DNA from: Streptomyces rimosus
GTDB taxonomy: Bacteria; Actinomycetota; Actinomycetes; Streptomycetales; Streptomycetaceae
Assembly (NCBI RefSeq): GCF_008704655.1
Contig: NZ_CP023688.1
Coordinates: 558,001-622,000 of the forward strand
Direction of reading: 5' to 3'
Length of the DNA: 64,000 bases
In this document: piece after piece, positions 1-64,000 of the stretch
How the letters are laid out: each line of letters opens with the position of its first letter
Numbering within the stretch: the first letter of the stretch is position 1
Position numbers and translations under genes: made by a program
Notes under the pieces: generated by a model
Told to the model about the DNA's origin: nothing
The model's input: only the letters and a program-made list of their open reading frames with translations
Database searches by the model: none

Positions 1-637
1 CCCCCAGCGCGGCCGTCATACCGGCGACGAGTACGTTGTTCATGTCGTGGGCGATGGCGAGGTCTTCCGGGCGTACGCCGGTGTCCGTCCCGGCGAAGGC
101 GGCGAGGGTCAGCTCCCGCAGCAGTGCGTGCTGGTGCCCCTGGGCCGCCAGGTAGAGCGCGCCCGGCAGGTCGACGAGGGACACCGTACGGGTGGGACCG
201 CAGGCCGGCTCGGCGGTCTGCCATCCGGACGGCGGGGGCGGCCGCCCGTCACTCCGCAGCGCGAACCACACCGCCTTGCGCTCGTCGTCGGTGTCGACCC
301 CGTAGGCGGACGCCAGTTCCTCGACCATCGCCAGCCCCTGCCCGGGGCCGGCATGCGCAAGGGATCGTTGCGGCACCAGCGCGCGGCACGGCCGCCGGTC
401 GGCGACCCGTACCCGGACCTCGCCGTCGAGGGCCCGGGCCGACACGTCGATCTCTGTACGCGCGTGCAGCACCGCGTTGGTCACCAGCTCGCTGACCAGC
501 AACTCGGCGGTCTCCACCGCGTCCGGGTCAGCCCCGGCGAGCGCGGCCCGCACGAAGTGCCGGGCCGACGCCACGCTCTCCGGCCGTGGCGGAAAACTCC
601 GCGAGGACGCCTCCTCCGGCTGACTGATGTGGTCCAT
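1..637 (-). CDS. ATP-binding protein, RsbW-like anti-sigma kinase fold (3' end outside window)
   Basis: Reading the minus strand from ATG 637 gives an open frame to the window edge, so only the first 212 residues are present. Residues about 10-125 form a GHKL/HATPase domain of the RsbW/SpoIIAB type, with an N-box (ELLVSELVTNAVLHA) and a glycine-rich G-box (AGPGQGLAMVEEL). A further region follows (VSLVDLPGALYLAAQGHQHA onward) and was not identified. In Streptomyces such proteins act in partner-switching control of sigma factors, as kinases of STAS anti-anti-sigma proteins. No sigma or STAS partner is adjacent. The specific target cannot be read from the sequence. Confidence 0.75.
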   Translation of the reverse strand, partial: MDHISQPEEASSRSFPPRPESVASARHFVRAALAGADPDAVETAELLVSELVTNAVLHARTEIDVSARALDGEVRVRVADRRPCRALVPQRSLAHAGPGQGLAMVEELASAYGVDTDDERKAVWFALRSDGRPPPPSGWQTAEPACGPTRTVSLVDLPGALYLAAQGHQHALLRELTLAAFAGTDTGVRPEDLAIAHDMNNVLVAGMTAALG

Positions 638-832
638 GCCGCCAGTGTGCTGCACACGGCTTCCCGGGGCTCTGCGCCGCGGAGCGAGTTCCGCCGACCC
701 GCTCGCGGGAATCCGCCGACCGGGTGAGCGGGGCCGGTACCCGGCCGCCCGGGAGGCTCTCCGGCAGCCACCCTGCGTTACACCCGGGAGGCTCCCCGGC
801 GGCCACCCTGCGTTACCCCAGGAAGCCCACGC

Positions 833-1423
833 CTACTCCCGCACAACCCCGCCCATCACCGCGGCCACCACCCTGCGCACCGCCTCACCCTCCGGCCGCT
901 CCCCCATCCGGTCGGCGAAGAGCAGATGCCCGCTCCCGATCAGCGTGGGGGCGAGGCTGTCGATGTCGGCGTCCGGCGCGATGCGGCCCAGTTCGCGTTC
1001 GGCGGCGAGGTAGGAGGCCAGGGCGGCGGCGGCTTCGGTGAGCAGGGGGATGCCGGCCGGCGTGGTACGGCGCAGCCGTGCGCGCAGTTCGTCCCGCGAG
1101 GTGACGAGACCGACGATCGCCACCGCGACCGGCCCGAACAGCTCCGTCAGCGCCTCGGTCAGGTGACCGACGACGGTGCCGGTCCCGGCGGCATCACGCA
1201 GCTCGGCGGCGCGTCCGTCCGTCCGGGCGATGCGGTCCCGTACGAGTTCGGCGAGGAAGGCGTCGAAGTCGTCGAAGTGCCGGTGCAGCACGCCTTTGGC
1301 GCAGCCCGCCTCCGTGGTGACCGCGCGGCTGCTGAGCGCGCTGGGCCCGTCGCGGAGCAGGACGCGTTCGGCGGCGTCGAAGAGCTGCTCGCGTGCGTCG
1401 CGGATGGCCACCCCTGTCGGCAC
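833..1423 (-). CDS. TetR/AcrR family transcriptional repressor
   Basis: The 196-residue protein starts at GTG 1423, eight bases after AGAGGAG; an upstream in-frame ATG (1474) lacks this site. The N-terminal helix-turn-helix is typical of TetR (REQLFDAAERVLLRDG, then CAKGVLHRHFDDFDAFLAE). The C-terminal half is helical and variable, as expected of a ligand-binding and dimerisation domain, so the ligand cannot be predicted. It is divergent from the methyltransferase gene at 1534. The gap holds two adjacent near-identical palindromes that are the likely operators of this regulator, suggesting it represses the methyltransferase and possibly itself. Confidence 0.88.
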   Translation of the reverse strand: MPTGVAIRDAREQLFDAAERVLLRDGPSALSSRAVTTEAGCAKGVLHRHFDDFDAFLAELVRDRIARTDGRAAELRDAAGTGTVVGHLTEALTELFGPVAVAIVGLVTSRDELRARLRRTTPAGIPLLTEAAAALASYLAAERELGRIAPDADIDSLAPTLIGSGHLLFADRMGERPEGEAVRRVVAAVMGGVVRE

Positions 1424-1497
1424 CGTATGTCTCCTCTTCCGCGCGTCGGGGCGTACCCCGCGCACCTCGTGCATCCCCGCGTATCCCGCATGCCCCG

Positions 1498-1527
1498 TTG
1501 ACGAGTGGGCGCTCGCCCACTCATAGT
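1498..1527 (+). promoter_or_regulatory. Promoter of the methyltransferase gene
   Basis: TTGACG at 1498-1503 and CATAGT at 1522-1527 are separated by 18 bases. The -10 element ends six bases before the ATG at 1534, which places the transcript start at or next to the start codon. The mRNA is therefore probably leaderless, in agreement with the missing Shine-Dalgarno sequence. The first operator palindrome fills the spacer. Confidence 0.6.
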
Positions 1528-1544
1528 GGGCACATGCCCACTAT
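1503..1544. promoter_or_regulatory. Two abutting palindromic TetR-type operators
   Basis: Palindrome 1 (1503-1522) has arms GAGTGGGCG and CGCCCACTC around CT. Palindrome 2 (1523-1544) has arms ATAGTGGGCA and TGCCCACTAT around CA. They share the core AGTGGGC-N4-GCCCACT and touch without a gap. Site 1 fills the -35/-10 spacer and site 2 covers the -10 element and the start codon of the methyltransferase gene. The TetR gene directly upstream is the obvious candidate ligand. Confidence 0.72.
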
Positions 1545-2385
1545 ACCGTCGGAGGGCTCGCTCCCTCCTGCCCGGGAACCGTTCCGCAGCCCCGCTCCGG
1601 AGCCTTACCGGCACCGCGAAGTGGCCGAATCGTTCGGCTCGGACGCCGAACGCTACGACCGGGCCCGCCCCCGCTACCCCCGGGCCCTGATCGACCGGAT
1701 TCTCACCGCCGCGCCCGGCACCGGCGTGCTCGACGTCGGCTGCGGCACGGGCATCGTGGCCCGGCAGTTCGCGGCGGCCGGGTGCCGGGTGCTCGGAGTC
1801 GACGTGGATGCGCGGATGGCCGGACTGGCACGGCAGTACGGGCTCGAAGCCGAGGTCGCGGCGTTCGAGGCGTGGGACCCGGCCGGCCGGATCTTCGACG
1901 CCGTCGTCTCCGGGCAGACCTGGCACTGGGTGGACCCGGCGGCCGGGCCCGCCAAGGCGGCACAGGCGCTGCGGCCCGGCGGACTGCTGGCCGTGTTCTG
2001 GAATGCGGGCAGTCCCCCGCCCCGACTGGCGGCGTCCTTCGCCGAGGTCTATCGCCGCCTCCTGCCCGACTCGCTCGCCGCCCGCCAGTGGTCGGCCTCG
2101 GCCGTGGACGGGTACGCAGCGCTGTGCGCCAAGGCGGCCGACGGCATACGGGCGGCGAACGCGTACGGCGCTCCGGAACAGTGGCGCTTCGACTGGGAGC
2201 ACACGTACACCCGCGACGCATGGCTGGACCAGGTCCCCACCACCGGCAGCCACACCCGGCTCTCTCCCGCCGAGCTGGACAGGGTGCTCGCGGGCATCGG
2301 CGCGGCCATCGACGCGGTGGGCGGCAGCTTCACGATGCGGTACAGCACGCTGGCGGTCGCCGCGAAGCGGAACGCGGAGAGCTGA
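1534..2385 (+). CDS. Class I SAM-dependent methyltransferase
   Basis: The 283-residue protein starts at ATG 1534, which lies inside the second operator palindrome with no ribosome binding site in front of it. It has the Rossmann-type motif I LDVGCGTGIVARQFAAAG, an acidic residue at the end of strand 2 (LGVDVD), and a post-motif pattern (LRPGGLLAVFWNAG) typical of Methyltransf_11/UbiE-like enzymes. Before motif I, FGSDAERYDRARPRYP resembles small-molecule methyltransferases. The substrate is not evident. Control by the divergent TetR regulator suggests a detoxification or ligand-induced role; that is inference from the layout. Confidence 0.85.
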   Translation: MPTIPSEGSLPPAREPFRSPAPEPYRHREVAESFGSDAERYDRARPRYPRALIDRILTAAPGTGVLDVGCGTGIVARQFAAAGCRVLGVDVDARMAGLARQYGLEAEVAAFEAWDPAGRIFDAVVSGQTWHWVDPAAGPAKAAQALRPGGLLAVFWNAGSPPPRLAASFAEVYRRLLPDSLAARQWSASAVDGYAALCAKAADGIRAANAYGAPEQWRFDWEHTYTRDAWLDQVPTTGSHTRLSPAELDRVLAGIGAAIDAVGGSFTMRYSTLAVAAKRNAES

Positions 2386-2412
2386 GCCGGTTTGTACGCG
2401 GGCCGCTGCCGC

Positions 2413-3014
2413 TCACCCCAGCAGCGGCGCCACCGCCTCCCGCAGCTGACCGATGTTCCGGTAGTGCAGGCCCGCCATGCCCACCGCCCGGGCCGCGGTG
2501 ACGTTGCCGAGGCTGTCGTCGACGAACAGGCAGCGGCGCGGTTCGGTGCCGACCCGGCCGGCGGCCGTCGTGAAGACGCGCGGGTCCGGCTTGGCCACGC
2601 CGATACGGGCGATGCTGACCACCGCGTCGAACGCCTCCGCCAGCCCCACGGCGGCGAGAGACGCGTGGTGGCGTTGGAGCCCAGAACCACCGGCACCGTA
2701 CCGCGCAGCGCGGCCAGCAGGGCCACGACCTCGGTGTCCCCCCGCCCGGTCAGCACGTTCCACGCGGCGACCAGATCACGGGCCCCCCGGCCGAGCCCCG
2801 CACACCGGCGTCAGGCCGTCCACGACCCGGCGCCGCCACTGCTCGTCGCTGAGGTGTCCGGTGACGGCCGCCTCCAGCAGCCCGGCCTCGAACGCCACCG
2901 CGGCCAGGGAGCGTCCGACCGGCCCCCAGGAGCGGTCCAACGCGGTCATTCCATCCGGGCCCCTCAGGTTCACGACCCGTCGAAGTCGCACAGCACCACG
3001 TCGTACGCAGGCAT
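2413..3014 (-). pseudogene. HAD-superfamily hydrolase, broken by several frameshifts
   Basis: Pieces of one HAD-IA hydrolase lie in successive order but in different frames on the minus strand. From ATG 3014 comes YDVVLCDFDG, the motif I aspartate segment, followed at once by a stop. The next frame continues VVNLRGPDGMTALDRSWG to about 2815, a third carries RDLVAAWNVLTGRG and VPVVLGSNATT (motif II), and a fourth runs from SLAAVGLAEAFDAVVS to the stop at 2413, including VAKPDP (motif III) and CLFVDDSLGNV (motif IV). All catalytic motifs remain recognisable, so decay is recent. At least three one-base shifts are needed to restore the frame, too many for a single assembly error. It is convergent with the methyltransferase gene. 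Confidence 0.8.
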
Positions 3015-3117
3015 GCCCATGCCCATGGCAGGTGAGTCCATGGCAGGTGACCGTCCACCCGCGCCCCGCCCCACCGGCATCACCCCGTACACAGCCCGAA
3101 AAGAAGTCCGGCCGCCC

Positions 3118-4068
3118 TCAGGACCTGTTGGCCCGGAACGCCGACCGGTACGACTGCGGCGTCACCCCGACGACGCGCTTGAACCGTTCGCGGAACGCGG
3201 TGGGCGAGCCGAAACCGGCCTGGGCGGCGATGCGTTCGACGCCGTGGTCGGTGGTCTCCAGCAGGAACTGCGCCCGCCGCACCCGGGCACGCAGCAGCCA
3301 CTGCAACGGTGTGGTGCCCGTCTGCTCCCGGAAGCGGCGGCTGAACGTCCGCTCGCTGAGCCCGCTGCGCGCGGCCAGTTGGGCGAGGGTCACCTCCTGG
3401 GCGAGGTGGTCCTCGATCCACTTGAGCACCGGCTCCAGCAGCGAGCCCCGCGGCACCGGCGGCCGGGCCTGCACGATGAACTGCGCCTGCCCGCCCTCCC
3501 GTTCCAGCGGCATGACCGCCAGCCGCGCCGAGTCGGCCGCGACCGCCGAGCCGAAGTCCCGCCGGATGAGGTGCAGGCACAGGTCCATCCCGGCGGCGGC
3601 CCCGGCCGAGGTGAGGATCTGGCCGTTGTCGACGTAGAGCACGTCCGGCTGTACGTCGACGCGCGGGAACCGTTCGGCCAGCAGGTCGGCCGCCACCCAG
3701 TGCGTGGTCGCGCGCAGCCCGTCCAGCAGCCCGGCCTCGGCGAGGATGAACGCGCCCGTGCAGATGGAGGCGATACGGGTGCCCGCGGCGGCGGCCGCGC
3801 GCAGCGCGTCGAGGACCTCCGGGGCGGGCGGCGCTGCGGCCTCCGAACAGCCGGGCACGATCACGGTGTCCGCGTCCCGCAGCGCCTCCAGGCCGTGTGG
3901 CGCGATGATCGTGAAAGCCTCGGAGGCCACCTGGGGTTCCGGTGCGCAGACCCGGACCCGGTAGGGGTTGCGCCCGTCCGCCAGCCGGGCGCGCCCGAAC
4001 GAGTCGACCGGGCAGGCCATGTCGGCCGCCACCACCTGGTCCAGCACCAGGACCGCCACCGTATGCAT
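3118..4068 (-). CDS. GlxA-family AraC-type transcriptional regulator (DJ-1/PfpI domain + HTH)
   Basis: The 316-residue protein starts at ATG 4068 (MHTVAVLVLDQVVAADMACPV); the frame stays open upstream but without protein-like sequence. Residues about 1-170 form a DJ-1/PfpI (class I glutamine amidotransferase-like) domain with the nucleophile-elbow segment ASICTGAFILAEAGLLDG. Residues about 210-310 form an AraC pair of helix-turn-helix motifs (LAARSGLSERTFSRRF and IAAQAGFGSPTAFRERFKRV). This is the GlxA/FtrA architecture, generally transcription factors rather than proteases. It is divergent from the DUF2269-like membrane protein operon starting near 4293, a plausible target. Confidence 0.9.
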   Translation of the reverse strand: MHTVAVLVLDQVVAADMACPVDSFGRARLADGRNPYRVRVCAPEPQVASEAFTIIAPHGLEALRDADTVIVPGCSEAAAPPAPEVLDALRAAAAAGTRIASICTGAFILAEAGLLDGLRATTHWVAADLLAERFPRVDVQPDVLYVDNGQILTSAGAAAGMDLCLHLIRRDFGSAVAADSARLAVMPLEREGGQAQFIVQARPPVPRGSLLEPVLKWIEDHLAQEVTLAQLAARSGLSERTFSRRFREQTGTTPLQWLLRARVRRAQFLLETTDHGVERIAAQAGFGSPTAFRERFKRVVGVTPQSYRSAFRANRS

Positions 4069-4292
4069 GCCGGACACGGTAAACGAGAAGCCGCCGTTCA
4101 CAAATGCCCAGGTGGTGTGGGGGGTCTGCTGATTGCCGCAGGCAGCGCCCGGTGGCGGGAACCCGTTGGAAATTGTCGTTTCAGCCCCTGGGGTGCCGGT
4201 CGAGGCCCGGCCTAGCCTGGCGCGGCACGTTCCCGGGCGGTGGCGCAGAAGCGCACCGCCCGCCCCTGAGCGACGAGAAAGAGCACTCCGCC

Positions 4293-4343
4293 ATGCCCAT
4301 GTCTGTCGACAAAGCCACTCAGCGGTCCGGAGCCGTCCGGTGA
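4293..4343 (+). CDS. Possible 16-residue leader ORF before the DUF2269-like gene
   Basis: A 16-codon ORF from ATG 4293 encodes MPMSVDKATQRSGAVR. Its TGA stop (4341-4343) overlaps the GTG start at 4340 of the membrane protein gene. The arrangement would allow translational coupling. A GGAG for the downstream GTG lies inside the leader. A weak purine-rich stretch (GAGAAAGAG) precedes the leader ATG. There is no independent evidence that it is translated. Confidence 0.25.
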   Translation: MPMSVDKATQRSGAVR

Positions 4344-4807
4344 CCAAGTTCCTCCTCGCCATCCACGTCCTGGCCGCGATCATCGCGGTCGGGCCGGTGA
4401 CCGTGGCGGCCAGCATGTTCCCCGCGGCCGTCCGCCGTGCGCAGGCCGCCGGGCCGGACGCCGCGGGCCGGTCCGGCGTACGGCTGCTGCACCGCATCTG
4501 CCGCGTCTACGCCGCCCTCGGCATGGCCGTGCCGGTGTTCGGTTTCGCCACCGCCAGCAGCCTCGGGGTCCTCGGCGACGCCTGGCTGATCACGTCGATT
4601 GTGCTCACCGCCGCCGCGGCCGGGGTGCTGGCGCTGCTGGTCCTGCCGGGGCAGGAGCGGCTGCTCGGCCGGCTCGACGGTTCCGGGCCGCCGGTGGACC
4701 GCGGCGCCACCGCGCGGCTGGCCATGCTCACCGGCGCGTTCAACCTGCTCTGGGCCGTGGTGACGGTACTCATGATCATCCGCCCCGGCTCCACCACGGG
4801 AGCGTGA
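4340..4807 (+). CDS. DUF2269-like small integral membrane protein
   Basis: The 155-residue protein starts at GTG 4340 with GGAG seven bases upstream. It has about four hydrophobic segments: FLLAIHVLAAIIAVGPVTVA at the N-terminus, then around residues 55-75, 80-105 and 130-150. The opening LLAIHVLAAIIAVGP pattern resembles the DUF2269 family of predicted membrane proteins. No function is established from sequence. It overlaps the next gene by four bases (GTGA), so the two are probably cotranscribed and translationally coupled. Confidence 0.75.
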   Translation: MTKFLLAIHVLAAIIAVGPVTVAASMFPAAVRRAQAAGPDAAGRSGVRLLHRICRVYAALGMAVPVFGFATASSLGVLGDAWLITSIVLTAAAAGVLALLVLPGQERLLGRLDGSGPPVDRGATARLAMLTGAFNLLWAVVTVLMIIRPGSTTGA

Positions 4808-5097
4808 CCGTGCACCGCGACCGCCGGGCGCTGCGTATCGCCGCCGCCGTCGAACTCGCCTCGCTCGCCGTCCTGCTGGGCAATCTCGCGACCGCGCACC
4901 TGCCCGCCATCTCCTCCCTGGCCGGCCCGCTGCACGGCTGCGCCTACCTCTTCACCGTGGTCGCCACCGCCCGCGATCCACGCCGTACTGCCACGGCCGT
5001 CGCTCTGTCCCTGCTGCCGGGCATCGGCGGCATGCTGGCCGTACGGCGGCTGACGCGGGGCGCGGAGCGGGGTGATCCGGTTCCCGTACGGGAATGA
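4804..5097 (+). CDS. DUF3817-like small membrane protein
   Basis: The 97-residue protein starts at GTG 4804 inside the stop codon of the preceding gene. It has three hydrophobic stretches (ALRIAAAVELASLAVLLGN, LAGPLHGCAYLFTVVATA and a third ending GIGGMLAVRR), matching the pattern of DUF3817 proteins. With its DUF2269-like partner it forms a two-gene membrane operon divergent from the GlxA-like regulator. It converges on the phosphoribosyltransferase gene. Biochemical function is unknown. Confidence 0.75.
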   Translation: MTVHRDRRALRIAAAVELASLAVLLGNLATAHLPAISSLAGPLHGCAYLFTVVATARDPRRTATAVALSLLPGIGGMLAVRRLTRGAERGDPVPVRE

Positions 5098-5126
5098 ACG
5101 TCGGCCGAAACCGGCTGCACCACCCC

Positions 5127-5813
5127 TCACGCCACGGAAGACGACGTCCCCAACAGCGCGATCACCTCGTCATCGCTCACCTGCCCGAAATCGTCGTACC
5201 ACTCGCCGACCGCCCGGAAGTGGTGCGGCTGGTGCAGGACGAGTACGCGGTCGGCCTCCTCGGAGAGTTCGCCGACGGCGTTGCGGGAGCCGACGGGTGC
5301 GGCCAGTGTCAGGTGGGCGGGCTGCCGGCGGCGCAGATGGCGGAGTGCGGCGAGGGCGGTCAGGCCGGTGGCGAGGCCGTCGTCGACGAGGAGCACGGTC
5401 CGGCCGGTGATGCCGGGCTCCGGGCGGCCGCGACGGTACAGGTCCTCGCGGCGGTGGAGTTCGGCGCGTTCGCGGGCCACGGAGGGGGCGAGTTCTTCCT
5501 CGGCCAGACCCAGGAACTGCAGGGCCCGCCGGTCGAAGACGGGCGGCTCCTCGGCGACGATGGCGCCGATGCCGGTCTCGGGCGAGCCGGGTACGCCGAT
5601 CTTGCGCGCCACCAGGACGTCGAGGGGCGCCCGGAACTCCCGGGCGACCTCGGCCGCCACCGGGACGCCGCCGCGCGGCAGGGCGAGGACGAGCGGATCG
5701 GCCGCCCCGTACGGCCACACACCGGCCTCGGCGGCGCCGGCCGTGTCGTCGTCCGGTGATCGCAGCCACTCGGCGAGGGACCGGCCTGCGTGCCGGCGGT
5801 CGGTGAAGCGCAT
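5127..5813 (-). CDS. Phosphoribosyltransferase-fold protein
   Basis: The 228-residue protein starts at ATG 5813 behind AAGGAG. It shows a type I PRTase core: LALPRGGVPVAAEVA, then DVLVARKIG, and the PRPP-binding loop VLLVDDGLATGLTALAALR, where acidic residues precede the TG dipeptide. The central hood region (ALQFLGLAEEELAPSVARER) is typical of the group that neighbours erythromycin esterase and dienelactone hydrolase genes. The substrate of this subgroup is not established. It is the last gene of a three-gene minus-strand operon, 61 bases after the esterase. Confidence 0.85.
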   Translation of the reverse strand: MRFTDRRHAGRSLAEWLRSPDDDTAGAAEAGVWPYGAADPLVLALPRGGVPVAAEVAREFRAPLDVLVARKIGVPGSPETGIGAIVAEEPPVFDRRALQFLGLAEEELAPSVARERAELHRREDLYRRGRPEPGITGRTVLLVDDGLATGLTALAALRHLRRRQPAHLTLAAPVGSRNAVGELSEEADRVLVLHQPHHFRAVGEWYDDFGQVSDDEVIALLGTSSSVA

Positions 5814-5874
5814 GGTGTTGCTCCTTGCCCTCGGTCGGAAGGGGCGCTCGAAGTCGGTGGCGGCGGGGCGCGGG

Positions 5875-7224
5875 TCACTGGCCGGTGGGCCAGGTCTCGG
5901 CCTCACCGGTGGCGGGCGGCTCGGCGTGCAGCGGAGTCAGGGCGTGGGTGCGGTCCAGGTACAGGAAAGCGTCGTATCGCTGGTCGAGCGTGGTGGACAC
6001 GTAATTGGCGAACGCCTCCCGTTCCGGCCGGTAGACGACGCCGATGGCCCGGTGGTCGCGCCGTACACCGGACCAGGCGGCCGGGCGCGGGACCTCCGGG
6101 TGCAGGCCGGTGGCGGCGTCCCGCGGCGGGAAGACGAAGAGGGCCCGCTCCTCGGGAAAGACCTGGTGGAGCAGTTCCTCGACGCTGCCGGGACGGGCCT
6201 CGGGCACGGTCAGGTTCTCGGGTGTAGCTCCCCATTCGCTCCCGGCGACGACCGACCCCTGGTACGAGCCGAAGCCGACGAGCACGACGCCGTCCGCGGA
6301 GTGCCGCTCCCGTACGAGCTGCCCGATGTTCACCAGTCCGGCGCCGGCCATGTCGGTGGCCCGCGCGTCGCCGACATGGGTGTTGTGGGCCCACACCACC
6401 GCCTTGGCGTCCGGGCCGTGGTGGGCCGTCAGCCGGTCGAGGGTGTCGGCCATGTGGTGGTCGCGGATGTTCCACGACTCGGGCCCGCCGTGGACCACCG
6501 ACCGGTAGTACCGCTCCGCCCCGGCGAGGGTCTCGGCGTTCTGGAGGGCGGCGAGTTCCGCGACGGACGAAGTGTCCTCCGGGCGCCGGGCCCGTTCGCG
6601 CAGCGACACCAGGAGGCGGACCACTTCGGGTTCGCACCCGGAGGGCAGCATCCGGGTCGCCAGGGCATAGGATTGCGGGTCCTGCTCGTACGGTTCGAGG
6701 CAGCGGTACGCCTCCACCGCCTGCTCGACGTGGTCGGGGTGGTGTTCGCGCAGGTAGGCCAGCACCGCGTCCAGCGACTCCCACATGCTGTAGACGTCCA
6801 GACCGTAGAAGCCGACCCGCTCCCGCGGCGGAAGACCGGTGTTGTGTTCGCGCAGCCACCGGGCGAAGCGGGCCACGTCGGTGTTGGCCCACATCCAGCG
6901 CGGCCAGCGGCGGAAGCCTTCCAGGGCCGCCTGCGGGTCCGCGGGTGCGCCGGGCTCGGCGGTGACCGAGCAGTGCAGGTCGAGGCAGTCGGGCCAGTCT
7001 CCCTCGACGGCGACGAAGGAGAACCCCTTCTCCGCGATCAGCCGCTCGGTCAGCCGCGCCCGCCACCAGTAGTAGTCGGCGGTGCCGTGCGACGCCTCGC
7101 CCAGGAGGACGTAGCGGGCGTCACCGATCCGGTCCAGCAGCGGGTCCAGCGCGCCGGGGTCCGGCAGCGGTACGGCCGTCCCGCGGATCAGCTCCAGGTC
7201 CGACGCCGCCGGTTTAGCGGACAT
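5875..7224 (-). CDS. Erythromycin esterase-family protein
   Basis: The 449-residue protein matches the erythromycin esterase (EreA/EreB-like, succinoglycan biosynthesis-related) fold. It has LLGEASHGTADYYWWRARLT with the catalytic Glu and His, FVAVEGDWPD, and VVWAHNTHVGDARATDMAG in the second half. Typical Ere proteins are 400-450 residues, so it is full length. True macrolide esterases are a minority of this family; chromosomal actinobacterial members in this cassette have no proven resistance role. It starts at ATG 7224, overlapping the end of the upstream hydrolase by 11 bases, which indicates translational coupling. Confidence 0.88.
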   Translation of the reverse strand: MSAKPAASDLELIRGTAVPLPDPGALDPLLDRIGDARYVLLGEASHGTADYYWWRARLTERLIAEKGFSFVAVEGDWPDCLDLHCSVTAEPGAPADPQAALEGFRRWPRWMWANTDVARFARWLREHNTGLPPRERVGFYGLDVYSMWESLDAVLAYLREHHPDHVEQAVEAYRCLEPYEQDPQSYALATRMLPSGCEPEVVRLLVSLRERARRPEDTSSVAELAALQNAETLAGAERYYRSVVHGGPESWNIRDHHMADTLDRLTAHHGPDAKAVVWAHNTHVGDARATDMAGAGLVNIGQLVRERHSADGVVLVGFGSYQGSVVAGSEWGATPENLTVPEARPGSVEELLHQVFPEERALFVFPPRDAATGLHPEVPRPAAWSGVRRDHRAIGVVYRPEREAFANYVSTTLDQRYDAFLYLDRTHALTPLHAEPPATGEAETWPTGQ

Positions 7225-7894
7225 CGCCGCCGCTCCCGTGGTTGCCCGCGGGCGCCGGCGGGTGCAGGAACCAGTCCCGGGCGGACTCGGTCACCCGCTC
7301 CAGGGTCCCGGGCTCCTCGAAGAGGTGGCTCGCGCCCGGCACGATCTCCACCTCGCAGGGCGCCTGGAGCCGCGCCGCCGCCTCACGGTTCAGCCGCAGT
7401 ACGTCGGTGTCCAGCTCGCCGACGAGCAACAGCACAGGCGCCCGTACCTGCTCCAGCGACTCCTCCGCCAGGTCGGGCCGGCCGCCGCGGCTCACCACGG
7501 ACCGGACCCGCGCGGGCCGCCGCTCCGCCGCCACCAGGGCCGCCGCCGCGCCCGTACTCGCGCCGAACAGATGCAGGGGCAGCTCCCGGGTCGCCGGGTG
7601 CTCGCCCAGCCAGTCGACCGCCGCGACCACCCGCTCGGCCAGCAGGGGGATGTCGAAGCGGTGCTTCCGTGAGACGGCGTCCTCCTCGGCCTCCTGCGGG
7701 GTCAGCAGATCCGGCAGCAGCGAGGCCAGGCCGGAGTGACGCAGCGCGAGGGCGACCGCGCGGTTGCGCGGACTGCGCCGCGAACTGCCGCTGCCGTGGA
7801 CGAACAACACCACGGCACGCGGTGAATTCGGCAGTTCCAGATCGCCGTCGAGCACCACCCCGCCCGGTGCGGACACGGTTTCCTGCGTTGTCAC
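7214..7894 (-). CDS. Dienelactone hydrolase-like alpha/beta hydrolase
   Basis: The 226-residue protein starts at GTG 7894, just after a strong GGAAGGAGG; the upstream ATG at 7945 has no such site. It has the alpha/beta hydrolase landmarks: AVVLFVHGSGSSRRSPRN (oxyanion region), HLFGASTGAAAALVAAE with the G-x-S-x-G nucleophile elbow (GASTG), LLLVGELDTDVLRLN carrying the acid, and GASHLFEE with the catalytic histidine. It is first in an operon with the esterase and phosphoribosyltransferase genes. The substrate is unknown. Confidence 0.88.
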   Translation of the reverse strand: MTTQETVSAPGGVVLDGDLELPNSPRAVVLFVHGSGSSRRSPRNRAVALALRHSGLASLLPDLLTPQEAEEDAVSRKHRFDIPLLAERVVAAVDWLGEHPATRELPLHLFGASTGAAAALVAAERRPARVRSVVSRGGRPDLAEESLEQVRAPVLLLVGELDTDVLRLNREAAARLQAPCEVEIVPGASHLFEEPGTLERVTESARDWFLHPPAPAGNHGSGGDVR

Positions 7895-8046
7895 TGCATC
7901 CTCCTTCCGGCACTCACTCCCGAGGCACCGGCCGCACGCGCGCACACCCGGGCCGGACCGTTCCTCCTCGGCCCTGAGGGTTCCTCACGGCCCGCCGGGC
8001 AAACAAACGCCCACCTGCCTTCGTCAGGTACCGCGCCACGCGCTTC

Positions 8047-9540
8047 TTATCCTGTGCGCCGCACCGGGTTCCGCCTATCGGCCGAGCGCTCGTACGACCG
8101 GGCCGTCACACCGGCACCGGCCGGAGCGCCCCCGCCTTGGCCGCCCCCGTACGCGCACCAGGCCACCGCCAGGCGGCGTACCGCTTCGGTCAGGTCGTCC
8201 GGCGAGGCGAGAAAGTGAAGACGGACGTGGTCCTTGCTCGCCCCGGAGGCGTCCAGTCCGCTGCCGGGCAGTACGGCGACTCCGTGCCGCAGGGCTGTCT
8301 GCGCGAAGGTGTCCCCGTCGCCGTGGGGCAGCCGTACCCACAGGGTCTGACCGCCGCCGACCGGCCGGACCTGCCACTGCGGCAGCCGCCGCGCCAGCTC
8401 CGCGAGCAGGTGATCGTGACGTGCCCGGCGGTCCGCCGCCGTGTCCCGGCACCACCGCTCCAGGCCGGGCAGCAGTTCCGCGGCGGCGAGCTGCGCGGGA
8501 AGGTTGCCGCCCAGGTCATGCACCGCGCGCAGCCGCGCGAGGCGGTCCACGATCGCTTCCGTGGCCCGTATCCAGCCGACGCGCAGCCCGCCCCAGACGC
8601 TCTTGCTGAGCGACCCGACGGTGATCACGGTCGCGCCGTACGCCGCGAGCGGAGGCGGCGTGTCGTCACCGGGAAAGGCCAGCTGAGCGAGGACTTCGTC
8701 ATCTATCAGCGGCACACCGGCCGCGCCCGCGGCGACAGCGAGCCGACGGCGTGCCAGCGGCGGCAGTACCGCGCCGGTCGGGTTGTGGTGCGTGGAGACG
8801 ACGTAGGCCAGATCGGGGCGGCGGGCCGGCGAGCGGACCGCCGTCTCGAAGCCGTCCAGGCCGACGGGCAGCGTCCGCAGCAAGGCGGACCGCTCACGGA
8901 ACGCCTCCAGCGCGCCCGGATACGTGGGCGCTTCGACCAGCACCTCGCCACCGGGCTCGACAAAGGCGCGGGCGAGCAGGGACAGGGCCTGCTGACCACC
9001 ATTGGTGACGAGGATCTGCTCGGGGGCGGTCGGCACCCCACGGCGCGTGTAGTGGTCGGCGACAGCGCGGCGCAGCCGCGGATGGCCCGACGGGTGGTAG
9101 CCGATGTCACCCGTGAGCAGGGCCAGTTGGGCCACGGCCCGCTCGTACGCGGACAGAAGAACCGGCGGAGGCGCGGCGGGCGCGGCACACGCCAGCAAGA
9201 TCACATCGGCATCCTGCCGCTCCAGCAGATGAAGGAAAACCGGCGCCCCTGTCGTCTCGCGGGGCCGGTCGCGCACCGGACCGGCCACCCGGGTGCCACT
9301 CCCCTGGCGCCGCACGATCCGGCCTTCCGTACGCAGCTGCTCGTACGCGGCGACGACGGTCCCACGCCCCACGGCAAGCGCGGCGGCCAGCGACCGATCG
9401 GGCGGCAACGCGGTACCCGGGGCGAGTTCCCCTTGGTCGACGAGGCGCCGTAGCCGCGCGGCGAGCAGGAGGTACAGCGGACCGCGGCCGGACGACCACC
9501 GGCCCAGGCGGTCGGCCAGTGCGGTGGGGGCCATGGGCAT
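8047..9540 (-). CDS. MocR/PdxR-type GntR regulator with aminotransferase domain
   Basis: The 497-residue protein starts at ATG 9540. Residues about 15-85 form a GntR winged helix (LYLLLAARLRRLVDQGEL, then LAVGRGTVVAAYEQLRTEGR). Residues about 110-470 form a fold-type I aminotransferase domain with YHPSGHPRLRRAVADHY, TNGGQQALSLLARAF, STHHNPTGAVLPP and SLSKSVWGGLRVGW, where the lysine would bind PLP. MocR proteins use PLP-dependent ligand sensing, for example in control of vitamin B6, GABA or taurine use. It is divergent from the cupin gene at 9773, with five 20-bp direct repeats in the gap. Confidence 0.92.
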   Translation of the reverse strand: MPMAPTALADRLGRWSSGRGPLYLLLAARLRRLVDQGELAPGTALPPDRSLAAALAVGRGTVVAAYEQLRTEGRIVRRQGSGTRVAGPVRDRPRETTGAPVFLHLLERQDADVILLACAAPAAPPPVLLSAYERAVAQLALLTGDIGYHPSGHPRLRRAVADHYTRRGVPTAPEQILVTNGGQQALSLLARAFVEPGGEVLVEAPTYPGALEAFRERSALLRTLPVGLDGFETAVRSPARRPDLAYVVSTHHNPTGAVLPPLARRRLAVAAGAAGVPLIDDEVLAQLAFPGDDTPPPLAAYGATVITVGSLSKSVWGGLRVGWIRATEAIVDRLARLRAVHDLGGNLPAQLAAAELLPGLERWCRDTAADRRARHDHLLAELARRLPQWQVRPVGGGQTLWVRLPHGDGDTFAQTALRHGVAVLPGSGLDASGASKDHVRLHFLASPDDLTEAVRRLAVAWCAYGGGQGGGAPAGAGVTARSYERSADRRNPVRRTG

Positions 9541-9578
9541 GGGCTTCGGCTTTCGGTGTGGTGGATATGGAGGGGAGG

Positions 9579-9678
9579 GGCATGTCCTCGTAGGGGGTGC
9601 GCGCTCGTACGGGGGAGACACGTCCTCGCACGGGGAGGCACGCCCTCGTACGTGGAGACACGCTTTCGTACGACCGCG
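9579..9678. repeat. Five imperfect 20-bp direct repeats in the MocR/cupin intergenic region
   Basis: Units begin near 9581, 9599, 9619, 9639 and 9659; three exact 20-base steps begin CACGTCCTCG, CACGCCCTCG and CACGCTTTCG. The shared pattern is about CACGYCCTCGTACGNGGAGA. A period of about two helical turns puts every copy on the same DNA face. MocR/PdxR regulators are known to bind direct repeats, so this is a good candidate for the binding region of the adjacent regulator. Confidence 0.7.
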
Positions 9679-9772
9679 CCGGGCCGGGCAGCTATGGGTC
9701 CGTCCCAACGGGCGGACCAATCCTCGCCCATTGGCTCTGTGCCGCGCCCCGAGCGGCGGCGAGGATCATGAC

Positions 9773-10126
9773 ATGACGACACGACACGAGATCCCGGGCC
9801 ACCTCGCCGCCGTCTCGGTGCCGGAGGCCATCACCGCGCTCCCCGGCCCCTTCCAGCAGCGCGAGTTGGCGAGGGTGAACGACACCACGGCCGTCCGACT
9901 CGCGCGCCTGGAAGGCTCGTTCCCCTGGCACTACCACGACGAGGACGAACTGTTCCTGTGCTGGGACGGCACCTTCCGGGTCGAGCTGGAGGGCCGCGAC
10001 CCGGTGGTGCTGAAGCCCGGCGAACTCTTCGTCGTCCCCGCGGGAGTACGGCACCGCCCCGTGGCCGAGGAGGCCGCCCACGTCCTGCTCATCGAGCACC
10101 CGGACACCAAGCAGTACGGGAACTGA
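9773..10126 (+). CDS. Small cupin-domain protein
   Basis: The 117-residue protein starts at ATG 9773 behind GAGGA. It is a single cupin barrel: motif 1 is WHYHDEDELFLCWDGTFRVELEG (His, His, Glu metal ligands) and motif 2 is LKPGELFVVPAGVRHRPVA with the last histidine. Such mononuclear cupins can be isomerases, dioxygenases or binding proteins, and the substrate cannot be read here. It is divergent from the MocR regulator and ends four bases before the convergent EamA transporter gene. The layout suggests MocR controls this gene. Confidence 0.85.
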   Translation: MTTRHEIPGHLAAVSVPEAITALPGPFQQRELARVNDTTAVRLARLEGSFPWHYHDEDELFLCWDGTFRVELEGRDPVVLKPGELFVVPAGVRHRPVAEEAAHVLLIEHPDTKQYGN

Positions 10127-10130
10127 AGCT

Positions 10131-11114
10131 CTAGCAGCGCTCAACGACCCGCCGCCCCCTGCCCTCCTCCTCGGCAACGAACGGCGTACCCTTCCGCCGC
10201 GCGAGTCGTCCATGCAGCGCCGCGAGCACGGCCCCCGCCAGCAGCACCAGGGCACCCACTGCCTGTACGGGCCCGAAGGTCTCGCCGAGGAACAGCGTGC
10301 CGCACACCGTGTTCACCACCGGCACGGTGAACATCATCAGCGAGGCCGAGGCTGGCCCCACGGCCGCGACGCCCCGGTAGTACAGGAGGTTGGCGACGGC
10401 GGCAGCACCCAGCGCCAGATAGGCGGCGTTCAACCAGACAGCGGACGGCAGACCGCTCCAGTCCACATCCGGAAGGTCGGGGGCGGCGACCACGCCCAGC
10501 AGCAGGGCTCCGGCGCAGGTGGCATACGTAGTGGCGCGCAGCGGGTCGACACCGGCGAGGACGCGGGGGCCGGCGAGGGTGTAAGCCGCCCAGCACACCG
10601 CGCTGAGCAGGAACAACACGTCCCCGGCAAGCCGCGTCGGACTCCCGTGCGCGCTGCCGCCCACGCCCAGAAAGAAGATCGCAGCCCCGACCAGTCCGAG
10701 GCCGAGCCCCGCCAGGCGCACCTTCGATGCCCGTTCCCGCCGGGTCAGCAGGAGGAAGAGGCTGGTCAGGACGGGGCTCATGACCGGGATGAGGATGCCG
10801 GCGTCCAGGGAGGGTGCGAGCGACAGTCCCCAGAAGAAGAAGCCGTTGTAGGCAAAGACGCCGACGATGCCCGCCAGGGCGGGGCGGCCGGCGGCCCGGG
10901 GTGAGACCTTGCCTTTGGCACCGCCGAACCGCTTCCCGAAGAGCGCCGGCACCATCAGCAGCGCCAGGGCGGCGCCGCCGAAACGCAGGAGGGCGGCCAC
11001 GGAGTGCGGCAGGTGTTCCACCACCGACTTGGAGCTGGAGAAGGCGCTGCCCCACAGCACCATGGTGATCGACAGGAGGAGGTAGGGGCTGGTTGGGGCC
11101 TTCGTTCTGGTCAT
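10131..11114 (-). CDS. EamA/DMT-family transporter
   Basis: The 327-residue protein has ten predicted membrane segments in two EamA repeats, beginning YLLLSITMVLWGSAFSSSK and, in the second half, VLFLLSAVCWAAYTLAGPR. It ends in a basic tail (RLARRKGTPFVAEEEGRGRR). DMT transporters often export amino acids or metabolites. ATG 11114 has no Shine-Dalgarno; on the minus strand CATAGT lies exactly six bases before the ATG (11121-11126), so a leaderless transcript is likely. It converges on the cupin gene with a four-base gap. Confidence 0.9.
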   Translation of the reverse strand: MTRTKAPTSPYLLLSITMVLWGSAFSSSKSVVEHLPHSVAALLRFGGAALALLMVPALFGKRFGGAKGKVSPRAAGRPALAGIVGVFAYNGFFFWGLSLAPSLDAGILIPVMSPVLTSLFLLLTRRERASKVRLAGLGLGLVGAAIFFLGVGGSAHGSPTRLAGDVLFLLSAVCWAAYTLAGPRVLAGVDPLRATTYATCAGALLLGVVAAPDLPDVDWSGLPSAVWLNAAYLALGAAAVANLLYYRGVAAVGPASASLMMFTVPVVNTVCGTLFLGETFGPVQAVGALVLLAGAVLAALHGRLARRKGTPFVAEEEGRGRRVVERC

Positions 11115-11465
11115 GGGGGGACTATGGCGGCGGTGGAGCCTACGCGTCTTGAACGCTGGTGCGCTTGTCAGAGCTTGGCATGACCACCGCCGCTGTCGGT
11201 CGGGGTCGTTCGGGCGCGGGGGCAAACGCAGTCGGCGGGTGACGAACGGGCGCCCGGAGGTATTGCCGTGCCCCCCCCCGCGCACACACGACTGTTTCGC
11301 GCCGTTTCTGGCAGCTCGCGGTAGTTCCTCGCCGCGATATACCGCGTCGGTTTCCCAAGCTTTTCCCGGTTGCACGCCGGACCGGGATCGGACCGCCCAC
11401 GGGAAAGGCAGAACCGGCGGTCCTGACCGGCGTTCAGGAGCGCGTCACGACACCGACGGGCCTCT
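11115..11465. other. Gene-free gap upstream of the EamA gene
   Basis: No gene is supported here. The left end holds the minus-strand -10 element CATAGT (11121-11126) of the EamA gene. A run of ten C lies near 11270-11280, and an AT-richer patch lies at about 11330-11370. The remaining open frames look like composition artefacts. Confidence 0.5.
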
Positions 11466-12611
11466 TCACTGCGTCGCGTCCTCCGACGCTTCCATCGCGT
11501 ACGGGTGGGCGTACCGGCCCCCGTTGAAGGGGGTGAACCACGAGCCGATCGCCATGGGCGTGACTCCGAAAGCCTCTCCCGCGGCGTCCTCGCCGATCTC
11601 GCCCACCGAGTCGTCGTACAGCCACTCGTGGTCCAGGTCCTCGTAGACATTCTCGGCGAATGCTTCGAGGGCCACCGCCACACCTTCGTCCATGAGACCG
11701 AACGTCTCCAGACTGACGCTCGCCTCGCGCAGCAGAAGTCTCCAGGCGAGTTCCTCCGCGAGACAGCCGAGCTGCTGGAAACTCCCGTTCGTGAAGCGGG
11801 TGGTCATGGCGATCGCCGTCACCAGGAAGCGGCGTGCGAAGTGCGCGTCGTATTCAAGGGCGTAACGCTCGGGAAGCTCCTCCAGCAGCCACAGCGGCCT
11901 CTCGCACTCAGCGACGTTGCTCCGCGTCTGAGTGAGGGTCTGCACGTCCTGGAAGAGTTCGTCCACCAGCAGATGGGTCCCGTACACCAGAGCGCCGGCG
12001 GCCAGCCGGGCATCTTCCGGCCGTACACCGGCCTCGACGTCCTCTTCCTCCCCACCGTCCTCGTCCTCGGGGTCGAGCACGCCGAACATGACCGGCGGGA
12101 AGGAACGCAGTTCAGCCGACATGGTCAGCATCCGGTTCCGAGCAGCCTTTGCCTCTGCTTCCGCGTCGCACTCATCCCGACCGTCGGCGGCTGTCTCCCT
12201 TGCGGCGTGGTGAGCCTTACGGGTGGCCGCGTCGGCCGGCGGAGTGTCGGGGCCGTCGGCGGCGTCGAGGCTCTCCTGGGCGAGCTGCGGGTGGAGCCGG
12301 ACCTCGCACCGCTCGACCGTCCACTCGGCCAAGAGCTCGCTACGCTCCAGCAGCTCCCTGGTCACCGACTGCACCGCGTCCTCGGCGAATTCCAGCGCCG
12401 GAGCATCGACGAAGATCGTTAACAGCGCACCGCCCGGATGAACGGCCACGATCGACTCGAAGATGTCGACCTCCATACCGTCCGGCCCCTCGATGGCTTC
12501 CACGGAGCCCAGGCCCTTTCCGAGGAGTGCCACGGCGCCGGCACGTTGCAGCGCGTCCATCTCGGGCGATCCGACCGGGATGCTGGTATCCACCGTCACG
12601 GCGTAGGTCAC
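11466..12611 (-). CDS. Uncharacterised acidic protein
   Basis: The chosen GTG start at 12611 gives 381 residues beginning MTYAVTVDTSIPVGSPEMDAL; no strong ribosome binding site is visible, but a small ORF ends four bases upstream and could couple translation. The protein is acidic, with a low-complexity stretch (LDPEDEDGGEEEDVEAG) near the middle that looks like a linker. The C-terminal half is rich in aromatic and helical segments (WLLEELPERYALEYDAHFAR, LEAFAENVYEDLDHEWLYDD). No signal peptide, membrane segment or catalytic motif is seen, and I do not recognise the family. Codon usage is normal for the host. Confidence 0.7.
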   Translation of the reverse strand: MTYAVTVDTSIPVGSPEMDALQRAGAVALLGKGLGSVEAIEGPDGMEVDIFESIVAVHPGGALLTIFVDAPALEFAEDAVQSVTRELLERSELLAEWTVERCEVRLHPQLAQESLDAADGPDTPPADAATRKAHHAARETAADGRDECDAEAEAKAARNRMLTMSAELRSFPPVMFGVLDPEDEDGGEEEDVEAGVRPEDARLAAGALVYGTHLLVDELFQDVQTLTQTRSNVAECERPLWLLEELPERYALEYDAHFARRFLVTAIAMTTRFTNGSFQQLGCLAEELAWRLLLREASVSLETFGLMDEGVAVALEAFAENVYEDLDHEWLYDDSVGEIGEDAAGEAFGVTPMAIGSWFTPFNGGRYAHPYAMEASEDATQ

Positions 12612-12615
12612 GCAC

Positions 12616-12759
12616 TCAGCGTCGCAGGGCCGCACAGGGGCCCGAAGGGAAATCGGCCAGCTCGTCATCCATCGGCGCTGCCGAGTGCCAGGCGCCGCCG
12701 CACTCGCCTCCCGAGCACACGAAGAAGGGCTCACCGTTGGTCCACGCCGTCGAGAGCAT
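12616..12759 (-). CDS. Possible small cysteine-containing protein ORF
   Basis: A 47-residue ORF from ATG 12759 includes EPFFVCSGGECGGAWHSAAP and PSGPCAALRR, with three cysteines and strong GC3 bias. It ends four bases before the GTG of the uncharacterised acidic protein, as if in one operon. The start is uncertain, with no clear ribosome binding site. An equally protein-like frame overlaps on the opposite strand, so this remains tentative. Confidence 0.35.
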   Translation of the reverse strand: MLSTAWTNGEPFFVCSGGECGGAWHSAAPMDDELADFPSGPCAALRR

Positions 12760-12950
12760 CGACCGGCATCTCGTCGCGCTGCGCGAGGCGGACGAGGCCC
12801 CGCATGTCGCCTTCGGTCGGGGCCTCAAACGCGAGGCCGGAGGGCGCGTTCGTGGTGCGAGTCGGCGGCCAGGCGGGGGACGTTACTGACAACGTCCTGT
12901 TGCCGCGTGACGAGGGCAGGAACGTATCTCCGACTATCTCCGGTACTGGA
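12737..12950 (+). pseudogene. Possible relic of an unidentified gene
   Basis: The plus strand reads VESIDRHLVALREADEAPHV and then FGRGLKREA in one frame, continuing after about 12840 in a neighbouring frame as EGAFVVRVGGQAGDVTDNVL and LLPRDEGRNVSPTI. Both parts have host-like codon bias and no low-complexity look. A single frameshift would join them, and no convincing start or stop frames the whole. The family is not recognised. It could be a decayed gene or a chance open frame. Confidence 0.25.
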
Positions 12951-13026
12951 CGGCAGTGCCCCCCTTACCCACCCCTGCCCGGACCGCACCAGTGCTCAAG
13001 TGCCGCCGATGATCGCCTGCCTGCGA

Positions 13027-13944
13027 TCACTTGCGCATTCGGGAACGGTACTCGCCCGGGGGCATGCCTCGGGCACGTCGGAAGGCACGACTGAATGCGT
13101 GCGGTGAGGCGTAGCCGACCGCGCCGGAGATCGACTCGACCGGCTCGTCGGTGTCGCGGAGCCGGACGGACGCCAGGTCCATGCGCCACTGCGTCACGTA
13201 TGCGCCCGGCGTCTGTCCGAGCGCGGACCGGAAGTGCCTGGACAGCGTCGTGCGGGAGACCGCCGTCGCGGCCGCCAGGGACTCGGTGGTCCAGGGGTGT
13301 TCCGGTCGGGCGTGGACACATGCCAGGGCGTCGCGCACGGCCGGGTCGCGCATCGCGCCCAGCCATGAGCCGGACTGCTCCCCGGGGCGGCGGGCCAGCC
13401 AGGCCCGTACGAACTGGATGAGCAGAAGGTCGACAATGCTGTTGACGGCGGCGGTGGTGCCGATCTGCGGTTGTGCGAGCTCCGCCGTAAGAAGCTCGAC
13501 GGTGTTTCTGAACTGCGTGTTCTCCCGGCTCGTGACGTGCATCGGCCGGCGGAGGGAGGTGAGCACCGGCGTGCTCACCTCCGGGTCCTGCTCATAGCGC
13601 AGGACGAGCACTTCCGTCTGCGCCGGCGTCGAGCCCAGGTACAGGGCGCTGCCGTCGGTGAGTGCCTGGTCCGTCGCCTTCCGGTCACAGGGCCCCATCG
13701 TCGTACCGGACCCGCCGGCTATCCCGTGGGCGGTGCCCGGCGGCAACAGGACGGCGTCTCCTGCCTGCACTTCCAGAGGTTTCCCGCCCGGGACGTGGAG
13801 CCACATCGTGCCGCGGGACACTACGTGCAGTGCCGCTGCCGGAGAGGGCTCCAGCCGCAGGCCCCAGGTTCCTCCGGCCTTCAGTACGACCCCGAGCGCC
13901 CCTCGCGCACCCGATACACGCAAGGCTTCCGCGAGTACGTCCAT
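13027..13944 (-). CDS. AraC-family regulator with cupin sensor domain
   Basis: The 305-residue protein starts at ATG 13944 behind GAGAAGGG. Residues about 1-180 match the Cupin_6-type sensor of AraC regulators (LHVVSRGTMWLHVPGGKPLE, DAVLLPPGTAHGIAGG). Residues about 205-300 hold two HTH motifs (LAAATAVSRTTLSRHFRSAL and ISGAVGYASPHAFSRAFRRA), ending PGEYRSRMRK. It follows the quinone-reductase-like gene by 23 bases on the same strand, so it is probably cotranscribed and controls that gene. Confidence 0.9.
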   Translation of the reverse strand: MDVLAEALRVSGARGALGVVLKAGGTWGLRLEPSPAAALHVVSRGTMWLHVPGGKPLEVQAGDAVLLPPGTAHGIAGGSGTTMGPCDRKATDQALTDGSALYLGSTPAQTEVLVLRYEQDPEVSTPVLTSLRRPMHVTSRENTQFRNTVELLTAELAQPQIGTTAAVNSIVDLLLIQFVRAWLARRPGEQSGSWLGAMRDPAVRDALACVHARPEHPWTTESLAAATAVSRTTLSRHFRSALGQTPGAYVTQWRMDLASVRLRDTDEPVESISGAVGYASPHAFSRAFRRARGMPPGEYRSRMRK

Positions 13945-13967
13945 CGTTCCCTTCTCGTCGACGGGGG

Positions 13968-14876
13968 TCAGACCACGTCGAGAACGATCTTTCCATGCAC
14001 CTTCCGCGCGAACAGTGCCCGGACGGCGTCGTCCACGTCCAGCCAGTTGCCTCGCAGTCCGACCGGTGCCGAGAGCCTCCCGGCGGCCATGAGGCCCAGC
14101 AGGTCCGTCAGCTCCCCGCTGGTCGGCGTCATGTCGCCGTAGGTGGCGATGGTGCGCGGTTCACCGAAACCGAACAGGGCCCCTGACGGGAACGTGGTGT
14201 CCTGTCCCGAGGAGTAACCGACCACGTGGATGGTGCCGCCCTCGGCGAGGAGACTCCACGCCTGGGCCACCAGCGGCCCGCCGACCGTGTCCAGGACGAG
14301 GTCGAACCGGCACTCGGCCCCGGCCAGGTCGGTCAGGACCTGGTCGGCCCCGAGTTCGCGGAGCCCGGCGGCCCGGTCCGGCGAGCCCACGAGTGCCGTC
14401 ACCCGGGCGCCCGCCAGCGCCGCCAACTGGACGGCGAAGTGCCCCACGCCCCCACTGGCGCCGGTGACCAGAACGTCGCGCGCCAGCAGAGAACGCTTGC
14501 GCAGCACCCGCAGCGCGGTGACTCCCGCGATCCCCAGCGCGGCAGCGTCGGCCAGATCCACGCCCTCGGGGACGATGCCGAGCGAGGCGGGGCTGACCGC
14601 CACCCGCTCCGCCCACGCGTGGGCGGACATCCCGAGCGCGACTCGCGTACCTTCGGGCGGCCCCGAGCCGTCGGACGCGGCGCGCACCACGACACCGGCC
14701 GCGTCGTGACCGTGCACAGCCCCGGCCGGCCACTGGTCCACGTAATTCAGCTCTCCGAAGTTGAGACCGATATGCCGTATCTCGACCAACACCTCGCCGC
14801 TGGACGGCACGGGCTCATCGACATCGGCGAACCGGACGGGCCCGGCCTCGCCGTGATCGACAACAAGGGCGCGCAT
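13968..14876 (-). CDS. Zinc-binding dehydrogenase / quinone reductase-like MDR enzyme
   Basis: The 302-residue protein starts at ATG 14876 behind AGAAGGAA. It is a medium-chain dehydrogenase/reductase with a GroES-like N-terminal half (LVEIRHIGLNFGELNYVDQW, HGHDAAGVVV) and a Rossmann half with VLVTGASGGVGHFAVQLAAL for NADPH. It lacks the cysteine cluster of zinc alcohol dehydrogenases, so it is better seen as a quinone oxidoreductase-like enzyme. It heads a two-gene operon with the AraC regulator. Confidence 0.88.
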   Translation of the reverse strand: MRALVVDHGEAGPVRFADVDEPVPSSGEVLVEIRHIGLNFGELNYVDQWPAGAVHGHDAAGVVVRAASDGSGPPEGTRVALGMSAHAWAERVAVSPASLGIVPEGVDLADAAALGIAGVTALRVLRKRSLLARDVLVTGASGGVGHFAVQLAALAGARVTALVGSPDRAAGLRELGADQVLTDLAGAECRFDLVLDTVGGPLVAQAWSLLAEGGTIHVVGYSSGQDTTFPSGALFGFGEPRTIATYGDMTPTSGELTDLLGLMAAGRLSAPVGLRGNWLDVDDAVRALFARKVHGKIVLDVV

Positions 14877-15612
14877 GCGTGTGTTTCCTTCTCTCGTGGA
14901 TGCGCCTGAACACTCGGCGCGACAACGGACGGAGAGCGCGAATGTCGCACTGCCGTCTCCTGGAAACCCTACGCAGGACCAGCTCAGCGACCAGTCCCGG
15001 GAGAGTCGATCAGTTGACGATCTGTAGCAGTGCGGCTCGCGCGCGGCGGCGAACTTTGCACGCATACGGTGGATGACGCTGTGACGGGCGCGGCGACACC
15101 CTGGCGGGGCGGCAGGCCGGGGGGATCGCTGGGTTCGTCGGGGGTGGCATGTAGCAATGGCGTGTCCAGGTGCGGTTTCTGCTGACGCGTTCGATCAGGT
15201 CGGCGGGCTCCGCCGGGTCTCCGTACGGGGGGGGTGGCAGTCCTCCCCCCGACGTCCGGCTCCGGCTCGCTCGGCCACTGGCCACCGACCTCCGCGGGCC
15301 CTGGGAGAGATCGACCGAACCGCTCAGGCTTACCCCCCGCTCGCGTCCGACGGGGGTTCAGAAACCTGCGCACGAAGACCGGCTCTCCAGCCAGCGCACT
15401 GTCATCCTCAACGCCCGGACTAGGTGAGCCACTTGGTTCGAAGAATCGCCGGCCGTCTCGACGTGGGCCGCGTCCTCGCGACCGGCGAGGCATACCGCCG
15501 CCCCGCCCGTCACAAAGTCGGCACGAAACCACGGAGAGCCAGCGCCGATCGTTAAGTGACAAGCTAATGCGCGGTGGGGCGGCGGGAGAAAACGCCCTCT
15601 TACCTGTTCCGC
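14877..15612. other. Gene-poor stretch, no gene recognised
   Basis: Several frames stay open on both strands, but none has a recognisable domain, a good ribosome binding site or a consistent codon pattern. Local base composition is less extreme than in neighbouring genes. The right end is the promoter region of the aldo/keto reductase. The stretch could be the remains of lost genes in this accessory region. Confidence 0.5.
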
Positions 15613-15643
15613 TTGCTTGGAGTGCACTCCAAGGCCATAGCGT
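15613..15643 (+). promoter_or_regulatory. MerR-type promoter/operator of the aldo/keto reductase
   Basis: The -35 TTGCTT (15613-15618) and -10 TAGCGT (15638-15643) are 19 bases apart, longer than the usual 17. The perfect 18-bp palindrome CTTGGAGTGCACTCCAAG (15616-15633) sits in between. An elongated spacer holding a dyad is the hallmark of promoters activated by MerR-family regulators that untwist DNA. The AdhR-like branch often controls aldo/keto reductases. No matching MerR gene is adjacent. Confidence 0.75.
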
Positions 15644-15697
15644 TGAGGGCACGCCTGTAGCACCAGGGCCTCGCTAGCGCCCCGGAAGGCTGCCTAA

Positions 15698-17068
<1,371 letters not shown>

Positions 17069-17755
17069 ATGCTGGACCGGAACATCACGAGGCCCGCGGA
17101 TCTCCCGTCGACCAATGAATCCGACCTTCCGCTCGCGATGGAGCAGAATCTCGCCGAGCATGCCTGCCACCTGCACCGGATTGGGAAAGCGCGTCCATCA
17201 CCGAGACCGGCGACCTGCTGACCGCCGACAGCGGTCTCGCCAATGACACCTCCAACATCGTCGCGGCGGCCCGCTTCGCCCCGAACACCGCCCCGGCTCG
17301 CGCCGCGGAGACGGTCCGGACCTTGGTCGCGACCGGCCGCCCCCCTTCCCCTGGTGGGTGGGCCCCGCCTCCACACCGGGCAATCTCGCCGAGTGCCTTG
17401 AGGCCGTCGGCCTGCAAGCGTCGGAAACCGAGACGGGCATGTGGAGAGATCTACGCGGTCCCCTCCCCGACGCGCACGTCGACGGCTTGGAGATCCGCCC
17501 GACGACCGCTCCGGAGCAGCTCGCCGACTACGCCACGGTCCTCGCCGCAAACTGGAACCCACCCGCCGCCACGGTGCGCCGGTTCTTCGCGGATGCCGCC
17601 GATTTGGCACTCACCGCCGACTACCCACCCGCTACCTGATCGGTTACGTCGACGGCCGTCCCGTCTGCTCGGCCCAGGTTTTCCTGCACGCAGGCGTCGC
17701 CGGGACCTACAACATCGCCACACTCGCCACCGACCGCAGTGAGTACTCCACCGCC
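17069..17755 (+). pseudogene. GNAT N-acetyltransferase, decayed
   Basis: From ATG 17069 the pieces MLDRNITRPADLPS, TGDLLTADSGLANDTSNIV, FPWWVGPASTPGNLAECLEA, LEIRPTTAPEQLADYATVLA and RYLIGYVDGRPVCSAQVFLH appear in order but in at least three frames. The combination of an N-terminal FPWWVGP segment and a later GNAT beta strand (GYVDGRPVCSAQVFL, then NIATLATD) is typical of a two-part GNAT family. Homology fades near 17755, before the acetyl-CoA loop, so the 3' end is also missing. It is a dead gene in the accessory stretch. Confidence 0.7.
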
Positions 17756-17873
17756 CCGAACGGGTTCATCGGCCCACGGACGCGTGTGGTGCCGGTGAGC
17801 ACGGGTATGCCGGACAATCGCAGGCTCGGACTGTCCTGCGGCCTCGAGCCTCGCCTTATCGACTCTTGGGAGC

Positions 17874-18203
17874 ATGATCGTGTCAATCGCTGCTGACCGG
17901 CTTTCCGATCCCGCCGTGCGCGCTTTCGTCACCGCCCTCAACGCACAGGACCGAGGGGCGTTTCAGGCCGCTCTCGCGCCGGGGGCGACCATGTCCGACG
18001 ATGGTACGGAGCGAGACCTGGCCGACTGGACCGAACGGGAGGTCTTCTCCTCCAACGGGCGCATGGAGGTTGAGTCCGAAGCAGATGGCGGGCGGTCCTT
18101 GACGGCTCTCTACAGCAACGACACCTGGGGCGCGATGCGGACACGCTGGGCATTCACCGTCGAGGACGGCAAGGTCAGCCGCTTCGAGACTGGGCAGGCC
18201 TAG
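17874..18203 (+). CDS. Nuclear transport factor 2/SnoaL-like protein
   Basis: The 109-residue protein starts at ATG 17874 with GGGA upstream. Its pattern is that of a small NTF2-like cone: SDPAVRAFVTALNAQDRGAF at the N-terminus, a middle helix (DLADWTEREVF), and a closing strand pair (RWAFTVEDGKVSRFETGQA). NTF2-like proteins can be isomerases, hydrolases or binding proteins; no catalytic residue pattern decides here. It lies alone between two decayed stretches. Confidence 0.75.
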   Translation: MIVSIAADRLSDPAVRAFVTALNAQDRGAFQAALAPGATMSDDGTERDLADWTEREVFSSNGRMEVESEADGGRSLTALYSNDTWGAMRTRWAFTVEDGKVSRFETGQA

Positions 18204-18632
18204 AGATACGCGGCCCCTGACGGTGGCCTTGCCGGGGAGCATTGACGGACCGCGGGCCGCAGAGGCCGAGGACACCCCGCGCGCCTTCCGCACGCCGCCG
18301 ACGCCGAGGACATCCGGCCCGGAACTACCGGTCACCTCGACTTGCCCGGCAAGGTCACCGCCCTCCCCCGTGCCGCCGAGCTGACATCCGCCGAGCGGGC
18401 CACGCTCGACCACGGCACGACCGTACGACGCTGCCTGGATCACTCCCTGTGCGTCACCACCGGCTCCGCCAACCGGGCCACTGCCCAGGAACCGGCACCG
18501 AATGAGAGTTTCCGGCACCGAATGAGAGTTTGGAGAATCGTCCTTTTCCGGACTTCGCTGCACTTCTCTCTACGCGAAGCGTCTCCGGCGCGGGTTCTCG
18601 GCGGCGCGCGGCTGCCCTGTCGTGTCGGCAGG
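18204..18632. other. Gene-free gap with a 20-bp tandem duplication
   Basis: No intact gene is supported. The only clear structure is the tandem repeat at 18492-18531. The stretch from about 18340 to 18490 reads DLPGKVTALPRAAELTSAER in one plus frame with host-like bias. It has no start or recognisable family. Confidence 0.45.
18492..18531. repeat. Exact 20-bp tandem duplication
   Basis: CCGGCACCGAATGAGAGTTT occurs twice without a gap (18492-18511 and 18512-18531). Composition is lower in GC than the surroundings. The repeat may be the end of a lost insertion sequence, since several IS families have short repeats at their ends, or a replication slippage product. No transposase is nearby. Confidence 0.75.
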
Positions 18633-19106
18633 TCAGCTACCGCAGGCGCAGCCAGCGGCACCCTGGATGGGCTCGGCAGCCGTGCTTTCGCTGCCGCAGC
18701 AGGCGTCGCCGCCCAGGGCGGGGCTCTTGCCCAGCTGGTCGGCGTCGGCCTTGACCACGTAGACCTCCCAGGGCTCCTTGCCGGGGCCGGTCACCCAGAC
18801 CTTGTCCTGGAGGGCGTAGCAGCAGGAAGTGTCGTTCTCCTCGAAGGTCACCAGACCCGCCTCCTTGAGGCGGTCGGTAGCGGCGGCGACCTGCTCGGTG
18901 GAGGTGACTTCGACGCCGAGGTGGTCCAGCCGGGTCTCCTGGCCCGCCTCCCCCTCGATGAGGACGAGCTTCAGCGGCGGCTCCGTGATGGCGAAGTTGG
19001 CGTATCCGGGGCGGCGCTTGGACGGCTCGGCGCCGAAGAGCTTGGAGTAGAACTCCACTGACGCCTCCAGGTCGGCGACGTTGAGGGCGAGCTGGACACG
19101 GGACAT
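18633..19106 (-). CDS. arsI: ArsI/CadI-family VOC metalloenzyme
   Basis: The 157-residue protein starts at ATG 19106 behind AAGGAGG. It is a glyoxalase/VOC-fold protein (QLALNVADLEASVEFYSKLF, LDHLGVEVTS, EPWEVYVVKAD) with the vicinal cysteines Cys95-Cys96 in NDTSCCYALQ characteristic of ArsI, the Fe(II)-dependent C-As lyase that demethylates organoarsenicals. CadI, a cadmium-induced protein, is the close alternative. A cysteine-rich tail (GGDACCGS and AGCACGS) could bind metalloid. It is divergent from arsR-ACR3-arsC across two inverted repeats, supporting the arsenic role. Confidence 0.88.
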   Translation of the reverse strand: MSRVQLALNVADLEASVEFYSKLFGAEPSKRRPGYANFAITEPPLKLVLIEGEAGQETRLDHLGVEVTSTEQVAAATDRLKEAGLVTFEENDTSCCYALQDKVWVTGPGKEPWEVYVVKADADQLGKSPALGGDACCGSESTAAEPIQGAAGCACGS

Positions 19107-19127
19107 GACGTCCTCCTTGACCTCGTT

Positions 19128-19171
19128 GCATCGATGGCTTTCGATGCCTCTCCGATGCAAGTTAGCTTGCA
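19128..19171. promoter_or_regulatory. Two inverted repeats between arsI and arsR, candidate ArsR operators
   Basis: Repeat 1 (19128-19147) has arms GCATCGA and TCGATGC around six bases. Repeat 2 (19156-19171) has arms TGCAAG and CTTGCA around TTAG. Both lie in the 95-bp divergent promoter gap where ArsR-type repressors bind. Which one is used, or both, cannot be told from sequence. Confidence 0.55.
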
Positions 19172-19201
19172 CCCTGGATCGACGGTCGTCAATATAGAAG
19201 C

Positions 19202-19600
19202 ATGTCGAAACAAGAGCTTGAGGTGTCCGGCCGGACCGAAGCCTGCTGCCCGGGGCTGCTGACCGCCCCGCTGGACGAGGAGCAGGCCACCGAACTGGCG
19301 AAGGTCTTCAAGGCGCTGGGGGATCCGGTGCGGCTGCGGCTGCTGTCGATGATCGCCTCCCGGGCCGGCGGCGAGGTGTGCGTATGCGACCTGACCCCTG
19401 CTTTCGACCTGTCCCAGCCGACGATCTCCCACCACCTCAAGCTGCTGCGACAGGCCGGGCTCATCGACTGCGAACGCCGCGGGACCTGGGTGTATTACTG
19501 GCTGCTGCCCGAGATGACCGACCGGCTCGCCGGCATCCTGACCCGTCCGGCCGAACAGCCGCTGCCCGAACCCGCCGAGCCTGCCGGGGCCGCCTCGTGA
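19202..19600 (+). CDS. arsR: ArsR-family metalloid-responsive repressor
   Basis: The 132-residue winged-helix repressor shows FKALGDPVRLRLLSMIAS and the ArsR signature CVCDLTPAFDLSQPTISHHL. Candidate As(III) ligands are Cys60 and Cys62 in the CVC motif and Cys15-Cys16 near the N-terminus (EACCPG). It is first in the arsR-ACR3-arsC operon, overlapping the transporter gene by four bases, and divergent from arsI. It would dissociate from the intergenic operators on As(III) binding. Confidence 0.93.
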   Translation: MSKQELEVSGRTEACCPGLLTAPLDEEQATELAKVFKALGDPVRLRLLSMIASRAGGEVCVCDLTPAFDLSQPTISHHLKLLRQAGLIDCERRGTWVYYWLLPEMTDRLAGILTRPAEQPLPEPAEPAGAAS

Positions 19601-20718
19601 CCGCCCCGACCGCGTCCGCCGCCGGACCGGTGGCAGCCCGCCTGTCGTTCCTGGACCGCTTCCTCGCCATGTGGATCCTGCTGGCCATGGGTCTCGGCCT
19701 GGGTCTGGGCCGCCTCGTCCCCGGGCTCGGGGGCACGCTGGCCAAGGTCAGCGTCACCGGCGTCTCCCTGCCGATCGCGCTGGGCCTGCTGGTGATGATG
19801 TATCCGGTCCTGGCGAAAGTCCGTTACGACCGCCTGGACACCGTCACCCGCGACCGCCGCCTGCTGATCCCCTCCCTGGTGATCAACTGGATCGTCGGCC
19901 CGGCCGTGATGTTCGCCCTGGCCTGGATCTTCCTGCCGGACCTGCCGGAATACCGGACCGGACTGATCATCGTCGGGCTGGCCCGCTGCATCGCCATGGT
20001 CATCATCTGGAACGACCTGGCCTGCGGCGACCGCGAGGCCGCCGCCGTCCTGGTCGCCCTGAACTCGGTGTTCCAGGTGATCGCGTTCTCCGCGCTGGGC
20101 TGGTTTTATCTCCAAGTACTGCCCGGCTGGCTCGGCCTGGACCGGACGACGCTGGACATCTCGGTGTGGGAGATCGCCCGCAGCGTGCTGATCTTCCTCG
20201 GCATCCCGCTCGTCGCCGGGTTCGCGACCCGCCGGATCGGCGAGAGGACCAAGGGACGCGCCTGGTACGAGGCCAAGCTGATACCGAGGATCGGGCCGTT
20301 CGCCCTGTACGGGCTGCTGTTCACGATCGTCGTCCTGTTCGCCCTGCAAGGCGATGCGATCATCTCCCGGCCCCTGGACGTCGCGCGGATCGCGCTCCCG
20401 CTACTGGTGTACTTCGCCCTCATGTGGGCCGGGTCCATGGCCCTGGGCAGGGCCGCGGGGCTGGGCTATCCGCGGGCGACGACGCTGGCGTTCACCGCCG
20501 CGGGCAACAACTTCGAGCTGGCCATCGCGGTGGCCATCGCCACCTTCGGTGCAACGTCAGGGCAGGCGCTGGCCGGGGTGGTCGGCCCGCTCATCGAGGT
20601 GCCGGTACTGATCGGCCTGGTCCATGTCGCTCTCGCCGCCCGCCGGTACTTTCCCGGACCTGAGCCCCTGCCGGACCCCGCGGCCGCCGCCGAGGCGGAA
20701 GGTTCCGCTCGTGTCTGA
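19597..20718 (+). CDS. acr3: ACR3-family arsenite efflux transporter
   Basis: The 373-residue protein starts at GTG 19597 within the arsR stop. It has ten membrane segments and the family hallmarks: the conserved cysteine in GLARCIAMVIIWNDLACG, needed for arsenite transport in studied ACR3 proteins, and NNFELAIAVAIATFG in a late segment. It exports As(III) across the cytoplasmic membrane. Its 3' end overlaps arsC by eight bases. Confidence 0.95.
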   Translation: MTAPTASAAGPVAARLSFLDRFLAMWILLAMGLGLGLGRLVPGLGGTLAKVSVTGVSLPIALGLLVMMYPVLAKVRYDRLDTVTRDRRLLIPSLVINWIVGPAVMFALAWIFLPDLPEYRTGLIIVGLARCIAMVIIWNDLACGDREAAAVLVALNSVFQVIAFSALGWFYLQVLPGWLGLDRTTLDISVWEIARSVLIFLGIPLVAGFATRRIGERTKGRAWYEAKLIPRIGPFALYGLLFTIVVLFALQGDAIISRPLDVARIALPLLVYFALMWAGSMALGRAAGLGYPRATTLAFTAAGNNFELAIAVAIATFGATSGQALAGVVGPLIEVPVLIGLVHVALAARRYFPGPEPLPDPAAAAEAEGSARV

Positions 20719-21205
20719 CACTCCCCCGAAGCCGTCGGTACTGTTCGTGTGCGTCCACAACGCCGGCCGCTCGCAGATGGCCGCCGCCTTCCTCACCCAC
20801 CTCGGCCAGGGCCGCATCGAGGTCCGCTCGGCGGGCTCGGCCCCGGCCGACGCGGTCAACCCGGCCGTTGTGGCGGCGATGGCCGAGGCCGGGATCGACC
20901 TCTCCGCCGGGATCCCCAAGGTGCTGACCAGCGAGACCGTGCAGGCGTCCGACATCGTGATCACCATGGACTGCGGAGATGCCTGCCCCGTCTTCCCCGG
21001 CAAGAAGTACCGGGACTGGAAGTACCTGGACTGGAAGCTCGCGGACCCAGCCGGGCAGGGGGGCGAGGCCGTCCGGCCGATCCGCGATGAGATCGAGCGA
21101 AGGGTCCGGAGCTTGCCGGCCGAACTCCGACCCGGCGAAGCCTGTCCTTGGACGGTCTCGCGGGCTACTGGCGGGAGGGGGTTGTTCCGGCCGGGCTCGG
21201 AGTAA
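20711..21205 (+). CDS. arsC: Arsenate reductase, low-molecular-weight phosphatase type
   Basis: The 164-residue protein starts at GTG 20711 inside the end of the ACR3 gene. The P-loop CVHNAGRSQ (CX5R) and MDCGDACPVFPGKKYRDW, which carries the other redox cysteines, mark a thioredoxin- or mycothiol-linked arsenate reductase. Family members usually end soon after ERRVRSLPAEL. Here about 25 extra residues follow (RPGEACPWTVSRATGGRG on), without resemblance to the family, so the original stop may have been lost. Confidence 0.92.
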   Translation: MSDTPPKPSVLFVCVHNAGRSQMAAAFLTHLGQGRIEVRSAGSAPADAVNPAVVAAMAEAGIDLSAGIPKVLTSETVQASDIVITMDCGDACPVFPGKKYRDWKYLDWKLADPAGQGGEAVRPIRDEIERRVRSLPAELRPGEACPWTVSRATGGRGLFRPGSE

Positions 21206-21215
21206 GGACGCGGAG

Positions 21216-21257
21216 GGCCCCGCACGGAACCGGGAGGTCAGGGTTCCGTGCGGGGCC
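21216..21257. terminator. Strong bidirectional hairpin between arsC and the convergent secreted-protein gene
   Basis: GGCCCCGCACGGAACC (21216-21231) pairs perfectly with GGTTCCGTGCGGGGCC (21242-21257) around a ten-base loop. It sits between two convergent stop codons. Confidence 0.85.
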
Positions 21258-21276
21258 GCTCATGGGGTGTGGGCCG

Positions 21277-22560
21277 TCAGACTCCGATCAGGGTGTACGT
21301 ACCCGTACCGTCCTGCCTGCCGCTGGAGTACTGGCGTATGAACTCGCCGTCCGCGTACCGGTCGTGGCCCATCATGGAGCCGGTGTACTTGTTCTGCACA
21401 CCGATCTTCGAGCTGCCGGGTACGTCGCGGTAGATGTAGAACCGCTGGAGGTCGTCCTCCGCACAGGTGGCCGTCTGCAGGACCGCCCGTTCGGTGCCCG
21501 CGTTCTGCCCGGCGATGGTCGCGCACCCGCCGTTGCCCCAGTTCCACAGGGACGCTTCGATGACCCCGTTGCGCTCCGTCACGTTGCACAGGCGCCAGTT
21601 GTCCAGGTGGGCGCTGAAGATCGACGAGGGCCGCAGGCGGACCCCGTCCGACGCCAGGAGCGGCGCGCCCCAGGACAGGGGCTTGCCGGGTACGGCGATC
21701 TTGTAGACCTCGGCCTGGCAGTCGAGAGCGGCCCGCGCGCCGCGCCCGGTGGCCTTGGGCTGTTCGGCGGACGTGCCGCCGGCGAGCGCCGGGCGCTGCG
21801 CGAGGCGGTCTGGCACCTGCTTCGCCGTCGGCGCCACCGCACCCGCCGGGTGCTCGGCCTTCGCGGCGGCCGAGCCGCAGTCGAGGAGGCTTTGCGCCTT
21901 GGCCATGATGCTGCCTGCGGGCACCTTGTCCTGGCAGCGCACCGCGCCTTCCTCAAGGGTGGTGTAGGTGGTGAAGTTACCTCCGTCGGGCCCCTCGATC
22001 CACTTCAACGCCCACTTGCCGTCGCCCTGTTGGACGCGGTTGCAGTTGAGGCTTACGTACGTACCGGTGACCTTCTTGGTGCCCTTGTAGGCGCCGTAGT
22101 AGCCGGGCTGGTTGAAGTTCCACGTGACCGCGTTCGTCTCGCTGCTGGTGGAGGTGTAGTCGACCTTCACGTCAAAGCCCAGGCTCGCGCCGACCTTGCC
22201 GAGGGCCTCGGTGCCGAAACCGCCCTCGATTTTGCCGCTGAGGCCGACGGAGACCGTGATGGTCGTCTGGGTGGTGGTGGTGACGGTCTGGGTGCCGGTG
22301 GTGCCCTCGGTGACGTACCAGCCCTTGAAGTGGGTGATCGTCGGGGACACTTCGGTGGACTTGATGTACGGGTGGCGTGTGCCGAGGTCGGCCGCCGTAC
22401 AGGTGTCGCCGGGCGCGGGCGTCTGCGCCGTCGTGGTGGTGGGTGCTGCAGCAGCCGGTGAGGCGGCAAGGCCCATGGCGGTGACCGCCCAGGCGGCCGC
22501 CGTAGCGGTCACCGCCATGAGTGATCTGCCGATGCCGCTGACGGGTCTTATGGGGCGCAT
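21277..22560 (-). CDS. Secreted protein with aerolysin-like Ser/Thr-rich beta region
   Basis: The 427-residue protein starts at ATG 22560 behind GGGGGAAGGG. It has a Sec signal peptide (SLMAVTATAAAWAVTAMGLA, cleavage near AAAAP). Residues about 65-165 are a run of alternating polar/hydrophobic strands rich in Thr, Ser and Val (TGTQTVTTTTQTTITVSVG, VKVDYTSTSSETNAVTWNF) flanking a glycine-rich amphipathic segment (EGGFGTEALGKVGASLGF). This resembles the stem and insertion loop of aerolysin/ETX-MTX2 beta pore-forming toxins. The C-terminal 150 residues (LDNWRLCNVTERNGVIEASL, WGNGGCATIAGQ) look like a beta-rich binding domain with paired cysteines. The toxin assignment is inference. Confidence 0.6.
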   Translation of the reverse strand: MRPIRPVSGIGRSLMAVTATAAAWAVTAMGLAASPAAAAPTTTTAQTPAPGDTCTAADLGTRHPYIKSTEVSPTITHFKGWYVTEGTTGTQTVTTTTQTTITVSVGLSGKIEGGFGTEALGKVGASLGFDVKVDYTSTSSETNAVTWNFNQPGYYGAYKGTKKVTGTYVSLNCNRVQQGDGKWALKWIEGPDGGNFTTYTTLEEGAVRCQDKVPAGSIMAKAQSLLDCGSAAAKAEHPAGAVAPTAKQVPDRLAQRPALAGGTSAEQPKATGRGARAALDCQAEVYKIAVPGKPLSWGAPLLASDGVRLRPSSIFSAHLDNWRLCNVTERNGVIEASLWNWGNGGCATIAGQNAGTERAVLQTATCAEDDLQRFYIYRDVPGSSKIGVQNKYTGSMMGHDRYADGEFIRQYSSGRQDGTGTYTLIGV

Positions 22561-22837
22561 CGTTGCCCTTCCCCCTGGTTGTGTGTGTTCCGTCAAGGGG
22601 TGAACGTAGCGGCCACGGGGGTGGCGGCGAGAGCCCGGAACTGGCCAAAAAGGATCATAGAGGGGCTTATTCCGCCCCTGGCGCGCACGGACGCCGGACC
22701 ATTTCGCGGCCGTTGGTCCCGGCTCCGGGGTGGTGGCGTTTCGTGGAAGTCACACCCGTACGTGGCTCATGACCAGGACAAAGGCGCCGGTCTGTGGCGG
22801 CCACGCCCCCGCACGTCTCGAACCCCGTCGCGTCTTC

Positions 22838-22843
22838 CATAAT
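22838..22843 (+). promoter_or_regulatory. Putative -10 element of a leaderless AraC-regulator transcript
   Basis: CATAAT at 22838-22843 is six bases before ATG 22850, and there is no Shine-Dalgarno. The -35 region is weak. Confidence 0.4.
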
Positions 22844-22849
22844 GCCTCC

Positions 22850-23686
22850 ATGACCAGGGCCGACGGCTGGGTGCGTTACTGGCGGGACGGGGACCGTCCC
22901 GTGGAGGCCATGCACGCGCACTTCTTCGATCACGTCTATCCGCCGCACAGCCACGACACCTACTCGTTCGGCATCACCGACGCCGGCGCGCAGCGCTTCC
23001 GTTGCCGGGGTGGCAACCACACCAGTGGTGCGGGGATGGTGATGGCCTTCAACCCGGACGAGGTGCACGACGGGCGGGCCGCGGCCGAGCTGGGGTACCA
23101 GTACCGCATCGTGCACATCGGGCCGTCCGTGGTCCGCGACATGATCAGCGACGCCACGGAGGGGCGTACCGGCGCCCTGCCGCTGTTCCCTGACCCCGTG
23201 CTGACCGACCATGGGCTCGCCGGGGCCCTCGCCCGGCTGCACGCCGCGCTGGCCGGTCCCGCGGATCCGCTGGTGCGCGACGAGCGGCTGGCCGCGGCCG
23301 TCACCGCCATGGCGCGGCGTGGCGCGTCCGCGGTCGCCGCTCCCCTGCGCGTCCGGACCCCGGCCGACCGCGCACGCCGCCAGGCCGCCCGGCGGGCCCG
23401 TGCGCTCCTGGACGACGCCTACTTGGAACGGCTGACCGCCGAGCGCCTTGCGGAGGCCGCCGGGTGCAGCCGGTTCGCCCTCTACCGTGCCTTCCGCGCG
23501 GAGTACGGTCTGGCGCCCAGCGACTATCAGCGGCAGCTGCGCCTGCGCCACGCGCGCACGCTGCTCCGGGCCGGTGCCACGCCCGCCGACGCAGCCTCGG
23601 TCAGCGGCTTCGCCGATCAGGCGCACTTCGGCCGGTGGTTCCAGCGCGTGTACGGCATCACGCCGGGGGCCTTCCGGCGCGCCTGA
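22850..23686 (+). CDS. AraC-family transcriptional regulator
   Basis: The 278-residue protein starts at ATG 22850. The N-terminal cupin sensor (DHVYPPHSHDTYSFGITDAG, MAFNPDEVHDG) has the HxH pattern of AraC ligand-binding domains. The C-terminal HTH pair is LAEAAGCSRFALYRAFRAEY and ASVSGFADQAHFGRWFQRVY, closing GITPGAFRRA. This type often controls amino-acid exporters or sugar genes. Its neighbours, a secreted protein and a convergent LysR gene, do not decide the target. Confidence 0.9.
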   Translation: MTRADGWVRYWRDGDRPVEAMHAHFFDHVYPPHSHDTYSFGITDAGAQRFRCRGGNHTSGAGMVMAFNPDEVHDGRAAAELGYQYRIVHIGPSVVRDMISDATEGRTGALPLFPDPVLTDHGLAGALARLHAALAGPADPLVRDERLAAAVTAMARRGASAVAAPLRVRTPADRARRQAARRARALLDDAYLERLTAERLAEAAGCSRFALYRAFRAEYGLAPSDYQRQLRLRHARTLLRAGATPADAASVSGFADQAHFGRWFQRVYGITPGAFRRA

Positions 23687-23699
23687 GCGCCGGCACGGC

Positions 23700-24611
23700 T
23701 CAGCGCACGGCGGTCTGCCCGGCGGCGGCCCACTCCGGGGCCGCCCCGGCCGACCGGAGTTCGCGGATCAGCGCCCGTACCGCCGCCGACCCGGCCGCCT
23801 CGGGCGTGGTCACGTAACCGACTTCCCGCCGGGGCGGCCGCGGCGCCAGAGGGGTGACGGCGACGTCGGCGGGCGCGCCCGCCAGGGTCATCATGGGCAT
23901 GATCGACATGCCCATGCCGCGGGCGATCATCGACAACACCACGGTGTCGTCCTCGGCCCGGATCGTGGCCGGCGGGATCCAGTCCTGGCCGGCCCACCAT
24001 GCGCGGGTGTACGAACCGCAGTTCTCGTCCCAGTCGATCAGCGGCAGGGTCCGCGGATCGGCGTGCGCGCCGCCCGCCGGGTGCGCCAGCGCGTACGGCT
24101 CCTCGAAGAGCCGGGCGCCGACCAGGCCCGGCGGCGGGCCCGCCCCGTCCAGGGTGGCGATGCCCAGGTCGGCCCGCCCGTCGGCGACTTCCCCCGCGGT
24201 GCCCCGGCCGATCTCCCGTACGATCCGCACCTCGGGCGACAGGCCCGGGTGGCGGCCGGTCAGCCGCTCCAGTACGGCGGGCAGCAGGTGGGCGGCGGCG
24301 CTGCGGAACGCCGCGATGCGCAGCGGGCCGGTGACCGCCCCGTCGCCCGCGCCGCGCACCTCCTGTCCCATCGCTTCCAGCAGCCGCACGATCCGGCGCG
24401 CGTAGGCGACCGCCCGGGTGCCCGCGGCGGTCGGGCGGGCGCCGTGCCGGCCGCGGTCGAAGAGCACGGCCCCGAGTTTGCGTTCACAGGTGCGTACGGC
24501 ATGGGAGACGGCGGACTGGGTCATGCCCAGGCTCGCGGCCGCCGCGGTGAAGCCCCGCTCCCGCTCGACGGCGATCAGGATGCGCAGCTCGTGCGGCGCG
24601 AGGTCGCTCAT
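23700..24611 (-). CDS. LysR-family transcriptional regulator
   Basis: The 303-residue form starts at ATG 24611 (MSDLAPHELRILIAVERERG); further in-frame ATGs at 24629 and 24638 fall in the operator-like dyad and are less likely. The winged helix reads FTAAAASLGMTQSAVSHAVR, followed by the linker helix and a LysR substrate-binding domain (GPLRIAAFRSAAAHLLPAVL, GRADLGIATLDG, ARGMGMSIMPMMTLAG). It is divergent from the oxidoreductase at 24773, its likely target. Confidence 0.92.
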   Translation of the reverse strand: MSDLAPHELRILIAVERERGFTAAAASLGMTQSAVSHAVRTCERKLGAVLFDRGRHGARPTAAGTRAVAYARRIVRLLEAMGQEVRGAGDGAVTGPLRIAAFRSAAAHLLPAVLERLTGRHPGLSPEVRIVREIGRGTAGEVADGRADLGIATLDGAGPPPGLVGARLFEEPYALAHPAGGAHADPRTLPLIDWDENCGSYTRAWWAGQDWIPPATIRAEDDTVVLSMIARGMGMSIMPMMTLAGAPADVAVTPLAPRPPRREVGYVTTPEAAGSAAVRALIRELRSAGAAPEWAAAGQTAVR

Positions 24612-24623
24612 GCCGCGCAAGTA

Positions 24624-24646
24624 TTCCATGAGCAGCATTCATGGAA
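24624..24646. promoter_or_regulatory. LysR-type dyad upstream of the divergent oxidoreductase
   Basis: TTCCATGA (24624-24631) and TCATGGAA (24639-24646) form a perfect inverted repeat with a seven-base spacer. It lies just before the LysR start and about 130 bases from the oxidoreductase start, the usual place for a LysR recognition site. Confidence 0.6.
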
Positions 24647-24772
24647 AGCCCGCTTCCATCGACGCGGGCCCCTGCCCACGGCGGCGACGGCTTCTTACGG
24701 TGAGCGGAGCGCGGCCGAAGATCACCCGAGTACCGCCGCCCCGCATACCCTCTCCCCCTCCAAGGAGCCCCC

Positions 24773-25780
24773 ATGACCGCCACGGCCGCCCGCTTCGTCC
24801 ACCAGATCTCGCGCCCCGACGGCTTCCCGACCGCCGGTGACTTCGCCTTCGTCGAGGAGACCGTCCCCGCCCCCGCCCCGGGCCAGGCGCTGGTGGAGAA
24901 CGTCCATCTCTCCGTCGACCCGTACATGCGGGAGCTGATGGACGGTGGCTGGGACCTGCACACCCCGCTGGAGGGGCGCTCCATCGGGCGCGTCACCGTG
25001 TCCCGCGCGCCGGGCCTGGCGGAGGGCGACCTCGTCTTCCACCGCAAGGGGTGGCGCACTCACGCCCTGGTGACGCCGGACGAGGTGCGTGTCCTGCCCG
25101 ACCACCGGGGCGTACCGGCCCGCTCCTACCTGGGCGTTCTCGGCGGTACGGGCCTGACCGCCTACGTCGCGCTCACCCGTACGGCACGCCTGAAGCCCGG
25201 CGAGAGCGTCTTCGTCTCCGCGGCGGCGGGCGGCGTGGGCAGCGCGGCGGGCCAGTTCGCCCGGCTGCTGGGCGCGGGCCGTGTCGTGGGCAGCGCGGGC
25301 TCGCCGGCCAAGGTCCGGCGGCTGACCGAGGAGTGGGGTTTCGACGCGGCCTTCGACTACCACGACGGCCCGGTCGGCGACCTGTTGGCCAAGGCCGCTC
25401 CGGACGGCATCGACGTCTACCTGGACAACGTCGGCGGCGACCACCTGGAGGGCGCCATCCAGGGCCTGCGCGAATTCGGCCGCATCGCCTGGATCGGCGC
25501 GATCGCGCAGTACCACAGCGCCCGGCCGCCGGCCGCGCCCCGCAACCTCTTCGACATCGTCGAGAAGAGCCTGCGTCTGGAGGGCGTCCTCGTACGCAAT
25601 CACCGCGACGCCCAGCGCGAACTGGAGGATTTCCTCGTCCCCCACCTTCAGGCGGGCCGTGTCGTGGACGTGCAGACGGTGGTGCAGGGTTTTGACAACG
25701 TGGTGGACGCGTTCCTCGGCATGCTGGGCGGTGCGAACAGCGGGAAGATGATCGTGGAGGTGGGGGCGGAGCGGCTTTAG
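24773..25780 (+). CDS. NADP-dependent MDR oxidoreductase (leukotriene B4 dehydrogenase/CurA-like)
   Basis: The 335-residue protein starts at ATG 24773 behind AAGGAG. It has the features of the MDR002/CurA group: VENVHLSVDPYMRELMDGG at the N-terminus, GGTGLTAYVALTRTARLKPG, the NADPH-binding VFVSAAAGGVGSAAGQFARL, and DVYLDNVGGDHLEGAIQ. These enzymes reduce alpha,beta-unsaturated carbonyls. The divergent LysR gene is the likely regulator. Confidence 0.92.
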   Translation: MTATAARFVHQISRPDGFPTAGDFAFVEETVPAPAPGQALVENVHLSVDPYMRELMDGGWDLHTPLEGRSIGRVTVSRAPGLAEGDLVFHRKGWRTHALVTPDEVRVLPDHRGVPARSYLGVLGGTGLTAYVALTRTARLKPGESVFVSAAAGGVGSAAGQFARLLGAGRVVGSAGSPAKVRRLTEEWGFDAAFDYHDGPVGDLLAKAAPDGIDVYLDNVGGDHLEGAIQGLREFGRIAWIGAIAQYHSARPPAAPRNLFDIVEKSLRLEGVLVRNHRDAQRELEDFLVPHLQAGRVVDVQTVVQGFDNVVDAFLGMLGGANSGKMIVEVGAERL

Positions 25781-25855
25781 GGCCGGCATCGGCATGCGGT
25801 GGCGCTGCCTCCCTGCGGCTTCCCGCCCCTCCGAAGCTGGGCCCCGAAGCGGGAC

Positions 25856-27817
25856 TCAGCACTCCGGAACCGGAGCCGACGGGCCGTGACGCCGGCGGAA
25901 GGCGATCAGCTGTGTGCTCGCCAACTCGGCGTACAGGGAGTCATGTGCCATCAGTTCGGCGTGGGTTCCCCGTGCCCGCACCCGGCCGGCTTCCATGACC
26001 AGGATGCGGTCGGCGGTGGTCACGGTGGACAGGCGGTGGGCGACGACCAGGACGGTGGTGCGGCGCGCGGTGTCCGTGACGGTCTCGCGCAGGGCGGCCT
26101 CGTTGGCCGCGTCGAGCTGGGAGGTGGCCTCGTCGAGGAGGAGCAGCCGGGGCCGTCGGAGCAGGGCCCGGGCGATCGCCACCCGCTGCCGTTCGCCGCC
26201 GGAGAGCCGGCTGCCGCGGTGGCCGACCTGGGTGTCCAGACCGTGCGGCAGACGGCCCGTCACGGTGTCGAGCCGGGCCACGCGCAGGACGTGGGCGATC
26301 TGCTCGTCGGTGGCGTCGGCCGCGCCCAGCGTCAGGTTGTCGCGCAAGGTTCCGGCGAGGACGGTCGGGTCCTGTTCGACGTAGCCGATGGCGGCGCGGA
26401 GCTCGGCGAGAGGCCATCGGCGGATGTCCGTGCCGTCGAGCAGCACGCGGCCGGTGTCCGGCTCGTAGAAACGCTCGATGAGGGCGAAGACGGTGGTCTT
26501 GCCCGCGCCGGACGGTCCGACGATCGCCGTCACGCCGCCGGCGGGAACGGCGAAGGAGACATGGCGGTGAACCGCGGGGAGACCTGGCCGGTAGGCGAAG
26601 TGCACCTGCTGGAAGGTCACGGTGGCGGGGTGCCGGTCCCGATGCCGTTCATGAGAGCCGGAAGGCCGCCCCGGGGCCGCGGCGGCCTCGTCGCCACGCC
26701 CCTGGACACCCTCCGCTCCCCCGATCCCCGATTCCCCGCCCTCCGCTCCCCCGGTCTCCGCTTCCCCGCCCTCCGCTTCCTCGGCCTCCAGCGTCTCGGC
26801 CTCCCGGATACGTACGGCCGCGGCTGATCCGATCTGCAACTGCCCGACGCCTTCGACCAGTTGCCCGATCCTGGGGGTGAGGGCGAAGAGGTAGAGCAGG
26901 AAGGCGACGAGCGTGGAGACGCCGATGGAGCCGGAGGTCACGCGCGCGCCGCCCACTCCGAGCACGACCAGGAAGCAGACCTGGAGGACGACGGCCGACA
27001 GGGTCGCGGACACCGCCTCCCACGCGGCGGCGCGGACGCCCGTACGGCGGGCGTGCTCGGCCGCACGGTGCAGTGCCGCGGTCTCCCCCTGTTCGGCGCC
27101 CGCCGCCTTGACGGTGCGCAGCGCGCCCAGCGTCCGTTCGAGCCCGGCTCCCATGCGGCCGACGGCTTCCTGGGTGTGCCGGGTGGCCCGCCCGATGTGC
27201 GGCGTCACCACGATGACGACGCAGCCGACGAAGGCGATCACGGTGAGGGTGACGCCGAGCAGGACGGCGTCCAGCAGCCCCATCATCACGACGGTGGCCA
27301 CCGTGATCAGAGTGCCGGTGACCGCGGCCGACACAGCCTGGGGGGCGGTGCGTCGCAGCAGTACGGTGTCGGAGGTGACGCGGGCGATCAGGTCCCCCGG
27401 CTCGGTGTGTTCGATCACCGGTACGCGCAGGCGCGGAAGCAGGTGGGTCAGCCTGCGCCGGACGGCGCAGACGACGGACTCGGCGGAGCGGTCGAGCACA
27501 TAGTGGCCGAGGCCCGCGAGAAGTCCGCCGGCCACCACCAGCGTGCTGAGGACGACCACGGGGCCGGCGGTCGGCTGCCCGTGGCCGATGATGTCCATGA
27601 CGTGCTTGGCCGCCAGCGGCTGGGCCAGCCCCAGGACGCTGCCCAGCAGGCCGAGCGCGACACCGGCGAGCATGCGTCCGCGCTGTGGCCGGAGGTGACC
27701 GGCGAGGGCCCGGAGGCCGGACCACGCGGAGCCGTGGCCGGCGAGGTCGGCCGGCTGTTCCGCCGGGTGTGCCGGGCCGTCGGTGCGGCGGGCTTCGGTC
27801 GGGGGCGCCGAGGTCAC
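25856..27817 (-). CDS. Lasso peptide ABC exporter (D protein)
   Basis: The 653-residue protein starts at GTG 27817, four bases after the leader peptidase gene. It fuses a six-helix ABC exporter membrane domain (about 30-330) to an ATPase domain (about 410-640) with Walker A IVGPSGAGKTT, signature RLSGGERQRVAIARALL and Walker B LLLLDEATSQLD. Between the domains lies an unusual Glu/Gly-rich linker of about 50 residues (EAEEAEGGEAETGGAEGGES), coded by short repeats. No peptidase C39 domain is present, as expected when the leader is removed by the B2 protein. Its place as last gene of the cluster points to export of, and self-immunity to, the lasso peptide. Confidence 0.93.
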   Translation of the reverse strand: MTSAPPTEARRTDGPAHPAEQPADLAGHGSAWSGLRALAGHLRPQRGRMLAGVALGLLGSVLGLAQPLAAKHVMDIIGHGQPTAGPVVVLSTLVVAGGLLAGLGHYVLDRSAESVVCAVRRRLTHLLPRLRVPVIEHTEPGDLIARVTSDTVLLRRTAPQAVSAAVTGTLITVATVVMMGLLDAVLLGVTLTVIAFVGCVVIVVTPHIGRATRHTQEAVGRMGAGLERTLGALRTVKAAGAEQGETAALHRAAEHARRTGVRAAAWEAVSATLSAVVLQVCFLVVLGVGGARVTSGSIGVSTLVAFLLYLFALTPRIGQLVEGVGQLQIGSAAAVRIREAETLEAEEAEGGEAETGGAEGGESGIGGAEGVQGRGDEAAAAPGRPSGSHERHRDRHPATVTFQQVHFAYRPGLPAVHRHVSFAVPAGGVTAIVGPSGAGKTTVFALIERFYEPDTGRVLLDGTDIRRWPLAELRAAIGYVEQDPTVLAGTLRDNLTLGAADATDEQIAHVLRVARLDTVTGRLPHGLDTQVGHRGSRLSGGERQRVAIARALLRRPRLLLLDEATSQLDAANEAALRETVTDTARRTTVLVVAHRLSTVTTADRILVMEAGRVRARGTHAELMAHDSLYAELASTQLIAFRRRHGPSAPVPEC

Positions 27818-27821
27818 GGCC

Positions 27822-28238
27822 TCACTCCACGGTGAAGAAGCGCTGGAAGTAGGAGGCCGGTACGTTCTCTCCGACGAGTTCACCCTCCGCCTCCACCCAG
27901 GCGTGTGCGGCGAACGGCGGGCGGGCGCGGACTCCTACGCACCAGGCGGGCCACTGCCCGTACAGACGGCACAGCAGCACCGTGGCCAGGGACCGGGGCA
28001 GGCATCCTTTGCTCCCTCCGGCGGCCAGGCTCACCGCGAGGACCGTCTGCCGGGCGCGAGCGGCCTCGGCGAGCGTGGCGGGCTCCGCCCCGCGCCGCAA
28101 CCAGCCCAGGACGACGCGGATACGGCCGGGCGGCAGCGTGGCCAGTACATGGGCGCAGCCCACCGCCACCCGGGCCGTGAGGCGGCGGGCCAAGGGGATG
28201 GAGCGAGGGCGGTAGGGGACCGCTTCCGGCGTCGACAT
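27822..28238 (-). CDS. Lasso peptide leader peptidase (B2 protein)
   Basis: The 138-residue protein starts at ATG 28238 behind GGGAAGAGG. It is a stand-alone transglutaminase-like cysteine protease: the catalytic Cys is in GGSKGCLPRSLATVLLCRLY and the His in AAHAWVEAEGELVGEN. This is the standard B2 protein that cuts the leader from the precursor once B1 delivers it. In actinobacteria B is split into B1 and B2, as here. It is followed after four bases by the transporter gene. Confidence 0.93.
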   Translation of the reverse strand: MSTPEAVPYRPRSIPLARRLTARVAVGCAHVLATLPPGRIRVVLGWLRRGAEPATLAEAARARQTVLAVSLAAGGSKGCLPRSLATVLLCRLYGQWPAWCVGVRARPPFAAHAWVEAEGELVGENVPASYFQRFFTVE

Positions 28239-28283
28239 TGCGTACCTCTTCCCTGGGGGCCAGGTGTGTGCCCGGTGCGGTGG

Positions 28284-28541
28284 CTACGGTGCGATGAGGC
28301 CAGCCGAGCGCAGGTCGTCGATGATGCGGGTGACGTCCTGAGTGGCCAGGTCGGTGTCGACGCCCTCGTAGTGTGCGGTCAGTTCCTCCACCGCCTGGTC
28401 GATGCCGCGGCCGTCCAGCAGGGTCTGGAGGACGACTGCCGCCGTGGGGTTGAGGGTCCAGTACTCGGCGCTCTTCTGGTCGAGCAGCGCCATGCCGTAC
28501 TCGGTCTCGGTCAGCAGAACACCGGGTTTCAGCGCGTACAT
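28284..28541 (-). CDS. PqqD-like RiPP recognition element (lasso B1 protein)
   Basis: The 85-residue protein starts at ATG 28541 with AGGAG at proper distance; the GTG at 28550 is too close to that site. It matches PqqD/RRE proteins: VLLTETEYGMALLDQKSAEY and WTLNPTAAVVLQTLLDG, then a helical end (ATQDVTRIIDDLRSAGLIAP). In lasso biosynthesis B1 binds the YxxPxL part of the leader and presents it to B2 and the cyclase. It lies 45 bases before the B2 gene. Confidence 0.93.
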   Translation of the reverse strand: MYALKPGVLLTETEYGMALLDQKSAEYWTLNPTAAVVLQTLLDGRGIDQAVEELTAHYEGVDTDLATQDVTRIIDDLRSAGLIAP

Positions 28542-28563
28542 CGCCGTCACCTCTCCTGTCAGG

Positions 28564-30420
28564 TCAGGGGCCGGGCGGTGCCGGTGTCATCTCGCGGGAG
28601 CGCAGCCACGCTTCACAGGCCACGGTCGGGTGCAGCAGGTAGCTCTCCGTCTCCGCGGACAGCGAGCGGCGGCACCATTCCCGCAGGACGTCCACGTCGA
28701 CCAGGCCGAGCCGGCCAAGCCGGGATTCCTCGCAGAGCGCCAGCAGCCGGGCGCGGTGGCGCCGCAGCCCGGTCTCTTCCTCGAAGGTGGCGTTGGCCTT
28801 GGTGTCGCGCGTGCGCACGGCTTCGGGCACGATGCCGCGCATGGCCTCGACGATCAGCGGTTTGTACCGCCAAGGGGTGATCCGGTCCGGTGTCCGGACC
28901 GCGAGGCACGCTTCGATGACACGATCGTCGTAGTACGGCGCCGCCACGGTGATCCCCAGGGGTGCCGCCATCTGCCCGATGTGCCGGGTCCACTGGGAAA
29001 TACCGTCCATCGCGGCCAGTTCCCGGTGTTCACCGTGGCCCCTCCCCCGCGGCTCGGCGTCCGGCAGGCAGGCGGACAGCAGCTCGCGCGCCGCCGCGAC
29101 GGCCTCGGGCGTGGCCCAGGGCGGCATCCGGGGCGGTACGGACCAGTCGAGCAGCGGTTCGTCCGCGGCGGCCGCCGGCTCCATCAGGTCACGGGCGACC
29201 CGGGCGAGCCAGGACCGGTAGGAGCGGCGGTCCACGAGTTGGCGCAGCGCCTTGCGCCGGGGCCACTGGTACTTGGCCGCGTATCCGCGCAGGTCCCGCA
29301 GGGTGCGGAAAGGGTGGGCGGATATCGAGGCGTGCAGCCGGGCAGGCGTTCCGGCCAGGAGTTCATCGCCGCCCAGCCCGGTCAGGTGCAGTCCGGACCC
29401 CCGGACGGCCGCCCGCTCCAGGAGGTGCATGCGGCGGTTGCGGTCGACCGTGAGCATGCTGGGCGTATCCAGAATGTCCTGGAGCGTATCGATACCGTTA
29501 AAGGTCAGAGCCGTATCCTGGGCGGGTACGACGTGATGCTCGACCGACCCCAGGGCCCGTACGGTCTGCCGCGCCCAGTGCACATCGTCACCGAGTTCGT
29601 CATGGAGGGCGGCGGTGTACGCGACGACCTTCGCCTCCCCGCGTGCCGCGGCGCAGCACACGGCGGTCGAGTCCAGGCCGCCCAGGTCCGTCGTCACCAG
29701 GTCACGTCCCCGCGTGCGCACATCGACGGCGGCGGTCAGCACCTCACGCAGGCGCACGGCCCCCTCCGCCAGCGGGACGTCGGGGCCGGGCGGTGACCAC
29801 CACCGGCGTGGCCGCGCTCGTCCGTCGGCATCGAGCGTCAGACAGTGGCCGCCGCGCAGAGCGTGGACGCCCCGCCACTGCGGTGCTCCCGACAGCGGGT
29901 GCGGTACGCCCAAGGTGAGCAGTTCCAGGGCGAGGCGGCGTTCGTCCAGCCCCGCGCCTACCAGCTCGGCCAGCACGTCGGCCCGGTCGGCCGCGACGCT
30001 CACCCGGGCGGACACCGGAGGCGTGGCCTCGGCGTGGAACACCCGCCGCAGATCGACGACTCCGCCCTGCACCCGGACCTGTCCGCCTGAACTGGCCACG
30101 AGGTGGAAGCTGCCCGCCCAGGTGCTGCTGTGCCGGTCCAGCGCCGTCAGCGACGCGGTGGCTGCCGCCGCGGCGGCACGCCGGGCTTCCCGGGGGGTGA
30201 CGGAATGCTCCCCGATCACGGCGACGCGGGTCCTGCCGTGCACTCCCACGACGGCCGACCGGTCGGTCCAACGGCCCACCAGCCAGGGCCTGCCGGACGC
30301 ATGACGCAGGTGGTGCGTCGCGTGGGAAAGTGCTTTCGCGGCAACCGTGGTGGCCGCGTCGGTGTCGGGAAGGACGACGAACCAGCTGGACAGGGCCGAC
30401 AAGGACAGGGACTCTTCCAC
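28564..30420 (-). CDS. Lasso peptide cyclase, asparagine synthetase-like (C protein)
   Basis: The 618-residue protein starts at GTG 30420. The N-terminal part is a degenerate glutamine amidotransferase-like domain without a nucleophile cysteine at residue 2, and the C-terminal part is the asparagine synthetase-like ATP-dependent domain (about 210-600). Such C proteins adenylate a Asp/Glu side chain and close the macrolactam on the free N-terminus. The PP-loop reads TTDLGGLDSTAVC, where the usual SGGxDS has Leu in place of the first Ser. Later motifs are intact (HLTGLGGDELLAGTPARLHA, APYYDDRVIEACLAVRTPDR, RDTKANATFEEE). It is downstream of the precursor gene with a hairpin between. Confidence 0.92.
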   Translation of the reverse strand: MEESLSLSALSSWFVVLPDTDAATTVAAKALSHATHHLRHASGRPWLVGRWTDRSAVVGVHGRTRVAVIGEHSVTPREARRAAAAAATASLTALDRHSSTWAGSFHLVASSGGQVRVQGGVVDLRRVFHAEATPPVSARVSVAADRADVLAELVGAGLDERRLALELLTLGVPHPLSGAPQWRGVHALRGGHCLTLDADGRARPRRWWSPPGPDVPLAEGAVRLREVLTAAVDVRTRGRDLVTTDLGGLDSTAVCCAAARGEAKVVAYTAALHDELGDDVHWARQTVRALGSVEHHVVPAQDTALTFNGIDTLQDILDTPSMLTVDRNRRMHLLERAAVRGSGLHLTGLGGDELLAGTPARLHASISAHPFRTLRDLRGYAAKYQWPRRKALRQLVDRRSYRSWLARVARDLMEPAAAADEPLLDWSVPPRMPPWATPEAVAAARELLSACLPDAEPRGRGHGEHRELAAMDGISQWTRHIGQMAAPLGITVAAPYYDDRVIEACLAVRTPDRITPWRYKPLIVEAMRGIVPEAVRTRDTKANATFEEETGLRRHRARLLALCEESRLGRLGLVDVDVLREWCRRSLSAETESYLLHPTVACEAWLRSREMTPAPPGP

Positions 30421-30490
30421 GGCTACGGCCTTCGGTCGAAGTGACGTCGGTAGCGGGAGGGGGCATCGGCGGGCGGGCCCGGTCGGCCGC

Positions 30491-30522
30491 GGGCCGGGCC
30501 GGCGCGCAGACCGGCCCGGCCC
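30491..30522 (-). terminator. Hairpin between the lasso precursor and cyclase genes
   Basis: GGGCCGGGCCGG (30491-30502) pairs perfectly with CCGGCCCGGCCC (30511-30522) around an eight-base loop. Placed after the precursor stop and before the cyclase start, it could act as a partial terminator or mRNA stabiliser so that precursor is made in excess over enzymes. Confidence 0.6.
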
Positions 30523-30565
30523 GTGACACTGTGCGGGTCCGCTCAGCGGCTCCGCACCGGTCGCG

Positions 30566-30673
30566 TCAGAGGAGCTGCTTGCCGCCGAGAACATCCTTGG
30601 GGCCGGTGTTCTTGACGCCCGTCACCTTGCGGAAGCCGCCGGCCTTGGTGAGTGTGGGGCGCTCGTACGTCAT
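30566..30673 (-). CDS. Lasso peptide precursor (A peptide)
   Basis: The 35-codon gene starts at ATG 30673, eight bases after AAGGAG. The leader MTYERPTLTKAGGFRKVTG has every position of the lasso consensus YxxPxLxxxGxFxxxT. With the conserved Thr at -2, the core is VKNTGPKDVLGGKQLL: 16 residues, ring closed between the Val1 amine and Asp8 side chain, and an eight-residue tail VLGGKQLL. Cleavage one residue earlier would give GVKNTGPKDVLGGKQLL with a Gly1-Asp9 ring. No cysteines, so it would be a class II lasso peptide. The bulky plug residue is not obvious; Lys, Gln and Leu are candidates. The cluster contains all functions needed to make it. Confidence 0.92.
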   Translation of the reverse strand: MTYERPTLTKAGGFRKVTGVKNTGPKDVLGGKQLL

Positions 30674-31045
30674 GGTCGCACTCCTTTTCCTCAAGGAATA
30701 ACGCGGATCACGGGACCGGACCGACGCCATGCGAAAGCATTTGCGTCTGCACTCCCGCGAGCGGTTGATGCCGCGCCGCAACCGTAAGAGCGCTGAGCGC
30801 ATCATCACAATGATGTGCTCGCGGTGACGTGTGGTACGCCGGGGGCGTGAATTCCTGTTGCGAAAGCGCGGTGTGATGCACGCGCTCCCGAGTGGTGACA
30901 CGGACCGGTTTGAAGGCACCGATTCCGTGATGCGCGGCGAGCGGGACGGGCAATCGCCCGCTTCTGGCGTGCGATAGGCGGGCCGCTGTTCGTACGGGAA
31001 GCCGCTCCCCGGGCGTTGTCAGACCCCGGCCCTAGCATCCATAGC
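30674..31045. other. Intergenic region upstream of the lasso cluster and DUF4253 gene
   Basis: The divergent gap contains the minus-strand lasso promoter (30781-30810), a small dyad GCATCAT/ATGATGTGC around 30800-30819, and the plus-strand -10 element of the DUF4253 gene at its right end. No gene is supported. Confidence 0.55.
30781..30810 (-). promoter_or_regulatory. Putative promoter of the lasso peptide operon
   Basis: On the minus strand TTGTGA (30810-30805) and TACGGT (30786-30781) are 18 bases apart. The transcript would have a leader of about 100 bases before ATG 30673. The -35 element overlaps a short dyad (GCATCAT...ATGATGTGC), a possible regulator site. Confidence 0.45.
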
Positions 31046-31795
31046 GTGAACGTTGAGCTGAGCTTGCCCCGTGATGTCGTGCTCCCATCTGGCCGGACGG
31101 TCACCGCCGAGGGCGGCGGTGACATACCGGTCCTGTGGCTGAGCGACGACGCCGTGTCCGGGGCCGCCGGGCTGTGGAAGCGCCTGCGCGAGGAGCACGC
31201 CGGCTCCGGGCTGTGGCCTCTGCTGCTCGAACCGCTCCGGCCGGACGACGAGGGCGAATACCGGCCCTGGGCAACGGGCGAGCTGTATCCGGAAGACATG
31301 TCCTCGCCACAGGCCCATGATCCGGCCACGCTCCTCGAAGCCTGGTGGGACAAGTACGGGGAGGAGGAGTGGCCCGGTCTCGCGCCGGGCCGGAAGCCCG
31401 AATGGCATCCCGACGAAGTGGCCGCCGAGTTCGCCGAGGGCTTCGCCACCCGCAGGCCGTACATACGTCTCGGGCTCGTTGCCGCGGGCCGGGGCGCCGA
31501 CGCTCTCACCGCCGTCGGCTGGAGCGGCCCCGCCAATTACGACAACGACACCGCCAAGTATTCCGCGGTCGTACGGGGCTGGGAGCGGCGATTCGGCGCG
31601 CGTGTGGTGGCTGTCGGGTTCGACACCCTTCACCTCAGCGTTGCCGCACCGCCGATATCCGCGGAGGAAGCGCTCCTCGTCGCCGCGGAACATTTCGCCT
31701 TCTGCCCGGATCTCGTGTGGCAAGGCCCCGGCACCCTGGCCGCCTACGCCGAAAGCCTCGTCGGCGCCGTGCACTGGGAATTCTGGTGGGACTGA
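31046..31795 (+). CDS. DUF4253-domain protein
   Basis: The 249-residue protein starts at GTG 31046. TAGCAT (31033-31038) is placed seven bases before the GTG, so the transcript is probably leaderless. The C-terminal 110 residues have the DUF4253 pattern (YSAVVRGWERRFGARVVAVG, TLHLSVAAPPIS, ALLVAAEHFAFCPD, ending VHWEFWWD). No signal peptide is seen. Function is unknown; DUF4253 proteins are common in Streptomyces, often outside operons. Confidence 0.85.
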   Translation: MNVELSLPRDVVLPSGRTVTAEGGGDIPVLWLSDDAVSGAAGLWKRLREEHAGSGLWPLLLEPLRPDDEGEYRPWATGELYPEDMSSPQAHDPATLLEAWWDKYGEEEWPGLAPGRKPEWHPDEVAAEFAEGFATRRPYIRLGLVAAGRGADALTAVGWSGPANYDNDTAKYSAVVRGWERRFGARVVAVGFDTLHLSVAAPPISAEEALLVAAEHFAFCPDLVWQGPGTLAAYAESLVGAVHWEFWWD

Positions 31796-31799
31796 CCGG

Positions 31800-31844
31800 G
31801 CTGCCGGCCGTGCCGGACACGCGATGTCCGACACGGCCGGCAGC
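31800..31844. terminator. Bidirectional terminator hairpin
   Basis: GCTGCCGGCCGTGCCGGAC (31800-31818) pairs with GTCCGACACGGCCGGCAGC (31826-31844), 18 of 19 positions, with a seven-base loop. It separates two convergent genes. Confidence 0.85.
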
Positions 31845-31849
31845 CGGCC

Positions 31850-32449
31850 TCACTTCCAGCGGAGATTGAAGGTGGACCCGGCAACATCGCTCGTCGTGCA
31901 GTCGATGCCGCGGTACCGGTCGACGAACGTTCCGTAGAGGTAGGCGTAGGAGTCGTAGGACTGGTCGTGCGACAGTCCCTCGCGCACCCGGAACCGCAGC
32001 TGTACGTGCACGGACTCGCGCGGCTTGAGTGTGCTGGGCCCGGGGATACCGCCCGTGGCGGCGTCGCCCTGGCGCAGGGTCTTCCACTCGCGCTTCGCCG
32101 CATCCCAGTACTGGAGGTCGGCGTAGGGGCTCAGGCCGTGCTCGCCCTCGTTGTAGACGTTGCTGTCCACCCTGGCCCGCAGGCTGAAGGACTTCAGTTC
32201 CTTCTTCGAGACGTTGGTGAGCGTGGCGGTGAAGACGTGCCACTCGTCCCCGAGGCGAACGGTGTCGGGCACACCGAAGGACCGGCCGGCGAAGAAGTTG
32301 TTGTGGTACTGCCCGTAGGCGGTGTCGACGTCGGAACACGTCGGCATCTTCGGGGCGGGGGCCGCCTGGGTGGCCGGTGCGGCGGCCACCGCCAGCGGGA
32401 TCAGGGCGGCCGTCACGGCCGAGACGGACAGGGTGCGGCGCAGCTTCAT
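31850..32449 (-). CDS. Secreted protein related to the adjacent sortase-anchored protein
   Basis: The 199-residue protein starts at ATG 32449 with a Sec signal peptide (LSVSAVTAALIPLAVAAAP, cleavage near TQAAPAP). The mature part is one beta-rich domain: WHVFTATLTNVSKKELKSFS, LQYWDAAKREWKTLRQGD, RESVHVQLRFRVREGLSHDQ. The same succession (LTN..K.L, W..R..EWKT, V.L..R.RV) occurs in the next gene, so the two are paralogous domains. Two cysteines (C38 and one near the C-terminus) may form a disulfide. No enzyme motif is seen; a cell-surface or binding role is likely. Confidence 0.7.
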   Translation of the reverse strand: MKLRRTLSVSAVTAALIPLAVAAAPATQAAPAPKMPTCSDVDTAYGQYHNNFFAGRSFGVPDTVRLGDEWHVFTATLTNVSKKELKSFSLRARVDSNVYNEGEHGLSPYADLQYWDAAKREWKTLRQGDAATGGIPGPSTLKPRESVHVQLRFRVREGLSHDQSYDSYAYLYGTFVDRYRGIDCTTSDVAGSTFNLRWK

Positions 32450-32545
32450 GGGGAATTCTTTCTCGCGGATCGGCTCGGGACCCGGCCCGGATCTCGGCTC
32501 TCAGCGCGGTCGGCCAGGAGGAAAGAGAGAATCGGCGGCAGCCGC

Positions 32546-33790
32546 CTATGCGGTGGCGTCCGTGTGGCCGGTGCCCGTCGCGGGCTTGCGGCGGCGTACG
32601 GCGAAGACCGCGCCCGCGCCCACGGCGACCGCGGCCGCGCCGGCCAGGGCGATCGTCGGCAGCGCGGAGGACGCACCGGTCGCGGCGAGGTGGCCGCCGC
32701 CCTGCGCCGCGAGACCGCCGCCCGACCCCGAACCACCCGCGGCGCCACCGGGGGTGGCACTCGCGCTGGGCTCGGCCGAGGCGGTCGGCTCGGCCGTACC
32801 GCCGCCCGGCTTACCGGGCTTGCCCGGCTTGTCCGTCGGCTTCCCGCCGACGGGCAGGATGGTGAAGTCGTACCACTCCTCCTTGGCCGAACCACAGGAG
32901 CCGTCGCGGTTGCGGAAATCGCCCGCCGCGAGCACGTACCCGGCGCCGGGCTTGGCGTCCTTGACCACGCGGGTGCGCAGCGTCAGCGTGACGACGCTGT
33001 GCGGGCCGATCGGGAGGGAGCCGAACAGGTCCTGGGGCGAGGCGTCATGGAACGTCTTCCACTCCCCCGTCCTACGGTCGCGGTACTCGGTGTCCAGTTC
33101 CCAGTACGGCCGGTCGACATCCTCGGCCGAGGACACGTACAGGTACGGCTGCACCTCGGTCAGCGTCTTGCCCGTGGTGTTGGTGAGCCGCATGGTGAAC
33201 GAGGTCCAGGAGCCGCCCGCCACCAGCTGGGAGGGCAGGCCGTTGACCGTCACCCGCAGCTGGTCGGACTCGAAGTCGCAGGTCTGGCCTCCGGTGTCAC
33301 CGGAGGTGCTGCCCCCGCCGGTGGCCGCGCCGTTGTCCGTACCTCCCGTACCGGCGGAACCGCCCGCACCCGCGGTCGTACCGCCCGTGCCGGCGGTCGT
33401 ACCACCATTGCCGGCAGTCGAACCGCCCGTCCCCGTCGAACCGGCCGACCCCGTACCACCCGAGCCGCCCGTACCACCCTTCCCAGCGCCTCCGGACGAC
33501 GCCGTTCCGCCACCGTTCTGGGACGTCCCGCCGGCGTCACCGGCCTGACCGGGGCGCTGCGCACCGTCCGAGGTGCCGCCCTTGCCGCCGCTCTCCCCGG
33601 CCCCCTCCGATCCACCCCCCGTAGTCGCCGCGGTCCCGGCGGAACCCGTCGTACCGGAAGCAGTCGTACCGGAACCGGTCTCCACTCCGGCCGCTCCGGT
33701 CGCGAACGCGGCTGCGGGCGCGGTCAGTACGGCGGCGGGCGCTATCACGGCAGCCGCTGCGGCGGCCGTCAGGGCGCGGCGAATCTTCAT
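32546..33790 (-). CDS. Sortase-anchored secreted protein with Gly/Ser/Thr-rich stalk
   Basis: The 414-residue protein starts at ATG 33790. In order it has a signal peptide (ALTAAAAAAVIAPAAVLTAP), a Gly/Ser/Thr-rich stalk of about 130 residues, a beta domain (about 170-310; SWTSFTMRLTNTTGKTLTEV, YRDRRTGEWKTFHDAS), a proline/threonine spacer, and a C-terminal sorting signal: LAATG, a hydrophobic segment (PTIALAGAAAVAVGAGAVFA) and RRRK. LAxTG is the motif of class E sortases of actinobacteria, so the protein is probably wall-linked. No sortase gene is in the window. Confidence 0.82.
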   Translation of the reverse strand: MKIRRALTAAAAAAVIAPAAVLTAPAAAFATGAAGVETGSGTTASGTTGSAGTAATTGGGSEGAGESGGKGGTSDGAQRPGQAGDAGGTSQNGGGTASSGGAGKGGTGGSGGTGSAGSTGTGGSTAGNGGTTAGTGGTTAGAGGSAGTGGTDNGAATGGGSTSGDTGGQTCDFESDQLRVTVNGLPSQLVAGGSWTSFTMRLTNTTGKTLTEVQPYLYVSSAEDVDRPYWELDTEYRDRRTGEWKTFHDASPQDLFGSLPIGPHSVVTLTLRTRVVKDAKPGAGYVLAAGDFRNRDGSCGSAKEEWYDFTILPVGGKPTDKPGKPGKPGGGTAEPTASAEPSASATPGGAAGGSGSGGGLAAQGGGHLAATGASSALPTIALAGAAAVAVGAGAVFAVRRRKPATGTGHTDATA

Positions 33791-33812
33791 CCAGCAGACC
33801 TTTCGGGTCCCA

Positions 33813-33837
33813 CGTGCCGTTCCGTCGGGACGGCACG
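33813..33837 (-). promoter_or_regulatory. Hairpin just upstream of the sortase-anchored protein gene
   Basis: CGTGCCGT (33813-33820) and ACGGCACG (33830-33837) can pair 22 bases before the ATG. It would lie in the mRNA leader or overlap the promoter. Confidence 0.4.
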
Positions 33838-34032
33838 CTCGTCGATTGTCGTGCGGTGGTTCACGCCTCGGCTCGTACGCCGAGGCGCGGGACGCAGGTG
33901 TACGTGCAGGCACACGCGTGTACTCGCACATACTTGCGCCTCATACGAGACCATCGATGCGACGGAAAGGTTGCACACGTGACTTCTTGAGATCGTCGGA
34001 ACCGGGCAGCGGCCTCGGACGTTTGTACGACC

Positions 34033-34923
34033 ATGCGCATACATCGAGCCGGCGCCGCCGCCGGCGCCCTGCTGGCCGCCCTGCTCACCGTCACCGGATG
34101 CGGCCCGTCACCGGCGGGAGGCGGGGGCGGGAAGGCCGCCGAGGGCAAGCCGGCTTCGGCCTCGCCCGCCAAGAAGGGGCCGGGCGGATACGGCGGACTG
34201 CTGATGGGCGCGCGCTGGATGGTCCAGTGGGTCACCGTCGACGGCCGGGAGATCAGCGCGCCGCCACACGCCGCCTCCTGGATGGCGTTCGACTACGACA
34301 ACACGGTCAAGGGCAACGACGGCTGCGCGCCCTTCCGCAGGTCCACGACCCTGACCGACAGTGCGCTGACCCTGGGTGGGGAGTGGACACAGGCGACGGA
34401 GGACGGCGGGTGCCCGGCGAAGAACCGCGCCTTCGCCGAGCAGTTGCGGAAGGTCTTCGACGGTCCGCTCACGATCGCCTACCGGGTCGACAATCTCACG
34501 CTGGACCTGAAGAACCAGCAGGGCGACTACGTGGCGATCAAACTCCAGCAGCCCGAGGGGTTCTACGGCCGGCGCTGGCAGGTGCCCAGGCTGATCGTGG
34601 GCGACACCTACAGTCCGGACCTGCCGAAGAGCGCGTATTTCATCTTCCACGAGGACGGAACGGTCATCGGGAACCTGGGCTGCAACGACTTCACCAGCAA
34701 GGCCGTCTTCGAGGGCGACACACTGACCATGTGGGAGCCCACCCGCCTCAGCCGACGCACCTGTTCCCCGGACATCATGAAGGGAGAGGGGTACCTGCTC
34801 TCCATGAAGCGGAACCCGCAGACATTCACCTACTCGGTCACCCACGACACCATGAGCGCCTTCGACGAGTCCGAGGGCGCGCCGCTGCGCAACGGCTACG
34901 AGTTCACCGCGCTGCCCGACTGA
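34033..34923 (+). CDS. Lipoprotein with two META-like domains
   Basis: The 296-residue protein starts at ATG 34033 with a signal peptide ending in a lipobox LLTVTGC, so Cys23 would be lipidated. Two META/HslJ-like repeats follow. The first spans about 60-150 (RWMVQWVTVDGREISAPPHA, NTVKGNDGCAPFRRS). The second spans about 175-295 (FYGRRWQVPRLIVGD, GTVIGNLGCNDFTSKAVFEG, LTMWEPTRLSRRTCSP). Each has the GxxGC pattern. META domains occur in heat-shock and envelope-stress proteins of unclear function. Its 3' end overlaps the convergent SRPBCC gene by 28 bases. Confidence 0.82.
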   Translation: MRIHRAGAAAGALLAALLTVTGCGPSPAGGGGGKAAEGKPASASPAKKGPGGYGGLLMGARWMVQWVTVDGREISAPPHAASWMAFDYDNTVKGNDGCAPFRRSTTLTDSALTLGGEWTQATEDGGCPAKNRAFAEQLRKVFDGPLTIAYRVDNLTLDLKNQQGDYVAIKLQQPEGFYGRRWQVPRLIVGDTYSPDLPKSAYFIFHEDGTVIGNLGCNDFTSKAVFEGDTLTMWEPTRLSRRTCSPDIMKGEGYLLSMKRNPQTFTYSVTHDTMSAFDESEGAPLRNGYEFTALPD

Positions 34924-35366
34924 TCCGGGGCCAGCGCAGCCTCGGCCGTGGCAAGAATGTTGCCGAAGGTGCGGGTGAGCACGGGCCTCATGAGGAGGCG
35001 GGTCAGAGGGGCGCCGAGCAGGGGGAGGCGGACTTCGGCTCGGGTGGTCCAGCGGACGTGGGTGCCGTCGCCGGTTGCGGTGAACGTCATCCGGCCGAGT
35101 TCGTGACGGGACGGCGGCCAACTGCGTTCGACGACGTACTCGGTGGCGTACGGCGGGTCGTACCGGGTGATCCGCTCGCGGAACCAGCCGATCAGCCAGA
35201 GGTGGCTGCGCACCGCGCCGACCCCGTAAGGCGCGCCCTCACCGGGGCGGGTCAGTCGGCAGCGGAGCGCCAGGGGCGAACGTGTGTAGTGGGTGGTCGT
35301 GGTGAGCCAGGCGAACACCTCGTCCACCGGGGCGGGGATGACGCGTTCCACGGTCACGGTTTCCAC
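34896..35366 (-). CDS. SRPBCC (START-like) protein
   Basis: The 156-residue protein starts at GTG 35366, overlapping the sigma factor stop by 13 bases. It has the Bet v1-like pattern: TVTVERVIPAPVDEVFAWLT at the N-terminus, RWTTRAEVRLPLLGAPLTRL and a long C-terminal helix (TRTFGNILATAEAALA). Such proteins bind hydrophobic ligands or work with polyketide-like molecules. Tight linkage to the ECF41 sigma gene suggests it is part of the regulon, perhaps taking the place of the usual COE-type partner. Confidence 0.8.
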   Translation of the reverse strand: METVTVERVIPAPVDEVFAWLTTTTHYTRSPLALRCRLTRPGEGAPYGVGAVRSHLWLIGWFRERITRYDPPYATEYVVERSWPPSRHELGRMTFTATGDGTHVRWTTRAEVRLPLLGAPLTRLLMRPVLTRTFGNILATAEAALAPDQSGSAVNS

Positions 35367-36370
35367 GGCTGGGGTCCCTTCCTGTCCAGGGGGCGCACCA
35401 TGTCGGCGCGGTGCAGTTTGTCGGGGTTGCGGATGACGTAGAGGCCGGTGATCCGTCCGTCGTGGATCTCGGCCGTCAGCAGCCAGTCGAGCGCACCGTC
35501 GGTCAGGAACCGCGCCCCGGGCATGCCGTTGTAGGTGGCGGGCTCGATACGGGTCGCCGTGAGGCTCGTACGGGCGACACGGAGGACGAACCGGGCGACC
35601 TCGTCGCGGCCGACGACCGGGCGGCGCGCGGCGATCACCTTTCCGCCGCCGTCGGAGATCTGCACGACATCGGGCGCCAGCAGGTCCATCAGCACCTGTA
35701 CGTCGCCGGTCGCCGCCGCGTCCAGGAACCGCCGTACGATCTCGCGGGCGGCGCCGGAGTCCGGTTCGAAACGGCGGCGCCGCGCGTGGACGTGGCGGCG
35801 GGCGCGGTGGGCGGTCTGCCGGACGGTGGCCTCGCTCTTGCCGACCGACTCGGCGATCTCGCCGTGGGTGTAGCCGAACACGTCGTGCAGGACGAACACG
35901 GCACGTTCGGTCGGACTCAGCGTTTCCAGGACGAGCAGCATGGCCATCGACACCGACTCGGACAGGAGCACGTCGTCGCTCGCCTCGGGAGCGGTACGGA
36001 TCGGCTCGGGCAGCCAGACGCCCACGTAGTCCTCGCGCCGCGCCCGGGCCGCGCGCAGGTGGTTGAGGGCCTGCCGGGTCACGGTACGCACCAGGTAGGC
36101 GCGCGGGTGCCGGACCGTGTCCGGATCGACCGCGCTCCACCGCAGATAGCTCTCCTGCAGCACGTCCTCGGCGTCGGTGGCGCTGCCCAGCATCTCGTAG
36201 GCGATGGTGAACAGGAGTCCGCGGTGCTCGGTGAATGCGTCCCCGGCATGCGCGGGGTTCGCAGGGCCCTCAGCGCCCGCAGGTCCCTGGGTGTCCCCAG
36301 TGCTGTCAGTGCCCCCAGCAACCTCAGCGTCACCAACCATGCCCAGCCCCCGCCCCCGCCCCGGCCCCAT
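35354..36370 (-). CDS. ECF41-family sigma factor with SnoaL-like C-terminal domain
   Basis: Starting at 36370 it is 338 residues, though the first 45 (Gly/Pro/Ala-rich) may be overcalled; alternatives lie at 36340 and below. Region 2 (LLFTIAYEMLGSATDAEDVL, ESYLRWSAVD) and region 4 (LSPTERAVFVLHDVFGYTHG, VGKSEATVRQTAHRARR) are clear. The three ECF41 hallmarks are present: WLPEP in the linker, DGGGK (QISDGGGKVIAARRPVVG) in the NTF2-like extension, and NPDKL near the C-terminus. In ECF41 proteins the extension modulates activity instead of a separate anti-sigma factor. It is cotranscribed with an SRPBCC gene. Confidence 0.9.
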   Translation of the reverse strand: MGPGRGRGLGMVGDAEVAGGTDSTGDTQGPAGAEGPANPAHAGDAFTEHRGLLFTIAYEMLGSATDAEDVLQESYLRWSAVDPDTVRHPRAYLVRTVTRQALNHLRAARARREDYVGVWLPEPIRTAPEASDDVLLSESVSMAMLLVLETLSPTERAVFVLHDVFGYTHGEIAESVGKSEATVRQTAHRARRHVHARRRRFEPDSGAAREIVRRFLDAAATGDVQVLMDLLAPDVVQISDGGGKVIAARRPVVGRDEVARFVLRVARTSLTATRIEPATYNGMPGARFLTDGALDWLLTAEIHDGRITGLYVIRNPDKLHRADMVRPLDRKGPQPWKP

Positions 36371-36417
36371 CGTGACGAACCGACATCGCCCTGCCTTTCT
36401 CTTCGCCTGCCCATCGG

Positions 36418-36444
36418 GACACTTCGCGGCGGCGAAACGTGACA
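36418..36444 (-). promoter_or_regulatory. ECF41-type promoter, possible autoregulation
   Basis: On the minus strand TGTCACG (36444-36438), 16 bases, then TGTC (36421-36418) resembles the reported ECF41 consensus TGTCACA-N16-CGTC with one change in each half. It lies about 50 bases upstream of the sigma factor start. Confidence 0.5.
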
Positions 36445-36483
36445 GGGGCGGCCCGGCTTTTTCCGGCCGTCCGCCGGCCGCGG

Positions 36484-37266
36484 CTATCTGCCGGTGGCCG
36501 CGCGTGAGGACGTCTCCCTGGCCTTGGCCACCGCGGCCGCCAACTGCTCCTGTACCGCCTCCGGCAGCGCGCCCCCTTGCACACTGTCCACCAGTTCCCG
36601 GGCCAGGAAGTGCAGCTTGGTGTTGGTGTTCTGGGAAGCGGTGACCAGCACGGCCCAGGCCGCGTCGGGGCTCAGGGTGAAGGTGGCCATCAGTATTCCG
36701 CGGGCCAGGTCGATGACCGGGCGGGTCTGCATGGCGCGGCGCAACTGGGCGACTTCCTTGGGCAACTCCTGGTGGGAGTCCTGTTGGGAGTCCTCGTGCG
36801 CGTCCTGTCGGGAATCCTGGTGCGGGACCGCGCCGTCGGTGGAAGGCGGCGCGGACTGCCCGTACGGCTCTGGAGAGATGAACAGTTTCCGGACTCCGGT
36901 CAGGTCCAGCAGCCGTTCGACCGCGCGACTGCTGGAGCGGAGGACCACGGTCTTGCCCTGTGCGACGGCCCGCACGCGCAGACGCAGCAGCATGTTCAGG
37001 CCGGAGCAGTCGAAGAACGGGACGGCGTCAAGGTGGAGGTCGAGGCCCTGGGCCGACCGGCTCAGGGCCTCGCGCAGGCCGTGTTCGACCTTCTCGCAGG
37101 CGTGCAGGTCCAGTTCGCCTTGTACGGCCACCCCGGTCCGGCCGCTGCCCGAGAAGGCGTCGAGCCGCGACAGGCGGGGCGGGTACGGGGCCGGCGGGCC
37201 GTTGCTCCCGTCGGTCCCGGTGGCGACCTCGGGGGGAGGAGTCGCCCAGGGCGCAGCTTCCGGCAT
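36484..37266 (-). CDS. STAS-ANTAR fusion protein
   Basis: The 260-residue protein starts at ATG 37266 behind GGGAAGG. Residues about 40-140 form a STAS anti-anti-sigma-type domain (GVAVQGELDLHACEKVEHGL, VPFFDCSGLNMLLRLRVRA), where the phosphorylatable serine position is in DCSGLN. A linker with Asp-Ser-Gln repeats follows (QDSRQDAHEDSQQDSHQE). Residues about 180-245 form an ANTAR domain (LRRAMQTRPVIDLARGILMA, SPDAAWAVLVTASQNTNTKL), an RNA-binding antitermination module. It would link partner-switching input to RNA-level control. Confidence 0.9.
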   Translation of the reverse strand: MPEAAPWATPPPEVATGTDGSNGPPAPYPPRLSRLDAFSGSGRTGVAVQGELDLHACEKVEHGLREALSRSAQGLDLHLDAVPFFDCSGLNMLLRLRVRAVAQGKTVVLRSSSRAVERLLDLTGVRKLFISPEPYGQSAPPSTDGAVPHQDSRQDAHEDSQQDSHQELPKEVAQLRRAMQTRPVIDLARGILMATFTLSPDAAWAVLVTASQNTNTKLHFLARELVDSVQGGALPEAVQEQLAAAVAKARETSSRAATGR

Positions 37267-37337
37267 GACCTTCCCTTCCCGTCATCGGCTGAGCCGTTTC
37301 CCTCCAGGCTTGCCGATCGAGGGACACACGTCAACCA

Positions 37338-37361
37338 ATACACGAAAAGCTGTACGTGTAT
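37338..37361. promoter_or_regulatory. Dyad between the STAS-ANTAR and winged-helix genes
   Basis: ATACACG (37338-37344) and CGTGTAT (37355-37361) form a perfect inverted repeat with a ten-base spacer, upstream of the -10 element of the winged-helix gene. It may be its own operator. Confidence 0.45.
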
Positions 37362-37385
37362 CGGGACACATGAACACCGGGTCGC

Positions 37386-37391
37386 TAGAAT
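37386..37391 (+). promoter_or_regulatory. -10 element of a leaderless transcript
   Basis: TAGAAT (37386-37391) ends six bases before ATG 37398, and no ribosome binding site is present. A leaderless mRNA is likely. Confidence 0.5.
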
Positions 37392-37397
37392 GACGGC

Positions 37398-37769
37398 ATG
37401 GATGGACTGTCCGAGACGCAGAACGGGGTGCCCGAGCCGCACACGGGGTGGACGTTCGTGACCAACCACGCCCGGGTACTGGCGGCCATCGCGGACAACC
37501 ACAACGCCCGAATCCGCGACATCGCCGCACGCTGCAGGCTGACCGAACGCGCCGTTCAGAAGATCATTTCCGACCTGGAGCGCGACGGGTACCTGTCACA
37601 CACCCGCGAGGGCCGCAGCAACACCTACGAGATCGACCCCGGCAAGGTGCTGCGCCACCCCGCCGAAGCCGGACTGACCGTCGCCTCGCTGCTCTCCCTG
37701 CTCGTCCAGGACGAGGAACACCGCACCACGCACCCCGACGGCGAGCGGCAGCGTCAGCACACGGGCTGA
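37398..37769 (+). CDS. Winged-helix transcriptional regulator (MarR/ArsR-like)
   Basis: The 123-residue protein starts at ATG 37398. The winged helix covers about residues 18-80: HARVLAAIADNHNARIRDIA, AARCRLTERAVQKIISDLER, and the wing DGYLSHTREGRSNTYEIDP. Such single-domain proteins occur near GntR/MarR-like regulators in Streptomyces. No metal-binding cysteines are seen. It is divergent from the STAS-ANTAR gene. Confidence 0.85.
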   Translation: MDGLSETQNGVPEPHTGWTFVTNHARVLAAIADNHNARIRDIAARCRLTERAVQKIISDLERDGYLSHTREGRSNTYEIDPGKVLRHPAEAGLTVASLLSLLVQDEEHRTTHPDGERQRQHTG

Positions 37770-37917
37770 GCGCATGGTCCGCGCCGGCGCCGCAGGACGC
37801 TTCACGGCATCTCTTGGTTGTACGGAAATCGGCTGATTGCCCGGGGCGTCCGGTGCCTCTTTGATGAGCGGGTCCCGTGTGCGCGGGCGGACGTGTCCTG
37901 CTTCCCGAAGGGTGACC

Positions 37918-39087
37918 ATGAGACGGCTCTTACGCGCGGGGCGTACGTCCCGCGGGACGCGGGTGGCCGCTGCCGCGGTCCTGACCTCGGCCTGTGCCGC
38001 CGTGTTGCTGCCAGGCACGGCGGCACAGGCCCGTCCCGTAGTGGACACGGCGGGCGCGGCCAGTTCCGCACGTACGGAGCGGGTGAGCACCACCTCGGAC
38101 GGCGCCCAGGCCGACGGTCTGTCCGACGGGGCATCGATCAGCGCGGACGGGCGGTATGTCGCCTTCTGGTCGGCCGCGCCCAATCTGGGCGCCGACGGCT
38201 ACCGCGCCCTGCTGGTCAAGGACTTGATGTCCGGGTAGGTCACGCGAGTGCCCGGCGCCAGGACGTACGGCGGCAGCTATACGGCGATCAGTGACGACGG
38301 CCGGTACGTCGGCTACGGGTCGGGCAGCCGCTACGCCTCGGCCTACGTCTACGACCGCGTCACCGGCCGGATCACCCAGGCCAACGGCTCCGAGCTGAGC
38401 AGCGTCGACTCGCTGAGCGCCGACGGCCGCTTTGCCGCCGTCACGGTCGGCAGCCGCAACCCGAGCCGGCCCGCCCGGCTGTTCGTCCGCGACCTGACGG
38501 ACGGCACCGACGAGCAGATCGACCCGCTGCAGACCCCGACGGGCCGGCCGACCGTCAGCACGGGCCTGCTCAGCGGTGACGGGCGGCTGCTGGCCTTCGC
38601 CACCGGCCCGCGCAGCGGCGCGTACGACATCTTCGTCAAGGACCGGGCCGACGGAACCGTGCGGCAGGTGGACGTACCGCTGGACGGGGTGCAGGACGAC
38701 CGGCGGAGCCGGCTGGCGGGGATGAGCCGGGACGGCCGTTACGTGCTCTTCGACTCCGCGTCCGGCAACCTGGTCCCCGGGACCACCGAGCCGGGCCTGC
38801 ACGCCTACCTCCGCGACCTGCGGACCGGCACCACCGTACGGCTCGCGCCGGCCGGCGTCTCGGCGGTGGCGGTCAGCGGCGACGGGCAGAAGGTGCTGCT
38901 GTCCGAGGAGGACCGGCTCACACTGCTGGACGTGCGTACCGGCGTACGTACCGCGGTCGGCCCGGCCGCACGGGCCATCCCGGGGTCGGTCACCCGGGAC
39001 GGCGAGGCAGTGGCCTTCACGTCGGAAGCCGCCGACCTCGTGCCGGGTGACACCAACGCGGCCGCCGACGTGTTCGTACACCGCCCT
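37918..39087 (+). pseudogene. TolB/PD40-like secreted beta-propeller, interrupted by an amber codon
   Basis: From ATG 37918 (GAAGGG upstream) the frame encodes a signal peptide (VAAAAVLTSACAAVLLPGTA) and the first propeller repeats (ISADGRYVAFWSAAPNLG) until TAG at 38236-38238. The same frame continues directly: VPGARTYGGSYTAISDDGRY, LLSGDGRLLAFATG, MSRDGRYVLFDSASGNLVPG, up to TNAAADVFVHRP near 39087. It has no stop of its own for kilobases, running antisense through the next gene. So two lesions, a nonsense codon and a lost 3' end, mark it as a pseudogene. Read-through of TAG is conceivable but would not fix the 3' end. Confidence 0.75.
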
Positions 39088-39114
39088 GGGCGACCACCCG
39101 GGAGCGGCCGTTCC

Positions 39115-42100
39115 TCAGGTGCGGCGCCGGGCGAGAGCCACCGCCCCGCAGCCGAGCGCCGCTGCCGCGGTCACGGCCGCCGCGGTGATCATCCGGGCGT
39201 CGCGGGCGCGCACACCGGGCCGGGGAACCTTGCGTTCGGGATGGTGGGCGGGCGCGGCGCCGTCCAGGCCGAGGGCGAGCACCTCGGCCAGGTGCAGGGC
39301 CCGCCGTCCGGTGCCGGACTGCTCGATCTGGGTGCGGCAGCTGAAGCCGTCGGAGATGACCAGGGCGCTGGGGGCGGTGTCGCGCACGGCGGGCAGCACG
39401 CCCTGTTCGGCGACGGCCATGGACACGTCGTAGTGGTCCTTCTCGAAGCCGAAGTTGCCGGCCAGGCCGCAGCAGCCCTCGTCCAGCACGTCGGCGTCGA
39501 TGCCGGCGCGGCGCATCAGCTCCCGGTCGGGGTCGGTCTTCATGACGGCGTGCTGGTGGCAGTGCGTCTGTACGGTGGCGGCGCGCGCGAGTTGGGGCGG
39601 CTGCCAGTCGGGGGCGCGGCGCACCAGCAGTTCCGCGAGGGTGTGGAACTGGTCGGCCAGGCGCTGGACGTCGGTGTCGTGCGGCAGCAGTTCGGGGGCG
39701 TCGGCGCGGAAGACGGCGGTGCACGATGGTTCCAGGCCGACGACCGGCGTACCGGCTTCGAGCCACGGCCGCAGGATGCGGGTGGTGCGGTGCAGGGTGC
39801 GTTTGGCGGTGTCGAGTTGGCCGGTGGAGATCCAGGTCAGCCCGCAGCACACGACTTCGGTGGGCACCGTCACCCGGAAACCGGCGTCCTCCAGGACGCG
39901 GACGGCCGACCGGGCGACGTTCGGGTGGAAGTACGTGCTGAAGGTGTCCGGCCACAGGACGACGGTGCGGGGGTCGGCGGGGTCGGGCTCGGGCCGGTCC
40001 TGTGCGCGCCACCACTGGAGGAAGGACTGCTCGGCGAAGACGGGTGCGTCGCGCCGTGTGGCGACACCCGCCAGGCGCTTGCCGAGGTTGCCGATCACCG
40101 GTGCGTGCAGGGCCGCGTTGACCAGCCGGGGCGCGGCGCGGGAGGCCAGGGCCCACAGCGGCAGCCAGCCCAGCGCGTAGTGCGCGGCCGGGCGCAGCCG
40201 CCCCTTGTAGTGGTGGGCGAGGAACTCGGCCTTGTAGGTGGCCATGTCCACGCCGGTTGGGCAGTCGGATTTGCAGCCCTTGCAGGCGAGGCACAGGTCG
40301 AGGGCGTCCTTGACCTCGGTGCTGCGCCAGCCGTCGGTCACCGCGGAGTCCGCGTGGCCGCCGAGCATTTCGAACAGCAGCCGGGCGCGGCCGCGGGTGG
40401 AGTGCTCCTCCTCGCCGGTGGCGCGGTAGGAGGGGCACATCACGCCGCCGCGGTGGCTGCGGCAGTTGCCGATGCCGACGCAGCGCAGGACGGCGCGGGT
40501 GAAGTCGTGGTCGTCCTCCGGGTAGCCGAAGTGGGTCTCGTCGTACGCGGGGCGCCAGTGCGAGCCCAGGCGGAGGTTCTCGTCGACGCGGTAGGGGCTG
40601 GTCACCTTGCCGGGGTTCATCCGGTGGTCCGGGTCGAAGAGGGCCTTCAGCTCGCCGAAGGCCCGTACCAGCCGGTCGCCGAACATGACCGGCAGCAGTT
40701 CGGCGCGCGACTGGCCGTCGCCGTGCTCGCCGGAGAGGGAGCCCCCGTAGGAGGTGACGAGTTCGGCGGCCCGGAAGAGGAAGTCCCGGAAGTCGCGGAC
40801 GCCGTCGGCGGAGGTCAGGCCGAAGGGGATACGGGTGTGGACGCAGCCCTGGCCGAAGTGGCCGTAGAGGGTGGCGTGTTCGTAGCCGTACTCGCGCAGG
40901 AGGGAGGTGAGGTCGCGCAGGTAGTCGCCCAGCCGCTCGGGCGGTGCGGCGGAGTCCTCCCAGCCCTCCCAGGTGTCGCGTCCGTCCGGCGGGCGGGCGG
41001 TGACGCCGAGCCCCGCCTCGCGGGCCCGGAGCATCCGCTGCTCGCGCCGCGGGTCGTCGGAGAAGGCCACGCTGTCGTCGTCCTCGCCGCGTCCCATGGC
41101 TTCCAGCAGGCCGTGCGCCTGCCGGTCGACCTGCTCGCGGGAGTCCCCGGCGAACTGGATCAGCAGCCAGCTCTCCCCGGCCGACAGGTTGTCGAGGGAT
41201 TCGGTGTGGGCGTTCTCCTCGCGCATGAGCTGGGCCATCCGGCCGTCCAGGGCTTCGAGCTGGCTGGGCTCGCAGTGCTTCAGGGCCTTCGGTACGTCGT
41301 CGGCGGCGGAGGCGATGTCCGGGTAGCCGAGCACGAGCAGCGCCTCGTACTCGGGAACCGGCACCAGTTCCAGTTCGGCGTGCAGCACGGTCACGAGGGT
41401 GCCTTCGCTGCCGACGAGGGCGCGGGCGACGTCGAAGCCGTTCTCCGGCAGGAGCGAGTCGAGGTTGTATCCGGAGACGCGGCGCGGGATGCGCGGGTAG
41501 CCGCGGCGGATCTCGGCGAGGTTGCGGTCGGCCAGGTCGCGCAGTCCCCGGTAGATCTCGGCGCGGCGCCCGCCTTCGGCGACGATCCGCTCGTACTCCT
41601 CGTCCGAGGTGGGGCCGGCCCAGAAGCGGGCGCCGTCGTAGGTGAGGACCTCCAGCCGCCGCACGTTGTCGACCGTCTTGCCGTACGCCTGCGCCGACGC
41701 GCCGCAGGAGTTGTTGCCGATCATGCCGCCCAGCGCGCAGTGGCTGTGCGTCGAGGGCCTCGGGCCGAACTGCAAGCCGTACTCGCCCAGTTGACGGTTC
41801 AACTCGTCCAGGACGATGCCGGGTTCGACGACGCAGGTACGTGCTTGCGGGTCGACCGAGACCAAGCCGTGGCAGTACTTGGTCCAGTCGATCACCACGG
41901 CGGCGTTGGTGCACTGCCCGGCCAGGCTCGTACCGCCGCCGCGGGAGAGCACCGGCACACCGTGTTCGGCGCAGACCGCGACGGCCGTGGCGGCCGCGTC
42001 CACGGTGCGCGGCACGACCACGCCGATGGGCACCTGGCGGTAGTTCGACCCGTCGGTCGTGTACGCGCCGCGGCTGCCGGCGTCGAAACGGACCTCGCCG

Positions 42101-42213
42101 TCCACGCGCCGGCGCAGCGCGTCCACCAGCCCGGCCGGGGCCGCGCCGCCGTCCTGGTCCTTCGCTCCTCCCGGCGCGAGCGTGCGGCGGCCTGCGTCCG
42201 GTCCCTTGTCCAC
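39115..42213 (-). CDS. FAD-linked oxidase / Fe-S oxidoreductase fusion (D-lactate dehydrogenase-like)
   Basis: The 1032-residue protein starts at GTG 42213 behind GGAGG. The N-terminal half is a PCMH-type FAD domain (VLSRGGGTSLAGQCTNAAVV, ALGGMIGNNSCGASAQAYGK) with an FAD-oxidase C domain (VTSYGGSLSGEHGDGQSRAE). The second half is GlpC-like: ferredoxin motifs CVGIGNC...CPSYRATGEEEHSTRGR and CLACKGCKSDCPTGVDM, then CCG motifs (EVVCCGLTWISTG and EGCCGLAGNFGFEKDHYDV). The fusion resembles YdiJ/D-2-hydroxyglutarate and D-lactate dehydrogenases. A final hydrophobic helix (MITAAAVTAAAALGCGAVAL, then RRRT) suggests membrane attachment, unusual for the family. Confidence 0.9.
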   Translation of the reverse strand: MDKGPDAGRRTLAPGGAKDQDGGAAPAGLVDALRRRVDGEVRFDAGSRGAYTTDGSNYRQVPIGVVVPRTVDAAATAVAVCAEHGVPVLSRGGGTSLAGQCTNAAVVIDWTKYCHGLVSVDPQARTCVVEPGIVLDELNRQLGEYGLQFGPRPSTHSHCALGGMIGNNSCGASAQAYGKTVDNVRRLEVLTYDGARFWAGPTSDEEYERIVAEGGRRAEIYRGLRDLADRNLAEIRRGYPRIPRRVSGYNLDSLLPENGFDVARALVGSEGTLVTVLHAELELVPVPEYEALLVLGYPDIASAADDVPKALKHCEPSQLEALDGRMAQLMREENAHTESLDNLSAGESWLLIQFAGDSREQVDRQAHGLLEAMGRGEDDDSVAFSDDPRREQRMLRAREAGLGVTARPPDGRDTWEGWEDSAAPPERLGDYLRDLTSLLREYGYEHATLYGHFGQGCVHTRIPFGLTSADGVRDFRDFLFRAAELVTSYGGSLSGEHGDGQSRAELLPVMFGDRLVRAFGELKALFDPDHRMNPGKVTSPYRVDENLRLGSHWRPAYDETHFGYPEDDHDFTRAVLRCVGIGNCRSHRGGVMCPSYRATGEEEHSTRGRARLLFEMLGGHADSAVTDGWRSTEVKDALDLCLACKGCKSDCPTGVDMATYKAEFLAHHYKGRLRPAAHYALGWLPLWALASRAAPRLVNAALHAPVIGNLGKRLAGVATRRDAPVFAEQSFLQWWRAQDRPEPDPADPRTVVLWPDTFSTYFHPNVARSAVRVLEDAGFRVTVPTEVVCCGLTWISTGQLDTAKRTLHRTTRILRPWLEAGTPVVGLEPSCTAVFRADAPELLPHDTDVQRLADQFHTLAELLVRRAPDWQPPQLARAATVQTHCHQHAVMKTDPDRELMRRAGIDADVLDEGCCGLAGNFGFEKDHYDVSMAVAEQGVLPAVRDTAPSALVISDGFSCRTQIEQSGTGRRALHLAEVLALGLDGAAPAHHPERKVPRPGVRARDARMITAAAVTAAAALGCGAVALARRRT

Positions 42214-42379
42214 GAGGCGTCCTCCTGCTTCCTGACGTACGACGGCGGTTCCCCGCCGGATTCCGCTTCCCACCGGGTACCGCGCCACGCGAGCTCTACC
42301 CTCTTTGCCGTATCTGTTCCGTTCGCCCGGCAGCCGTTACGCCGTCCGGTGGACGGGCGCGCGCGGGCCGGGGCCGAGG

Positions 42380-44134
42380 TCAGGCAGGTTCCGGCCCGTT
42401 CAGGCGGGCGCCCGCTTCGAGGAGCAGGGCGTGCACGAACGCCTGGGGCAGGTTGCCGCGCAGCTGGCGCTGCTCCACGTCGTACTCCTCGGCGAACAGC
42501 CCCGGCGTACCGCAGGCGCTGCGGGTCCGCTCGAACCAGCGGAAGGCGCCGACCCGGTCGCCCCCGGCCTGCGCGGCCAGCGCCATCATGAACCCGCAGA
42601 GCAGGAACGCGCCCTCGGCCTCGCCCAGCGGCCGGTCGTCGTGGCGGAACCGGTAGAGGTACCCGTCGTGGGCGAGCCGCTCCTCGATGAAACGCCGGGT
42701 GCGGTACGTACTGGGGTCGTCCGGGCGCAGGCAGCCGCGGGCCAGCGGCAGCAGCAGGGCGCCCTCGGCGCCCGCGTCGTCCTCCGCGCGCAGCCATACG
42801 CCGTCGGACCGCAGGCAGCGCCGCCGTGTCTCCGCCTCGACGGCGTCGGCCAGCGCGCTCCTGCTCCGCGCCGCCGGGCCCGGAACACTGTCGGCCAGGG
42901 CGCGCAGCCCCGCCACGATGCTCAGCCGCGAATGCGTCCACCAGCGCTTCTCCAGCTCCCAGATCCCGGCGTCCGCCTGCCGCCAGTGCTGCTCGACGCA
43001 CCGCACCGCTACCTCCGCCGCCCGCTGCCCGTCCCGGTCCAGCCGGTCGTGCCGGGCCGCCGCGGCGAACAGTTGCAGCGCTTCTCCGTACGTGTCGAGC
43101 TGGAACTGCCGGCCCGCGCGGTTGCCGACGAAGTCGCTGCCACCCGGATAGCCGACCAGGGGCAGCGGGCGTTCCTCGGCGACGGGGGCGCCGTCCACGG
43201 TGTAGGCGGGGCGGAGCCGGTCGCCGTCCTCCAGCAGACGTGCGCTCACGAACCGTACGGCCTGGTCCAGCAGCGGGTACGGGCCGTGGGCGGCCACCGC
43301 GAGCCCGGCGTAACACTGGTCGCGGATCCAGGTGTAGCGGTAGTCGTAGTTGCGTCCGGCCTCGGCGCGCTCGGGCAGGGAGGTGGTGGCGGCCGCGACC
43401 ATGCCGCCGGAGCTGCTGGTCAGGCCGTGCAGTACGGCGTAGGCGTGGCGGGCGTCGCGGGGCGCGGCGGTGTCGAGGCAGCGGGGCACGGCCTCGTGCC
43501 ATGCCGTTTCCGTCTCCCGCCACAGCCGCCGTGGATCCGGCGCGGTGCCCGGTGGCCGCCGGCCGATGTACAGGACGAGGTCGCGCTCCTGCCCCTCCGG
43601 GACGGTGAAGGCGGCCTGCCGGCCACCGCCGGGCCTGCGTTTGAGGGCCACCCCGCTGAACCGAAGATGCAGGCCGCCGCCCTCAGCGGTGTGGCCGTCC
43701 GGCGTGTCGCGTCCCTCCGCCATCACTCCGGCACCGAACTCCGGCCGCGGGTCGAGCACGAGGTGGACGCGGGCGTCGCCCCGTACGGCACGCACCCGGC
43801 GCAGCAGCACCAGACCGTCGCGGGCGGCGGGCAGGGCCAGGGCCTCCCGGCTCTCGATGACCGCCTCGTCGGTGACCCAGCGGCTGACGTGGATGAGCGT
43901 GCCGTCCTCGTAGTGGCCGCCGCGCACCCGCCAGACGTTCTGCGGCCGTACGGTGTAGTGCCCCGGCCCGCCGATCAGCGCGGAGAAGACCGCGTCGTCG
44001 TGCCAGCGCGGCGCGCACAGCCACACCAGCTCGCCCTGCGGGCCGACGACCGCGCCCCGTTCGCCGTCGCCGAGGAACGCGTAGTCGCGCAGGACGGCGG
44101 GGGCGGGCACGGCCGCGGAGAGCAGGTCTTCCAT
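42380..44134 (-). CDS. Glycoside hydrolase family 15 enzyme (glucoamylase/trehalase-like)
   Basis: The 584-residue protein starts at ATG 44134; the N-terminus VLRDYAFLGDGERGAVVGPQ resembles the beta-sandwich domain of GH15 proteins. The (alpha/alpha)6 barrel shows YDYRYTWIRDQCYAGLAVAA, VGYPGGSDFVGNRAGRQFQL, WELEKRWWTHSRLSIVAGLR and GLFAEEYDVEQRQLRGNLPQ, where the acidic EE is near the catalytic base. No signal peptide, so it is intracellular, as are the actinobacterial GH15 trehalases and dextran glucosidases. The substrate is not certain. Confidence 0.9.
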   Translation of the reverse strand: MEDLLSAAVPAPAVLRDYAFLGDGERGAVVGPQGELVWLCAPRWHDDAVFSALIGGPGHYTVRPQNVWRVRGGHYEDGTLIHVSRWVTDEAVIESREALALPAARDGLVLLRRVRAVRGDARVHLVLDPRPEFGAGVMAEGRDTPDGHTAEGGGLHLRFSGVALKRRPGGGRQAAFTVPEGQERDLVLYIGRRPPGTAPDPRRLWRETETAWHEAVPRCLDTAAPRDARHAYAVLHGLTSSSGGMVAAATTSLPERAEAGRNYDYRYTWIRDQCYAGLAVAAHGPYPLLDQAVRFVSARLLEDGDRLRPAYTVDGAPVAEERPLPLVGYPGGSDFVGNRAGRQFQLDTYGEALQLFAAAARHDRLDRDGQRAAEVAVRCVEQHWRQADAGIWELEKRWWTHSRLSIVAGLRALADSVPGPAARSRSALADAVEAETRRRCLRSDGVWLRAEDDAGAEGALLLPLARGCLRPDDPSTYRTRRFIEERLAHDGYLYRFRHDDRPLGEAEGAFLLCGFMMALAAQAGGDRVGAFRWFERTRSACGTPGLFAEEYDVEQRQLRGNLPQAFVHALLLEAGARLNGPEPA

Positions 44135-44263
44135 CTGCGTCTTTCGTCTGGTGCGCACGGCCGGGGCCGCACCGCGGCCCTCGTCCGCTCCGTAGGCGTT
44201 CGGACGCCACACCAGTACCCCGTCGCACGCGCGGCATGACCACCGGCCGCCCGAACGCCTCGC

Positions 44264-44292
44264 TTGCAGCTGTTCGAACGCCCTGCTAGCTT
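44264..44292 (+). promoter_or_regulatory. Putative promoter of the DrrAB-like operon
   Basis: TTGCAG (44264-44269) and TAGCTT (44287-44292) are 17 bases apart. This gives an mRNA leader of about 100 bases before ATG 44403. Confidence 0.5.
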
Positions 44293-44402
44293 CTGCCGCG
44301 ACATCTCACCGTAGGGTTCCGCCCTCGCCGATCAGCCTCCTCGTGTCCGGTGACACCAGGAAGGTGGGAGTCACACCGGATTTCTGACAAAGGTGTGCGG
44401 CG

Positions 44403-45431
44403 ATGGTTGCGCTTCGGCACGCGGAAACGGCTCTGGAAGCCGTCGATCTGCTCAAGACCTACTCGGCAGGCAGGAACAAACCCCCGGTCAGGGCGTTGCG
44501 GGGGCTGAGCTTCCATGCGGCGCCGGGGACCGTGTTCGGGCTCCTCGGCCCGAACGGGGCAGGCAAATCGACCACGGTGAAGATTCTCTCCACCCTGGCG
44601 GCCGCCGATTCCGGTTCGGCACGCGTCGCCGGGATCGACGTGGCGGCGGAGCCGGACCGGGTGCGCCGGGCGATCGGGGTCGTGGCCCAGCGGCCCGGCA
44701 CCGACCCGATGGCGACTGCGGCCGAGAACCTGCTGCTCGCGGGCCGCATCCACGGCATGTCCCGCCGCGACGCCACGGCGCGCGCCGGTGAACTCGTCGG
44801 CCGGTTCGGGCTGACGGACGCCGCGCACCGGCCTGTTCGTACGTACTCCGGGGGCATGGCGCGCAAGCTGGACGTGGCCCTCGGGCTGGTGCACCGCCCG
44901 CAGGTGCTCTTCCTGGACGAGCCGACGACGGGGCTGGACCCGCAGGCCCGGAGCGAGATGTGGCACGAGATCGCCACGCTGGCCGCCGACGAGCGGATGA
45001 CGGTACTGCTCACCACCCACTACCTGGACGAGGCCGACCGGCTCGCCGACCGCATCGCGATCGTCGACCACGGCACCGTCGTCGCCTCGGGCACACCCGA
45101 TGAGCTGAAGAGCGACCTGCGCGGCGACGCGGTGCTGGTCGAGCTCGCCGAGGCGGACCCCAGGGCGCGGGCGGTGCTGGAACGGGTGCCGGTGCTGCGC
45201 GACGTCACCATGGACGGGGCTACGGTACGGGGCCGCACCGACGACGGCGCCAGGGCGCTGCCGGCCGTACTGGCCGCACTCGAAGAAGCGGGATTCGCCG
45301 TCACCTCCGCCACGCTCGCCCGCCCCTCGCTCGACGACGTCTATCTCCGGCACGCCGGGCGCGGCTTCGACGCCGCCGGCGGGGGCGCGGAAGGCCCGGC
45401 GGCGGTACGGACCCTGGAGGCGGCGAAGTGA
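44403..45431 (+). CDS. DrrA-like ABC transporter ATPase
   Basis: The 342-residue protein has Walker A LLGPNGAGKSTTVKILSTL, signature TYSGGMARKLDVALGLVHRP, Walker B VLFLDEPTTGLDPQ and the switch histidine in LLTTHYLDEADRL. The C-terminal 90 residues (LERVPVLRDVTMDGATVRGR, SATLARPSLDDVYLRHAGR) are typical of DrrA/daunorubicin-type subunits, where they interact with the permease. It overlaps the permease gene by four bases. Drug or lipid export is likely; the substrate is unknown. Confidence 0.93.
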   Translation: MVALRHAETALEAVDLLKTYSAGRNKPPVRALRGLSFHAAPGTVFGLLGPNGAGKSTTVKILSTLAAADSGSARVAGIDVAAEPDRVRRAIGVVAQRPGTDPMATAAENLLLAGRIHGMSRRDATARAGELVGRFGLTDAAHRPVRTYSGGMARKLDVALGLVHRPQVLFLDEPTTGLDPQARSEMWHEIATLAADERMTVLLTTHYLDEADRLADRIAIVDHGTVVASGTPDELKSDLRGDAVLVELAEADPRARAVLERVPVLRDVTMDGATVRGRTDDGARALPAVLAALEEAGFAVTSATLARPSLDDVYLRHAGRGFDAAGGGAEGPAAVRTLEAAK

Positions 45432-46246
45432 CCACCTCGTACGCGACCTCTGCCGCCGCACGTCCGCTCACGTTTCTCACCCACACCGCACTGCTCACCG
45501 GCCGTCTGCAGCGCACGCTGTGGCGGATGCCCGCCTTCCTGGTCATCGGGCTCGTCCAGCCGGTGATCTGGCTGCTGTTGTTCGGGCAACTCTTCCGCGC
45601 GGTCGCGGACCTGCCCGGTTTCGCGTCCGGCAGCGGCGGGTTCCTGGAGTTCCTCACACCGGGCGTGGTGATGATGACCGCGCTGTTCGCCAGCGCCTGG
45701 GCGGGGACGACATACCTCCAGGACATCGACCGCGGGGTGCTGGACCGGCTGCTCACCTCGCCCGTCGGCCGCGGCGCCATGGTGTGCGCCACCCTCGTCC
45801 ACCAGGCGGTCCAGACCGTCGTCCAGAGCCTGGTCATCGTGGGCATCGCGCTGCTCGCCGGTGCCCGCTTCCCCGGCGGCGTCGTCGGCATGGGCGTCAC
45901 CGTCCTCGCCGCGGTCCTGCTGACGCTGGTCTTCTCGGCCCTGTCCGACGCCGTCGCGCTGCTGACCCGGCAGCAGGCCACGCTGACCGCGATCTCCCAG
46001 TTCACCACGCTGCCGCTGATGTTCCTCAGCTCGGCCGTCATGGATCTCGGGCTCGCGCCGGGCTGGGTCCGGGACGCCGCCGCGTACAACCCCGTGGAGT
46101 GGGCGGTCGCCGCGGCCCGGCAGGCGATGCTCGGCGGGGCCGGCCGGAGCGCTGTCCAGGGACGTCTGGCCCTGCTCGCGGCGGCGGTTCTGGTGATGGG
46201 ATTCCTGGCGACACGGGCGTTCCGGGCCTACCGGAAGTCCGCGTAA
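45428..46246 (+). CDS. DrrB-like ABC-2 type permease
   Basis: The 272-residue protein starts at GTG 45428 inside the ATPase stop. It has six membrane segments and the ABC-2 signature region ALFASAWAGTTYLQDIDRGV, LDRLLTSPVGRGAMVCATLV, and NPVEWAVAAARQAMLGG near the end. It forms the channel of the two-component exporter with the preceding ATPase. Confidence 0.93.
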   Translation: MTTSYATSAAARPLTFLTHTALLTGRLQRTLWRMPAFLVIGLVQPVIWLLLFGQLFRAVADLPGFASGSGGFLEFLTPGVVMMTALFASAWAGTTYLQDIDRGVLDRLLTSPVGRGAMVCATLVHQAVQTVVQSLVIVGIALLAGARFPGGVVGMGVTVLAAVLLTLVFSALSDAVALLTRQQATLTAISQFTTLPLMFLSSAVMDLGLAPGWVRDAAAYNPVEWAVAAARQAMLGGAGRSAVQGRLALLAAAVLVMGFLATRAFRAYRKSA

Positions 46247-46268
46247 GGGAGGCTGCTCAGCCTCGCCG

Positions 46269-46302
46269 TGCGGGGGCCGGACCGCCGACTCCGGTCCCCG
46301 CA
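46269..46302 (+). terminator. Terminator after the DrrAB-like operon
   Basis: TGCGGGGGCCGGA (46269-46281) pairs with TCCGGTCCCCGCA (46290-46302) around an eight-base loop, with one G-U pair. Confidence 0.75.
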
Positions 46303-46706
46303 GACCGCCTTGGGTGGGGAGCAGCCAAGGGGCCTCTCCTCGCGGTAGTTGAATTCCCTTGTTTCCCCTCCCCCGGCTGCTCTGCCCTTATCGGCACAGA
46401 CCCTCCCAGCAATTGGCGGGCTCATTCGGGCGCACTCAATCGCATCACTCTCCGCCCCCTCACCTCGGAGCCGTTGCGACCCGGTGGTGCCGTCGAATTC
46501 CGGAGCCGGTACAGGCCGCGTACGGGCCTGCGCCGAAGGCGGAGCGTCATCGGCGGCAGCGCGCCATGCCGCCTTCCCCCCAGGCCGGATGGGGCCCGCC
46601 GGGTGGCCGGACACCCTCCGTGTCCGCCCCGGCGGCCCGGCGGCGGCGTAATTCCACCGCCCTCGCGGATTCTTCCGGCCGGTCCGTCACTGGCCTGATT
46701 CCGTGA

Positions 46707-46735
46707 TTGACGCCGGAATTCGCGGTGCCTAGGTT
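46707..46735 (+). promoter_or_regulatory. Promoter of the GH18 gene
   Basis: TTGACG (46707-46712) and TAGGTT (46730-46735) are 17 bases apart, a near-consensus vegetative promoter about 60 bases before the start codon. Confidence 0.65.
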
Positions 46736-46794
46736 CCCTGTCGCAACGGGGGGAGAAACACACCGGAACCGGACGCCGAAAAGAAGGGGTGGAC

Positions 46795-48414
46795 ATGCCA
46801 AAGCAGTACGTCACACCGGAATGGGAATCCCCTGGCGAGTGGTACGGCACCATGAAGGCCACGGTCTGGAATTTCGAAAGCGAACCACTCGTCAACGCCG
46901 AGATCTCCTTCCGCGTGCAGTCGGACCAGAACGTCACCAACGTCTACGGACTCGTCTGGCAGCGGCAGGGCAACGTCATCACCGGACGCCTGGTGCCCGA
47001 GCGGCAGACCGTACCGCCGCACCGCGGCACCCAGGAGTTCCGGCTCGGCTTCTCCCGGTCGATGCCGGGCCCCGGCCCGCTGCCGACCGATTTCAAGATC
47101 AACGGCCAGCCTGCGGATGTGCCGGACGACCGGACCCCGCCGGGCACACCGGGCAACGTACACACGGACACGCTCGGCCCGACGCAGGTCACGCTGTCCT
47201 GGAACCCGTCCACCGACAACGTCGGCGTGATGGGTTATGAGGTGGCGTACGGCGGCCCGCAGCCCCTGCGGGTCAAGGACGAGACCGCGGTGATCTCCGG
47301 GCTGACCCCGACGACCAAGTACACGGTCCGGGTCACGGCCGTGGACCTCGCGGGCAACCGCTCCGAGCCGTCGCAGCCGCTGGAGTTCACCACGACCGAC
47401 AAGCTCCCCGACGGCGGCCCCTGGGACATGCCGCGCGCGCCGTACGTCGACTACATGGCCTGGCCGAACCCGAGCCTGCCGCAGTACGCCCAGGAATCCG
47501 GCGTGGACGGCTTCATGCTGGGCTTCATCGTCGCCAACAACAACAAGAAGCTGGCGTGGGCCGGGCAGGACGGTCCCGACTGGGAGGTCGACCAGAGCTC
47601 GTACGGCAAGAAGGACATCGAGCAGCTGGCCGCGACCGGCGGCAGGGTTGCCTTCTCCTGCGGCGGCGCCTCCGGCCGGCCGCTGGAGGCCGTCGAGACC
47701 AGCGTCACCAGGATCGTCGAGCAGTACGAGGCGTTCCTCCGCAACTACGGGGTGGCGCGCATCGACTTCGACTTCGAGGGCGACTTCCTGGCCGACGAGG
47801 CGGCGCACCTGCGGCACACCGCGGCGATCTCCCAGATCCTCGTCAAGCACCCCGGCCTCAAGGTCTCGTACACCCTCCCCGCCGACGCGCAGCCCGGTGA
47901 GGGCTCGGCGGGCTTCAGCCCGGTCGGCGTGAAGTTCCTGGCGAAGGTCGCCGCCGCCGGTATCGAACCCGGCCTGGTCAACGGCATGCTCATGGAGTTC
48001 GGGCAGAGCGCGCCGCCGGACATGTACGAGTGCTGCGTCATCGGACTGAAGGCCATGCACGGCCAGATCGGTTCGCTGTGGTCCGCCTGGGACGCCGGGA
48101 AGGTCTGGCACCGTACGGGCGCCACCCCGATGTTCGGCTGCAACATCAACAAGCGGGTCTTCACCCTCGACAACCAGCGCAGCCTGGTCGAATTCGCCCA
48201 CGAGCACCAGCTCGGCGCGCTCTCCGGCTGGGACGCCACCCGCGACCACAACCAGGGCAACCCCGACGTCCAGCCGCCGTGCACCGTCGGCTGCGACGCG
48301 TGCGACACGTACCGCTGTACCTGCGTGGACCAGCGGCCGTTCGACTTCAGCAAGCTCATCGCCCTCTACAAGAACGGCGCAGCGCCGACCATCGGGACAC
48401 AGACCCGGGTGTGA
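46795..48414 (+). CDS. GH18-like chitinase with N-terminal binding and FnIII domains, no signal peptide
   Basis: The start ATG 46795 has AAGGGG seven bases upstream; the GTG at 46789 is too close to it. The 539 residues comprise a carbohydrate-binding-like beta domain (about 1-105; EWYGTMKATVWNFESEPLVN), an FnIII domain (about 115-205; VTLSWNPSTDNVGVMGYEVA, YTVRVTAVDLAGNRSEPSQP), and a GH18-type barrel (about 215-500) with RIDFDFEGDFL, which keeps the D-x-D-x-E core. No signal peptide, Tat motif or membrane segment precedes the first domain, although the make-up is that of a secreted chitinase. A cysteine-rich end (CTVGCDACDTYRCTC) closes the protein. Confidence 0.85.
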   Translation: MPKQYVTPEWESPGEWYGTMKATVWNFESEPLVNAEISFRVQSDQNVTNVYGLVWQRQGNVITGRLVPERQTVPPHRGTQEFRLGFSRSMPGPGPLPTDFKINGQPADVPDDRTPPGTPGNVHTDTLGPTQVTLSWNPSTDNVGVMGYEVAYGGPQPLRVKDETAVISGLTPTTKYTVRVTAVDLAGNRSEPSQPLEFTTTDKLPDGGPWDMPRAPYVDYMAWPNPSLPQYAQESGVDGFMLGFIVANNNKKLAWAGQDGPDWEVDQSSYGKKDIEQLAATGGRVAFSCGGASGRPLEAVETSVTRIVEQYEAFLRNYGVARIDFDFEGDFLADEAAHLRHTAAISQILVKHPGLKVSYTLPADAQPGEGSAGFSPVGVKFLAKVAAAGIEPGLVNGMLMEFGQSAPPDMYECCVIGLKAMHGQIGSLWSAWDAGKVWHRTGATPMFGCNINKRVFTLDNQRSLVEFAHEHQLGALSGWDATRDHNQGNPDVQPPCTVGCDACDTYRCTCVDQRPFDFSKLIALYKNGAAPTIGTQTRV

Positions 48415-48432
48415 CACGCCCTCGTCCACCGG

Positions 48433-48461
48433 CGAACGGCCGCACCCGGTGCGGTCGTTCG
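48433..48461 (+). terminator. Terminator after the GH18 gene
   Basis: CGAACGGCCGCACC (48433-48446) pairs with GGTGCGGTCGTTCG (48448-48461) almost perfectly around one base, 19 bases after the stop codon. Confidence 0.7.
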
Positions 48462-48600
48462 TCCGTGTCTGATACCGAGGCGCGCGCCGGTTCCCCCTTT
48501 TGCGCCGCGGCGCAAGCTCCTTACGGCCAGGGCCTGGTCCCGGCACCGCTCCCGTAAGCGACGCCGGAACCCTGCTCCCTCTCCCCCAGCTCCCAAGCCC

Positions 48601-48843
48601 TTGGCCGCGGACTCCGCGGGGCCCCTCCCGCCCAGGGCCACGCACCGGCCACCGCCCACAGCGCCTCCCCGGCCCCCGCGCACAAACGCCGAAGCCCATC
48701 GGGCCATAGGGAGCACCTACTGCGAGTCGTGCGGCCACCTCGGTTACGACGTCGAGAACTACGCCATCGCCGCGTCGCCCAGCTGGTACCGGGGCCGCTG
48801 CCCCGTCTGCGGGCACGAGAAGGAGTTCTCCTTCACGATGTAG
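48601..48843 (+). CDS. Small zinc-ribbon protein, start uncertain
   Basis: The C-terminal part STYCESCGHLGYDVENYAIA and RGRCPVCGHEKEFSFTM has two CxxC pairs about 25 residues apart, a zinc-ribbon. The frame is open from TTG 48601 (80 residues), but residues 1-35 are proline/arginine-rich and look non-coding. The true start is probably an unrecognised codon around 48700. No partner is evident. Confidence 0.5.
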   Translation: MAADSAGPLPPRATHRPPPTAPPRPPRTNAEAHRAIGSTYCESCGHLGYDVENYAIAASPSWYRGRCPVCGHEKEFSFTM

Positions 48844-48873
48844 CCCCGGTGGAGCCCGGCCCCGGCGTCCCCC

Positions 48874-49635
48874 TCAGCCCAGACGCGCCTCCGCATAAGC
48901 CTCGATCGCGTCCCGCTGGTACGCGGCCAGGCCCGGTGCGATCGACTCGTACGCGGCGCGCCAGTGCTCGTTCTCCACGCAGGCGCGTCCGATCGCGCGG
49001 TACTCCTCGGCGCTGACCTTCCGTATGCGGGTCAGCGCACGGTGCTGCCGGTCGATCTCGGCCTGCACCGGGTCGGCCCCGGCCGGCTCCCCGGCGGCCA
49101 GCAGCTCGGCCAGCCGGACCATCTGCGCCGTACGCTCGCGCTGGTCGGCCTCGATCTCGGCCTCGCCCAGGCCCGCGTTGTGCCGCTCGATGGCGGCGGC
49201 CAGTTCGGGGAAGCCGCGCAGGCTCTTCAGGTACTGCGGCGGCCGGATGCCCTCGAACAGGTTCTCCGGCCGGTTGATGCTGACCATGGCGGTGCCGTCC
49301 TTCCTGGATCGTTCCAGTTCGCCGATCGTGCGGGACACGGTCGCGGCCAGGGCGTCCAGCCGGTCGCGTTCGGCGAGCAGCCGACGGTGGTGGCCGCGCA
49401 GCGCCTCCAGTTCGTCGACCTGCGCCGCCAGTACCCGGCCGATCTCCGCCAGCCCCAGGCCCAGTTCCCGCAGGACGAGGATCTGCTGCAACCGCAGCAA
49501 CTGCCGCTCCTCGTAGTAGCGGTGCCCGTTCGCGCCGGTCCCGGCGGGCGGCAGCAGGCCGGTGTGGTCGTAGTGGCGCAGCGTCCGTGCCGTCACACCG
49601 GACATCCGCGCCACCTCCGCGATCGGCCAGGCCAT
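48874..49635 (-). CDS. TipA-like MerR-family regulator
   Basis: The 253-residue protein starts at ATG 49635 behind GAAGGGGG. The MerR winged helix (PIAEVARMSGVTARTLRHYD, GLLPPAGTGANGHRYYEERQ) is followed by a long coiled-coil dimerisation helix, and then a TipAS-like domain (about 135-253; LRGFPELAAAIERHNAGLGE, KVSAEEYRAIGRACVENEHW). In TipA this domain binds thiopeptide antibiotics covalently. Here the family's key cysteine equivalent may be the Cys in RACVENEH. It is divergent from the nar operon across an AT-rich gap. Confidence 0.88.
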   Translation of the reverse strand: MAWPIAEVARMSGVTARTLRHYDHTGLLPPAGTGANGHRYYEERQLLRLQQILVLRELGLGLAEIGRVLAAQVDELEALRGHHRRLLAERDRLDALAATVSRTIGELERSRKDGTAMVSINRPENLFEGIRPPQYLKSLRGFPELAAAIERHNAGLGEAEIEADQRERTAQMVRLAELLAAGEPAGADPVQAEIDRQHRALTRIRKVSAEEYRAIGRACVENEHWRAAYESIAPGLAAYQRDAIEAYAEARLG

Positions 49636-50012
49636 CGCCGCCCCCTTCACGAAACGCTCGGCAGGGCCGGTTTTCCGGCCCTGGTCAGGACGGTAGAGGC
49701 TGCCGCTGCGGCAACTTCAAGGACAAAGCCCCGGCCGCGCGGGCCGACCGGTCCCGGAAACCCCCTACTTGGCCTGTCGCGGGAAACATATATCCCGCGT
49801 TGTTCGTGTCTCAAAACAAACACGCATTCGCTCTTTGCATATGTGCCCGGCATGTAGAGCAAAGCACATGGAAGCTTGTGTATAACTCTGTCCAATTGTG
49901 CTCGGCGATGTGGTTCCAGGAGCGGTTTCGGGGTCAAACTTGGGCCGGAAATGCGCCCTGCCCACTGAGCGGACACAGGGTGTCGCTGTGCGGAGAGAAG
50001 GGACGTCGGGCC
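49636..50012. promoter_or_regulatory. AT-rich control region between the TipA-like gene and narG
   Basis: From about 49780 to 49910 the sequence is much richer in A+T than the rest of the window, with short dyads such as GGGA-N8-TCCC (near 49781) and CGTGT/AACACG (near 49806-49825). On the minus strand TTGAGA-N16-TATATG near 49790-49815 could serve the MerR gene. TATAAC near 49881 could serve nar. No clear FNR-, Rex- or DevR-like site was recognised. Confidence 0.5.
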
Positions 50013-53000
50013 GTGGCGCATCGCGGATCACGCAGGACAACGGAACGTGTGGCCGGTGCGGCGGCGGAGCGGCTGTTGCGGCTGGGCCAACAGTTACAGG
50101 GGACCACGACGACCGCGGACCGGCGGGCGGTCTTCCGTGCGGATCAGGGAGTCAATGACGCGCCGTACCGTGAGCGGTGGGCGCACGACAAGGTGGTGCG
50201 CTCGACCCACGGTGTGAATTGCACGGGCTCGTGTTCCTGGCAGGTGTTCGTCAAAGACGGGCTCATCACCTGGGAAACACAACAGACGGATTACCCGTCG
50301 GTGGGCCCCGACCGCCCGGAGTACGAGCCGAGGGGCTGTCCGCGCGGAGCGTCCTTTTCCTGGTACACGTACTCGCCGACGCGGGTGCGTTATCCGTATG
50401 CGCGCGGCGTGCTGGTGGAAATGTTCCGGGAAGCGCGGGCCCGGCTCGGCGACCCGGTGGCGGCCTGGGCCGAGATCACCGGGGACGCGGCCAAACGCCG
50501 CCGGTATCAGCAGGCCCGCGGCAAAGGCGGCCTGGTACGGATCGGCTGGGACGAGGCTTTGGAGATCGCGGCCGCCGCCCATGTGCACACCCTCCAGCAT
50601 TACGGGCCGGACCGGATCGCCGGCTTCTCCCCCATCCCCGCGATGTCCATGGCCTCGCACGCGGTCGGCGCCCGCTTCATGTCGCTGCTCGGCGCGCCCA
50701 TGCTGTCCTTCTACGACTGGTACGCGGATCTGCCGATCGCCTCCCCGCAGGTCTTCGGCGACCAGACCGACGTCCCGGAATCCGGTGACTGGTGGGACGC
50801 GGCCTACCTGATGCTGTGGGGCTCGAACGTGCCGGTCACCCGCACCCCGGACGCGCACTGGATGGCCGAGGCCCGCTACCGCGGCCAGAAAGTCGTGGTG
50901 GTCTCCCCCGACTACGCCGACGCCACCAAATTCGCCGACGAATGGCTGCATCCCCACCCCGGCACCGACGGCGCCCTGGCCATGGCCATGGGCCACGTCA
51001 TCCTGCGCGAATGCTTCGTCCAACGCCAGGTCCCGTACTTCACCGACTACGTCAAAACCTTCACCGACCTGCCCTTCCTCGTCGAACTGGAGCCGCGCGG
51101 CGCGTCCTTCGTGCCGGGGAAGTTCGTCACGGCGGCCGGCCTGGGCCTGTCCGAGGAGGACGACGGCGGGGAGAACGGGCAGTGGAAGCCGGTGGTTTTC
51201 GACGCGGGGCGGGGTGCTCCCGTGGCTCCGCCCGGCACGCTGGGGGAACGCTGGAGCGAGGGCGGCGCGGGCCGCTGGCATCTCGACCTGGGCGACGTGG
51301 ACCCGCTGCTCACCTTCCACGAGGCGCAGGGCGCGGCCAGTGTGGAGGTCCTTCTTCCGCGCTTCGACCAGGGCGCGGAAGGTGAGGCCGGCACCGTGCG
51401 CCGGGCGGTGCCGGTGCGCGAACTGGGCGGCCGCCGGGTGACGACCGTCTTCGACCTGCTGCTGGCCCGGTACGGCGTGCACCGTCAGGGTCTGTCGGGG
51501 CAGTGGCCCCAGGGGTACGACGACGCAGCGCTGCCGTGCACCCCGGCCTGGCAGGAGACGCTGACCTCGGTTCCGGCGGGCGCCGTCGTACGGGCGGCGC
51601 GGGAGTTCGCGCACACCGCCGAGAAGACGCGCGGGCGCTGCATGATCGTGATGGGCGCCGGTACCAACCACTGGTTCCACTCGGACACCATCTACCGGTC
51701 GTTCCTGACGCTCCTGCTGCTGACCGGCTGCCAGGGCGTCAACGGCGGCGGCTGGGCGCATTACGTCGGCCAGGAGAAGGTACGCCCGTACGCCGGGTGG
51801 CAGCAGTTGCAGAGCGCGGCGGACTGGGTACGGCCGTCGCGGCAGATGGCCGGGACACCGTTCTGGTACCTGCACACCGACCAGTGGCGGTATGAGACCT
51901 ACCGGGCCGATGCGCTGGCCTCGGTGACGGGCCGGGGTCTGTTCGCGGGTCGGCACACCGCTGATCTGGTGGCGCAGTCCGCCCGTCTGGGCTGGATGCC
52001 TTCCGCCCCCACGTTCAGCGACAACCCCCTGACGTTGGGGGACCGGGTCCGCGCCGCCGGGCGCGAACCGGGGCAGTGGGTGGCCGACCAGCTTCAGCAC
52101 GGGCAGCTGGGGTTCGCCTGTGAGGACCCGGACGATCCGGCGAACTGGCCCCGGGTGCTGACCGTGTGGCGGGCGAATCTGATCGGTTCTTCCGCCAAGG
52201 GCAACGAGTACTTCCTGCGACACCTGCTGGGCGCCGCCGACAACGCGAGTGCCGAAGAGGCGCCTCCAGAGTCCCGCCCGCGCGATGTCACCTGGCACGA
52301 GGAGGCGCCGCGCGGAAAGCTCGACCTACTGCTGGCGCTGGACTTCCGTATGACCTCCACGACCCTGATGGCGGATCTGGTTCTGCCCGCAGCCACCTGG
52401 TACGAGAAGCACGACCTGTCCAGCACGGACATGCACCCGTACGTACACGCCTTCTCGCCCGCGATCATCCCGCCCTGGCAGGCCCGTACCGACTTCGAGA
52501 TCTTCCACGGCCTGGCGTCGAAGCTCAGCGAACTGGCCCGTGGGCGCCTGGACACCCGGTACGACCTGGTGGCCACCCCGCTGACGCACGACACCCCCGG
52601 CGAGACGGCGCAGCCCGGCGGAACGGTGCCCGACTGGCGGGAGGCGGGTCGGCCTCGGCCAGGACACAACCTGCCGGCGTTCGCGCTCGTCGAGCGGGAT
52701 TACACGGCCGTGGCCGCGAAGCTGGCCGGCCTGGGGCCGCTGGCCGAGGAGTCGGGCATGACCGTCAAGGGCGTGACCGTGTACCCGCGGGCGGAGGCCC
52801 GGTGGCTGGCGGACCGGTGCGGGACGGCCGCCGGGGGCGCGGCGAGCGGGCGGCCGCTGCTGGATACGGACGTGAAGTTCTGCGAGGCGATCCTCGCCCT
52901 GTCCGGCACCACCAACGGGCGGCTGGCCGCCGAGGGTTTCGCGCGCCTCGCCGAACGCTGCGGCCCCGGCAGCGGACTGACGGCGCTCGGCGAGTCGGTC

Positions 53001-53738
53001 GCCGAACGGCGCGTGGTCTTCTCCGACACCCAGGCCCGCCCGGTGCAGGTAGGGGCCAGTTTCGAGTGGTCGGGCAAGGAGGGTCCGGAGCGCCGGTACG
53101 CGCCGTTCACGATCAACACCGAGCACCGCAAGCCCTGGCACACCCTCACCGGCCGCCAGCACTTCTACCTCGACCACGACTGGATGGCCGAACTCGGCGA
53201 GCAGCTTCCCGTCTACCGCCCGCCGCTGGACCTCGCCTCCCTGGGCGAACACCCCCCGACGGCAGGAGTGGAGGGCGCGCGCTCGGTGACGGTCCGCTAT
53301 GTCACCCCGCATTCGAAGTGGTCCATCCACTCCGAGTACCAGGAGAACCTGCTCATGCAGACACTGGCCCGCGGCGGCCCGGTCATCTGGCTCAGCGTCC
53401 AGGACGCGGCCCGTATCGAGGTGGCCGACAACGACTGGATCGAGGCGGTCAACCCCAACGGCGTGGTCGTCGCACGGGCCATCGTCTCGCACCGCATGCC
53501 GCCCGGCACCGTGTTCATGTACCACGTACAGGAACGCCTGGTGAACGTGCCCAAATCCCAGGCCACCGGCCGGCGCGGCGGAGTGCACAACGCCCTCACC
53601 AAACTCCTGATCAAGCCCACCCACCTCATCGGCGGCTACGGCCAGCTGTCCTTCGCCCCCAACTACTACGGCCCCACCGGCAACCAGCGCGACGCCGTCA
53701 CCACCATCCGACGCCGCTCGCAGAACGTGGAGTACTGA
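50013..53738 (+). CDS. narG: Respiratory nitrate reductase alpha subunit
   Basis: The 1241-residue protein starts at GTG 50013 (AGAAGGGA upstream). It is the Mo-bisMGD catalytic subunit that reduces nitrate to nitrite at the cytoplasmic face. The Fe-S FS0 motif region is THGVNCTGSCSWQVFVKDG, and QQTDYPSVGPDRPEYEPRGC is a NarG signature. The aspartate ligating Mo in NarG lies in the YDWYADLPIASPQVFGDQTD segment. The C-terminal molybdopterin dinucleotide-binding domain (TVRYVTPHSKWSIHSEYQEN, ITGYGQ-like end GGYGQLSFAPNYYGPTGNQR) is complete. Length is close to the usual 1220-1250. It leads the narGHJI operon. Confidence 0.97.
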   Translation: MAHRGSRRTTERVAGAAAERLLRLGQQLQGTTTTADRRAVFRADQGVNDAPYRERWAHDKVVRSTHGVNCTGSCSWQVFVKDGLITWETQQTDYPSVGPDRPEYEPRGCPRGASFSWYTYSPTRVRYPYARGVLVEMFREARARLGDPVAAWAEITGDAAKRRRYQQARGKGGLVRIGWDEALEIAAAAHVHTLQHYGPDRIAGFSPIPAMSMASHAVGARFMSLLGAPMLSFYDWYADLPIASPQVFGDQTDVPESGDWWDAAYLMLWGSNVPVTRTPDAHWMAEARYRGQKVVVVSPDYADATKFADEWLHPHPGTDGALAMAMGHVILRECFVQRQVPYFTDYVKTFTDLPFLVELEPRGASFVPGKFVTAAGLGLSEEDDGGENGQWKPVVFDAGRGAPVAPPGTLGERWSEGGAGRWHLDLGDVDPLLTFHEAQGAASVEVLLPRFDQGAEGEAGTVRRAVPVRELGGRRVTTVFDLLLARYGVHRQGLSGQWPQGYDDAALPCTPAWQETLTSVPAGAVVRAAREFAHTAEKTRGRCMIVMGAGTNHWFHSDTIYRSFLTLLLLTGCQGVNGGGWAHYVGQEKVRPYAGWQQLQSAADWVRPSRQMAGTPFWYLHTDQWRYETYRADALASVTGRGLFAGRHTADLVAQSARLGWMPSAPTFSDNPLTLGDRVRAAGREPGQWVADQLQHGQLGFACEDPDDPANWPRVLTVWRANLIGSSAKGNEYFLRHLLGAADNASAEEAPPESRPRDVTWHEEAPRGKLDLLLALDFRMTSTTLMADLVLPAATWYEKHDLSSTDMHPYVHAFSPAIIPPWQARTDFEIFHGLASKLSELARGRLDTRYDLVATPLTHDTPGETAQPGGTVPDWREAGRPRPGHNLPAFALVERDYTAVAAKLAGLGPLAEESGMTVKGVTVYPRAEARWLADRCGTAAGGAASGRPLLDTDVKFCEAILALSGTTNGRLAAEGFARLAERCGPGSGLTALGESVAERRVVFSDTQARPVQVGASFEWSGKEGPERRYAPFTINTEHRKPWHTLTGRQHFYLDHDWMAELGEQLPVYRPPLDLASLGEHPPTAGVEGARSVTVRYVTPHSKWSIHSEYQENLLMQTLARGGPVIWLSVQDAARIEVADNDWIEAVNPNGVVVARAIVSHRMPPGTVFMYHVQERLVNVPKSQATGRRGGVHNALTKLLIKPTHLIGGYGQLSFAPNYYGPTGNQRDAVTTIRRRSQNVEY

Positions 53739-53739
53739 C

Positions 53740-55380
53740 ATGCCTCGCGGCACACCCCCCACCCGCCGCGTCATGGCCCAGGTGGCCATGGTCATGAACC
53801 TCGACAAGTGCATCGGCTGCCACACCTGCTCGGTCACCTGCAAACAGACCTGGACCCACCGTTCCGGCACCGAATACGTCTGGTTCAACAACGTCGAGAC
53901 CCGGCCCGGCCAGGGCTACCCCCGCGCCTACGAGGACCAGGAGCACTGGAAGGGCGGCTGGCGGCTCAAGGGCGACCGCCTCGTACCCCGCAGCGGCGGC
54001 CGGGCCCGTCGACTGGCCCGTCTCTTCGCCAACCCCGAACTGCCCGCCCTGAGCGACTACTACGAGCCCTGGACGTACGACTACGCGAACCTCACCACCG
54101 CACCGCTCGGCGACGACCTGCCCACCGCACCGCCCCGCTCCCTCATCGACGGCCGCCCCACCGACATCACCTGGGGCCCCAACTGGGACGACGACCTCGG
54201 CGGCGGCCCCGACCACCTCGCCGACGACCCCGTCCTGAAGAAAATGAACGACCAGGTGCGCCTCGAATACGAGCAGGCTTTCCTGTTCTACCTGCCCCGC
54301 ATCTGCGAGCACTGCCTCAACCCGTCCTGCGTCGCCGTCTGCCCCTCCGGCGCCCTCTACAAGCGCATCGAGGACGGCATCGTCCTCGTCGACCAGGACC
54401 GCTGCCGCGGCTGGCGCATGTGCGTCACCGGCTGCCCCTACAAAAAGGTCTACTTCAACCACCAGACCGGCAAAGCCGAAAAATGCACCCTCTGCTACCC
54501 GCGCATCGAAGCAGGCCAGCCCACCGTGTGCTCCGAAACGTGCGTAGGGCGATTGCGCTACCTCGGCGTCATCCTCTACGACCCCGACAAAGTCGGCGAA
54601 GCCGCCGCCACACCCGACGAAAAGGACCTCTACGAGGCCCAGCTCTCCTGCTTCCTCGACCCCGACGACCCCACCGTCGCACGCGCCGCCGAGGAATCCG
54701 GCATCCCCCACGACTGGATCACCGCCGCCCGCCGCTCCCCCGTCCGCGCGCTCATCACGGACTACCGCGTGGCGCTGCCGCTGCATCCGGAATACCGCAC
54801 CATGCCGATGGTCTGGTACGTGCCGCCGCTGTCGCCGGTGGTCGAGTCGCTGACCGCGACCGGGCACGACGGCGAGGACCCGGCCAAGCTGTTCGCCGCC
54901 ATCGACGCGCTGCGCATCCCGCTGGACTACCTCGCCCATCTCTTCACCGCGGGCGATCCGGCGCCCGTCGAAGCCGCCCTGTGCCGGCTGGCCGCGATGC
55001 GCGCCCACATGCGGCGCATCAACCTCGGTGATCCTCGTGATCCGGCGATCGCCCGGAGCGTCGGCCTGGACGAGCGTGGCATCGAGGACATGTACCGGCT
55101 GCTGGCCCTGGCCAAGTACGAGGACCGTTATGTGATCCCGACCAGCTACACAGGAACGGTTCCCCCGGACTCGGTGGACGGCGGATGCAGTCTGGACGGG
55201 GACGGCGGCCCGGGCATGTACGACGCGGGCCTGCCGGGCATGGACTCCTTCCACGCCCCGCCGGTTCCCGAAACCGTCGCGGCGGGCGACGGGCTGCGCG
55301 GTCGTGTCAACCTGCTGAACTGGGACGGCAGGGGGCTTCCCCGCGGCCTGTTCCCCCGCCGCCGGGAGAGCGAGCGGTGA
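53740..55380 (+). CDS. narH: Respiratory nitrate reductase beta subunit
   Basis: The 546-residue Fe-S subunit starts at ATG 53740, one base after narG. It carries four cluster motifs: CIGCHTCSVTCKQTW, CEHCLNPSCVAVCPSG, CRGWRMCVTGCPYKK (with Trp in place of one Cys, as in NarH, giving a 3Fe-4S cluster) and CTLCYPRIEAGQPTVCSETC. It passes electrons from NarI to NarG. The C-terminal third is longer than in Escherichia coli, with a Gly/Pro-rich end. Confidence 0.97.
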   Translation: MPRGTPPTRRVMAQVAMVMNLDKCIGCHTCSVTCKQTWTHRSGTEYVWFNNVETRPGQGYPRAYEDQEHWKGGWRLKGDRLVPRSGGRARRLARLFANPELPALSDYYEPWTYDYANLTTAPLGDDLPTAPPRSLIDGRPTDITWGPNWDDDLGGGPDHLADDPVLKKMNDQVRLEYEQAFLFYLPRICEHCLNPSCVAVCPSGALYKRIEDGIVLVDQDRCRGWRMCVTGCPYKKVYFNHQTGKAEKCTLCYPRIEAGQPTVCSETCVGRLRYLGVILYDPDKVGEAAATPDEKDLYEAQLSCFLDPDDPTVARAAEESGIPHDWITAARRSPVRALITDYRVALPLHPEYRTMPMVWYVPPLSPVVESLTATGHDGEDPAKLFAAIDALRIPLDYLAHLFTAGDPAPVEAALCRLAAMRAHMRRINLGDPRDPAIARSVGLDERGIEDMYRLLALAKYEDRYVIPTSYTGTVPPDSVDGGCSLDGDGGPGMYDAGLPGMDSFHAPPVPETVAAGDGLRGRVNLLNWDGRGLPRGLFPRRRESER

Positions 55381-56003
55381 CCGCCGTCCGTCCCGCCGTC
55401 CATCAGGCGGCTTCCCTGCTGCTGGTCTACCCCGACGACGACTGGCCCGTACGGCTGGCCGCCGTCACCGAGGCGATGCGCGCGCTGCCGGGCGAGTCAC
55501 CGGCCGCGCTAGCGCGCTTCTGCGCCTACGCCCGGACCGTACCGCCACTCGACCTGGCGGCCCGTTACGTCCTCACCTTCGACCGCAGCCGACGCCGCAC
55601 CCTGCACCTGACGTACTACACCGACGGTGACACCCGCCGCCGCGGCGCGGCCCTCGCCCGGCTCAAGGCCCTCTACCGCGCCCACGGCTGGCAGCCGAGC
55701 GGCGGTGAGCTGCCCGACTTCCTGCCCGCCGTACTGGAATTCAGCGCGCGCTGTCCTGAGCCGGGGCTCTCTCTGCTGCGCGAGCACCGGCCCGCACTCG
55801 ACCTGCTCGGCCGCGCTCTGGAAACGTACGGGAGCTCCTACGCCGACGTGCTGCGCGCCGTGCGCGACACCCTGCCGGCCCCCGCGGCCGCCGATCGCGC
55901 CGCCGTCCTCGGCCTGGCCCGCACCGGGCCGCCCACCGAGAACGTGGGCCTCGATCCCTTTCCCGCCTCAGGATCGCCGCATACGGAAGGAGCCCGCAGG
56001 TGA
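55377..56003 (+). CDS. narJ: Nitrate reductase assembly chaperone
   Basis: The 208-residue protein starts at GTG 55377 within the narH stop. It is an all-helical NarJ/TorD-like chaperone: HQAASLLLVYPDDDWPVRLA, then YVLTFDRSRRRTLHLTYYTD and GDTRRRGAALARLKALY, a motif specific to NarJ. It is needed for Mo-cofactor insertion into NarG. It overlaps narI by four bases. Confidence 0.95.
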   Translation: MTAVRPAVHQAASLLLVYPDDDWPVRLAAVTEAMRALPGESPAALARFCAYARTVPPLDLAARYVLTFDRSRRRTLHLTYYTDGDTRRRGAALARLKALYRAHGWQPSGGELPDFLPAVLEFSARCPEPGLSLLREHRPALDLLGRALETYGSSYADVLRAVRDTLPAPAAADRAAVLGLARTGPPTENVGLDPFPASGSPHTEGARR

Positions 56004-56806
56004 CCCACGCGCACATCGCCCTGTGGGGAGTGCTGCCCTACCTCGTGCTGGCCACCCTGGTCGCCGGCACCGCCTGGCGCTACCGCTACGACCGCTTCGG
56101 CTTCACCACCCGCTCCAGCCAGCTGCACGAGTCCCGTCTGCTGCGCATCGGCGGGCCGCTCTTCCACTACGCCCTGTTCCTGGTCATCGGCGGTCATGTC
56201 ATGGGGCTGCTCGTTCCCGAGGCGCTGACCGAGCGGCTGCGCGTCAGTGAGCACCTGTACCACCTGACGGCCCTGACCATCGGCGGCCTGGCGGGCCTGG
56301 CCGCCGTCGCGGGCCTGGCCCTCCTCCTCCACCGCCGCCTGCGCGTGCCCGCCGTCCGCGCCGCGACCAGCCGCAGCGACCGCCTGGTGTATCCCCTGCT
56401 GGCCGTCGTCCTGCTCGCCGGGCTGCTGGCCACCGCCTCCACGGTCACCAACCCGTACGACTACCGGCTGGGCGTCTCGGTCTGGTTCCGGAGCCTCTTC
56501 GCCCTCGAACCCGATGTCGGCGCCATGGCCCGGGCGCCCTTCGTCCACCAACTGCACGCCCTGCTGGGCATGGCGCTGTTCGCCCTGTGGCCGTTCAGCC
56601 GTCTGGTGCACGCGTTCACCGTGCCCCTCGGGTACCTCTTCCGCCCATACGTCGTCTACCGCTCCCGTGGCCGCGGCCCATACCGGCGCGCGGGAGCCAG
56701 GCAGCTGGAGTACCCATGGGCCACGAGGCCGCCGGGCAGGACACCCGCCGGACGCGGGCACGGGAAGCCGTCGCGCGACTCCCGCCAGGATGTTTCGCGT
56801 CCGTAA
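56000..56806 (+). CDS. narI: Respiratory nitrate reductase gamma subunit (cytochrome b)
   Basis: The 268-residue protein starts at GTG 56000. Five membrane helices carry the b-heme histidines in GPLFHYALFLVIGGHVMGLL and in VHQLHALLGMALFALWPFSR with LVHAF. It oxidises menaquinol and passes electrons to NarH. Its last 40 residues are a hydrophilic Arg/Pro tail that overlaps the next gene by 91 bases. Confidence 0.95.
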   Translation: MTHAHIALWGVLPYLVLATLVAGTAWRYRYDRFGFTTRSSQLHESRLLRIGGPLFHYALFLVIGGHVMGLLVPEALTERLRVSEHLYHLTALTIGGLAGLAAVAGLALLLHRRLRVPAVRAATSRSDRLVYPLLAVVLLAGLLATASTVTNPYDYRLGVSVWFRSLFALEPDVGAMARAPFVHQLHALLGMALFALWPFSRLVHAFTVPLGYLFRPYVVYRSRGRGPYRRAGARQLEYPWATRPPGRTPAGRGHGKPSRDSRQDVSRP

Positions 56807-57738
56807 TGGCCGCGGGCATCGTCTCCCGGGCGGCACGGCACCATCGGTGCGCAGGGGTGGCCCGCGTGCTGCTGGGTGTAGGCGTGATCCTCTACGCCGG
56901 TCTCGTCGTCGCGACCGGGTGGCGGATCGCCGCGTACCGCGGCCGGGTGGCGCGGGACGCGGCCGATCCGGCCCGCGCCTTCGGGTTCTTCACGTTCGTG
57001 GCGGCCTCCGACGTGCTGGCCGCCGATCTGGCGGCGGGGCGCTGGCACCCGTTCGCCGTGGCCCTGCTGACCGGCGGCGCCCTGTGCTGCGCTGCGCTGG
57101 TCCCGCGCATGCTGGTCACCGTGGCCCGGTCCCGGTCGGTGCGGCCGGACGGCAGCTGGTTCCTGCTCGTGGTCGGGCCGCAGTCGGTCGTCGTGGCCGG
57201 CACGGCGCTACGGGCCGGGCCCACGACGGCCGTGGCGGAGGTCTGCTGCTGGGCGGCGGGCGTCCTGGCGTACGTCTCGATCACCACGCTGGTGTGGACG
57301 CGCCTGCGCCGCCACGGTGTCGCCCCGGCGGACCTGTCCCCGGTGTACTGGATCGCCATGGGCGCGGGCGCCATCAGCGTCCTGGCCGGAGCCGACGTAC
57401 TGCTCTCCACGCCGTGGGACGGGCCGGTCCGGGCGGTGATCGTCGTGGTGCTGACGGCGGTGGCCGGGTGGGCGACGGCGCTGATCCCGGTGCTCCTGGC
57501 CGCCGGCGCGTGGCGGCACGTCCGGCATCGCGTACCGCTGCGCTACGAACCGTCCTGGTGGTCGGCGGTCTTCCCGATCGGCATGTACGCCGTGGCCACG
57601 CACCAGGCGGGCCGGGCGACGGGGGCAGGTCTGTGGGAGGGCGCGGGGCACGCGGTGGCGTGGGCGGCGCTGGGCGCGTGGACGTTGGTCGGCGCGGCCG
57701 TACTCGTGGAACGGTCGCACCGTCGGGTGGCCGAATGA
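56716..57738 (+). CDS. TDT/SLAC1-family anion transporter in the nar operon
   Basis: The 340-residue protein starts at ATG 56716 (GGAG upstream), inside the end of narI; the later ATG overlapping the narI stop would cut the first helix. Ten membrane segments begin with the family signature ARLPPGCFASVMAAGIVSRA. The family includes TehA, Mae1 and plant SLAC1, an anion channel permeable to nitrate. No NarK-type nitrate/nitrite transporter is present in this operon. The position suggests nitrate uptake or nitrite export; that role is inference. Confidence 0.88.
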   Translation: MGHEAAGQDTRRTRAREAVARLPPGCFASVMAAGIVSRAARHHRCAGVARVLLGVGVILYAGLVVATGWRIAAYRGRVARDAADPARAFGFFTFVAASDVLAADLAAGRWHPFAVALLTGGALCCAALVPRMLVTVARSRSVRPDGSWFLLVVGPQSVVVAGTALRAGPTTAVAEVCCWAAGVLAYVSITTLVWTRLRRHGVAPADLSPVYWIAMGAGAISVLAGADVLLSTPWDGPVRAVIVVVLTAVAGWATALIPVLLAAGAWRHVRHRVPLRYEPSWWSAVFPIGMYAVATHQAGRATGAGLWEGAGHAVAWAALGAWTLVGAAVLVERSHRRVAE

Positions 57739-58116
57739 CGGCGGGCGGGCCCGGCAACCGCTGAAGGCCGGCCGGAGCCGCCCTCAGCCATCGCACCCTG
57801 ACCTTCGCAACCTTGGCAAAACGCGGCGGGAAGATTCGCAAAGGTTGGCATGCGTACACCCTTGTTGGCACTCAGTGCCAGTGCCAGGGTGGTGTCCACG
57901 CGGCCCGCCGGGCCCGGCGGCAGCCGCCCGGGGCCGGGGCACGATTCCCGCTCTGACGTCGGAGATCCCGGCCAGGACGGCAGCCCGCACCGGCAGCATT
58001 GCTCACCTTGCCGCATGGCACAGCAGCGGGCCGCACCCCAGTTGAGACACGCAGTGCCATTCCGTGGCGGTGCGACACACGGGTTGGCAGACGAAACAGC
58101 ACGCAAGGAGACGGTC
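57739..58116. other. Promoter region of the isocitrate lyase gene
   Basis: No gene is seen. The stretch holds two direct copies of a TTCGCAA/TTGGCA element (57804-57850), a further GTTGGCA at about 58082, and a short palindrome GGCACTCAGTGCC near 57866-57880. Confidence 0.6.
57804..57850 (+). promoter_or_regulatory. Two copies of TTCGCAA-N2/3-TTGGCA upstream of aceA, candidate RamB-like sites
   Basis: TTCGCAA-CC-TTGGCA (57804-57818) and TTCGCAA-AGG-TTGGCA (57835-57850) are 31 bases apart, about three helical turns. RamB of corynebacteria and mycobacteria controls aceA through sites with a TTTGCAA-like core. A RamB/ScfR-type regulator could bind here; none is encoded in the window. Confidence 0.45.
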
Positions 58117-59400
<1,284 letters not shown>

Positions 59401-59533
59401 GCGCTCCTCGCGGCCGCCCCCGGCCAGGCCGCACAGCGGCCCGAGCATCCGCGCGGCCCACCCCTCCGCCCGAGCGGAGGGCCGGGCGATCGTCCCCGCC
59501 CGCCCCTCCGCTCCCCTTTCTTCAGGAGAACCG

Positions 59534-61128
<1,595 letters not shown>

Positions 61129-61132
<4 letters not shown>

Positions 61133-61998
61133 GCCCGGACATCCGGCGGGTCGGCGTGGTCGGCGGCGGGCAGATGGGCGCGGGCATCGCCGAGGTGTGC
61201 GCGCGGGCCGGGCTGGACACCGTGGTGTGCGAGGTGGACGCGGTCGCGGCCCGGGCCGCCCGGGACCGGGTGGCGGCATCGCTCGACCGGGCGGTACGGC
61301 GCGGCAGGCTGACGGAGGCCGCGGCCGGGGACGCGCTGGCCCGCCTGGTGTTCACCGGCAGCCTGGAAGCTCTGGCCGACCGGAGTTGCGTCATCGAGGC
61401 CGTGGTGGAGAACCCGGACGCCAAGACCGAGGTCTTCGCCGCGCTGGACAAGATCGTCGAGGATCCGGCCGCCGTGCTGGCCACCAACACCTCCTCCCTC
61501 CCGGTGATGCGGGTCGGCATGGCGACCGGCCGCGCGGACCGGGTGGTGGGCCTGCACTTCTTCAACCCCGTGCCCGTCATGCCGCTGGTGGAGGTGGTGA
61601 CCTCGCTGCACACCTCGGCCGCGACGGCCGCCGCGGCCGAGGACTTCGCGACGCGCGTGCTCGGCAGGACCGTGATCCGCTCCAAGGACCGGGCGGGCTT
61701 CGTCGTCAACGCGCTGCTCGTCCCGTACCTGCTGGCCGCGATCCGGATGGCGGAGTCCGGTTTCGCCACCGCCGCGGACATTGACACGGGCATGGAACTG
61801 GGCTGCGCCCACCCCATGGGCCCGCTGAAGCTCGCCGACCTGATCGGCCTGGACACCGTCGCCTCGATCGCGGAGTCCCTCTACGACGAGTTCCGCGAAC
61901 CGCTCTACGCGCCACCGCCGCTGCTGCACCGGATGGTGGAGGCGGGACTCCTCGGCCGCAAGACCGGCCGGGGATTCCACCCCTACGGCCAGGGCTGA
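61129..61998 (+). CDS. 3-hydroxyacyl-CoA (3-hydroxybutyryl-CoA) dehydrogenase
   Basis: The 289-residue protein starts at ATG 61129 in the malate synthase stop. The NAD-binding motif VGVVGGGQMGAGIAEVCARA, VIEAVVENPDAKTEVFAALD, TNTSSLPV and the catalytic HFFNPVPVMPLVEVV identify a Hbd/FadB2-like enzyme. It oxidises 3-hydroxybutyryl-CoA or short fatty acyl intermediates, giving acetyl-CoA for the glyoxylate bypass. Confidence 0.95.
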
Positions 61999-62008
61999 GG
62001 GACCTGGT

Positions 62009-62032
62009 GGCGCGGGCTGAGGGGCCCGCGCC
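62009..62032. terminator. Terminator between convergent dehydrogenase and citrate synthase genes
   Basis: GGCGCGGGC (62009-62017) and GCCCGCGCC (62024-62032) form a perfect nine-base stem with a six-base loop. Confidence 0.75.
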
Positions 62033-62063
62033 GCGGTACGGGGGTGGCAGGGTGGCGGGCCCG

Positions 62064-63203
62064 CTACCCGGCCATCGCCGGCACCGCCCGCTGATCCGGC
62101 CCCGCGTACGAGGCGAGGGGCCGGATCAGCGCGTTGTGGGCGAGCTGCTCGGTGATGTGGGCCGTCCACCCGGTGATACGGCTCATCACGAAGACCGGGG
62201 TGAAGACGGGGGTGTCGAAGCCCATCAGGTGGTAGGCGAGGCCAGCCGGGTAGTCCAGGTTGGGGTGGATGCCCTTGCGGCCGGCCATGGCGTTCCGGAG
62301 AGCGGTGTGCAGCGTGGCCAGCCGGGTCGTCTCCGGGTCGGCGGCACGGGCCACCAGACGGTCCAGGGCCTCCTGCATGACCGGTACGCGAGAGTCGCCG
62401 TGCTTGTACACGCGGTGTCCGAAGCCCATGATCCTGCGCTTGGCGGCCAGGGCCCCGTCCAGCCATTCCGCGGCGCGCTGCGGATCGCCGATCTCCTCCA
62501 GCATGTGCATGACGGCTTCGTTGGCCCCGCCGTGCAGCGGCCCCTTGAGCGCGCCGATCGCGGCGGTGACCGCGCTGTAGAGGTCGGAGAGGGTGGAGGT
62601 GACGACGCGGGCGGTGAACGTCGAGGCGTTGAAGCTGTGTTCCGCGTAGAGCACGAGGGAGGTCTCGAAGCAGCGGACCACCTCGGGGGCGGGCACGCTG
62701 CCGAAGCACATGTGGAAGAAGTTCTCGGCGTAGCCGAGTCCGGGGTCCGGCGGGACGGGGGCGAGCCCCCGGCGGCGGCGCTGGTCGGCGGCGACCACGG
62801 TGGGCAGCTTCGCCAGCAGGGTCAGGGACTTGGCGCGGTGGGCGGCGGGGCTGCCGTCGTCCTCGGTGGGGTCCTCGGCGCCGAAGAAGCTGACGGCCGT
62901 ACGGAGCACGTCCATCGGGTGGCAGGTCTCCGGCAGCCGGGCCAGCAGTTCGGAGGTGGTGCGGCCCAGGGGGCGCAGGGCGCGTTCGCGGGCCTGGAAC
63001 TCGCGCAGCTGGGCGGCGTCGGGCAGTTCGCCGTACCACAGCAGGTAAGCGACCTCCTCGAAGGAACGGTGGGCGGCCAGGTCCTGGACCGGGTAGCCGC
63101 GGTAGGTCAGGGAGTTGGTCTCCGGGATGACGGTGGAGATCTCGGTGGTGTCGACGACGACACCGGCGAGGCCGCGGTGGATCGCGGGCGCGGTGGTGGA
63201 CAT
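62064..63203 (-). CDS. prpC: 2-methylcitrate synthase / citrate synthase
   Basis: The 379-residue protein starts at ATG 63203. It has the citrate synthase residues GPLHGGANEAVMHML, IMGFGHRVYKHGDSRVPVMQ, and FTPVFVMSRITGWTAHITEQ. The short bacterial type and its place next to a methylisocitrate lyase gene favour methylcitrate synthase in propionate breakdown. Members of this group often accept acetyl-CoA too. PrpD is not in the window. Confidence 0.92.
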   Translation of the reverse strand: MSTTAPAIHRGLAGVVVDTTEISTVIPETNSLTYRGYPVQDLAAHRSFEEVAYLLWYGELPDAAQLREFQARERALRPLGRTTSELLARLPETCHPMDVLRTAVSFFGAEDPTEDDGSPAAHRAKSLTLLAKLPTVVAADQRRRRGLAPVPPDPGLGYAENFFHMCFGSVPAPEVVRCFETSLVLYAEHSFNASTFTARVVTSTLSDLYSAVTAAIGALKGPLHGGANEAVMHMLEEIGDPQRAAEWLDGALAAKRRIMGFGHRVYKHGDSRVPVMQEALDRLVARAADPETTRLATLHTALRNAMAGRKGIHPNLDYPAGLAYHLMGFDTPVFTPVFVMSRITGWTAHITEQLAHNALIRPLASYAGPDQRAVPAMAG

Positions 63204-63223
63204 GGGGTGCCTGCCTTCGTGGG

Positions 63224-63269
63224 TCAGGTGCCGGGGTTCAGGTGCCGGGCGGGTCAGGTGCCGGGCGGG
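63224..63269. repeat. Three tandem copies of TCAGGTGCCGGG at the prpB end
   Basis: Copies begin at 63224, 63238 and 63254 (steps of 14 and 16 bases). The copy at 63254 includes the prpB stop codon (TCA is TGA on the minus strand). The coding end PGT-stop is thus repeated twice downstream, an apparent slippage duplication. Confidence 0.7.
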
Positions 63270-64000
63270 AGGGTGAAGTCGTGGACGGCCGAGTCGAAGG
63301 CCGCGTAGTCCCCGTAGCCGAGGAGCTCGTACAGGCGGGAGCGGGTCTGCATCCGCGGCAGCAGGGACTCCTGGGTGCCCTCGGCGGCGAGCGTGCGCAG
63401 CCCGTCCTCGACGGCGCCCATCGCCAGGCGCAGCAGGGTGACCGGGTAGAGGGCGATGTCGTAGCCGAGGTTCTCCAGGGTGCGGGTGTCCAGCAGGGGC
63501 GTCTTGCCGAACTCGGTGAGGTTCGCGAGCAGCGGTACGTCGACCGCCTTGCGGAACGCCTCGAATTCAGCCTCTCCGGTGAGGGCTTCGGGGAAGATCG
63601 CGTCGGCGCCGGCGTCGACGTACGCCTTCGCCCGGTCGACCGCCGCGTCCAGTCCCTCCACCGAGCGGGCGTCGGTACGGGCCATCAGCAGGAAGTCCGG
63701 GTCGCGGCGGGCGTCGACGGCGCCCTTGATCCGGCGGACCATCTCCTCGCGCGAGGTGACGGTCTTGCCGTCGAGGTGGCCGCAGCGCTTGGGGTTGACC
63801 TGGTCCTCCAGATGCAGCCCGGCCAGCCCGGCGTCCTCCATCAGCTGGACGGTGCGGGCGGCGTTCATCGGTTCGCCGAAGCCGGTGTCGGCGTCGATGA
63901 GGACGGGCAGGTCGGTGGCCCGGGTCGTCTGCTGGGCGCGGGCGGCGATCTCGGTGGACGTGGTCAGGCCGATGTCGGGCAGGCCCAGATCGGCGGCGAG
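63254..64000 (-). CDS. prpB: Methylisocitrate lyase (5' end outside window)
   Basis: The frame is open to the window edge (LAADLGLPDIGLTTSTEIAA at its upstream end), so at least 248 residues are present and the start lies beyond 64000. It belongs to the isocitrate lyase superfamily: DLPVLIDADTGFGEPMNAAR, the active-site PKRCGHLDGKTV, and LLMARTDARSVEGLDAAVDR. It splits 2-methylisocitrate to succinate and pyruvate. Together with the adjacent prpC it forms part of the methylcitrate cycle. Confidence 0.94.
   Translation of the reverse strand, partial: LAADLGLPDIGLTTSTEIAARAQQTTRATDLPVLIDADTGFGEPMNAARTVQLMEDAGLAGLHLEDQVNPKRCGHLDGKTVTSREEMVRRIKGAVDARRDPDFLLMARTDARSVEGLDAAVDRAKAYVDAGADAIFPEALTGEAEFEAFRKAVDVPLLANLTEFGKTPLLDTRTLENLGYDIALYPVTLLRLAMGAVEDGLRTLAAEGTQESLLPRMQTRSRLYELLGYGDYAAFDSAVHDFTLPPGT

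Follow-up and report, generated by a model that had tools for sequence, protein, structure and literature searches.

Introduction

The sequence LAGQGSPDLLGGHSLL, which we take to be the core of the isolated lasso peptide lagmysin, occurs letter for letter at three loci found in this work (L057, L058 and L059). The cyclases (C) of L057 and L058 are 54–55% identical, and that of L059 (partial) 51% identical, to the C protein of the window, by which we mean the whole 64,000-nucleotide stretch of DNA analyzed, itself part of a complete 9.36-Mb chromosome. Lagmysin has in common with the peptide predicted from the window a leader of the same kind with TG at its end, a length of 16 residues, an X1–Asp8 ring, LGG within a likewise non-aromatic tail and a Leu-Leu end. 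The two cores agree at only about half of their residues, however, with Val1, GPKD and Lys13-Gln14 in the window against Leu1, GSPD and His13-Ser14 in lagmysin. Seven lagmysin-type cyclases form a separate branch (support 100) adjoining the window's group. The window belongs with the lagmysin-like group by the length of its core, the position of the acid and the pattern of the tail. Its cyclase also falls in one clade with the lagmysin-type cyclases, a 35-row branch (support 100) that takes in the TAKD rows along with these and the window's group.

A structural reference is provided by the solved leader/RRE complex PDB 6JX3, with the TfuA leader and TfuB1 chains of the fusilassin/fuscanodin system of Thermobifida fusca. 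The leader-binding protein of the window (B1) matches the TfuB1 chain (E 6e-16), and the leader aligns from its Tyr to the closing TG; the fusilassin/fuscanodin core we take to be unrelated to that of the window. The citrulassin family, whose core type we assume to be ...NDR..LSKN, is represented by L025, L026, L072, L106 and L107. These precursors carry the TG-X7-Asp8 register of the window but a different tail, and the cyclases of L072 and L074 sit elsewhere in the C tree.

Results and Discussion

The five-gene cassette

The genes lie in the order A-C-B1-B2-D, all on the minus strand, from 30673 down to 25856 among the open reading frames of the window. The features discussed are as follows.

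30781..30810, minus strand: promoter-like element TTGTGA-N18-TACGGT (-35 at 30810–30805, -10 at 30786–30781)
30681..30686, minus strand: ribosome-binding site AAGGAG of the precursor, upstream of its ATG
30566..30673, minus strand: precursor gene A, 35 residues, MTYERPTLTKAGGFRKVTGVKNTGPKDVLGGKQLL (start codon ATG 30673, last base of the stop codon 30566)
30617..30673, minus strand: leader MTYERPTLTKAGGFRKVTG, ending Thr(-2)-Gly(-1), placed by the register of relatives and the 6JX3 leader
30569..30616, minus strand: core VKNTGPKDVLGGKQLL, with a predicted Val1–Asp8 isopeptide ring, placed by the register in relatives; threading is likewise predicted
30491..30522, minus strand: 13-pair G+C hairpin between the precursor and C, without a T-run
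28564..30420, minus strand: C, asparagine-synthase-like lasso cyclase (PF00733), 618 residues from GTG 30420
28284..28541, minus strand: B1, PqqD-like RRE, leader-binding protein (NF033530); a start at GTG 28550 is also possible
27822..28238, minus strand: B2, transglutaminase-like leader protease (NF033537), Cys79-His112-Glu124
25856..27817, minus strand: D, ABC exporter with membrane and ATPase domains (PF00664 and PF00005, both above cut-off); the start may be GTG 27817 or GTG 27883

We consider it highly probable that these genes form a complete biosynthetic cassette, probably a functional one, for a class II (disulfide-free) lasso peptide. The precursor carries the class II leader motif with Thr at -2 and a cysteine-free core, and its acid falls within the class II range of 7–9 residues from the core start, as Asp8 if the core begins at Val1 or Asp9 if it begins at Gly1. 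The enzymes comprise an RRE protein (B1), a cysteine protease (B2) and an ATP-dependent, asparagine-synthase-like C. A sequence-only reading of the same DNA had called the five functions in order on one strand. All five frames were recovered at the coordinates it gave, the exception being the start of C: ATG 30594 falls within the precursor gene and lacks a ribosome-binding site, and GTG 30420 is the likely start.

Two models recognized the precursor, Pfam PF19397 (DUF5972) at 46.5 bits against a cut-off of 22.6 and the NCBIfam model for lasso leaders, NF033521, at 24.7 bits against 19. The precursor agrees with YxxPxLxxxGxFxxxT at all fixed positions, as had been proposed. Translated in six frames, the window contains this motif a single time, and none of 60 first-order Markov random 64-kb sequences contains it, so that it is not expected by chance. 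Precursor DNA differs from that of L027 at four bases and from that of L028 at two, all third-position and synonymous, showing purifying selection.

B1 and B2 scored above the cut-offs of their NCBIfam models (107.9 bits against 70 for NF033530, and 113.6 bits against 33 for NF033537). Cys79, His112 and Glu124 of B2 are invariant in 49/49 aligned rows; Glu124 we assume to be the acid of the triad from its spacing. The C protein exceeded the Pfam cut-off for Asn_synthase (PF00733, 137.6 bits) but reached only 53.3 against the NCBIfam lasso cyclase cut-off of 525, which counts against the proposed assignment. Its best NCBIfam score, 237.9 for the albusnodin/ikarugamycin cyclase family, was also below cut-off (300). 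The ATP-binding PP-loop of C, DLGGLDST, lacks one residue relative to DLSGGLDST in citrulassin-like L072 and L074, and this too weighs against the assignment. The short loop, including variants such as DLSGLDST, was found in 47/49 aligned cyclases (that of the window and 46/48 relatives), and the long form in 2/49.

B1 would bind the YxxPxLxxxGxF leader, and B2 would cleave the precursor after Thr-Gly. C would activate Asp8 with ATP and join it to the Val1 amino group, the tail being threaded through the 8-residue ring during this closure. D would export the finished peptide.

No family outside the five genes was present in more than 4 of 38 loci (the window and 37 loci, compared over their neighboring frames), and a sixth conserved cassette gene was rejected on this ground. 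The flanks of the window are common only to L028, barring weak matches to L030, L038-type and L039 frames. With no further gene common across the group, the cassette seems self-contained. No dedicated regulator, tailoring enzyme or isopeptidase was visible beside it, no Rfam family reached its gathering score in the window, and the five genes contain no TTA codons.

Relatives and distribution

Genome searches covered samples of the genus (392 genomes) and of the order (391). A precursor match (E up to 0.01) was obtained in 24/392 genus genomes and an identical 35-residue precursor in 3/392, the source genome being included in both counts; the other two carriers are S. rimosus NRRL WC-3904 (L028) and Streptomyces sp. 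CB02923 (L027). A set of 52 related loci was obtained. In this set, tblastn with the window proteins detected C at 51 loci, B1 at 48, B2 at 49 and D at 43; the full complement of four was present at 42. Several loci, L033 and L059 among them, are situated at the ends of contigs, and L061, with only a fragment of C, looks decayed. No match to D was found in the DNA around L050, L054, L055, L056, L062 and L068, where C, B1 and B2 are present; L054 ends at the contig end. Some of the D-less loci may use another exporter.

The C tree comprised 49 rows, the window and 48/52 loci, after L033, L059, L061 and L069 were dropped because C was absent or too short. The window groups with L027 and L028 (support 100). 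Loci labeled as window-type do not form one clean clade (2 changes), since L045–L048 sit with L049 and L063. Among the precursors of L027–L063, 36/37 have 16-residue cores. As judged from these predicted cores, an aliphatic first residue and a mostly non-aromatic tail are normal in the window's family. The novelty of the locus, which the sequence-only reading had rated highly, is therefore smaller than estimated, with an identical precursor in two further genomes and both unusual-seeming core traits being usual among relatives. The cluster looks like an uncharacterized member of an established lasso family type, useful but unsurprising.

Other lasso loci were also encountered. The genome itself holds a second lasso cluster (L079, C1:5826000-5842000), with the following features.

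About 9919–10194, minus strand: L079 precursor, leader YEPPELAEAGAFAERTL and likely core GFTGELSDSWGGQHSTFW (Gly1–Asp8)
9575–7698: L079 C, 35% identical to that of the window
Near 7378–7037: L079 B2, 50% identical to that of the window

A related group closing on Glu8, with cores of the type LGTNRGPERVVPLRFSL, comprises L023, L024, L067, L070, L076, L078, L103 and L105. Several of its leaders have one residue fewer in the Phe-to-Thr stretch.

Core start and ring register

Precursors were parsed for 51/52 related loci, L074 being the exception. All 51 leaders end in TG, a universality that is partly due to selection, as TG formed part of one of the two locus search patterns. The spacing from TG to the acid was in neither pattern; an acid lies exactly 8 residues after TG in 45/51 precursors (39 Asp and 6 Glu). 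The residue following Gly varies across 39 distinct cores (Leu 19, Ile 8, Val 3, Lys 3, Ala 2, Met 2, Gly 1 and Asn 1). A profile of 15 precursors matched one solved chain only, the 6JX3 TfuA leader, with an E value of 0.052 that is weak because the chain is short. This chain (...EATG) aligned to profile positions 3–19, from Tyr through the final TG, where it ends. According to a review, the penultimate leader residue is Thr and about 7% of lasso peptides begin with Leu (PMC7549694). The conserved spacing, the end of the 6JX3 leader and the penultimate Thr together make a 16-residue core VKNTGPKDVLGGKQLL with a predicted Val1–Asp8 ring the best reading, and a well supported one. Val1 as core start with closure on Asp8 had been the first choice of the sequence-only reading as well, and the masses it calculated after loss of water were reproduced (1647.967 Da for the 16-mer).

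A different spacing was seen in five of the 51 precursors, for which the feature line is as follows.

Near 7001: long-spacer precursors L064, L065, L066, L069 and L071

Their only acid lies at position 10 (L064, L065 and L066) or 11 (L069 and L071), after the same leader; examples are MALKRKGPPDFLGQHSILR and KPFRKGKGPPDIVIKGNLL. Two more, L080 and L081, with the only acid at position 10, came from a wider search. The four of the five loci whose C could be placed in the tree share a single branch (support 99). According to the same review, lasso rings span 7–9 residues (PMC7549694). We think it rather unlikely that ring size varies across the wider family, with rings of 8 from bulky aliphatic residues in the close relatives and of 10–11 in this sister clade (L080 and L081 included). 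Cleavage of the leader further in is likelier for these precursors than a 10–11 residue ring.

With Val1–Asp8 as the ring of the window peptide, the tail is VLGGKQLL, which, as had been pointed out, contains no aromatic residue. The tails of 34/36 sixteen-residue cores of L027–L063 lack Phe, Trp and Tyr, the exceptions being L030 and L036 with Phe15. In these 36 cores, Lys (22), His (13) or Arg (1) stands at position 13, and Gln (24), Ser (8) or Asn (4) at position 14. As both positions are restricted throughout, Lys13 and Gln14 are the candidates for holding the tail, and residues 13 and 14 would flank the ring. A cyclized but unthreaded peptide, or no stable peptide at all, for want of a bulky plug, appears improbable. 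Such tails are conserved in the group, the presumed lagmysin core among them, and synonymous-only change implies that the cassette is probably in use; what speaks for this outcome is the non-aromatic VLGGKQLL itself, together with the statement of the review that plug strength rises with residue size (PMC7549694).

One locus of the window's group is awkward for a fixed register and counts against the preferred reading. L044 (precursor at 7001) has a one-residue core deletion, giving TG-KHTGPKDILGGKQLL with the start KHTGPKD. Its only acid is at position 7, or at position 8 if cleavage occurs before Gly. A cut between Thr and Gly in the window, yielding a 17-residue GVKNTGPKDVLGGKQLL (1704.989 Da after loss of water, as the sequence-only reading had it) with a Gly1–Asp9 ring, would fit the 8-residue ring thus restored in L044, a 9-residue ring being normal and Gly the commonest first residue (62%) in the review (PMC7549694), but is very improbable and was rejected: Gly is constant in 51/51 leaders before a variable residue and so behaves as a leader residue, the 6JX3 leader chain terminates at the corresponding Gly, and Thr would move to -1 instead of its penultimate place (PMC7549694).

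Expression signals

The element TTGTGA-N18-TACGGT sits 137 bases upstream of the precursor ATG. A looser form was found in 22/38 upstream regions against 19/1587 control windows, the pattern having been drawn from the upstream alignment after inspection (row L006 not used), with the window, L027, L028 and L029 among the 22 matches. A general sigma-70 scan found no promoter, which counts against the overall interpretation. It is probable that the precursor is transcribed from a promoter of its own.

Terminator-like sites amounted to one, on the other strand, about as many as in shuffled sequences. The 100 bases following the precursor, between A and C, fold more stably than shuffles (z < -2 in 31/37, mean -3.8), while stretches inside C do so in 2/36 (mean -0.1), these controls being coding and not intergenic DNA. 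The window scored -3.5 and its near relative L027 only -1.2. The hairpin probably gives more precursor than enzyme transcript; it would act as a partial stop or processing site keeping the precursor in excess.

Implications

The likeliest role for the product is a secreted narrow-spectrum antibacterial or a signal, an assignment we hold tentatively and at less than even confidence. The promoter-like element and hairpin common to these loci suggest how precursor and enzyme levels are kept different. L044 is a natural test of the cleavage rule, and the long-spacer clade allows the maximum size of a lasso ring to be tested directly. From the group one would learn how rings starting with Val, Ile or Leu are closed and how a non-aromatic tail stays threaded. 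The cluster thereby adds an uncharacterized but widespread Streptomyces lasso family for testing.
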